From Flavobacteriaceae bacterium (GTDB lineage: Bacteria; Bacteroidota; Bacteroidia; Flavobacteriales; Flavobacteriaceae), in the NCBI GenBank assembly GCA_027080135.1, contig JALWUJ010000003.1, forward strand, positions 1 to 32,313: a DNA stretch of 32,313 bases, in the 5' to 3' direction. The position numbers and the translations under genes are program-made. The notes under the pieces are model-generated. The model was not told the origin of the DNA. It ran no database searches and saw only the letters and a list, made by a program, of their open reading frames with translations. Positions 1 to 32,313 of the stretch are shown in pieces (the first letter of the stretch is position 1; each line of letters starts with the position of its first letter).

Positions 1-614
1 ATGAAATATTTAAAAGTTTCGAGCAAGTTTATAGCTCTAAAAACAATAAAAAATACTTTAGTGAAGGTACCGGTTTAGGTCTTTCTATTACCAAAGAACT
101 TGTAGAACAAATGGGGGGGGAAATTTATTTGGATTCTGAAATAAATAAAGGTTCTAAGTTTTATTTTAATCTTAATTTCGAAATTAACAAAGAGACAGTC
201 ATTATAGAAGAAAAAACACAAGATTTTACATTTCCGGAAAATCTAAACATATTGTTAGTAGAGGATACACCTATAAATAGGTTTTTAGCCATAGAAATAT
301 TAAAACAAAACTTTAAAAATGTAAAAATAGACATTGCAGAAAACGGTAAAATTGCTGTTGAAAAAATTGAAAGCAATACCTATGATTTGGTGTTAATGGA
401 TTTTAAAATGCCTGTTATGGATGGTTTGGAAGCCACCAAAATTATAAGAGCAAAAGCAAAACCTTATTTTAAAACCCTTCCCATTTTAGGGTTAACAGCA
501 AACGCCATACCCCAACAATTACAAGAAGCTAAAGATGCTGGAATGAATGCTTGTGTTACCAAACCCATCTATTTGCCAGAGCTGCTCAAGGCAATAAAAA
601 AAGTAACTTCATAA
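1..614 (+). CDS. Hybrid sensor histidine kinase, C-terminal part (HATPase end + receiver domain)
   Basis: The reading frame is open at the left edge (codons start at base 3), so this is the end of a larger protein. The first residues are the end of a histidine-kinase ATP-binding domain: an IFKSFEQ segment (F box) and the G2 box GTGLGLSITKELV encoded at 66-104. After a linker of about 30 residues a response-regulator receiver domain follows. It has the acidic pocket in LLVEDTPINR, the phospho-acceptor Asp in VLMDFKMPVMDG (codon 399-401), the Thr in LGLTANA and the Lys in CVTKPI. A hybrid kinase autophosphorylates on a His upstream of the window and passes phosphate to this Asp, usually within a phosphorelay. 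No output domain follows the receiver domain. A run of eight G at 113-120 lies in the coding sequence just after the G2 box. The sensed signal and the partner lie outside the window. Confidence 0.9.
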   Translation, partial: EIFKSFEQVYSSKNNKKYFSEGTGLGLSITKELVEQMGGEIYLDSEINKGSKFYFNLNFEINKETVIIEEKTQDFTFPENLNILLVEDTPINRFLAIEILKQNFKNVKIDIAENGKIAVEKIESNTYDLVLMDFKMPVMDGLEATKIIRAKAKPYFKTLPILGLTANAIPQQLQEAKDAGMNACVTKPIYLPELLKAIKKVTS

Positions 615-650
615 AAAAACCTACTAGTCTGCCTCAGGCGGACTAGTAGG
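613..650 (-). terminator. Rho-independent terminator of the propeller gene (convergent)
   Basis: A nearly perfect hairpin pairs 620-633 with 637-650 around a three-base loop TCA, with one G-T wobble. Read on the minus strand it is followed by seven T (complement of 613-619), the classic intrinsic terminator form. It sits between convergent genes, so it may also stop the kinase transcript, but the T run favours the minus strand. Confidence 0.85.
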
Positions 651-672
651 TCTAGAAAACTTAAAACCAAAC

Positions 673-2154
673 TTATTTTTTAATTATCTTTTTGGTTACC
701 GTAGTTTGCTCACTTTGTATTTTTAAAAAATATACTCCGTTTGTTAAACTACTAAAATCTAAAGTGTTATTGTAATTGTTGTCTTTTAAGTTAAAGGTTT
801 TTACTAATCTTCCAGTAACACTATAAATATTTGCCGATAGCAACGTTTTATTTTCCAGGTTACTAATTGTTAGTATTTCTGAAACTGGATTTGGATAAAC
901 AGCTATTTGAGAAAGTAAATCTACATCTTCTGTACCCAATATTTGGTTTTCAAAAACACGTAGTCTTCCGGAATCGCTACCATTAGGACCATTAAATAAT
1001 TGCGATCCCATAGCCACTCTTTCACCGCTATCACTAATTACAAGACCTGAACCTGAAAACTCTGAGCCTTGGTCTCCATAAATAGCATCATCCACTTGTA
1101 CCCAATCATTAGCTATAAACTGAAATACTTTAACTTGACCAACTTGACTTGTACCATTATTATCAGCTACAGCAGAGATGGCTATAATTGTACCGTCTCC
1201 ATTTATTGCATTTCGGGTAAAATGAGCATTGTCTTCTTCTCCAAAAAGAGTACTCCCTACTTGTTCCCAAGAGTTTGCTACATTTTTAAATACGCGTACA
1301 CTTCCAGCTTTTGTAAACCCGTTACCATCTTCATTTAAGGCACCAATACTAATTATAGAACCATCGTTATTCATACTTACACGAGCTCCAAACCTATCAT
1401 CTTCATTTAATCCTAAAAGGTCATTTCCTATTTGCTCCCAAGTATTTCCGTTTAATTGAAAAACTTTTACTTGCCCTTCATTATTACCATTGCTATCACT
1501 TGAAGATGCACCTACTAATAATACAGTGCCATCATTACTAATTTCAACGGGAAACCCAAAAAAATTATCAGCAAAATCACCCACTAATTCGTTACCAAGT
1601 GGCACCCAATTATTTGCTTCAAATTTATATACAACAGCACTTCCGGAATCTACCCCATTAGAATCTCTTGAACTTGCACTAATAGCAAGTACAGTACCAT
1701 CGGCATTTAATTTAGTAGATACACCAAACCTTTCTCCTGCTTCTATACCTTCTATGGTACTTCCCATTTGTATCCAGCTGGTACCATCATAACTATAAAC
1801 TTTTACAGTACCTGTACCATTATTTTCGGGAGCACCTACTGCCACAATGTTTCCATCGGCACTTAAACCTATGGAGGTTCCAAAATCGTCTCCTGCTGCT
1901 TCGCCTAAAAGCCCATCGTTGGTAAAAGGAGCCCAAGCGTTGGTGTTTGTGTCAAAACCAAATACACGCACTTTACCTGCAGCAGAATTAGCTCCTAATG
2001 AAGCTACTGCAATTACACTACCATCTGCATTCATCCTAAGCCCTATGCCTAGACGATCTCCTGCCGCATCACCATCAATATCGTTACCTACTTGTTGCCA
2101 TTGCCCAAACATTAACAGTGGACAAAGCATTAAAAAAAATAAAATCTGTTTCAT
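673..2154 (-). CDS. Secreted seven-bladed beta-propeller protein with T9SS type A sorting domain
   Basis: A 493-residue exported protein. It has an N-terminal signal peptide (MKQILFFLMLCPLLMFG) and seven repeats of about 55-60 residues. Each repeat runs as Trp-x-x-hydrophobic-Gly-x-x-hydrophobic-x-Gly, then acidic residues and FG, then a strand ending in NxDGxxxAhxA, then GxVxVF. This matches FG-GAP/integrin-alpha-like propeller blades, and seven copies would close one propeller. The last 80 or so residues are a type IX secretion C-terminal domain: IAVYPNPV, then the strands ANIYSVTGRLVKTFNL and GVYFLKIQ, ending in basic KKIIKK. The family is exported through the Bacteroidota gliding/secretion machine and either attached to the surface or released. 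The ligand is not predictable. It is probably monocistronic, with its own terminator at 613-650 and phased A-tracts upstream at 2233-2260. Confidence 0.88.
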   Translation of the reverse strand: MKQILFFLMLCPLLMFGQWQQVGNDIDGDAAGDRLGIGLRMNADGSVIAVASLGANSAAGKVRVFGFDTNTNAWAPFTNDGLLGEAAGDDFGTSIGLSADGNIVAVGAPENNGTGTVKVYSYDGTSWIQMGSTIEGIEAGERFGVSTKLNADGTVLAISASSRDSNGVDSGSAVVYKFEANNWVPLGNELVGDFADNFFGFPVEISNDGTVLLVGASSSDSNGNNEGQVKVFQLNGNTWEQIGNDLLGLNEDDRFGARVSMNNDGSIISIGALNEDGNGFTKAGSVRVFKNVANSWEQVGSTLFGEEDNAHFTRNAINGDGTIIAISAVADNNGTSQVGQVKVFQFIANDWVQVDDAIYGDQGSEFSGSGLVISDSGERVAMGSQLFNGPNGSDSGRLRVFENQILGTEDVDLLSQIAVYPNPVSEILTISNLENKTLLSANIYSVTGRLVKTFNLKDNNYNNTLDFSSLTNGVYFLKIQSEQTTVTKKIIKK

Positions 2155-2232
2155 AATATGTTGTTTTAAAATTAGTTTTAATTATTATGAAGCAAATATT
2201 ATATAGTTATTAGTGCAAAAGGTTTAACAAAA

Positions 2233-2260
2233 TGTAAAAAAGTGTAAAAAAGTGTAAAAA
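2233..2260. repeat. Ten-base A-tract tandem repeat upstream of the propeller gene
   Basis: The unit TGTAAAAAAG begins at 2233 and 2243, with a third copy ending in TG instead of AG at 2253. The period of ten bases places the A-tracts in helical phase, which is the pattern that bends DNA. It lies 80-105 bases upstream of the propeller gene start, upstream of a poor -7-like box (AATATTTG, minus strand 2200-2193). Confidence 0.6.
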
Positions 2261-2267
2261 TGAAGAG

Positions 2268-2315
2268 AAATAAAAATAAATACTACTTAGAGTTTAATGC
2301 AAACTCTAAGCAGTA
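2268..2315 (-). terminator. Rho-independent terminator of arsC
   Basis: A ten-base perfect stem pairs 2286-2295 with 2301-2310 around loop AATGC. After one mismatch it is extended by four more pairs (2281-2284 with 2312-2315). On the minus strand a T-rich tail follows (complement of 2268-2280). It lies 27 bases after the arsC stop codon. Confidence 0.75.
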
Positions 2316-2341
2316 TTGTATTTGTTTTTTTAGTTAATCTG

Positions 2342-2683
2342 TTATAGAATTCCCTGTACCAATTCCAAAGGTCTTGCGACAACAGCTTTTTTGCCATTAA
2401 CAACAATAGGTCGTTGAATTAATTTTGGATAATCCACCATTGCTTTTATAATTTCGGAATCGCTTAATTTTTTACCTTTAAAGTTGTCTTTCCATTCTTG
2501 CTCGTTTGTCCGAACGAGTTCTATGGGTTTTATTTTTAGTAAATTAATTACCTCTTTTAAAGATTCTTCTGTAAAAAGATCCTTCATATAATTAATTACT
2601 TTTACTTCTCTTTTTAAATCTAAAAGCAGGGTGTTACAACCTCTGGATTTACTGCAACGTGGATTGTGGTATATGGTAAGCAT
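2342..2683 (-). CDS. arsC: Arsenate reductase (glutaredoxin-type) / ArsC family protein
   Basis: A 113-residue member of the ArsC/Spx thioredoxin-fold family, the usual length for this group. The N-terminus IYHNPRCSKSRG holds the catalytic Cys10. Arg91 in LIQRPIVV and Arg104 in VARPLE match the arginines that bind the oxyanion in the E. coli enzyme. Family members reduce arsenate to arsenite with glutathione and glutaredoxin. Chromosomal flavobacterial copies often stand alone, as here: no arsenite pump or ArsR regulator is nearby, so the true substrate could be another oxyanion or disulfide. The ATG at 2683 directly precedes the conserved first strand, so the start is secure. A GAAA-loop palindrome (2702-2721) sits just upstream. 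Confidence 0.85.
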   Translation of the reverse strand: MLTIYHNPRCSKSRGCNTLLLDLKREVKVINYMKDLFTEESLKEVINLLKIKPIELVRTNEQEWKDNFKGKKLSDSEIIKAMVDYPKLIQRPIVVNGKKAVVARPLELVQGIL

Positions 2684-2701
2684 AGTTTATTTTTATTGCC
2701 A

Positions 2702-2721
2702 ATTCCTGCGAAAGCAGGAAT
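2702..2721. repeat. Dispersed palindrome, GAAA-loop type (copy 1)
   Basis: Eight-base perfect stem (ATTCCTGC pairs with GCAGGAAT) closed by GAAA. A second copy of the same core stands at 8440-8457. Seventeen bases of its right half plus flank (2710-2726) recur exactly at 23934-23950. This is a REP-like intergenic element. Confidence 0.7.
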
Positions 2722-2741
2722 CTTATTGTTATTTATTATTT

Positions 2742-2767
2742 GGTCATTGAGCGTAGTCGAAATGACC
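2742..2767. repeat. REP-like element with 19-base core (copy 1)
   Basis: Seven-base terminal inverted repeat (GGTCATT with AATGACC) around the core GAGCGTAGTCGA. Nineteen bases of this element (ATTGAGCGTAGTCGAAATG) recur inverted at 4262-4280 with one difference. Confidence 0.65.
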
Positions 2768-2824
2768 TGTCTATTATTAATTTCCTGTTTCTATCTTCTG
2801 TCTTCTGTCTTCTTGTCTTCCATC

Positions 2825-3307
2825 TTAAAACTTTCTCTCCAACTCTTCAATCTCTAACCGATAGTCATACTGCAAGTCTTCGTGTAACAAAGCTACTTTC
2901 TTTTTTACAAAATCTAAGTTTCTTATATAAAGATTTTCTAATGCTTTACTTTTAAAAATAGACGGTTGAAAGTCTTGTAGTTTACGAGCAAAATAGAGGA
3001 GGAGCTCCACTTCGGTTTCTTTGTTTTGTGAATAACGAATGTATTTTTTGATGAGGCGTAAAATCTTACGGATGGTCTTTCGCATATAAAAGTAACTATC
3101 GGTATTCATAGCTTCAAATTCTAAATCCATTGCTTGCTGAATACTTTTAATATATCCTTCTTCATCAGAATTCTCAAACAATAAATAGGTAAGTAATTCT
3201 TTGTTTTCTTTTTTAAATCGTGATAAACGAAGGCAAAGCTCCATTAGTTCTTGATGAGACTTATGACTTAATTCTGATTTAACTTCTTTGAGTGAGGCTG
3301 CTTTCAT
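2825..3307 (-). CDS. Uncharacterised conserved-type protein, mostly helical (160 aa)
   Basis: I do not recognise a functional family with confidence; it resembles short uncharacterised Flavobacteriaceae proteins. It is rich in charged residues and leucines and predicted to be almost entirely alpha-helical. It has no signal peptide, membrane segment or cysteine pair, so it is probably cytoplasmic. The frame stays open to a further ATG at 3358. I place the start at the ATG at 3307 (MKAASLKEVKSELS), because the extra 17 residues are encoded by a dispersed palindrome (3340-3353) and so are unlikely to be conserved. It lies between arsC and the methyltransferase on the same strand, 82 bases from the methyltransferase stop when measured from the 3307 start. 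Confidence 0.7.
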   Translation of the reverse strand: MKAASLKEVKSELSHKSHQELMELCLRLSRFKKENKELLTYLLFENSDEEGYIKSIQQAMDLEFEAMNTDSYFYMRKTIRKILRLIKKYIRYSQNKETEVELLLYFARKLQDFQPSIFKSKALENLYIRNLDFVKKKVALLHEDLQYDYRLEIEELERKF

Positions 3308-3339
3308 GAGAAACGAAGATACTAGTTTTTTGAGACACT

Positions 3340-3373
3340 CCCGAAGTTTCGGGAACACGGATTAGCACGAATT
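3340..3373. repeat. Intergenic palindrome plus degenerate repeat
   Basis: The self-complementary 14-mer CCCGAAGTTTCGGG is followed by ACACGGATTAGCACGAATTA. A related sequence on the other strand, ACACGAATTTCGCTAATTC, lies at 12740-12758. It looks like a degenerate dispersed element. Confidence 0.45.
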
Positions 3374-3389
3374 ATTTTGCTAGATTCAA

Positions 3390-4250
3390 TTAATACACCC
3401 TTGTTAATTCGCCATATTCCAAAATTTTTCCAGTTGTGGTTTTGAGAGAGAGTTTATTAATTTCGATATTTTTCTTTGGAAAATATTTTTGAACGGTGTT
3501 TTTAATGACTTCTTCTTTCAACTTAGGAGAATAAGTATTGATAATTAAAAACCCTTTATCGCTAATTAATTTACTTGCAAGTTGAACCAATTCAGGGAAT
3601 TTGGTTTCAATTTTCCAACGTTCTTTTTTGGCTCCAATCCCAAAGGCTGGTGGATCCATTATAATTCCGTCGTACTTTTTTCCTCTTTTCACTTCTTTTG
3701 AAGCAAATTTTAAAGCATCGTCTAAAACCCAATGAATTCCGTTTTGATGGGAACTTTCCATATTCAACTTCGCCCAGCTAATAATCTGCTTTACGGAATC
3801 GCAATGATACACATCGGCTCCTTTCGTATTTGCAACTAAGGAAGCTCCTCCAGTATAAGCAAAAAGGTTTAAAAATTTTCCGTCTTTTTGGATTCGGTTT
3901 TTAATGAATTCCCAGTTGGTTTGTTGTTCAGGGAAAATCCCTAGATGTTTAAATTTAGTGAGCTTCAGATTAAAAACACATTCTTTATAAGCTATTTGCC
4001 AATTGGGAATTTCGGTTTCAGAAATAGGAAAATCTTTTTTTAAAGAGACCCAAGTTCCTGTATTGTTGGTAGCTTCAACAAATTCACACTGTGCTTTTTG
4101 TTTCCATTCCTTTTCAGATAAAATAGGAGTGAAGTAGGCATTTCTATCGGGTCTAATAGTAATTATTTTTCCCCAACGCTCTAACTTTTTATTGTTCCCA
4201 GCGTCGATTAATTCGTAATCCTTCCAATGTTGACTGTAGGTTCTTTTCAT
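3390..4250 (-). CDS. Class I SAM-dependent methyltransferase, RlmI-like
   Basis: A 286-residue Rossmann-fold methyltransferase. Residues 127-138 (LNLFAYTGGASL) form motif I for SAM binding. The DS at 151-152 ends the next strand and could contact the SAM ribose. The DPPAFG motif at 199-204 is typical of the RlmI/RlmK/YccW group of rRNA methyltransferases. It lacks the PUA domain of RlmI and instead has an N-terminal segment of about 110 residues shared with short Bacteroidota homologues. The likely substrate is RNA, though that rests on motif similarity alone. The ATG at 4250 is the only good start. A -7 box (TACCTTTG) lies on the minus strand at 4319-4312, with a REP-like element between it and the start. 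Confidence 0.85.
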   Translation of the reverse strand: MKRTYSQHWKDYELIDAGNNKKLERWGKIITIRPDRNAYFTPILSEKEWKQKAQCEFVEATNNTGTWVSLKKDFPISETEIPNWQIAYKECVFNLKLTKFKHLGIFPEQQTNWEFIKNRIQKDGKFLNLFAYTGGASLVANTKGADVYHCDSVKQIISWAKLNMESSHQNGIHWVLDDALKFASKEVKRGKKYDGIIMDPPAFGIGAKKERWKIETKFPELVQLASKLISDKGFLIINTYSPKLKEEVIKNTVQKYFPKKNIEINKLSLKTTTGKILEYGELTRVY

Positions 4251-4261
4251 ACAATTACATG

Positions 4262-4280
4262 CATTTCGACTCCGCTCAAT
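4262..4280. repeat. REP-like element with 19-base core (copy 2, inverted)
   Basis: The reverse complement matches 18 of 19 bases of the core at 2745-2763. It falls in the 5' leader of the methyltransferase mRNA, 12-30 bases before its ATG. Confidence 0.65.
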
Positions 4281-4311
4281 ATAAACTCCAACGGGTATCT
4301 TTATTAATCAA

Positions 4312-4319
4312 CAAAGGTA
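4312..4319 (-). promoter_or_regulatory. -7 box for the methyltransferase
   Basis: Minus-strand TACCTTTG matches the Bacteroidota -7 consensus TAnnTTTG exactly. It predicts a leader of about 55 bases. I see no clear -33 TTTG. Confidence 0.5.
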
Positions 4320-4364
4320 CTCTAATTCTAAAGAAATGTATGGTATTGAGCCCCTTTCAACTAA

Positions 4365-4400
4365 GTAACAAATGTTACCCGACTTAGTGACTTATGTTAC
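4365..4400. promoter_or_regulatory. Tandem operator-like palindromes upstream of thioredoxin
   Basis: The perfect dyad GTAACAAATGTTAC (4365-4378) is followed 22 bases later by a degenerate copy, GTGACTTATGTTAC (4387-4400). The flanking ACTAA/ACTTA is also repeated. With transcription starting near 4437, the dyads are centred near -43 and -65, two helical turns apart. That is the layout of a class II activator site plus an upstream site for a Crp/Fnr-type dimer. The protein that binds is unknown. Confidence 0.6.
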
Positions 4401-4422
4401 TGTGGAAGCTTAATTGTTGCCG

Positions 4423-4430
4423 TAAATTTG
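4423..4430 (+). promoter_or_regulatory. -7 box of the thioredoxin gene
   Basis: TAAATTTG matches TAnnTTTG exactly and lies 22 bases before the ATG. No good TTTG lies at -33. The second operator dyad occupies that position, which suggests activator dependence. Confidence 0.65.
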
Positions 4431-4452
4431 CACTAAATTAAATGTATATATT

Positions 4453-4806
4453 ATGCCAACAGTAAAGTTAACAACAGAACAGTTCAAAAACGATGTTTTT
4501 GATTATACAACAGAAAAAGAATGGAAATTTAAAGGTGATAAACCTGCCATTATAGATTTTTATGCAGATTGGTGCGGACCTTGTAAAATGGTAGCTCCAA
4601 TTTTAGAAGAATTATCTGATGATTATAAAGATCAGATTGTAATTTATAAGGTAGATACGGAAGTTGAAAGGGAATTATCTTCTGTATTTCAGATACGATC
4701 GATACCTTCTATGTTATTTATTCCAAAAGATAAACAACCTATGATGCAAGCAGGAGCCTTGCCAAAAGACGCTTTAAAAAATGTTATTGAAAAAGAATTG
4801 ATTTAA
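4453..4806 (+). CDS. trxA: Thioredoxin
   Basis: A 117-residue cytoplasmic thioredoxin with the canonical active site WCGPC (Cys41, Cys44) and a cis-proline in RSIPSML. The extra residues over the usual 105-110 are at the N-terminus, including an EKEWKFKGDKP stretch common in Bacteroidota thioredoxins. It reduces protein disulfides with electrons from thioredoxin reductase, which is not in this window. The start at 4453 follows a -7 box at 4423-4430 and a tandem operator, and it is divergent from the methyltransferase. It probably forms a single-gene unit ending at the terminator at 4834-4862. Confidence 0.95.
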   Translation: MPTVKLTTEQFKNDVFDYTTEKEWKFKGDKPAIIDFYADWCGPCKMVAPILEELSDDYKDQIVIYKVDTEVERELSSVFQIRSIPSMLFIPKDKQPMMQAGALPKDALKNVIEKELI

Positions 4807-4833
4807 CCTTTTTTTGAAAAAGAAAAAGCGAAG

Positions 4834-4862
4834 AGCAGCCGAGAAATTGGCTGCTTTTTTTT
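4834..4862 (+). terminator. Terminator after thioredoxin (convergent with cbpM)
   Basis: Stem AGCAGCC (4834-4840) pairs with GGCTGCT (4849-4855) and is followed by T8 including the paired T. The T run overlaps the complement of the cbpM stop codon, so the two convergent genes share this spacer. A minus-strand T-rich stretch (complement of 4814-4827) may let it work both ways. Confidence 0.85.
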
Positions 4863-5142
4863 ATTCGTAAAATTCTAATTTGTTTTTTAATAATCTGACT
4901 TCGGTTTGAAGTGAATTGATTTGATTAATCATATTGTTGATAATATCTAAACCTTCAAAATTCACTTGTAAATCATAATGCATTCGCATTAATTTTTCTA
5001 TATGATTTATCTCTTTAAGCGGAATGTGTTTATGAGCGTCTAATTCAACTAGTTCAATTAATTCAAAATTTGAAAGAGATTCTATAAAAGACTGAGGGAC
5101 ATCGTAGTGTATGCAAAATTGTTGAACGGATATTGTTTTCAT
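4861..5142 (-). CDS. cbpM: CbpM-type modulator of the CbpA co-chaperone
   Basis: A 93-residue protein of the CbpM/MerR-like helix family. Its N-terminal helical part (ISVQQFCIHYDVPQSFIESL) is followed by the conserved IEKLMRMHYDLQVNFEGLDIINNM segment and a short C-terminal coiled coil (INSLQTEVRLLKNKLEF). In E. coli CbpM binds the J domain of CbpA and blocks both its co-chaperone and DNA-binding activities. It starts two bases after the stop codon of the adjacent cbpA-like gene, as in other genomes, so the two are co-transcribed and probably translationally coupled. Confidence 0.85.
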   Translation of the reverse strand: MKTISVQQFCIHYDVPQSFIESLSNFELIELVELDAHKHIPLKEINHIEKLMRMHYDLQVNFEGLDIINNMINQINSLQTEVRLLKNKLEFYE

Positions 5143-5144
5143 AG

Positions 5145-6044
5145 CTATCTTAATTTTGATAATTGCGTGAATAATTCTTTTTCTTTAGTAGTTAAATTAG
5201 TAGGTGTTTTAATGTTATAAGTAACATACAAATCTCCGTGCAAGCCTTTCTTTTTATAGTAAGCAAGCCCTTTCCCTTTTAATTTAACTTTAGTGTTATT
5301 TTGTGTTTCTGGTTTTACTTTAAGTTTCACTTTTTTTCCATCGATGGTTGGAATAATAATTTCTCCACCGAGAATTGCCGTGTAAAAATCTAAATCTACG
5401 GTAAGGTGCAAATCGTTGTTATCTCTTTTAAATTGGGTATTATTATTTATAGTAAATCGAATAAATAAATCTCCATTTACTCCACCTTCACCTACTTTTT
5501 CACCATAGCCTTTAATTTTTATTACTTGTCCGTTTTCAATTCCTGCGGGAATAGTTAACCGAATGTTTTTTCCGTTAACAGTAATGGTATGTTTTTTTGA
5601 ATTTAATACATCGGTTAGGTTTAAGTGCATTTCTGCGTGAAAATCATTTCCTTTAAATTGGCGTTGTCTTCTGCTGGATTGTTGTCTTGCACCACCAAAC
5701 ATACTGCTAAAAAAATCTGAAAAATCTTCTTCGCTAAATGAACTGTGTCCTTGATGTCCGCTATAAGTATATTGACGTTGTTGCGATTGTTGTTGTTTTG
5801 CTTTTTCAAATTCTTCGGCGTGTTTCCAGTCTTTTCCGTACTGATCGTATTTTTTACGGTTTTCTGGGTTACTCAGTACCTCGTTAGCTTCGTTAATTTC
5901 TTTAAATTTTTTTTCAGCTTCTTTGTTGTCAGGATTAACATCGGGATGGTATTTTCTGGCTAATTTCCGATAGACTTTTTTTATGTCTTGTTCAGAAGCA
6001 TTTTTACTAATGCCGAGTATTTTATAATAATCTATAAATTTCAT
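5145..6044 (-). CDS. cbpA: CbpA-type DnaJ co-chaperone
   Basis: A 299-residue class B J-domain protein. The J domain (residues 1-70) holds the HPD motif at 33-35, needed to stimulate DnaK ATPase. A Gln/Ser/Gly/Phe-rich linker (about 70-115) is followed by the two beta-sandwich substrate domains. There is no CxxCxGxG zinc region, which separates it from DnaJ. The C-terminal KLR end is compact. The gene heads a two-gene unit with cbpM. Upstream on the minus strand a TAAATTTG -7 box (6078-6071) gives a leader of about 20-30 bases. The terminator of the preceding lipoprotein gene (6086-6112) insulates it from hsp20 transcription. Confidence 0.93.
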
Positions 6045-6070
6045 AGAGAGAGTTTGTGTTTTGATGTTAT

Positions 6071-6078
6071 CAAATTTA
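6071..6078 (-). promoter_or_regulatory. -7 box of cbpA-cbpM
   Basis: Minus-strand TAAATTTG is an exact match to TAnnTTTG, 27 bases before the cbpA ATG. It marks a housekeeping-sigma promoter, unlike the sigma-54 type promoter of hsp20. Confidence 0.6.
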
Positions 6079-6081
6079 ACG

Positions 6082-6112
6082 AAAAATGTCCATCTTTATT
6101 TAAGATGAACAT
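6082..6112 (-). terminator. Terminator of the lipoprotein gene
   Basis: Eleven-base stem (6086-6096 with 6102-6112). Its single imperfect pair is a G-U wobble only when read on the minus strand, and there it is followed by TTTTT. It lies 28 bases after the lipoprotein stop. Confidence 0.75.
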
Positions 6113-6140
6113 TTTTTTAATGAAATTTTTTTAAAATATT

Positions 6141-6626
6141 TTATTGGTTTTTTTCTTCCTCAATTTCAGGGATTATAGGAAATTGATTCATCATAAATTC
6201 ATTTTTTATCGAATCCATTCTTGCCATCATTTCGTTCATAATATCTTGGCTTCTTTTGGCATCTGATCTAAAAAAATCTTGACTAAAAAACTCGTCTTTT
6301 GAGTATTGATCTTGTTTGAAAAAATCTTCAAAAAAAGAATCGTCAAAAGTACTATTCATACTAAAATGCTGATTAAAACTTTTGAAAATACTATCGGTAT
6401 TAATTTTGTTTTTATCGATGTTAGAATAGTAGTATGTGTAAGTAGAATCTAACCGAATTAAATTACCGTTTTCATCATATTCCTTATTTACCTTATAATC
6501 TACTTTTGGTTGAATTTTTTCTATATTATTTTGGTCTTGAATTTCGTCTTTCTTTTTTTCTGTTTGAGCATTGCAACTAACAAGCATCATAGCAGATAAA
6601 AAAGATATTACTATTTTTTTCATCAT
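6141..6626 (-). CDS. Small lipoprotein, function unknown, next to hsp20
   Basis: A 161-residue protein with a lipoprotein signal peptide: a basic start, a hydrophobic core and the lipobox LVSC with Cys18. The start may be the second ATG (6623). The mature part is very rich in Asp, Glu, Lys, Phe, Gln and Met, with a run of FF-D/Q motifs (SFFEDFFKQDQYSKDEFFSQDFFRSDAK). Two aspects stand out: repeated Phe-Phe-acidic units and a Met-rich C-terminal helix (MNEMMARMDSIKNEFMMNQF). I do not recognise the family. It is placed between hsp20 and cbpA with its own terminator. Read-through from hsp20 would need to pass the hairpin at 6659-6688, so a link to heat or envelope stress is possible but inferred. 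Confidence 0.7.
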   Translation of the reverse strand: MMKKIVISFLSAMMLVSCNAQTEKKKDEIQDQNNIEKIQPKVDYKVNKEYDENGNLIRLDSTYTYYYSNIDKNKINTDSIFKSFNQHFSMNSTFDDSFFEDFFKQDQYSKDEFFSQDFFRSDAKRSQDIMNEMMARMDSIKNEFMMNQFPIIPEIEEEKNQ

Positions 6627-6653
6627 ACTTTAGTTTAGTTAAACAATGAGTGA

Positions 6654-6688
6654 AAAATCTGAGTTAGCATTGCTTTATGCTAACTCAG
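6654..6688 (-). terminator. Hairpin after hsp20 (terminator or attenuator)
   Basis: A perfect 12-base stem (CTGAGTTAGCAT with ATGCTAACTCAG, 6659-6670 and 6677-6688) has loop TGCTTT. The minus-strand tail ATTTTTCAC is only moderately T-rich. It may terminate fully or allow some read-through into the lipoprotein gene. Confidence 0.65.
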
Positions 6689-6699
6689 ATACATTCAGA

Positions 6700-7137
6700 T
6701 TAATTAACTGCAATTTGCATTACAGGTTTTGGTTTCGCTTCTTCCTTTTTAGGAATGGTAATGGCTAAAATTCCGTTTTCGTATTTAGCAACAATTTTTT
6801 CATCTTCAACTAATTCTGGAAGTGTGAAGGAACGTGTAAATGATTGATAGCTAAATTCTTGTTTTGTAATTCTTTCGCCATCTTTTGTTTCTTCGTTTAA
6901 TTCTTTTTCTGAAGAAATGGTTAACACATCGTTGTTTAATTCAATTTTAAAATCTGATTTATCAAATCCTGGTGCAGCAACTTCCACTTCAAAAGCGTCG
7001 GTTGTTTCCTTAATATTTACAGATGGTAATGTGGTGTTTGTGTGAGAAAAATTTCTTCTTGCCCAATTGTCTAAATCGTCGTTAAAAATACGGTCTATTA
7101 AACTTGGTAATGCGTTTTGATATTTTACTAGTGTCAT
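6700..7137 (-). CDS. Hsp20 / alpha-crystallin small heat-shock protein
   Basis: A 145-residue small heat-shock protein. Residues 40-135 form the alpha-crystallin domain (SVNIKETTDAFEVEVAAPGF, then VLTISSEK). It contains the family signature GILAITIPKK near the C-terminus. There is a short N-terminal arm (LPSLIDRIFNDDLDNW) and a short C-terminal tail ending in IAVN. It is an ATP-independent holdase that keeps unfolding proteins soluble for DnaK/ClpB. The promoter is of the sigma-54 type (7179-7195, minus), with tandem repeats upstream at 7229-7288, so induction probably needs an enhancer-binding activator rather than a classical heat-shock sigma factor. Confidence 0.95.
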   Translation of the reverse strand: MTLVKYQNALPSLIDRIFNDDLDNWARRNFSHTNTTLPSVNIKETTDAFEVEVAAPGFDKSDFKIELNNDVLTISSEKELNEETKDGERITKQEFSYQSFTRSFTLPELVEDEKIVAKYENGILAITIPKKEEAKPKPVMQIAVN

Positions 7138-7178
7138 GATAAATAATTTTTAATGTTAAACTTATTTTTGAAAATCAT

Positions 7179-7195
7179 GGCAAAGGGTATGCCAA
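7179..7195 (-). promoter_or_regulatory. Sigma-54 (RpoN) promoter of hsp20
   Basis: The minus strand from 7195 reads TTGGCATACCCTTTGCC. The invariant GG (-24) and GC (-12) are separated by exactly ten bases, and TGGCA and TTGC match the sigma-54 consensus. Transcription would begin near 7168, leaving a leader of about 31 bases. Sigma-54 control is known for some stress genes in other bacteria; for this gene it is read from sequence only. Confidence 0.8.
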
Positions 7196-7228
7196 GGGTA
7201 TATGACTGACAGTTAGACTTGTAAGGAG

Positions 7229-7288
7229 TGTTTTGAAATGACAAAAATTCAGAAAATGGTGTTTTGAAATGTCATTTTTTCAGAAAAT
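7229..7288. promoter_or_regulatory. Tandem 31-base repeats, candidate enhancer for hsp20
   Basis: Two 29-base copies (7229-7257 and 7260-7288) start 31 bases apart and match at 23 of 29 positions. Both begin TGTTTTGAAATG and end TTCAGAAAAT, and the differences cluster in the centre (ACAAAAA versus TCATTTT). They lie about 60-120 bases upstream of the sigma-54 start, where activator sites for enhancer-binding proteins normally sit. The second copy contains the dyad AAATGTCATTT. Confidence 0.55.
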
Positions 7289-7326
7289 AAAATAGAAGCA
7301 ATAAGAATAAACGCTGGAAATTTTAG

Positions 7327-8433
7327 TTAGAGTTCATCATTTTTCTCCTCCTGCCCATTCATCATTAAATAAGCTTTTAAAAAGTCGTCGATATCACCGT
7401 TTAAAACATTATCTACATTTCCGGTTTCGTGAGCCGTTCGTACATCTTTAATTAATTTATAAGGATGAAGCACATAGTTTCTAATTTGTGAACCCCATTC
7501 TATCGCCATTTTTCCAGATTCAATTTCGTTTCGTTGTGCTTGTTGCTTTCGCAATTCGATTTCATATAACTGCGATTTCAGCATTTGCATTGCTTTTTCA
7601 CGGTTTTCTAGTTGTGATCGGGTTTCAGAATTATGAATAATAATCCCGGAAGGTTCGTGTGTTAAAATAGCTTTAGTTTCTACCTTGTTTACATTCTGTC
7701 CACCAGCTCCGCCACTACGAGCAAATTGCCAAGATATATCGGAAGGATTGATGTCAATTTCAATCGTATCATCTGCTAACGGATACACATAAACACTCGC
7801 AAAACTGGTATGACGTTTGGCATTACTATCAAAAGGAGAAATACGAACCAAACGATGTACGCCGTTTTCGCCCTTTAACCAACCAAAGGCATATTCGCCA
7901 TCAATTTCTAAGGTTACGGTTTTAATTCCGGCAACATCACCCGATTGAAAGTTGAGTTCTTTTACTTTTAGATGGTGTTTTTCTGCCCACATTAAATACA
8001 TACGCATGAGCATTTCTGCCCAATCACAACTTTCGGTGCCTCCAGCTCCTGCGGTGATTTGTAAAACAGCACTCAAACTATCGCCTTCATCGCTAAGCAT
8101 ATTTCTAAACTCCAAGGCTTCAATAGCTTCTTGTGCTTGATTAAAACGAGTTTCTACTTGTTCTGCTTTTCCTTCGCCTTCTTTGAAAAATTCGTATAAA
8201 ATTTCGGTATCATCTGTTAGTGAAACTGCTTTTTGGTAATCGGTAACCCATTTTTTTTTGATACGTAGTTCTTTCATAAAAAGTTCCGCTTCTTTTGGGT
8301 TGTTCCAAAAGTTGGGGTCGAATGTTTTTTCTTCGTCGTTAGCGATTTCAATTTCTTTACCAGCGATGTCAAGAAATTTTCTTAAAGCATCTAAACGTTT
8401 TTTAAGATCGTTAAGTTGATCTGTTGTTATCAT
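7327..8433 (-). CDS. prfB: Peptide chain release factor 2 (no programmed frameshift)
   Basis: A 368-residue RF2. The SPF tripeptide (199-201, in RISPFDSNAKRHTSF) recognises UGA/UAA. The GGQ motif (244-246, in ARSGGAGGQNVNKVE) triggers peptidyl-tRNA hydrolysis. The ATG at 8433 (MITTDQ) is the family start; an in-frame GTG two codons earlier falls near a palindromic repeat and is unlikely. In many bacteria codon 26 or so is an in-frame UGA read by +1 frameshifting at CUUUGAC. Here the matching place reads CTT GAC (8373-8368) in a continuous frame, so autoregulation by frameshift is absent. It is followed by the hsp20 control region with no evident terminator between. Confidence 0.95.
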   Translation of the reverse strand: MITTDQLNDLKKRLDALRKFLDIAGKEIEIANDEEKTFDPNFWNNPKEAELFMKELRIKKKWVTDYQKAVSLTDDTEILYEFFKEGEGKAEQVETRFNQAQEAIEALEFRNMLSDEGDSLSAVLQITAGAGGTESCDWAEMLMRMYLMWAEKHHLKVKELNFQSGDVAGIKTVTLEIDGEYAFGWLKGENGVHRLVRISPFDSNAKRHTSFASVYVYPLADDTIEIDINPSDISWQFARSGGAGGQNVNKVETKAILTHEPSGIIIHNSETRSQLENREKAMQMLKSQLYEIELRKQQAQRNEIESGKMAIEWGSQIRNYVLHPYKLIKDVRTAHETGNVDNVLNGDIDDFLKAYLMMNGQEEKNDEL

Positions 8434-8439
8434 ACACAC

Positions 8440-8457
8440 TCCCTGCGAAAGCAGGGA
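8440..8457. repeat. Dispersed palindrome, GAAA-loop type (copy 2)
   Basis: TCCCTGC pairs with GCAGGGA around GAAA, followed by ATCTTTTT. It has the same core and flank as 2702-2721, with a compensating change in the stem. It lies just before the prfB ATG. Confidence 0.65.
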
Positions 8458-8624
8458 TCTTTTTAAAAAGTACTTAAAGTGTACTAAAGTTAAAAGTGCC
8501 TAAAGTTATTTCAAAGCACCGTATATCTATTAAAAATTCTAATTCCTCCCAAAAATAGAATTTAACATTCCATCATAAAAGAAAATTGACATATTTTTTA
8601 TAAATTTAAGAAATCTTATTTTAT
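8458..8624. other. Intergenic leader between divergent prfB and metalloprotease
   Basis: Holds four imperfect copies of TTAAAGT/TAAAAGT (8470-8506) and AT-rich sequence. A TTGACA (8588-8593) and a TAAATTTA (near 8602) precede the metalloprotease gene but are too close together for a clear promoter call. Confidence 0.35.
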
Positions 8625-11027
8625 ATGAAATATACCATTCTCTGTTTCTTATTTTTCTTCGGAATTAACTCCGTTTCAGCACAATTTTTAGAAGGTAAGA
8701 AAGACCTTCAGTCCTTTGAAGGCTATTTCAACTTTCATTATTCTCCTTCGGAAGATAAAATATATTTGGAAGTCAATCAACTAGAAACCGAATTTCTCTA
8801 CACTCATTTTTTAGCTTCAGGATTGGGTTCTAATGATATCGGATTGGATCGTGGGCAGATTGGCGACGGAGTGGTCGTAAAATTTATTAAAAGCGGAAAC
8901 AAGTTATTATTGCTTCAGCCCAACCAAAATTTTAGAGCCATTACCGAAAACGAATTGGAAAAAAAATCGGTTGAAGAAGCCTTTGCAAAATCGGTGTTGT
9001 TTGGATTTCCGATTAAAGAAACCAAAGGCGAAACTTATATCATTGATTTAACACCATTCTTATTACAAGACGCACATCACGTGGCTTACCGACTAAAAAA
9101 AGCAAAAGAAGGAACGTACAAATTAGATAAAACTCGCAGTACACTGTGGTTAGAAAACACCAAAGCCTTTCCGAAGAATGTAGAATTTGAAGCCTTATTA
9201 ACTTTTGTAGGAGAACCTACAGGAAAAAACCTAGTTTCTGTAGCTCCAGATGTAACAGCAATTACCGTTGTGCAACATCACAGTTTTGTAGAATTACCAG
9301 ACAATAAGTACCAACCTAGAGTTTTTGATCCCCGAAGTGGATCCTACGATATGGCTTATATGGATTACGCAACGCCCATTTGGGAGCCGATAAAAAAACG
9401 ATTTATTTACCGTCATCGATTAGAAAAGAAACACCCAGAAGCTGAAATTTCGGAAGCCGTTGAACCTATTATTTATTATTTAGATCCAGGAACTCCAGAG
9501 CCTGTTCGTTCTGCACTTTTAGAAGGTGCTAGTTGGTGGAATGAAGCCTTTGAAGCGATTGGTTATAAAAACGGATTTCAAATAAAAATGCTTCCTGAAG
9601 ATGCCGATCCTTTAGATTTACGTTATAATGTGATTCAGTGGGTGCATCGCTCTACGCGAGGTTGGAGTTATGGTGGTTCCATTTCCGATCCTCGAACTGG
9701 CGAAATTATTAAAGGTCACGTGAGTTTGGGAAGTCTAAGAATCCGTCAAGATTTTTTAATTGCTCAGGCTTTAATAAATCAACCTTTTGCCGAAAGAGAC
9801 GATAATTATCAACAAATGTTAGAAATGGCATTGGCTAGAATTAGACAGTTAGCTGCTCACGAAGTGGGACATACTTTAGGTTTTTCCCATAATTTTGCTG
9901 CTAGTACGACCGGAAGATCCAGTGTGATGGATTATCCTCACCCAATGTTGAAATTAGAAAAAGGAAAAGTAGTTTTTACCGATGCGTACGATACTGGAAT
10001 TGGCGATTGGGACAAAGTGACTGTGGCGTATTCCTATAGCGATATTCCAAAAGGTAAAGACGAAAAAACCTATTTAAATTCCATTTTAGACAAGGCTTTT
10101 AAAAGCGGATTACAATACATTACCGATGCCGATGCACGTCCGCAAGGTTCCGCACACGTAAAAGCACATTTATGGGATAATGGCAAAAATGCTACTGAAG
10201 AATTAGAAAATATATTGGCAATTCGGAAACAAGCAATTGCTAATTTTTCGGTGGATAATATCCGAAATGGCGAACCCTATTCTGTTTTGGAAGATGTGTT
10301 TGTTCCTTTGTATTTTTATCATCGTTATCAAACCGATGCAGCTGTAAAATTAATTGGCGGACTCGATTATAATTATGCTGTAAAAGGTAGTGATGGTCTG
10401 GTGGTTGAAGTAGTTTCAAAAGAAAAGCAAGAGCAAGCATTGACTTCCGTTTTAAAAACATTAGAACCTAAAACATTACTGATTCCAGAAGACAAACTAA
10501 AATTGTTTCCTCCTAGAGCTTTTGGTTATGATAGAACAAGAGAATCGTTTAAAAGCAATACCAACGTTGCTTTCGATGCTTTGGGAGCAGTAGCAACAGC
10601 AAGCAATATGACCTTGCGATTGTTGCTAAACCCCGAACGAGCCAACCGATTGATTGAACAACGAGCTAGAGACAAAAACAATATGGAATTGGACTATGTC
10701 TTATTTGAATTAATAGACAAAACATTTTTTAATAAAACATCATCCGATTACGAAAAAGAAGTGCAAAAAACCATACAATTTGTAACGCTTCAAAATTTAT
10801 TTAATCTTGCTTTGAACCCTAAAAGTTCTGTTCAGGTAAAAGCAATTACTAATAAAAACATCGATGATCTTACTAGTGAATTAAAGGGAAATAAAACAAG
10901 GTTTAACTTGCAATTGCTTCGGGAAATTTCGGAATTTAGAAAACATCCAGAAAAATTTAAAATATATAAAACACTTAAAATCCCTGATGGAAGTCCGATT
11001 GGAAGTTTTCAATGTACCATTCATTAA
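8625..11027 (+). CDS. Secreted zinc-dependent metalloprotease (DUF5117/DUF4953 type)
   Basis: An 800-residue exported protein with a signal peptide (MKYTILCFLFFFGINSVSAQ). The N-terminal region to about residue 250 resembles the DUF5117/DUF5118 domains of Bacteroidota zinc-dependent metalloproteases. The metzincin-like catalytic motif HEVGHTLGFSH occupies residues 412-422, with the three zinc-binding His and the catalytic Glu413. The Met-turn candidate SVMDYPHP follows about 20 residues later, as expected. A helical DUF4953-like C-terminal part ends near residue 790. There is no T9SS tail, so it is probably periplasmic or anchored otherwise. Substrates in this family are poorly known. The next two genes follow at 33 bases (from its stop to 11061) and 30 bases, which suggests one transcript. 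Confidence 0.9.
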   Translation: MKYTILCFLFFFGINSVSAQFLEGKKDLQSFEGYFNFHYSPSEDKIYLEVNQLETEFLYTHFLASGLGSNDIGLDRGQIGDGVVVKFIKSGNKLLLLQPNQNFRAITENELEKKSVEEAFAKSVLFGFPIKETKGETYIIDLTPFLLQDAHHVAYRLKKAKEGTYKLDKTRSTLWLENTKAFPKNVEFEALLTFVGEPTGKNLVSVAPDVTAITVVQHHSFVELPDNKYQPRVFDPRSGSYDMAYMDYATPIWEPIKKRFIYRHRLEKKHPEAEISEAVEPIIYYLDPGTPEPVRSALLEGASWWNEAFEAIGYKNGFQIKMLPEDADPLDLRYNVIQWVHRSTRGWSYGGSISDPRTGEIIKGHVSLGSLRIRQDFLIAQALINQPFAERDDNYQQMLEMALARIRQLAAHEVGHTLGFSHNFAASTTGRSSVMDYPHPMLKLEKGKVVFTDAYDTGIGDWDKVTVAYSYSDIPKGKDEKTYLNSILDKAFKSGLQYITDADARPQGSAHVKAHLWDNGKNATEELENILAIRKQAIANFSVDNIRNGEPYSVLEDVFVPLYFYHRYQTDAAVKLIGGLDYNYAVKGSDGLVVEVVSKEKQEQALTSVLKTLEPKTLLIPEDKLKLFPPRAFGYDRTRESFKSNTNVAFDALGAVATASNMTLRLLLNPERANRLIEQRARDKNNMELDYVLFELIDKTFFNKTSSDYEKEVQKTIQFVTLQNLFNLALNPKSSVQVKAITNKNIDDLTSELKGNKTRFNLQLLREISEFRKHPEKFKIYKTLKIPDGSPIGSFQCTIH

Positions 11028-11060
11028 CCACTCAATTTAGAGTTGATAAAATCTATAATT

Positions 11061-11681
11061 ATGAAAAAAATACTATTGCTGTTTTTTGCACTTTCAATAT
11101 TTCAAACCAATGCACAAAATGATAAAGATGCTGTTGATAAATTGGTTTCAGAATTTACCCAATCATTGGTAAATAGAGGTATCGATGAATATTTTTATAT
11201 GTACAAATATTGTAACGGTACCACCGAAATGTTCAAATTAAAAGACGGAAGTATGTGTGTTTCCAAGGGAACTTATTACGAAGTTTTTGTTTTTTGGAAA
11301 GAAGAAAATCAAGCAATGATTAAGAAAATTGATAACTGCGGAATGTATTTTTCATTGCCATTATCAAATTCCGAAGCCATCGAATTTGTAGATAATAATA
11401 GAAAACAATTAAAAGAAGGGATAGTGAAAAAATACGAAGTGGCAAACCCTGAAAATGTACCTTCAAAAAGCTCGAAAATTCATCCTTGTCATCGCATGTT
11501 TCAGTTTTTTAATAAAACAAATAGCTTTGGACAATCCTATAATTTATACGATTTAACCAACGACTCTAAATACAAAAACATTAATTTTGAAACCAATAAT
11601 AAATTAAAAATTGTAGCTTTAGAGTCGATGATTGCTTCGGCAATTTCAGAAGTAAATTCAAATTTTAAAAGACAATTTTAG
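11061..11681 (+). CDS. Secreted protein of unknown function (206 aa)
   Basis: A signal peptide (MKKILLLFFALSIFQTNAQ) marks it as exported. I choose the ATG at 11061 because it begins the signal sequence; an upstream in-frame ATG at 11043 would add six residues. The mature protein of about 187 residues has four or five Cys (YCNG, SMCVS, DNCGMYF, HPCHRMF), which could form disulfides in the periplasm. No family recognised. It lies between the metalloprotease and threonine aldolase genes on the same strand with short gaps, so it is probably co-transcribed with them. A role as partner of the protease is possible but unsupported. Confidence 0.75.
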   Translation: MKKILLLFFALSIFQTNAQNDKDAVDKLVSEFTQSLVNRGIDEYFYMYKYCNGTTEMFKLKDGSMCVSKGTYYEVFVFWKEENQAMIKKIDNCGMYFSLPLSNSEAIEFVDNNRKQLKEGIVKKYEVANPENVPSKSSKIHPCHRMFQFFNKTNSFGQSYNLYDLTNDSKYKNINFETNNKLKIVALESMIASAISEVNSNFKRQF

Positions 11682-11711
11682 TATTAAAACCCTTCAAATT
11701 AAAATCCTATG

Positions 11712-12734
11712 ATGATAGATTTACGAAGTGATACCCTCACACAGCCTACTCCAGAAATGATGGAAGCCATCATGAAAGCAAAGGTAGGGGACGATGTTTT
11801 TAAAGAAGACCCAACCGTAAACGAATTGGAGCGAAGAATGGCAGAAATGTTTGGTATGGAAACAGCACTTTACTTTCCTACAGGTTCTATGTCCAACCAA
11901 GCAGCAATAAAATTACATACCCAACCCGGGGATTCATTGATTTGCGATAAATGGGCACACGTTTATAATTTTGAAGCGGGCGGAGCAGCCTTTAACAGTG
12001 GCGTAACTTGTAACTTAATTGATGGCAGTAGAGGAATGATAACTGCAAAACAAATTGAAGAAGCCATAAGTCCAGAATCCAATTATCATACACCCAATAC
12101 GACTTTAGTTTGCCTAGAAAACACCACCAATAAAGGAGGAGGAGCTTGTTATGATTTTGAAGAAATTAAAAAAAATAGAAAAGTTTGTGATGATTACGAT
12201 TTAGGACTTCATTTAGACGGAGCCCGTTTAATGAATGCTTTGGTTGCTAAAAAGGAAGACCCAAAAGAATATGGTAAAATATTCGATACCATTTCTATAT
12301 GTTTAAGTAAAGGTTTGGGTGCACCAATAGGAACCGTATTATTAGGAAATAACGAACTAATGAAACGAGCCATTAGAATCCGAAAAGTATTTGGAGGAGC
12401 AATGCGACAAGTTGGTTTTATGGCTGCTGCGGCATTGTATGCTATTGATAATCATATAGACCGTTTGGCAGAAGACCATAAAAAAGCTACTGAAATTGCT
12501 GCTGTCTTAGGAAGGCAATCCTACATTAAAAATGTAGAACCTACCGAAACCAACATTGTTATTTTTAATTTAATTGATGAATTGCCTTTGGATAAATTCA
12601 TAAATGATATGAATAAAAAAAATGTAAAATTCAGTAATATGGGGCAGGGAAAATTACGAATGGTAACACATTTGGATTACTCTCAAGTAATGCATAATCG
12701 GCTTTTGGAGATATTGAGTTCTTATAGTAATTGA
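11712..12734 (+). CDS. ltaE: Low-specificity L-threonine aldolase
   Basis: A 340-residue fold-type I PLP enzyme that cleaves L-threonine and L-allo-threonine to glycine and acetaldehyde. The N-terminal [16 protein letters not shown] is the family signature. His83 (WAHVYNFE) is placed to stack on PLP, Asp169 and Arg172 lie in [11 protein letters not shown], and Lys200 in CLSKGLGAP forms the Schiff base. The length matches the family. The start is one of two adjacent ATGs (11709 or 11712). It is cytoplasmic and supplies glycine and C1 metabolism. Its position after two exported proteins is probably a matter of convenience, not pathway. No clear terminator follows; the 12735-12875 gap holds a degenerate repeat. 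Confidence 0.93.
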
Positions 12735-12875
12735 AAACAGACACGAATTTCGCTAATTCTCATGAAATGATGTTTTGAAATTATAAGAAATATTATTTCT
12801 AGAAGAATTAACCTCTACAAATAAAATACATTTGTCTTAAAGCGAAGCGGTCATAAGTCGTTTGTCTTAGAATGT
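12735..12875. other. Intergenic gap with degenerate repeat
   Basis: Contains ACACGAATTTCGCTAATTC (12740-12758), related to the element at 3354-3373, and a direct repeat TTTGTCTTA (12831-12839 and 12860-12868) flanking AAGCGAAGCGG. I see no reading frame or convincing terminator. Confidence 0.4.
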
Positions 12876-13196
12876 TTACATCATATCCATCCCAGGAATA
12901 TTTGGCATTCCCTCGTTGGCAACTGCAGAAACTTCTGCATCGTTTACTTTAGTAGCTTTTTCAATGGCCTTATTTAAGGTAAGAATTAAATAATCTTCTA
13001 ATTGCTCTTTATCTTCCAATAAAGCATCATCAATTTCGATATTTTTCAATTCTCTATTGGCAGTTATGGTTATTTTTAAAAGTCCGTCGCTACTTTGTTC
13101 GTCTATTAAAACGGTGTTCATTCGTTGTTTTGTAGCTTCTACTTTGGCTTGTGTTTCTTTCAACTTAGCCATCATTCCTTGTAAATCTCCAAACAT
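12876..13196 (-). CDS. ybaB: YbaB/EbfC family nucleoid-associated protein
   Basis: A 106-residue YbaB-family protein. It has the N-terminal amphipathic helix ([26 protein letters not shown]), the central beta-sheet ([28 protein letters not shown]), a second helix and a Met/Pro/Gly tail ([11 protein letters not shown]). The family forms tweezer-like dimers that bind DNA. It often sits beside dnaX and recR, but not here. A well-formed promoter (13227-13259, minus) gives a leader of about 24 bases. It is divergent from the S9 peptidase gene. Confidence 0.9.
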
Positions 13197-13226
13197 AATT
13201 TTCTTATTTCTAATTTATTATCTTTA

Positions 13227-13259
13227 CAAAATTACAACTTTGTCAACCAATTTATCAAA
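13227..13259 (-). promoter_or_regulatory. Promoter of ybaB
   Basis: On the minus strand TTTG (13259-13256) and TAATTTTG (13234-13227) are separated by 21 bases. This is a good match to the Bacteroidota -33/-7 promoter. The ATG lies 30 bases further on. Confidence 0.65.
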
Positions 13260-13268
13260 TAATTCAAT

Positions 13269-15404
13269 ATGAATAAATGTCTAGTTATTTCGGTTTTAAC
13301 ACTTATTTTTGCAAGCTCCTGTAAAAACGAAGAACATTCAGAAAAAAATATGAATATAGAACCTCCTAAGGCAGAAAAGATTGAAAAACATCTTGAAAAA
13401 CACGGTGATGTAAGAATTGATAATTATTATTGGTTGAACCAACGTGAAAATGAAGAAGTAATCGATTACTTGGAACGCGAGAACGACTATTACGATAAAA
13501 TGACGGCACATACCCAAAAGTTTCAAGAGAATTTATTTGAAGAAATGAAGAGCCGAATTAAAGAAGATGATGAGTCTGTGCCTTATAAATACAATGGTTA
13601 TTACTACATTACCCGTTTTGAAAAAGGAAAAGATTACCCAATTTACACTCGTAAAAAAGATAGTTTAGAAGCCGAAGAAGAAATACTTTTTAATGTAAAC
13701 GAAATGGCTGAAGGTCATTCATATTTTCAACTTTCGGGATTAAATGTAAGTCCGGATAACACCAAAGTTTCTTTCGGAATAGACACCGTTAGCAGAAGAA
13801 AATACACATTATATATTAAGGACTTGCTAACGGGTGAAATTCTTGAAGAAAACATTCCGTTAACTACGGGAGGCTCTACTTGGGCAAACGATAATCAAAC
13901 ACTGTTTTATACCAAGAAAGATGAGGTAACTCTTCGTTCCGATAAAATATACAGACATCGTTTAGGAACTTCTTCCGAAGAAGATGAACTAATTTATACT
14001 GAAGAAGACGAAACTTTTGGCACCTATATATATAAGACAAAATCTAAAAAATATCTTGTTATTGGAAGTTATAGTACTTTAACTTCAGAATTTAGAGTAT
14101 TAAATGCCGATACACCATTTGAAGAATTTAAAGTATTTCAGCCAAGAGAAAGAGGATTGGAATATAGTATTTCACATTATAAAGACAGTTGGTATGTCTT
14201 AACTAATAAAGACAAAGCGACCAATTTCAAATTAATGAAAACTTCAGAAGATGCTACTACCCAAGATAATTGGGAAGAAATGATTCCGCATAGAGAAGAT
14301 GTGCTGTTAGAAGATATCGATATTTTTAAAGATTATTTGGTAGTTAGCGAACGAAAAAATGGTTTAAATGAAATAAAAATATCTCGTTGGGATGGCACTA
14401 ATGAATATTATCTTCCTTTTGACAATGAGACTTATACCGCTTATGTTTCAGTAAATCCTGAGTTTGATTCTCAGATATTGCGTTATGGTTATAATTCGTT
14501 GACAACTCCTTCATCGGTGATTGATTTTAATATGGAAACCAAAGAACAGACGGTTTTAAAAGAAACAGAAGTTCTTGGAGGAAAATTTGATAAAAACAAT
14601 TACGATTCTAAAAGAATTTGGGCAACTGCCGAAGACGGAACAAAAATTCCAGTAACGATGGTTTTCAGAAAGGATACTAAAATTAATGAAAATACACCAC
14701 TTTTATTATACGCTTATGGTTCTTACGGAAGCACTATCGACCCGTATTTTTCAACCGTAAGATTGAGTTTATTAGACAGAGGATTTATCTACGCAACGGC
14801 ACATGTTAGAGGAGGAGAATATTTAGGAAGAGGATGGTACGAAGAGGGGAAGCTACTTCATAAAAAAAATACTTTTACCGATTTTATTGATGTTTCAAAA
14901 TATTTAATTCAAGAAAAATACACTTCAGCAGATCATTTATACGCTTATGGAGGTTCCGCAGGAGGATTGTTAATGGGAGCCATTGCAAATATGGCACCCG
15001 AATTATATAACGGTGTGGTTGCTGCTGTGCCTTTTGTAGATGTTACTACGACGATGTTAGATGATACCATTCCGCTTACCACAGGAGAATATGACGAATG
15101 GGGAAACCCCAATGAAAAAGAATATTATGATTATATCAATTCTTATTCGCCATACGATAACGTGGAAGCTAAAGATTACCCAAATATGTTAGTAACAACA
15201 GGTTTGCATGATTCGCAAGTACAATATTGGGAACCAGCAAAATGGGTAGCCAAATTGCGAGATATGAAAACCGATGATAATTTATTACTGCTTCATATTA
15301 ATATGGAAGCAGGTCACGGTGGTGCTTCAGGAAGATTTAATGCTTTAAAGAAACATGCAAGAACCTATGCTTTTTTATTAGATTTAGAAGGAATTAAAGA
15401 GTAA
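13269..15404 (+). CDS. ptrB: S9 family (oligopeptidase B-like) serine peptidase, lipoprotein
   Basis: A 711-residue prolyl-oligopeptidase-family enzyme. The N-terminal lipobox ASSC (Cys18) predicts a lipoprotein anchored in the periplasm, unlike cytoplasmic E. coli PtrB. Residues 60-430 form the beta-propeller that filters substrates. The C-terminal alpha/beta-hydrolase holds the catalytic triad: Ser563 in GGSAGG, Asp648 in GLHDSQVQYWEP and His683 in AGHGG. These flanks resemble oligopeptidase B, which cleaves short peptides after basic residues. It probably degrades peptides in the periplasm. The gene is preceded by a 72-base divergent spacer shared with ybaB. Confidence 0.9.
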   Translation: MNKCLVISVLTLIFASSCKNEEHSEKNMNIEPPKAEKIEKHLEKHGDVRIDNYYWLNQRENEEVIDYLERENDYYDKMTAHTQKFQENLFEEMKSRIKEDDESVPYKYNGYYYITRFEKGKDYPIYTRKKDSLEAEEEILFNVNEMAEGHSYFQLSGLNVSPDNTKVSFGIDTVSRRKYTLYIKDLLTGEILEENIPLTTGGSTWANDNQTLFYTKKDEVTLRSDKIYRHRLGTSSEEDELIYTEEDETFGTYIYKTKSKKYLVIGSYSTLTSEFRVLNADTPFEEFKVFQPRERGLEYSISHYKDSWYVLTNKDKATNFKLMKTSEDATTQDNWEEMIPHREDVLLEDIDIFKDYLVVSERKNGLNEIKISRWDGTNEYYLPFDNETYTAYVSVNPEFDSQILRYGYNSLTTPSSVIDFNMETKEQTVLKETEVLGGKFDKNNYDSKRIWATAEDGTKIPVTMVFRKDTKINENTPLLLYAYGSYGSTIDPYFSTVRLSLLDRGFIYATAHVRGGEYLGRGWYEEGKLLHKKNTFTDFIDVSKYLIQEKYTSADHLYAYGGSAGGLLMGAIANMAPELYNGVVAAVPFVDVTTTMLDDTIPLTTGEYDEWGNPNEKEYYDYINSYSPYDNVEAKDYPNMLVTTGLHDSQVQYWEPAKWVAKLRDMKTDDNLLLLHINMEAGHGGASGRFNALKKHARTYAFLLDLEGIKE

Positions 15405-15420
15405 TTAATATTTTTTATTG

Positions 15421-15428
15421 TAAATTTG
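15421..15428 (+). promoter_or_regulatory. -7 box of the cysteine-synthase-fold gene
   Basis: TAAATTTG is an exact -7 match, 54 bases before the ATG at 15482. No clear -33 element. Confidence 0.5.
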
Positions 15429-15481
15429 TGCGGTTTAAAAATCGTCATTTTAATTGAAGTTTTTTTTAAATATATCCCTTT

Positions 15482-16519
15482 ATGAAAGAAGATTTACACG
15501 TCTATGACAATGTATTATCGCTTATAGGAAACACTCCAATGATTAAGCTAAACAAAATAACTTCCAACTATAACGGAAATTTTTACGCTAAAGTTGAAGG
15601 GTTTAATCCGGGACATTCCACAAAAGATAGAATTGCTTTACATATTATTGAAGAAGCCGAAAGTAGAGGAATCTTAAAACCTGGTGATACCATCGTTGAA
15701 ACTACCAGCGGAAACACGGGTTTTAGTTTAGCAATGGTAAGTATTATTAAAGGGTACAAATGTATTTTGGCGGTGAGTTCAAAATCATCACCTGATAAAA
15801 TAGATATGTTGAAAACAATGGGAGCAAAGGTATATGTTTGCCCAGCTCACGTTCCTTCTGACGACCCTAGGTCTTATTACGAAGTTGCTAAAAGGCTTCA
15901 TAAAGAAACACCAGGTTCTATTTATATTAACCAATATTTTAATCAGTTAAATTCTGAAGCACACTATAAGTCAACAGGCCCTGAAATTTGGAATCAAACT
16001 GAAGGAAAAATAACACATTTAGTAGCATGTAGTGGAACAGGAGGAACTATTTCTGGTATTGGTCGTTATTTAAAAGAACAAAATAGTGATGTAAAGGTTA
16101 TCGGAATTGATGCTTACGGATCGGTATTAAAAAAATACCATGAAACTCGTGAGTTTGATGAAAATGAAATATATCCCTACCGAATTGAAGGATTAGGCAA
16201 AAACTTAATTCCTACAGCAACAGATTTCGATCAGATTGATCGTTTTGTAAAAGTAACCGATGAAGGAAGTGCTCATACTGCTAGAGAATTAGCAAGTGCT
16301 GAAGGACTTTTTGTAGGATACACAAGTGGTGCTGCGGTTGAAGGGTTAAAACAATTAAGCGAAGAAGGCGAATTTAACAAAGATAGTGTTGTCGTGGTGG
16401 TTTTTCCAGATCACGGCTCTCGTTATATGAGTAAAATATACAGCGATAAATGGATGGAACAACAAGGATTTCTTGATGAAAAAATTACAGAAATTTCTGA
16501 AGTAGAATATGTAAAATAA
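15482..16519 (+). CDS. PLP-dependent cysteine synthase/CBS-fold enzyme, candidate cysteate synthase
   Basis: A 345-residue fold-type II PLP enzyme. Lys48 in GHSTKDR forms the Schiff base, TSGNTG (75-80) binds the substrate carboxylate and SGTGGT (184-189) binds the cofactor phosphate. It lacks the heme-binding N-terminus and the CBS-pair C-terminus of eukaryotic cystathionine beta-synthase. Enzymes of this fold replace the beta-substituent of serine, O-acetylserine or O-phosphoserine with a nucleophile. The next gene is an alpha-oxoamine synthase of the type that joins cysteate to an acyl group, so a role making L-cysteate from O-phosphoserine and sulfite for capnine is likely. That assignment is inference; a cysteine or cystathionine synthase is the alternative. 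A terminator separates the two genes. Confidence 0.88.
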
Positions 16520-16544
16520 ATAAATAGTTCAATTTTAATACGTT

Positions 16545-16580
16545 AAGCCACTATAATTAAATTTTGTAGTGGCTTTTTTC
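16545..16580 (+). terminator. Terminator between the two PLP enzyme genes
   Basis: Stem AAGCCACTA (16545-16553) pairs with TAGTGGCTT (16567-16575) and is followed by TTTTC. The two functionally linked genes are therefore separate transcription units or only partly coupled. Confidence 0.8.
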
Positions 16581-16628
16581 TTGTTAATTTCTTCTTTTAA
16601 AATTGTACGCTAACCCATATTATTTGAG

Positions 16629-16636
16629 TATTTTTG
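16629..16636 (+). promoter_or_regulatory. -7 box of the alpha-oxoamine synthase gene
   Basis: TATTTTTG matches TAnnTTTG, with a TTG 23 bases upstream (16603-16605). The ATG lies 25 bases downstream. Confidence 0.6.
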
Positions 16637-16660
16637 TCGATTATATTGAAACTACAAATT

Positions 16661-17923
16661 ATGAGTAAAGATTTATTTGAAAAGATATATAAAAACAAAG
16701 GACCTCTTGGGAAATGGGCAGAAGTAGCCGAAGGTTATTTTGTGTTTCCAAAATTAGAAGGACCTATTTCTAATCGAATGAAATTTCAAGGAAAAGAAGT
16801 AATTACCTGGAGTATTAATGATTACTTAGGATTAGCTAACCATCCAGAAGTTAGAAAGGCAGACGCAGAAGCAGGAGTAAAATATGGTTCGGCCTATCCA
16901 ATGGGAGCTCGTATGATGAGTGGTCATACAGATTTACATGAACAACTTCAAAATGAATTAGCAGAATTTGTAAGCAAAGAAGCAGCTTATTTGTTAAATT
17001 TTGGTTATCAAGGAATGGTATCTACTATTGATGCCTTGGTGTCAAAAGACGATATTATTGTTTATGATGTAGATGCACACGCTTGTATTATTGACGGTGT
17101 ACGTTTACATTTAGGAAAACGTTTTACTTATAAACATAACGATTTAGAAAGTATAGAAAAGAACTTGCAACGTGCTACTAAAATGGCAAAAACAAGTGGA
17201 GGAGGAATACTTTTAATTTCTGAAGGAGTTTTCGGAATGCGAGGAGAACAAGGAAGATTAAAAGAAATTGTTGCTTTAAAGAAAAAATACAATTTTAGGT
17301 TATTTGTTGATGATGCCCATGGTTTTGGTACCCTAGGAAAAACAGGTGCTGGTGCAGGAGAGGAGCAAGGGGTACAAGACGAAATAGATATTTATTTTGC
17401 AACTTTTGCAAAATCTATGGCAAGTACAGGTGCTTTTATTGCAGCTGATGAAGAAATTATTGCATATTTAAAATATAACTTGCGTTCTCAAATGTTTGCA
17501 AAATCTTTGCAGATGCAATTGGTGGAAGGAGCATTAAAACGTCTAGATATGTTGCGTACTATGCCAGAGCTAAAAAATAAACTTTGGGAAAACGTAAATG
17601 CTTTACAAGGAGGGTTAAAAGAAAGAGGGTTTGATATTGGAACCACTCAATCTTGCGTTACCCCTGTATATTTAAAAGGTTCTATACCTGAAGCTATGGC
17701 CTTGGTAAAAGATTTACGTGAAAATCATGGAATTTTTTGTTCAATTGTAGTATATCCTGTAATTCCCAAAGGGCTTATATTATTACGTATGATTCCTACA
17801 GCTTCTCACAACCTAAAAGATGTTGAAGAAACTTTAGAAGCTTTTGAATCTATAAGAGAACGATTGGAAAATGGTACTTATAAAAGGCTGTCGGCAGCTG
17901 TTGCTGCTGCTATGGGAGAGTAA
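16661..17923 (+). CDS. Alpha-oxoamine synthase family enzyme, candidate cysteate C-acyltransferase (capnine synthesis)
   Basis: A 420-residue fold-type I PLP enzyme of the serine palmitoyltransferase/KBL/AONS family. The DDAHGFG motif (Asp217-Gly223) holds the PLP-pyridine Asp and stacking His region, and Lys251 in FAKSMA is the Schiff-base lysine. I start at the ATG at 16661 (MSKDLFEKI), just after a -7 box, and not at 16634, which overlaps that box. Members of this family condense an amino acid with an acyl thioester and lose CO2. Flavobacterial members with this N-terminus and the motif GARMMSGHTDLHEQL are known to use cysteate to make 3-ketocapnine, the base of sulfonolipids important for gliding. 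Adjacency to a cysteate-synthase candidate supports this. A serine- or glycine-using enzyme is the alternative. Confidence 0.88.
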   Translation: MSKDLFEKIYKNKGPLGKWAEVAEGYFVFPKLEGPISNRMKFQGKEVITWSINDYLGLANHPEVRKADAEAGVKYGSAYPMGARMMSGHTDLHEQLQNELAEFVSKEAAYLLNFGYQGMVSTIDALVSKDDIIVYDVDAHACIIDGVRLHLGKRFTYKHNDLESIEKNLQRATKMAKTSGGGILLISEGVFGMRGEQGRLKEIVALKKKYNFRLFVDDAHGFGTLGKTGAGAGEEQGVQDEIDIYFATFAKSMASTGAFIAADEEIIAYLKYNLRSQMFAKSLQMQLVEGALKRLDMLRTMPELKNKLWENVNALQGGLKERGFDIGTTQSCVTPVYLKGSIPEAMALVKDLRENHGIFCSIVVYPVIPKGLILLRMIPTASHNLKDVEETLEAFESIRERLENGTYKRLSAAVAAAMGE

Positions 17924-17939
17924 TAAGCTCTCCTATATT

Positions 17940-17982
17940 AAAAAAAGCCAAAGTTAAATTTTATAACCTTGGCTTTTTTTAT
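17940..17982. terminator. Bidirectional terminator between convergent genes
   Basis: Stem 17945-17956 pairs with 17964-17975, flanked by A6 on the left and T7 on the right. The single weak pair is a G-U wobble on the minus strand, so it serves both the oxoamine synthase and the cupin gene. Confidence 0.8.
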
Positions 17983-17987
17983 TCAAC

Positions 17988-18362
17988 CTACTTTCTTGGT
18001 TCAACAATAAGAAAAACAGCGGTACTATCTCCTATATTTAAAACTTCGTGCCATTGTGTGCCTTTACTATAAAAGTTACTTCCTGTTTTAACTTGAATTT
18101 CTTTTGTTCCAGTAGTGTCAGTAATTCTAAATTTACTGCCCGCCAAAGTATAACCAAAATGAGGAGCATGAAAATGGCGTTCGTGTCCAATGTTTGGCGG
18201 AAATGTACATTTAAGAACTCGAACAGATTTATTTTCTTTTAATAATTCACAGACCGAACTACCTTTCCAACCAGCTTTTAAAGGGTCTGGTAATTTAGAA
18301 TTGGTTTTGCAAGATGAAAACCCTATCCCAATAATTAAAAGATAAAAAGACAGAATCTTCAT
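17988..18362 (-). CDS. Cupin-domain lipoprotein
   Basis: A 124-residue protein with a lipoprotein signal (FSSC, Cys18) and one cupin barrel. Metal ligands are visible: His60, His63, His65 and His68 in GHERHFHAPHFGYTLAG (cupin motif 1) and His105 in TQWHEVLN (motif 2). It is therefore probably a periplasmic metal-binding cupin. No specific reaction can be assigned. It is the last gene of a minus-strand run, six bases after the thioredoxin-like gene, and ends at the shared terminator at 17940-17982. Confidence 0.85.
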   Translation of the reverse strand: MKILSFYLLIIGIGFSSCKTNSKLPDPLKAGWKGSSVCELLKENKSVRVLKCTFPPNIGHERHFHAPHFGYTLAGSKFRITDTTGTKEIQVKTGSNFYSKGTQWHEVLNIGDSTAVFLIVEPRK

Positions 18363-18368
18363 TAATGT

Positions 18369-18890
18369 TTATTTCTTTTCTTTTTTGTAGAAAACTTCGC
18401 CTATAATTATTAACTCATCATCGGTTAAATTTGAAGTCTTTTTTAGGGTTTTTTTGAAATCTACTACTTCTTGTATAGTCGAAGGTGACCCCATGTTTTT
18501 TCCGTCTGAACCTAATGAATTTCCAATAATCTTTCTGTCTTTATTAAAAATTAACCAATAAGGTAGTCCTGCTTTTTCACCGTCGTATTCTTTTAAAAAC
18601 TCAAAAGAACCAGGGTTTTCAAGGTCTTTTTTGTCTTTTGATTCCAAAACAGAAAGATGAACAATAACATAGTTAGCTTCTAACATATCTTTAATTCTTT
18701 CGTTGTTTAAGTTTTGATCCATTTTTTTGCACCAACTACACCAAGAAGCTTGAAAAACTACTAAAACATTTTTGTTTTCGATTACGGCTTGTTTAAATGC
18801 TTCATCTAAAATTTCAGAAGTTGACTTTTGAGCAAAAGAAAGCGTAGAAATAAAGATGAATAATAAGGTAATAAGTAATTTACTTTTCAT
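18369..18890 (-). CDS. Exported thioredoxin-family protein (DUF255/thioredoxin_7-like)
   Basis: A 173-residue protein with an SPI signal peptide ending in SFAQ and a thioredoxin fold with the active site WCSWC (Cys51, Cys54). The segment VLVVFQASWCSWCKKMDQNL matches periplasmic thioredoxin_7-type proteins. These reduce or isomerise disulfides in exported proteins. The cis-proline region is present as GLPYWLIFNKD. It lies 14 bases after the GNAT gene and six before the cupin lipoprotein, so it is part of one operon. Confidence 0.88.
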   Translation of the reverse strand: MKSKLLITLLFIFISTLSFAQKSTSEILDEAFKQAVIENKNVLVVFQASWCSWCKKMDQNLNNERIKDMLEANYVIVHLSVLESKDKKDLENPGSFEFLKEYDGEKAGLPYWLIFNKDRKIIGNSLGSDGKNMGSPSTIQEVVDFKKTLKKTSNLTDDELIIIGEVFYKKEKK

Positions 18891-18904
18891 AATTAAATTT
18901 TAAT

Positions 18905-20023
18905 TTATAAATTGATTCTAAAGGTACTACGTTCTTTATGTTTTATAGGACTGTTGGATTTCCATAATTGTTGTACAGCAACGTTTTCCTCTAACTCGGG
19001 ATTGGTTTCGGTTTGTTTAATGCCTTTTCTATTAAAAATTTCTCTCATTTCTTCAAAAATAATAGCAGTAACTCCTTTTCCTTGATATTCGGGATCTACG
19101 CCAATTAGGTAAAATGCAGCGGTATCGTTTTTCTTTTGAGCTTTCCATAAATAATACCAACCAAAAGGAAATAAAGAGCCATTTGCTTTTTTTAGAGCTT
19201 TTGAAAAAGAAGGCATAACAATAGAAAATGCAATTAGTTTTTTGTTTTTATCTAAAATGCACGTAATGTATTCGGGATTTATAAAATTGAAGTATTTTTC
19301 TTTATAATGGTCTATTTGGTATTGCTGAATGGGAACAAAAGTTTGAAGCGAATTATAGGTTTTGTTTAACAAACCAAACATATCGTTTACATAGGGTAGT
19401 ATTTGCGATTTACTTTTAAACCGTAATACATTTAAAGAATATCTGTCTTTAATTAATTTTGCAAATTTTTTTACTTTTTCGGTAGTTTCGGTCGGATTTT
19501 GAAGTCTGAATTCTACCCAAGTTGCTTGCTTTTTTAGACCTAATTTTTTTAAATGCTCAGCATAATAGGGATAATGATACCATGTAATCATAGTATTCAA
19601 TTCTTCAAATCCCATCGTTAAAATACCTGCTTTTTCCATATTTGAAAACCCTACAGGACCTTCGGCATATTCTAGATTATTTGCTTTTCCTATTTCGTAG
19701 ACTTTATTAAGAAGAGCTTTGGTAACTTCAACATCATCAATCATATCTAACCAACCAAACCGTACTTTTTTCTTACCGAGTTCATTAACTTCTATGTGAT
19801 TGATGATTACGGCAATTCTACCTACTATTTTTTCTTTTTTATAAGCTAAATAATAAGATGCTTCAGCATTTTTAAAGACAGGATTGTTTTTTATGTCTAA
19901 GGTTTCCATTTCATCTTTGGTTAGTGGAGGAACCCAGTATTTACAATCCTTATATAATGTAAAAGGAAATTTTACAAATTGCAATAATTCCTTTTTAGAG
20001 GTGATTTTTTTTAATTTAATCAT
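18905..20023 (-). CDS. YghO-like GNAT-fold protein, candidate N-acyltransferase
   Basis: A 372-residue protein with a divergent GNAT fold. The first 170 residues hold the conserved FPFTLYKDCKYWVPPL, the FKNAEASYYLAYKKEKIVGRIAVIINH strand pair and the GPVGFSNMEKAGIL region. The second half carries an acetyl-CoA-binding-like signature, IGVDPEYQGKGVTAII (R/Q-x-x-G-x-G/A type). Homologues are widespread in Bacteroidota and annotated as hypothetical or YghO-like. The bacterial ceramide N-acyltransferase found in Caulobacter also belongs to the GNAT superfamily. Because this gene converges on the capnine gene pair, it is a candidate for adding the N-acyl chain to capnine. That role is inference. 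The operon order is barrel, GNAT, thioredoxin-like, cupin. Confidence 0.85.
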   Translation of the reverse strand: MIKLKKITSKKELLQFVKFPFTLYKDCKYWVPPLTKDEMETLDIKNNPVFKNAEASYYLAYKKEKIVGRIAVIINHIEVNELGKKKVRFGWLDMIDDVEVTKALLNKVYEIGKANNLEYAEGPVGFSNMEKAGILTMGFEELNTMITWYHYPYYAEHLKKLGLKKQATWVEFRLQNPTETTEKVKKFAKLIKDRYSLNVLRFKSKSQILPYVNDMFGLLNKTYNSLQTFVPIQQYQIDHYKEKYFNFINPEYITCILDKNKKLIAFSIVMPSFSKALKKANGSLFPFGWYYLWKAQKKNDTAAFYLIGVDPEYQGKGVTAIIFEEMREIFNRKGIKQTETNPELEENVAVQQLWKSNSPIKHKERSTFRINL

Positions 20024-20044
20024 TAGTTATTTTTCATTACTTGC

Positions 20045-21058
20045 TTAACCCTCATCTCCTTCTTCAAAATCGATATTATCTTTTCGTTTGTTCTTTTTCT
20101 TTTCCTTTTTATCCTTTTTTTTCTTTTTGCTTCCTTTTTCTTCTTTATTTTTTTCTTTTCCAGCTTTTCCTTTTTCTTCTATATATTCATCTTTGTCGTG
20201 CATATCAAATCGGTAAGATAAACCAATTCTTCCCATAAATCTTGAGGGTGTATCTTTAAAATTCACCAAAATTGAGGCGTCAATTTGAAAATTTTGATTA
20301 AATAAATAAGCGGCACCACCTCTTAATAGTTGGTCGGCGTAAAAGTCGCTGCTAATTCCTTGATTTTCTATAAAGGCAGACATTCTTGCATTAAAAGTGT
20401 GTGTGAGGGTTAAAATGTAAGAGTAAGAGGGCATATCTTCGGTAATTCGTTCGCCAATAATATTAGTTACAAACACCCAAGTTCCCCAGTTGTGTTGAGT
20501 GGCTATAGCTATGGTTGGACTTATAGAACTATCGGTTCCAGGTGTTAAAGTATTGTCGGCAAAATCGAAATTTGCACCTGCATAAACAGAAACAGCAGGA
20601 ATTAAATCTCTCCAATGAAATGAGTTATTTGCTTTCCAACTGTAGAGGTTTGGTTTTTCAATTTCTTTTTTTCTATAGGGATCATAGACCAAATATTTGG
20701 CTCCAAGAGTATTGCTTGTAAAATTACTTTCTTTATAATCAAAAGAAATTGCTCCTGAATTATTTGTTACAGAATTGGATCTAAAACCACCAATTAAACT
20801 TATTTCTAATTCTTCTTTCCATACTCCGTAACGTACATTGTAGTCGATGATAAATACGTTGGTTTCGGTTTTTTGAAGGCTATGAGATTCGGTTCCGTAA
20901 CCAAAACCAGCTTCAAACTGCAATACTTTTTTTCCTACAGAAAAAGCTCCTTGAGAGAAGCCGGGTCTATTGGAATTTATAGTTTCGGTGTATTGTGCTT
21001 TTGCAGCGAACACACAAAATAAAAAACAGAATAGGATACTTATTTGTTGGGTTTTCAT
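20045..21058 (-). CDS. Outer-membrane beta-barrel protein with lysine-rich C-terminal tail
   Basis: A 337-residue exported protein. I start at the ATG at 21058 (MKTQQISILFCFLFCVFAAKAQ, a signal peptide) and not at 21079. The body shows alternating amphipathic strands with aromatic girdle residues and NRPGFSQGAFSVGKKVLQFEAGF near the start. This resembles the Bacteroidota group related to the phenol MetA-pathway/transporter barrels. Around residue 291 the barrel ends with RIGLSYRFDMHD, and a tail of about 40 residues follows that is almost wholly Lys, Glu and Asp. A conventional outer-membrane protein ends at its last strand, so the tail would lie in the periplasm. A -7 box (21084-21077) precedes it. 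It heads the operon with the GNAT gene 21 bases downstream. Confidence 0.82.
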   Translation of the reverse strand: MKTQQISILFCFLFCVFAAKAQYTETINSNRPGFSQGAFSVGKKVLQFEAGFGYGTESHSLQKTETNVFIIDYNVRYGVWKEELEISLIGGFRSNSVTNNSGAISFDYKESNFTSNTLGAKYLVYDPYRKKEIEKPNLYSWKANNSFHWRDLIPAVSVYAGANFDFADNTLTPGTDSSISPTIAIATQHNWGTWVFVTNIIGERITEDMPSYSYILTLTHTFNARMSAFIENQGISSDFYADQLLRGGAAYLFNQNFQIDASILVNFKDTPSRFMGRIGLSYRFDMHDKDEYIEEKGKAGKEKNKEEKGSKKKKKDKKEKKKNKRKDNIDFEEGDEG

Positions 21059-21076
21059 ATAAAATTCGGTTAAGTT

Positions 21077-21084
21077 CAAAGATA
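21077..21084 (-). promoter_or_regulatory. -7 box of the barrel-GNAT-Trx-cupin operon
   Basis: Minus-strand TATCTTTG, an exact TAnnTTTG match, 19 bases before the ATG at 21058. Confidence 0.6.
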
Positions 21085-21137
21085 TATATTTATCATTTAT
21101 TTAATAGTAGTTTTTCTGAAATTATACAGACAATTTG

Positions 21138-21145
21138 TATTTTTG
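21138..21145 (+). promoter_or_regulatory. -7 box of the DUF4834-like gene
   Basis: TATTTTTG matches the -7 consensus 21 bases before the ATG at 21166. It is back to back with the operon promoter at 21077-21084. Confidence 0.6.
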
Positions 21146-21165
21146 AACACATTTTTAAAACAACT

Positions 21166-21429
21166 ATGGCTTTTTTAGAAACGATTTTAATTATACTTCT
21201 GGTATATTATGCGTTAAAGATTATTTTAAAATTCTCTAAACCTTACTTAATGAGGTATATTGCCAAGAAGGCAAACGAAAAATTTGGTCAGGATTTTGGT
21301 AATGACCCATTTTCAAATCCCAATGAAAACAGAACGGAAGGTGAAGTAACTATAGATACATCTAAAGCAAACACCAAAAGTTCAAAACCTTCTGTTGGAG
21401 AATATGTAGATTTTGAAGAAATTGATTAA
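21166..21429 (+). CDS. Small membrane protein, DUF4834-like
   Basis: An 87-residue protein starting MAFLETILIILLVYYALKIILKF, one transmembrane helix at the N-terminus. It is followed by a basic segment (KPYLMRYIAKKANEKFG) and a hydrophilic tail ending VGEYVDFEEID. This matches the short DUF4834-type proteins of Flavobacteriaceae, whose function is not known. I set the start at 21166 because of the -7 box at 21138-21145 and because the upstream open frame runs back through the divergent promoter. It lies 84 bases before the YfhO-family gene on the same strand. Confidence 0.8.
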   Translation: MAFLETILIILLVYYALKIILKFSKPYLMRYIAKKANEKFGQDFGNDPFSNPNENRTEGEVTIDTSKANTKSSKPSVGEYVDFEEID

Positions 21430-21513
21430 TCTTTAAAATTTTGACTTCTTATTTATAGAAGACTATTCATCATTTTTTCATAAATTCCCCAAGTTTTATT
21501 TTTAAAATATTTT

Positions 21514-23955
21514 ATGCAACGTTATAAAGAATTTCTGCCGCACATAATTGTGTTTGTTTTATTTATTATAATTTCTCTCGCTTACTTTAGTCCTGTTCTT
21601 CAGGGTAAAAAAATATTCCAAAGTGATATTGTACAATATACTGGAATGGCAAAACAGCAAAACGATTTTAGAAAGGCTACAGGTGAAGAAACCTATTGGA
21701 CCAATAGTGCTTTTGGAGGAATGCCAACCTACCAATTGGGAGCAAAATATCCTCATAATTATATCAAAAAATTAGATTTAACACTTCGGTTTTTGCCAAG
21801 ACCTGCCGATTATCTGTTTTTATATTTTATAGGAATTTATATCTTGTTTTTAATCCTTAAAGTTGATTATAAACTAGCTTTTATCGGTGCTTTGGCTTTT
21901 GGTTTTTCTACTTATTTAATAATAATATTGGGAGTAGGACATAATGCAAAAGCCCACGCAATCGCTTATATGCCTTTAGTTTTAAGCGGAATTATCCTCA
22001 CTTTCAAAAAAAAATATCTCTACGGATTTTTACTAACTACCATCGCTATGGCTTTGGAATTGGTAACAAATCACTTTCAAATGACTTACTATTTGATGTT
22101 ACTGGTAATCGTAATCGGAATCGTTTACCTAATCGATGCATTTAAAAACAAAACCCTTTCGCAATATTTTAAAGCAGTCGGAATTATGGCTGTGGGAGTA
22201 GTGTTAGCCGTCGGGATGAATGCAACCAACATTTTAGCCACCAAAGAATACGCAGACACTTCAACCAGAGGAAAAAGTGAATTAACAATCAATGCCGATG
22301 GAAGCCCAAAAGAAGCAAACAAAGGTTTAGACTATAACTATATTACAGAATACAGCTACGGGAAATTAGAAAGTTTTAATCTATTTATCCCTAGATTTAT
22401 GGGTGGTGGTTCCTCAGAACCTTTGCCCAAAGACCCTAAAATTTTAGATGCTGTGATGCAGCTGGGAGCTTCTCGTGAAGAAGCCAACCAAATATTAAAT
22501 CAGGTGCCTATGTATTGGGGAGACCAACCTATTGTTGCTGCTCCAGCATATGTAGGAGCGATAATTATATTTTTGGCAATTCTTGCTTTATTTTTAATTA
22601 AAGGAAAATTAAAATGGTGGCTAACCACAGGATTTTTACTAAGTTTATTTTTATCTTGGGGAAAGAATTTTAGTTTTCTTACCGATTTCTTTATTAATTA
22701 TATTCCTCTATATAACAAGTTTAGGGCTGTCTCTTCTATTCAAGTTTTATTGGAAATGATATTACCAATTTTAGCAATTGTCGGTTTGCATCATTTCTTT
22801 TTTAAAGCTTCAGAAAATTCTGAATTAAGAAAAAAAGCCTTGCTCTATGCCACAGGAATTACTGGTGGAATTACTATCATATTTATATTATTCAAATCTT
22901 CTTTATTTAGTTTTTCAAGTCCTTATGATTCTTATTTTATAAAAGATTTAGGACCTGGATTTGTAGATGCTATGCGAGAAGATCGAATGACATTGTTTAT
23001 GACAGATGCAATAAGGTCTTTGATATTTGTTTTGCTTTCGGCAGGAGTACTTTGGTTTTATTTGAAAGAAAAACTGAAGCTTAGTTTATCCGTTGGAATT
23101 ATAGGTTTACTTATTGTTTTCGATTTAGTAGGAGTAGATAGACGTTATGTAAACAACGAAGATTTTGTAAATGCCAGAGTAATGGAACGGCCATTTCAAG
23201 AAAATTTTGCAGATAAAGAAATACTAAAAGACGATGGATACTTTAGAGTTTTTGATGCAACCACCAATCCATTTAATAGTGGAAGGGCAAGTTATTTTCA
23301 CAATGCTTTAGGAGGTTATAGTGCTGCAAAACCTGGGCGAATGCAGGATATTGATGATTTTTACCTAAGTAAAGGAGATATTGGAATTTTAAATATGATG
23401 AATGTCCGTTACATCATTACCCAAAGTAAAAATGGCACGGAAGTTCCACAACGAAATCCTTATGCCAACGGTTCAGCTTGGTTTGTTGAAAATGTAATGT
23501 TTGCTAAAAATGCCAATGAAGAAATTAGATTATTAGACAGTTTAGACACTAAAAAAACTGCAATAATTAATAAAGAGTTTAAAGATTTATTGCCTTTAGA
23601 AAATATAAAGAGAGATTCTATGGCAACCATAATTTTAGAAAGTCATAGTCCTAATCATTTGGTTTATAAAACCTCATCTTCCACACCACAAATGGCTATA
23701 TTCTCTGAAGTTTATTATCCAAAAGGTTGGAATGCTTATATTGACGAAAAACCAGCAGATTATTACAGAGCGAACTACGTATTACGTGCTATGACCATTC
23801 CTGAAGGAAATCACACTATAGAGTTTAAATTTGAACCTCAAGTGGTTGCAACAGGTAGTAAAATTTCTTTGGCAAGTAGTATTTTGTTTTTAGTTGTATT
23901 TGTTGGAGGAGTTGCATTATTGAGAAAGCAGGAATCTTATAAAACAAAAAACTAA
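21514..23955 (+). CDS. YfhO-family multi-pass membrane protein
   Basis: An 813-residue integral membrane protein. The first helix (HIIVFVLFIIISLAYFSPVL) is followed by a periplasmic loop with GEETYWTNSAFGGMPTYQ and then about ten or more further helices. Residues 560-770 form a large soluble domain (YFRVFDATTNPFNSGRASY), and a last helix ends near 805. This is the YfhO (PF09586-like) arrangement, a GT-C-like fold linked in Gram-positive bacteria to glycosylation of wall polymers. The Bacteroidota members are uncharacterised. The next gene encodes a glycosyltransferase, which supports a role in surface glycan assembly. The last 11 residues after the final helix are encoded partly by a copy of a dispersed repeat (23934-23950). 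Confidence 0.87.
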   Translation: MQRYKEFLPHIIVFVLFIIISLAYFSPVLQGKKIFQSDIVQYTGMAKQQNDFRKATGEETYWTNSAFGGMPTYQLGAKYPHNYIKKLDLTLRFLPRPADYLFLYFIGIYILFLILKVDYKLAFIGALAFGFSTYLIIILGVGHNAKAHAIAYMPLVLSGIILTFKKKYLYGFLLTTIAMALELVTNHFQMTYYLMLLVIVIGIVYLIDAFKNKTLSQYFKAVGIMAVGVVLAVGMNATNILATKEYADTSTRGKSELTINADGSPKEANKGLDYNYITEYSYGKLESFNLFIPRFMGGGSSEPLPKDPKILDAVMQLGASREEANQILNQVPMYWGDQPIVAAPAYVGAIIIFLAILALFLIKGKLKWWLTTGFLLSLFLSWGKNFSFLTDFFINYIPLYNKFRAVSSIQVLLEMILPILAIVGLHHFFFKASENSELRKKALLYATGITGGITIIFILFKSSLFSFSSPYDSYFIKDLGPGFVDAMREDRMTLFMTDAIRSLIFVLLSAGVLWFYLKEKLKLSLSVGIIGLLIVFDLVGVDRRYVNNEDFVNARVMERPFQENFADKEILKDDGYFRVFDATTNPFNSGRASYFHNALGGYSAAKPGRMQDIDDFYLSKGDIGILNMMNVRYIITQSKNGTEVPQRNPYANGSAWFVENVMFAKNANEEIRLLDSLDTKKTAIINKEFKDLLPLENIKRDSMATIILESHSPNHLVYKTSSSTPQMAIFSEVYYPKGWNAYIDEKPADYYRANYVLRAMTIPEGNHTIEFKFEPQVVATGSKISLASSILFLVVFVGGVALLRKQESYKTKN
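23934..23950 (+). repeat. Half copy of the GAAA-loop palindrome inside the YfhO-family gene end
   Basis: Seventeen bases (GAAAGCAGGAATCTTAT) are identical to 2710-2726, the right arm and flank of the intergenic palindrome. Here they encode part of the LRKQESYK tail. Confidence 0.6.
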
Positions 23956-24043
23956 ACAGACTTGTATAGAGGTTAGCTAAGATTAACAGAGTCACACAAA
24001 GTTTTATTTTGAAAGCTATTTAGTAAATAACGAATGTTGAATA

Positions 24044-25378
24044 ATGAATGATGAAGTTCAAAACAAAGGAATACTGCCTACTGAAGACTGTGACCTGAAC
24101 ACTTCTTCCGTACTAGTTATATCTTACTATTGGCCACCAGCAGGAGGTCCAGGCGTACAACGTTGGTTAAAATTTGTAACTTACTTTAGAGAATTTGGAA
24201 TTAACCCCATTGTATTTATTCCTGAAAATCCACATTATCCGCTACAAGATAAATCCTTATTGAAGGAAGTCCCAAAGGAAATTAAAATTATTCGTTTTCC
24301 TATTAAAGAGCCTTATGGTTTTGCAAAAATGTTTTCAAAAAAGAAAACCAATAAGGTGAGTAGTGGGATAATTTCAAATAAAAAACAATCGATTATAGAA
24401 AATGCAATGCTTTGGGTAAGAGGTAATTTTTTTATTCCCGATGCTCGTGTTGGTTGGGTAAAACCTTCGGTTGATTTTCTTCAAAATTACATTGAAGAAA
24501 ATCATATAAAGCAAATAATTACTTCTGGACCACCACATAGTTTGCATTTAATAGGAATGCAATTAAAAGAAAAAACAGGTGTAAAATGGTTGGCAGATTT
24601 TCGGGATCCTTGGACGACAATTCATTATCATAAATTGCTTAGATTGAGTAAATCTTCAGAAAAAAAGCATAAAGATTTAGAACGGAAAGTATTAAATGAA
24701 GCCGACCAAATTGTGGTAACAAGCCAGAATACTAAGACGGAATTTTTAGAGATTACAAGTCAACCTATTGAGGTGATTACCAATGGATTTGAAGCTTTGG
24801 AAGAGAGTACAATTCAATTAGACAAAAAATTTACTTTGGTGCATATAGGCTCCTTATTAAGCAACCGAAACCCAGAAGTATTATGGAAAGTACTTTCTGA
24901 TGTTGCTCAAAGTAACACTGAATTTAAAAAGGATTTACAAATAAAATTAGTTGGGATTGTTAGCGAAGAAATTAAAGCAAAAATTAAAGAAAGTGGTTTA
25001 AATGAAAATCTTGAAATTGTTGGTTATGTTACGCATAAAGAGGCCATTCAGTTTCAACTAAAAGGGCAAGTATTACTTTTAATTGAGATGGATACTCCCG
25101 AAACAAAAGCTATTATTCCAGGAAAGTTATTTGAGTATTTAGCAGCAAAAAGACCGATTCTAGCAATAGGACCAGAGGGAAGTGATGTTACTTCAATTAT
25201 TTCAGAAACTCAATCGGGGAGCTATTTTTTATATTCAGAAGCAGTACAGTTAAAAAATCAACTTTTGTATTATTACAAAAAATATAAACAAGGTAGTTTG
25301 GTTTCAGAATCTAAAAATATTTCAAAATATAGTAGGAGAGAGTTGACCGAGAAAATGGCAATGTTGCTAAAAAAATAA
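24044..25378 (+). CDS. Glycosyltransferase family 4-like protein
   Basis: A 444-residue GT-B glycosyltransferase. The family start is VLVISYYWPPAGGPGVQRWLKFVTYFREFGINP, a glycine-rich donor-side loop near residue 35. Later comes TLVHIGSLLSNRNPEVL at the start of the C-terminal Rossmann domain and IPGKLFEYLAAKRPILAIGPEGSD, the nucleotide-sugar-binding helix. Substrate cannot be read from sequence. The first 22 residues (MNDEVQNKGILPTEDCDLNTSS) precede the usual first strand. They look like low-complexity intergenic sequence brought into frame, since the DNA before them reads as repeats of AATGTTGAA/AATGAATGATGAA. It follows the YfhO-family gene by 88 bases, so a glycan-assembly pair is plausible. 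Confidence 0.87.
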   Translation: MNDEVQNKGILPTEDCDLNTSSVLVISYYWPPAGGPGVQRWLKFVTYFREFGINPIVFIPENPHYPLQDKSLLKEVPKEIKIIRFPIKEPYGFAKMFSKKKTNKVSSGIISNKKQSIIENAMLWVRGNFFIPDARVGWVKPSVDFLQNYIEENHIKQIITSGPPHSLHLIGMQLKEKTGVKWLADFRDPWTTIHYHKLLRLSKSSEKKHKDLERKVLNEADQIVVTSQNTKTEFLEITSQPIEVITNGFEALEESTIQLDKKFTLVHIGSLLSNRNPEVLWKVLSDVAQSNTEFKKDLQIKLVGIVSEEIKAKIKESGLNENLEIVGYVTHKEAIQFQLKGQVLLLIEMDTPETKAIIPGKLFEYLAAKRPILAIGPEGSDVTSIISETQSGSYFLYSEAVQLKNQLLYYYKKYKQGSLVSESKNISKYSRRELTEKMAMLLKK

Positions 25379-25412
25379 AACCCTCAAAAAGTTTTCACTT
25401 TACAAGGGTTTT
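25377..25412. terminator. Bidirectional terminator between convergent genes
   Basis: Outer stem AAAACCCT (25377-25384) pairs with AGGGTTTT (25405-25412), and inner stem AAAGT (25388-25392) with ACTTT (25397-25401). A-rich on the left and T/A on the right, it overlaps the glycosyltransferase stop codon by two bases. Confidence 0.7.
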
Positions 25413-25431
25413 AAAAACTAACCAACCAAAA
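25409..25431 (-). repeat. 23-base repeat in the 3' UTR of the Ser/Arg-rich gene (copy 1)
   Basis: Identical over 23 bases to 26710-26732. It begins at the terminator stem and ends three bases short of the stop codon at 25434-25436. On the minus strand its core reads GGTTGGTTAGTTTTT. Confidence 0.75.
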
Positions 25432-25433
25432 TT

Positions 25434-26528
25434 TTATAATCCTCTGCCTCTTTTAGAAGTTGTTCTTCCAGATTTTGAAGAGGATTTATATGTTGAAGAA
25501 CTTCTCTTATTAGTGTTTGAAGCAACTGCTTTTCTAGGATTTCCTTTATAAGAATTACTTCTACTAACATTTGAAGTTTCTTTTTTTCTGTTTGTTGTTG
25601 CCACTCTTCGGTTACTGGAATGAGTACCTTTATTTGTAACATTACTGCTTCTTTTGTAAGAAGCTTTTCGTGTTTGCGTTTTTTTTTCAGAATTAGAATT
25701 ATATCGAGAACTACTAGAGTTTCTTTTTGAAATTGTAGCATAACTTCTTTTAGAAATTGCACTGTTACTTCTTGAGTTTCTTGTTTCTGAAATATTTCTT
25801 CTATTAGATTTATAATCTCTATTTACGGCAGTTCTTCCGTTTTTGTAATGTATTCTACTTCCTGGTTTGTTAAAACTTCTTCTTCCATTTGTGTAAGAAA
25901 TATTGCTTCTTCCTCTGTTAGAATAGTAATTTGAATGTACCGAATAACTATATCTTGTTGGATGATAATATCTGCGATAAGGATAATTATATACTATGCA
26001 ACTTGAATAAATTGGAGGTGTGTAAAAAACGTGCCAAGGTCTATAAACATAGTAATAGTTGTAAGGGTTTATATAACCTGTATAGTAAGAATAATAACCA
26101 TATCTGTTATAGTGGATGTACATTCCTCCAATTTGAACCACACGTCTGTCGTTATAACGAATATCTACATTTCCTGCTTGAATAATACGTCCAAATTCGT
26201 CGTAATATATAGGGACATTTTCAATTTGAATTACCGCTCCATAATCGTCATATTGAACATACATGTCGTAATTAAAACCTGAATTATAACTGATATTCAC
26301 ATTTGGAGAACTGATAATCAAGCTAGTATTGTTTCCATTGTAATTACCTAAATAAGTAAAATCGAATTGCCCATCTGGATACACCGAAAACTCAACATTC
26401 TGTTCTGTGAAAATGTATGATTTACCATAACCGTTTCCGTAATAATTATTGTTTTGTTCTTCTGAAGCTATTACAGAAAATATACTTACAAAGAAGATTC
26501 CGATTGCTAATGTGATTGATTTTTTCAT
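25434..26528 (-). CDS. Exported Tyr/Asn-rich then Ser/Arg/Lys-rich protein, function unknown
   Basis: A 364-residue secreted protein. I take the ATG at 26528, which starts a clear signal peptide (MKKSITLAIGIFFVSIFSVIAS); an open frame continues 25 codons upstream over the promoter. The N-terminal half is beta-rich and full of Tyr, Asn and Gly, with a tandem motif like YDEFGRIIQAGNVDIRYNDR and VVQIGGMYIHYNRYGY. A YYxxY-rich stretch (PYNYYYVYRPWH) follows. From about residue 190 to the end it is low-complexity Ser/Arg/Lys/Asn, strongly basic, with repeated KRS, SNR and SSS. Basic tails like this bind polyanions such as surface polysaccharide or DNA, but no function is known. A sigma-54-like promoter precedes it. 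Confidence 0.75.
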   Translation of the reverse strand: MKKSITLAIGIFFVSIFSVIASEEQNNNYYGNGYGKSYIFTEQNVEFSVYPDGQFDFTYLGNYNGNNTSLIISSPNVNISYNSGFNYDMYVQYDDYGAVIQIENVPIYYDEFGRIIQAGNVDIRYNDRRVVQIGGMYIHYNRYGYYSYYTGYINPYNYYYVYRPWHVFYTPPIYSSCIVYNYPYRRYYHPTRYSYSVHSNYYSNRGRSNISYTNGRRSFNKPGSRIHYKNGRTAVNRDYKSNRRNISETRNSRSNSAISKRSYATISKRNSSSSRYNSNSEKKTQTRKASYKRSSNVTNKGTHSSNRRVATTNRKKETSNVSRSNSYKGNPRKAVASNTNKRSSSTYKSSSKSGRTTSKRGRGL

Positions 26529-26580
26529 AACGTTGAAATTTAGGTTAAACATTCTTTTTTGATTGTTCAATGTTATATTA

Positions 26581-26596
26581 CCAACGACCGTGCCAA
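26581..26596 (-). promoter_or_regulatory. Sigma-54-like promoter of the Ser/Arg-rich gene (weak -12)
   Basis: Minus strand from 26596 reads TTGGCACGGTCGTTGG. The -24 part TGGCACG fits the consensus and the spacing is right (ten bases between GG and the -12 pair), but the -12 pair is GG, not GC. It shares TGGCACGGT with the promoter at 26774-26790. The start would lie near 26570, about 42 bases before the ATG. Confidence 0.5.
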
Positions 26597-26668
26597 AAAC
26601 CACAAAGTCAATATTTACACTACTTTATAGGTGTTTTTAAGGTAAGTTAAATTTGGAAGTAAAAAGAA

Positions 26669-26713
26669 TTTTATAAAAAATCCGCTTTCAGGACAAACCT
26701 GAAAACGGATTTT
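26669..26713 (-). terminator. Strong intrinsic terminator of the candidate sRNA (and of uvrA)
   Basis: Sixteen-pair stem 26677-26692 with 26698-26713, loop five bases. Its one imperfect pair is a U-G wobble on the minus strand but a mismatch on the plus strand. It is followed on the minus strand by T6. This favours use by minus-strand transcripts. Confidence 0.85.
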
Positions 26714-26732
26714 AAAAACTAACCAACCAAAA
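26710..26732 (-). repeat. 23-base repeat next to the sRNA terminator (copy 2)
   Basis: Identical over 23 bases to 25409-25431, and placed the same way relative to a terminator stem. The similarity fades after four more bases. Confidence 0.75.
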
Positions 26733-26773
26733 CTTTAAATGAAAAGTAATTATTACTTTACGGAAATACAATT

Positions 26774-26790
26774 TGCAATCACCGTGCCAT
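26774..26790 (-). promoter_or_regulatory. Consensus sigma-54 promoter with no gene after it
   Basis: Minus strand from 26790 reads ATGGCACGGTGATTGCA. TGGCACG, ten bases between GG and GC, and TTGCA all match the sigma-54 consensus. Downstream there is only the candidate sRNA. Confidence 0.75.
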
Positions 26791-26817
26791 AGAAATAATC
26801 TTTTGTTGGTTTATGAT

Positions 26818-29604
26818 TTATTTAACAAAAAGCTTTTCAGAAAGATATTTTGCAGTGTATGATTCTTTATTTTTAATGACCTCTTCAGGAGTACCTTGTG
26901 CGATTATATTTCCTCCTTTTTCACCACCTTCAAGCCCAAGATCTATAATATGATCGGCACATTTAATTAAATCAATATTATGTTCAACCACAATTACCGT
27001 ATGCCCTTTTTCTAACAAAGCATAAAATGAAGCAAGGAGTTTATTAATATCGTGAAAATGAAGTCCCGTAGTAGGTTCATCAAAAATAAACAAGGCTTTG
27101 TCTTTGGTGTTTCCTTTTACTAAAAAGGATGCGAGTTTTATACGTTGTGCTTCACCACCAGAAAGGGTAGAGGAACTTTGCCCCAATTGTACATAACCCA
27201 AACCAACATCTTGTAGCGGTTGTAATTTGTTGGTAATTTTAGTTTCGTTGTGAGTTTTGAAAAAAGCAATGGCTTCATCTACCGTCATTGTTAAAATGTC
27301 GTGAATATTTTTATGAAAGAAATTTACCTCTAACACTTCCTTTTTAAATCGTCTTCCTTTACAGACATCGCATTCTAAATGAACATCTGCCATAAATTGC
27401 ATTTCGATAGTAACTTCTCCTTCACCCTTACAATTTTCACAACGACCTCCGTCAACATTAAACGAAAAATGTTTGGCTTTATAACCTCTAATGTCCGAAA
27501 GTTTTTGACGAGCAAACAAATTACGAATGTCATCGTAAGCTTTTATATAGGTCACAGGATTGGAGCGACTAGACCTTCCTATTGGATTCTGATCGATAAA
27601 TTCGACATTCTTAATGCTTTTAAAATTTCCTTCCAATTTTGAAAACTGACCTGGTTTTTCACCATAACCACCAATTTCTTTTAAAAGGGCAGGATATAGA
27701 ATTTTCTTTATCAAGGAGCTTTTTCCACTTCCTGAAACACCTGTAATTGCAGTAAAACATCCTAGTGGAAATTCTACGTCAATGTTTTTTAAATTATGTT
27801 GTCGAGCACCTTTAAGCTGAATTGAAATAGTAGATGTTCTTCTTTTTGAAGGGACCTCAATAGAAAGATCACCATTTAAATATTTAGCAGTTAATGATTC
27901 AGATTTTAAAATATCATTAAAAGTTCCTGTTGCCACTACTTCGCCACCAAAAGTTCCAGCTTCTGGTCCGATATCGATAATTTCATCTGCAGCTTTCATA
28001 ATGTCTTCATCGTGTTCTACTACAATTACTGTATTTCCTAAATCACGAAGTTTTTTAAGCACTTCAATTAAACGCTCGGTATCTTTTGGGTGAAGACCAA
28101 TACTAGGTTCGTCTAGAATATACATAGAACCCACCAAACTGCTTCCCAAAGAAGTTGCTAAGTTAATACGTTGCGATTCGCCTCCAGAAAGGGTGTTGGA
28201 TTTTCGGTTAATCGTTAAATAACTTAAACCTACATCTAAAAGGAATTGAATGCGATTATTAATTTCAATCAATAGTCGTTTTGCAATTTTCTGGTCGTAT
28301 TTGTCAAGTTCTAAGTGTTTGAAAAATTGGGCTACTTTTTCTAAAGGTAATTCTACCAATTCCTGAATGGATGTTCCATTAATTTTTACATAACTTGCTT
28401 CCTTTCTAAGTCTTTTTCCTTTACAAGTGCTGCATTTTGTTTTTCCACGATAGCGAGAAAGCATTACTCTGTTCTGTATTTTATAACTTTTTGAAGTTAA
28501 TTCTTCAAAAAACTCACTCAATCCTGTAAAGTATTTATTTCCGTCCCAAACCAATTGTTTTTGTTCTTCTGAAAGTTGAAACCAAGGTTTGTGTATAGGA
28601 AAATCAAATTTATATGCCGAATTTACTAATTGGTCACGATACCAACTCATACTCTCGCCACGCCAAGGAAAAATGGCATTTTCAAAAACCGAAAGAGCGG
28701 TGTTAGGAATTACCAATTCTTCATCAATTCCTATTACATCACCATATCCTTCACAAGTTTCACAGGCTCCATAGGGATTGTTAAAACTGAATAAATGTAC
28801 ATTGGGAGTTAAAAATGAAATTCCGTCTGCTTCAAAACGATTGTTGAATTCAGTAATAGTATTATCCGATAATTTTACAATATATATTTCTCCTTTTCCT
28901 TCAAAAAAAGCTATTTCAATGGCATCTGCTAAACGGTTATAAAAATCTTCATCTTTTTTTGTGATGATGCGATCTACTACTAAATCTATTTTCTTTGGAA
29001 GTGATTTTCCCTTTAATTCATCTAATCTAACAATTGCATTATCAATTTTAACTCGTGCATACCCTTGTTGTGATAAAGCTTTTAGTTTGTTTTCCATTGT
29101 TCGCCCTTCTTCTAATTGAATAGGAGCGAGGAGGAGGAGTTTTTCATTAATAGGGAAAGACTTGATAAGTTTTACTACGTCTGATGTGTTGTCTTTTTTT
29201 ACTACTCTTCCTGAAATTGGTGAAATTGTTTTACCAATTCGAGTATATAAAAGTTTTAGATAATCATAGATTTCAGTGGAAGTTCCAACAGTAGATCGAG
29301 GGTTGGTAGAATTAACTTTTTGTTCGATAGCAATGGCAGGAGAAATTCCTTTAATAGTATCCACTTTGGGTTTGTTTAGTCTTCCTAAAAACTGACGTGC
29401 ATAAGATGATAAGCTTTCTACGTATCTGCGTTGCCCTTCTGCGTATAGTGTGTCAAATGCCAAGCTTGATTTTCCGCTACCCGATAATCCTGTTATTACA
29501 ACCAATTTGTTTCGAGGAATTCTAACTGAAATATTTTTTAGATTATGTAATCTGGCTCCTTGAATTAGAATGTTATTTTTGGTATTTATAGTGTCAGAAT
29601 TCAA
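26818..29604 (-). CDS. uvrA: Excinuclease ABC subunit UvrA
   Basis: A 928-residue UvrA, close to the usual 940. Two ABC ATPase modules are present. The first has Walker A GLSGSGKSS (39-47) and the signature LSGGESQRINLA with Walker B MYILDEPSIGLHP. The second has Walker A GVSGSGKSS and LSGGEAQRIKLA with LFIFDEPTTGLHF. Zinc ligands are visible in CETCEGYG, CSTCKGKR and the CENCKGEG...CDVCKGRRF module that supports DNA binding. It finds bulky lesions and loads UvrB in nucleotide excision repair. uvrB and uvrC are not in the window. A -7 box (TATCTTTG, minus 29641-29634) gives a short leader. The nearest terminator downstream is the one at 26669-26713. Confidence 0.97.
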   Translation of the reverse strand: MNSDTINTKNNILIQGARLHNLKNISVRIPRNKLVVITGLSGSGKSSLAFDTLYAEGQRRYVESLSSYARQFLGRLNKPKVDTIKGISPAIAIEQKVNSTNPRSTVGTSTEIYDYLKLLYTRIGKTISPISGRVVKKDNTSDVVKLIKSFPINEKLLLLAPIQLEEGRTMENKLKALSQQGYARVKIDNAIVRLDELKGKSLPKKIDLVVDRIITKKDEDFYNRLADAIEIAFFEGKGEIYIVKLSDNTITEFNNRFEADGISFLTPNVHLFSFNNPYGACETCEGYGDVIGIDEELVIPNTALSVFENAIFPWRGESMSWYRDQLVNSAYKFDFPIHKPWFQLSEEQKQLVWDGNKYFTGLSEFFEELTSKSYKIQNRVMLSRYRGKTKCSTCKGKRLRKEASYVKINGTSIQELVELPLEKVAQFFKHLELDKYDQKIAKRLLIEINNRIQFLLDVGLSYLTINRKSNTLSGGESQRINLATSLGSSLVGSMYILDEPSIGLHPKDTERLIEVLKKLRDLGNTVIVVEHDEDIMKAADEIIDIGPEAGTFGGEVVATGTFNDILKSESLTAKYLNGDLSIEVPSKRRTSTISIQLKGARQHNLKNIDVEFPLGCFTAITGVSGSGKSSLIKKILYPALLKEIGGYGEKPGQFSKLEGNFKSIKNVEFIDQNPIGRSSRSNPVTYIKAYDDIRNLFARQKLSDIRGYKAKHFSFNVDGGRCENCKGEGEVTIEMQFMADVHLECDVCKGRRFKKEVLEVNFFHKNIHDILTMTVDEAIAFFKTHNETKITNKLQPLQDVGLGYVQLGQSSSTLSGGEAQRIKLASFLVKGNTKDKALFIFDEPTTGLHFHDINKLLASFYALLEKGHTVIVVEHNIDLIKCADHIIDLGLEGGEKGGNIIAQGTPEEVIKNKESYTAKYLSEKLFVK

Positions 29605-29633
29605 TTTTTAGTAAAAAGTATTGATGAATCTTG

Positions 29634-29641
29634 CAAAGATA
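29634..29641 (-). promoter_or_regulatory. -7 box of uvrA
   Basis: Minus-strand TATCTTTG, exact TAnnTTTG match, 30 bases before the ATG. I see no SOS-like palindrome that I can defend. Confidence 0.55.
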
Positions 29642-29707
29642 CCACTAACAAATTGAGATAAGAAAAAAGGATAAAATATATTTTTTTAACAAAAAAGTTT
29701 AATTTTT

Positions 29708-29740
29708 TTTGCATTTGTTAAATGTTTGTTATTATATTTA
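29708..29740 (+). promoter_or_regulatory. Promoter of the ECF sigma factor gene
   Basis: TTTG (29708-29711), a 21-base spacer and TATATTTA (29733-29740, one base off TAnnTTTG). This predicts a leader of about 110 bases. The leader holds a hairpin (AAACAAC 29811-29817 with GTTGTTT 29831-29837) just before the ATG at 29857. Confidence 0.45.
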
Positions 29741-29856
29741 CCCACATATTAACAAATAAATTTTATTGCCTATAGCATAATACTACTTTTTTAAATAAAT
29801 AATATTAACTAAACAACCCCCATAAATATAGTTGTTTGATATTTAAAAGTACTGTT

Positions 29857-30441
29857 ATGAAAAAAAACGAATCTACAGATGCACAATTAGTTGGTGCATA
29901 TATAAAAGGCGATGAAAGTGCAATAAGCGAATTAATCACTAGGCACAAGCAAAAAATATATAGCTTTATCTATTCTAAGGTTTACGATAGAGATGTTACC
30001 GAAGATATTTTTCAGGATACTTTTATTAAAGTAATTAACACTTTAAAAAGAGGAGCATATAACGAAGAAGGAAAATTTATTCCTTGGGTAATGAGAATAT
30101 CTCATAATTTGGTGATTGATCACTTTAGAAAAAACAGTAGAATGCCAAAATTTGAAAATAATTCGGATTTTAATATATTTTCTGTTCTTTGTGATGGATC
30201 ATTAAATGCAGAAAAGAAAATGATTAAAGGACAGGTAGAGAACGACTTAAGAAGGTTGGTTCAGGAATTGCCCGAAGATCAGAAAGAAGTATTGTTAATG
30301 CGTGTTTACAAAGAAATGAGCTTTAAAGATATTAGTGAACAAACAGGAGTTAGTATTAATACTGCTTTGGGAAGAATGAGATATGCACTTATAAATTTAC
30401 GCAAAGTAATTGATAAACATAATATTGTGTTAACTAATTAA
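29857..30441 (+). CDS. ECF-type RNA polymerase sigma-70 family sigma factor
   Basis: A 194-residue group 4 sigma factor. I start at the ATG at 29857 (MKKNESTDAQLV), since the upstream in-frame ATG (29836) adds only seven residues and overlaps the hairpin. Region 2 (KIYSFIYSKVYDRDVTEDIFQDTFIKVI) recognises the -10 and core polymerase. The linker is short. Region 4 (LVQELPEDQKEVLLMRVYKEMSFKDISEQTGVSINTALGRMRYALINLRK) carries the helix-turn-helix for the -35 element. Most Bacteroidota ECF factors are paired with a FecR-like anti-sigma and a TonB receptor, and none is present here. A 50-residue small protein follows 59 bases later. The signal and regulon are unknown. Confidence 0.93.
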   Translation: MKKNESTDAQLVGAYIKGDESAISELITRHKQKIYSFIYSKVYDRDVTEDIFQDTFIKVINTLKRGAYNEEGKFIPWVMRISHNLVIDHFRKNSRMPKFENNSDFNIFSVLCDGSLNAEKKMIKGQVENDLRRLVQELPEDQKEVLLMRVYKEMSFKDISEQTGVSINTALGRMRYALINLRKVIDKHNIVLTN

Positions 30442-30464
30442 TACAATAAAACATTTTTTGCTTC

Positions 30465-30484
30465 GTTAGTAATTTAATACTAAC
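30465..30484 (+). other. Hairpin in the leader of the small gene
   Basis: GTTAGTA (30465-30471) pairs with TACTAAC (30478-30484), loop ATTTAA. It is not followed by a T run, so it is not a terminator. It lies 16 bases before the ATG of the small protein and could affect its translation. Confidence 0.45.
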
Positions 30485-30500
30485 CTTAAAAAGCAGTTTT

Positions 30501-30653
30501 ATGCAAAAAATGTACTCTAAAACCTCACGATTGGAGCACGTGAAAAAAAACATGGTTCCTAAAGAAGAAACAATTAAATTTCTTCTGGATTACTCAAAGG
30601 CTTTAAGTGTTATAGATTATAATAAATTGAAGTTTGAAGCACTTCTAAACTAA
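30501..30653 (+). CDS. Small conserved-type protein downstream of the ECF sigma factor (50 aa)
   Basis: A 50-codon frame starting MQKMYSKTSRLEHVKKNMVP and ending in KLKFEALLN. The composition is normal for a protein, not random: a basic N-terminus (K, R), the segment KEETIKFLLDYSKALSVI, which would form a helix, and a short strand. It follows the sigma factor by 59 bases on the same strand and ends just before a strong terminator, so it belongs to that transcript. I have seen short proteins of this type after ECF factors in Flavobacteriaceae, but I cannot name a family. It is too short to be a classical FecR-type anti-sigma; a regulatory role is a guess. Confidence 0.65.
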   Translation: MQKMYSKTSRLEHVKKNMVPKEETIKFLLDYSKALSVIDYNKLKFEALLN

Positions 30654-30661
30654 ACTTTGGG

Positions 30662-30692
30662 AAAACCTCGAAAGAAATTTCGAGGTTTTTTT
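30662..30692. terminator. Bidirectional terminator between the small gene and nth
   Basis: Twelve-pair perfect stem (30662-30673 with 30678-30689) closed by a GAAA tetraloop and followed by T on the plus strand. On the minus strand the T run comes from the complement of the leading AAAA, already in the stem. It lies nine bases after the small gene's stop and overlaps the nth stop codon. Confidence 0.85.
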
Positions 30693-31347
30693 ATGCCTTA
30701 TTTTTATAATATTCTTTGATAACAGATTTACGACCAATAGTTTTTGTAATCACATCTTTTTCTATGTTCCATCCCCGAGCAGGAGAATACTGTCTTCCAT
30801 AAAAAATAATCTGAAGATGTAATTTATTCCATAAATCTTTTGGGAACAATCTTTTGGCATCTTTTTCCGTTTGTACTACATTCTTCCCATTGCTTAATCC
30901 CCAACGATACATTAGTCTGTGTATGTGGGTGTCTACAGGAAATGCTGGAATATTAAAAGCTTGTGACATTACCACACTTGCTGTTTTATGACCCACAGAA
31001 GGTAGGGCTTCTAAAGTTTCGTAAGTGTTGGGAACAATTCCGTTATATTTTTCAATTAATATTTTAGAAAGACCATAAATTCCTTTAGATTTCATTGGGG
31101 AAAGCCCAACTGGTTTAATGATTTCTCTAATTTCTTCAATAGAAAGTTTTACCATATCGTATGGATTATCTGCAAGTTCAAACAAAATAGGTGTGATTTT
31201 ATTTACGCCTTTGTCGGTACTTTGTGCAGAGAGCAAAACCGCAATTAATAAAGTGTAGGGATTTTTATGTTCTAAAGGAATTGGTGTTTCTGGGAATAAT
31301 TTATTTAAAGTATTAATTACGAATGTTACCTTCTCTTGTTTTGTCAT
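30691..31347 (-). CDS. nth: Endonuclease III-type DNA glycosylase lacking the iron-sulfur cysteines
   Basis: A 218-residue HhH-GPD glycosylase/AP lyase that removes oxidised pyrimidines. The helix-hairpin-helix is LPSVGHKTASVV with the catalytic Lys121, and the GPD motif gives Asp139 in FPVDTHIHR. I use the ATG at 31347 (MTKQEKVTF); the open frame continues 21 codons upstream, but there it would overlap the divergent bcp promoter. The E. coli enzyme ends in a C-x6-C-x2-C-x5-C loop binding [4Fe-4S]. Here that place reads YGRQYSPARGWNIEKDVI with no cysteine, so the cluster is absent. It is divergent from bcp with a 29-base shared promoter space. Confidence 0.93.
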   Translation of the reverse strand: MTKQEKVTFVINTLNKLFPETPIPLEHKNPYTLLIAVLLSAQSTDKGVNKITPILFELADNPYDMVKLSIEEIREIIKPVGLSPMKSKGIYGLSKILIEKYNGIVPNTYETLEALPSVGHKTASVVMSQAFNIPAFPVDTHIHRLMYRWGLSNGKNVVQTEKDAKRLFPKDLWNKLHLQIIFYGRQYSPARGWNIEKDVITKTIGRKSVIKEYYKNKA

Positions 31348-31353
31348 TTTATG

Positions 31354-31371
31354 TACTTTTACACAAAAGTA
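31354..31371. promoter_or_regulatory. Overlapping divergent promoters of nth and bcp
   Basis: Perfect inverted repeat TACTTTT-ACAC-AAAAGTA. On the minus strand TACTTTTG (31371-31364) is an exact -7 box for nth. On the plus strand TACTTTTA (31354-31361) is a one-off -7 box for bcp. The two predicted starts fall within about 10 bases of each other, each roughly ten bases before its ATG. Confidence 0.6.
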
Positions 31372-31376
31372 AAGAA

Positions 31377-31838
31377 ATGAAAACATTAAAAGTAGGGGAT
31401 ACAGTACCAAATTTTACAGCAAAAGATCAAGACGGGAACTTAATTTCATTATCCGATTATAAAGGAAAAAGATTAATAGTGTTTTTCTATCCAAAAGCCA
31501 GCACTCCTGGTTGCATTATGGAAGCATGTAATTTGAGAGATAATTATGAAGTATTACAAGAACAAGGATTTGAACTGCTTGGTGTTAGTGCAGATAGTGA
31601 GAAAAGACAAACTAATTTTAGAAACAAGTATAAGTTTCCATTTCCATTATTAGCAGATGAGGATAAAGAGGTTATAAATATCTTTGGTGTTTGGGGGCCT
31701 AAAAAATTTATGGGAAGAGAATACGATGGTATTCACCGTAAAACGTTTATTATTAATACGGAAGGGATTGTAGAACGAGTAATCGACAAGGTAAAAACAA
31801 AATCTCACGCTGCCCAGATACTGGAAGAAAAAGAATAG
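31377..31838 (+). CDS. bcp: Thioredoxin-dependent peroxiredoxin, BCP type
   Basis: A 153-residue bacterioferritin-comigratory-protein peroxiredoxin. FFYPKASTPGCIMEACNLRDNY holds the peroxidatic Cys46 and, five residues on, the resolving Cys51, which makes it an atypical two-Cys enzyme. It reduces hydroperoxides with electrons from thioredoxin, such as the trxA product in this window. The start is the ATG at 31377, since the frame further upstream crosses the promoter region. It shares the divergent promoter with nth, so oxidative-damage defence and base repair are expressed side by side. Confidence 0.95.
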   Translation: MKTLKVGDTVPNFTAKDQDGNLISLSDYKGKRLIVFFYPKASTPGCIMEACNLRDNYEVLQEQGFELLGVSADSEKRQTNFRNKYKFPFPLLADEDKEVINIFGVWGPKKFMGREYDGIHRKTFIINTEGIVERVIDKVKTKSHAAQILEEKE

Positions 31839-31882
31839 TTAATAAACTTAAAAAGCTTTAAAACCTCTTAGGTTGGTATTGT

Positions 31883-32313
31883 TTATTTCCAGCCAAAAAG
31901 TTTTTGTTTTTTAATAATATCTGCAACACCTTCAGGAAGTAATTCTTCCCATCCAGATTCCTTGTTCTGAATCATTTTTAAAACAGTTCTGGAGAAAATG
32001 TTAAGGTGTTCTTTGTTAAATTCTTCAATATCAACAACTTTTCCGTTGTATTTAAAAAATTTGTAAAGTTCCTTCATTCTTGGGTGAACCTTTAGATTTT
32101 CGCTGTTGGTATATTCTCCAGTTTTTGGATTAAGCATAGGGTATAGGTACACTTTTAAATCTTTAAAGAAAAGTTTTCCGAAAGCCTCCAAAATTCCTCC
32201 ACTTAAATGACGATAATACTTTTCATCAAAAATATCGATAAGGTTATTTACACCCAAAGCTAATCCCATTCTCTTTTTGGTATAAGCCGAAAAATATTCC
32301 ACCAACTTATAAT
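31883..32313 (-). CDS. C-terminal part of an unidentified protein, cut by the right edge
   Basis: The frame is open through the last bases of the window (upstream codons in view encode Tyr and Lys with no stop), so the true start lies outside. About 142 residues are visible. The segment KRMGLALGVNNLIDIFDEKYYRHLSGGILEAFGKLF is followed by a strand KVYLYPMLNPKTGEY and by LKVHPRMKELYKFFKYNGKVVDI. The end is a helical part with IFSRTVLKMIQNKESGWEELLPEGVADIIKKQKLFGWK. It has no signal that I can see in this part. I recognise the pattern as conserved in Bacteroidota proteins but cannot name the family with confidence. A weak hairpin (31862-31874) after the stop may terminate it. Confidence 0.7.
   Translation of the reverse strand, partial: YKLVEYFSAYTKKRMGLALGVNNLIDIFDEKYYRHLSGGILEAFGKLFFKDLKVYLYPMLNPKTGEYTNSENLKVHPRMKELYKFFKYNGKVVDIEEFNKEHLNIFSRTVLKMIQNKESGWEELLPEGVADIIKKQKLFGWK

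Follow-up and report, generated by a model that had tools for sequence, protein, structure and literature searches.

The minus strand of the window, by which we mean the whole 32,313-nucleotide stretch of Flavobacteriaceae DNA analysed here, very probably carries a real, conserved and RpoN-driven small RNA (sRNA) gene. On the evidence of sequence, its promoter, the layout of its transcript, its conservation and the link between its 14-nt 3' element and sigma-54 are established, and the sRNA belongs to a Flavobacteriaceae-wide set that is marked by this element. A function of the predicted RNA by base pairing is plausible.

Promoter, transcript and terminator

The sigma-54 promoter of the sRNA, TGGCACGGTGATTGCAA, is located at 26773..26789 on the minus strand and was assigned from its sequence and its conservation in the genus. 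It consists of TGGCACG (26789-26783), four further bases and TTGCA (26778-26774), and the stretch TGGCACGGTGATTGCA at 26789-26774 is a perfect -24/-12 site that follows the pattern TGGCAC-N5-TTGC of sigma-54-dependent transcripts. The consensus RpoN promoter proposed in an earlier note on this DNA is therefore real as a site; the "ten-base spacing" given there is the distance from GG to GC, and the -24/-12 spacing itself is canonical. In the 32-kb window TGGCACGNNNNTTGCW occurred without mismatch only once, at this promoter, and with at most one mismatch 4 times, compared to 0.09 matches expected from shuffles. The own genome (2.42 Mb of sequence from an assembly that is 81% complete) contained TGGCACGNNNNTTGSWA without mismatch twice, both times at this locus (26789-26773 and 26595-26579). 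With at most one mismatch 8 sites were counted versus 6 for the reversed control; thus, one-mismatch sites in this genome are no more frequent than background.

The second of the two exact sites, TGGCACGGTCGTTGGTA (26579..26595, minus strand, found by sequence scan), lies 194 nt downstream of the sRNA promoter and upstream of the gene P0001. Consequently, the sRNA promoter is not an "orphan", as had been supposed, but one of a tandem pair, and sigma-54 transcripts with the same 3' element occur throughout the family. RpoN is encoded in this genome (G000:C17, E 1.2e-53), and its DNA-binding domain was detected in 57 of 59 genomes including this one. No RpoN was found in G012 and G017, which both possess the sRNA and whose assemblies are 83% and 81% complete.

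With the C of TTGC set as -12, transcription is predicted to start at 26763 and to yield a non-coding sRNA of about 89 nt (26675..26763, minus strand, assigned from sequence and genus conservation) that extends to the end of a T6 tract. Reading of the sequence revealed no ATG between the predicted start and the terminator stem, in agreement with the RNA of about 90 nt without an ATG-initiated frame that the earlier note had described. The intrinsic terminator at 26677..26713 (minus strand, supported by folding and covariation) was likewise predicted as noted before, with 16 pairs and a final T6: 26713-26698 pairs with 26692-26677, and the first four residues of the T tract (26680-26675) are part of the stem. 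This is probably the reason why the hairpin was missing from the results of a separate terminator scan. Folding of 26672-26763 gave an energy of -27.3 kcal/mol (z = -5.8), which was equalled by none of 200 shuffles. By sequence alone, the locus thus has the layout of a short, non-coding, independent transcript with its own terminator. Its U/G-rich middle, regarded earlier as likely single-stranded, was weakly paired or unpaired in the folds depending on the member of the family. Two parts of the predicted RNA deserve attention, namely UUUUCAU at 26739..26745 (minus strand), the complement of AUGAAAA, which the genus alignment places upstream of the 3' element, and the element TTGGTTGGTTAGTT itself at 26717..26730 (minus strand), a candidate seed or protein site by its family-wide occurrence.

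A search of the window against Rfam revealed no family at gathering score, and weak sub-threshold matches were rejected as chance. Among 11 related loci Rfam recognized just a tRNA and a DUF805b RNA, neither of them at the sRNA. The DUF805b match at L082:1332-1366 (minus strand; 44.8 bits, cut-off 35.6) is flanked by a sigma-54-like site on one side and, on the other, by the beginning of a 230-aa gene that follows uvrA. A small open reading frame (ORF) on the plus strand (MKSNYYFTEIQFAITVP) was discarded as a candidate; its frame is lost in the relatives examined.

The sRNA sits in the 3' untranslated region (3'UTR) of uvrA (26818..29604, minus strand). No terminator was seen by reading between the uvrA stop (26818) and the sRNA promoter, so that the uvrA mRNA would end at the sRNA hairpin. 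On the other side P0001 (25434..26528, minus strand), which follows the second sigma-54 promoter, encodes a predicted exported protein of 364 aa without a Pfam or NCBIfam match. Its 3'UTR contains an identical copy of the 14-nt element (25416..25429, minus strand) directly before a terminator (AAAACCCT...AGGGTTTT, 25377..25412, minus strand, by reading) whose sequence is unlike that of the sRNA terminator. A third exact copy in the own genome, TTGGTTGGTTAGTTAGTT (L031:1357-1370, on G000:C112), also directly precedes a terminator and stands behind a 107-aa gene that is rhodanese-like by reading. Divergent from uvrA, the window encodes at 29836-30441 (plus strand) an ECF-like protein with sigma-70 region 2 and region 4 domains (Pfam).

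Conservation in the genus and the position behind uvrA

A search with a 251-bp region gave matches in 18 of 59 genomes including the own one, 15 of them belonging to the genus. Of the 19 genus genomes, 15 possess the sRNA locus with promoter, U/G block and hairpin kept as a unit, which answers the question of joint conservation raised in the earlier note. The genus alignment was built from 15 of 24 loci (L001-L024), the other nine being matches in another context. The alignment shows that the hairpin, GTTTTGGTTGGTTAGTTTTTAAAATCCG, a TTTCAT-like block and the promoter pattern TGG..A.....TTG, with CGG in one sequence, persist; the 5' part and the loop of the sRNA drift. TGG[C/A]A...TTG was retained in 14 of the 15, L008 being the sequence with CGG. 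TTTCAT itself occurs in 10 sequences, TCTCAT in one more and TTTTA[GT] in four. An altered U/G block, reading GAGTTGGTTTG, GAGTTGATTTG or TAGTTGATTTG, was observed in four genomes (L011, L013, L014 and L016).

The terminator stem covaries in the genus. Changes on both sides were counted in 18 cells compared to 6.6 in shuffles, and the covariation score was 0.275 compared to 0.142; neither value was matched by any of 500 shuffles, and every slid version of the stem scored lower. The number of pairs with a two-sided change was 6 versus 4.2 in shuffles, a value reached by 23 of 500.

In 12 of the 15 genus sequences a second sigma-54 site follows 177-227 nt further on and precedes a P0001-like gene, as in the window. 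The 3'UTR of this gene carries the element or its variant GGTTAGTTAG in 9 of the 12. The P0001-like 3'UTRs without element belong to L013, L014 and L016, in which the block of the sRNA is also altered.

The gene upstream of the sRNA is uvrA in some genus genomes and encodes a protein with a T9SS-type C-terminus (by reading) in others. Thus, the sRNA is not merely the tail of uvrA. This bears on the proposal that the hairpin does no more than end the uvrA mRNA and pervasive transcripts, with a promoter that matches by chance or is silent. The proposal draws on the stretch between uvrA and hairpin, in which no other terminator was seen, and we consider it very improbable: the -24/-12 site is perfect and conserved, promoter and sRNA persist behind the T9SS-type gene, and sigma-54 sites are associated with the element far above controls (see below). 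By reading, stretches between uvrA and the sRNA in L013 and L016 (about 1430-1540) resemble the end of a T9SS-type sorting domain. Similar stretches close whole upstream genes in L006 and L007, and the UvrA protein of the window ends in ..EKLFVK.

The slot that separates uvrA from the P0001-like gene varies in content: in some other genera it is occupied by a related sigma-54 protein gene, and the sRNA stands where relatives have a related mRNA. In G142 (L068) and G030 (L079) a sigma-54 gene with the element, 214 aa long in the former and 200 aa in the latter, comes after uvrA and is followed by a sigma-54 P0001-like gene which also bears the element (L096 in G142, L079 in G030). The slot of Gilvibacter sediminis (L174) contains two genes, for proteins of 195 and 239 aa, and a -24/-12 site precedes each of them; the 239-aa gene has no element, and the P0001-like gene has one. 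In single comparisons (E 1e-10 and 9e-8) the slot proteins proved to be distant relatives of the P0001-like ones. The window and G068 (L062) have the ORF-less sRNA in this place, followed by a P0001-like gene. The order uvrA, sRNA and next sigma-54 site was also found in L113 (G146) and L227 (G184), where the next gene lies beyond the locus, and in L012 (G006) uvrA and sRNA are followed by a different gene. ORF loss and ORF gain would both explain these slot contents.

The first of these routes leads to a reading of the sRNA as a remnant: a sigma-54 protein gene would have lost its ORF, leaving promoter, element and terminator with little or no function in trans. The related element-bearing genes in the slots of G142 and G030, the two genes of Gilvibacter and the ORF-less sRNA in the same slot of the window and G068 are in line with such an origin. 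A relic would hardly account for the conserved block and the covarying hairpin across the genus, nor for a second type of sRNA that is conserved with the same layout in 7 genera, and the 239-aa gene of Gilvibacter is devoid of the element. We therefore regard a mere relic as improbable. Strings resembling sigma-54 sites occur within the slot gene of L068, L079, L109 and L169, some 80-115 nt ahead of the element. They were not read as promoters since they coincide with Trp-His-Asp/Glu-x-Trp codons; they may be a chance coding match or an overlapping promoter.

The 3' element across the Flavobacteriaceae

The 14-mer UUGGUUGGUUAGUU was found as DNA in 97 of 149 family genomes, with one genome per genus; the reversed element as a control never occurred more than once per strand. 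Among the matches listed, 110 loci (30 returned by the search and 80 fetched) with 115 distinct elements were surveyed. A strict terminator followed within 85 nt after 60 of the 115 elements, compared to 5 of 376 offset positions and 12 of 115 antisense controls.

Sigma-54 sites were classified for 104 of the 115 elements; the upstream ORF runs off the locus at eight others, and three lie inside an ORF. As the sequences are related, the following counts are not independent. Among the 57 elements that have no ORF end in the 40 nt upstream, 20 had such a site, divided into 18 of 35 elements without an ORF end within 160 nt and 2 of 22 with an ORF end at 40-160 nt. The latter two (L062 and L113) are both located behind uvrA. 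At L078 the site is so close that the predicted RNA would start about at the element. Element-bearing 3'UTRs of genes had a sigma-54 site in 37 of 47 cases. Nine control patterns, comprising six wrong spacings, the reversed pattern and two scrambles, gave 0 or 1. The sites on the mRNA side belonged to 32 of 33 P0001-like genes, 4 of 5 members of a second family and 1 Hsp20-like gene, and to none of 8 others. Outside the P0001-like genes just 5 of 14 element-bearing 3'UTRs had one. With 32 of the 37 sites in P0001-like genes, the sigma-54 association of the mRNAs is mainly that of one protein family.

The proteins encoded upstream of the element (n = 79; names other than P0001 and UvrA by reading) comprised 35 P0001-like proteins, 13 ClpB, 6 members of one 326-aa family, 5 members of a predicted lipoprotein family, 3 UvrA and 3 examples of a 171-aa membrane protein; the remainder fell into small groups, Spy-like and Hsp20-like sequences among them. 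ClpB, as read in these 13 cases, is also listed in the sigma-54 regulon of Flavobacterium psychrophilum in the text of PMC9723704.

A second type of sigma-54 sRNA with the same layout was aligned from 7 genera (L063, L067, L073, L075, L090, L135 and L152). It has the core GTTTATTGAGTGGTTACTTTAAACTT...TTCATATTTTTGGTTGGTTAGTTA and a short terminator. Further possible sRNAs, in which TTTTCATAATTTAAAGTTT(T)GGTTGGTTA precedes a terminator, were noticed in L326 (about 1700-1800) and L325 (about 1730-1830, both in minus-strand coordinates). No sigma-54 site was found upstream of this variant in either locus.

Literature searches with the motif letters and with sigma-54, sRNA and flavobacteria as terms, which covered texts other than subscription papers, yielded no description of this element. 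The matches listed for the motif letters in paper texts included no flavobacterial paper.

Leader pairing and comparison with known systems

The element is complementary to AACUAACCAACCAA, and at 5 of the 115 elements the opposite strand carries the leader of an ORF of 300-597 aa. Pairing with A/C-rich leaders (CCAACCAA) had been suggested earlier for the middle of the sRNA. We compared the occurrence of AACCAACC-N(2-20)-ATGAA in the 149 genomes with that of a single scramble, ACACAACC. A place was counted as a true leader when its ATG opened at least 70 codons and the motif was outside any ORF of 100 codons. In G100, G184 and G068, for which the comparison is complete and includes all listed places, true leaders made up 12 of 34 places for AACCAACC versus 1 of 6 for the scramble; some of the 12 look like paralogues (L217, L219 and L225). 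All fetched places gave 13 of 40 for the test pattern versus 2 of 40 for the scramble, whose 40 places are not strictly the first 40 (two listed places, in G156 and in G035, the latter also holding AACCAACC, and one overlapping duplicate were skipped).

In 17 of 20 sigma-54 sRNAs of the family CAT occurs in the 20 nt that precede the element, compared to 4.4 expected from shuffled letters, these being related and hence not independent sequences. For the other elements the numbers were 36 of 95 and 21.8, respectively.

The own genome contains 10 places with the leader pattern. One is the sRNA itself, and one, L292, is a clean leader (AACCAACCAAAATG) that belongs to a large predicted exported protein. 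The place at L286 overlaps the end of the preceding gene, and the remaining ones lie inside ORFs. Calculated duplex energies did not separate leaders from coding matches in this genome. The L292 leader could be compared in 13 of 16 genus leaders (G001, G006 and G041 were left out). AACCAACC is kept in five genomes (G000, G012, G013, G010 and G015) and missing in 8 of the 13, including G002, G007 and G008, whose sRNAs carry the element. A leader antisense to the full length of the element was rejected: CTAACCAACCAA-N(0-14)-ATGAA matched in six of the 19 genus genomes, each time at the sRNA locus itself. Exported proteins, assigned by a rule of our own, were not enriched among the leaders (7 of 13 versus 62 of 87 in a biased background). 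A survey of hexamers and octamers in 157 leaders was set aside as too small, and its 5 cases of AACCAACC had been preselected by the element. The suggested leader pairing thus receives modest support from the 12 leaders against 1, weakened by the absence of AACCAACC from 8 of 13 L292 leaders, by the matches of the full complement at the sRNA locus alone and by the lack of enrichment of exported proteins.

The RpoN promoter in the uvrA 3'UTR would drive the non-coding sRNA of roughly 89 nt, which may accumulate under RpoN-activating conditions. Its weakly structured tail would base-pair with AACCAACC-N(2-20)-AUGAA leaders, and UUUUCAU upstream of the element may aid this pairing. The start codon would be covered and translation blocked, in a mode like that of the sigmaE sRNAs in enterobacteria and of FopS in Bacteroides. 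Transcription, pairing, repression and the physiological signal are what we infer here. We give about even chances to a sigma-54 sRNA in the uvrA 3'UTR that pairs with leaders and blocks their translation during stress, because exported proteins were not enriched, one scramble was used and no leader of the genus is complementary to the full element.

The element might instead be the site of an RNA-binding protein, an Hfq-like or RRM-type hub, directly before the terminator. It would then stabilize mRNAs, and the sRNA would act as carrier or decoy without pairing specifically to leaders. The position directly before terminators fits such a site, as do the four-nucleotide periodicity UUGG/UUGG/UUAG/UUAG and the exchange of GGUU and AGUU between sRNA and 3'UTR copies. 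Moreover, the mRNAs that bear the element differ widely, several of them having no sigma-54 site at their locus (by reading, ClpB-, Spy-, YHS- and rhodanese-like), and the text of PMC11697453 describes binding of FopS sRNAs by RbpB in Bacteroides. A protein site would leave the leader enrichment and the CAT upstream of the element in sigma-54 sRNAs unexplained, and we rate it as possible but rather unlikely.

An extension of the pairing model to the whole regulon can be put forward tentatively, although we hold it rather unlikely; that the sigma-54 mRNAs belong mostly to a single protein family lowers its odds. The element would be a 3' seed in which sigma-54-dependent coding and non-coding transcripts end, and stress mRNAs would be precursors of, or share targets with, sRNAs that silence mRNAs with AACCAACC leaders. 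In some lineages the mRNA would have been reduced to promoter and 3' module, the sRNA gene being born by loss of the ORF.

The literature searches brought up few regulatory RNAs from non-gut Bacteroidota. If a single 14-nt element links sigma-54 mRNAs with sRNAs in most sampled family genomes, it would anchor a search for the RNA arm of their stress response, for the targets of this arm and for the RNA-binding protein involved. The locus described here is a conserved RpoN-type sRNA gene with a 3' element for which no description was found.

That sRNAs can arise from mRNA 3' regions is familiar from MicL, which has its own stress promoter, and from CpxQ, which is processed from a stress mRNA. 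The 3'UTR location is shared with the sRNA of the window, and the comparison is one of analogy without a claim of homology. Within the same family, the sigma-54 (SM4) regulon of F. psychrophilum was mapped by Guerin et al. 2021 (PMC9723704). According to its text this regulon includes GroESL, DnaK, Lon, ClpB, Skp, HtpG, gliding genes and the putative RNA Rfp36, with protein quality control, envelope stress, gliding and exported proteins as themes (PMC9723704). Such a content fits the stress reading of the sRNA. Rfp36, which occurs once in the main text of that paper (Table 2), resembles our sRNA as a putative regulatory RNA under a -24/-12 promoter in the same family; unlike the set described here, it is given no shared 3' element in that text (PMC9723704). 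With Rfp36 already listed under a sigma-54 promoter (PMC9723704), the supposition that an sRNA of this build would be new for the group is only partly right.

FopS and GibS of Bacteroides thetaiotaomicron are described in the text of PMC11697453 as multicopy sRNAs, one of them derived from a 3'UTR, that repress at the translation start. FopS has sigma-ABfr promoters, a 5' seed (R1') and PUL targets (PMC11697453); the sRNA of the window differs in its -24/-12 promoter and in a candidate seed at the 3' side, the element just before the terminator. RybB and MicA, the sigmaE sRNAs of Salmonella, are stress sRNAs under an alternative sigma factor that act on mRNAs of envelope proteins, as the text of PMC1804206 relates. 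They differ in sigma factor and phylum, and the targets of the sRNA described here are predictions. By analogy, FopS and the sigmaE sRNAs would be its closest counterparts in mode of action.
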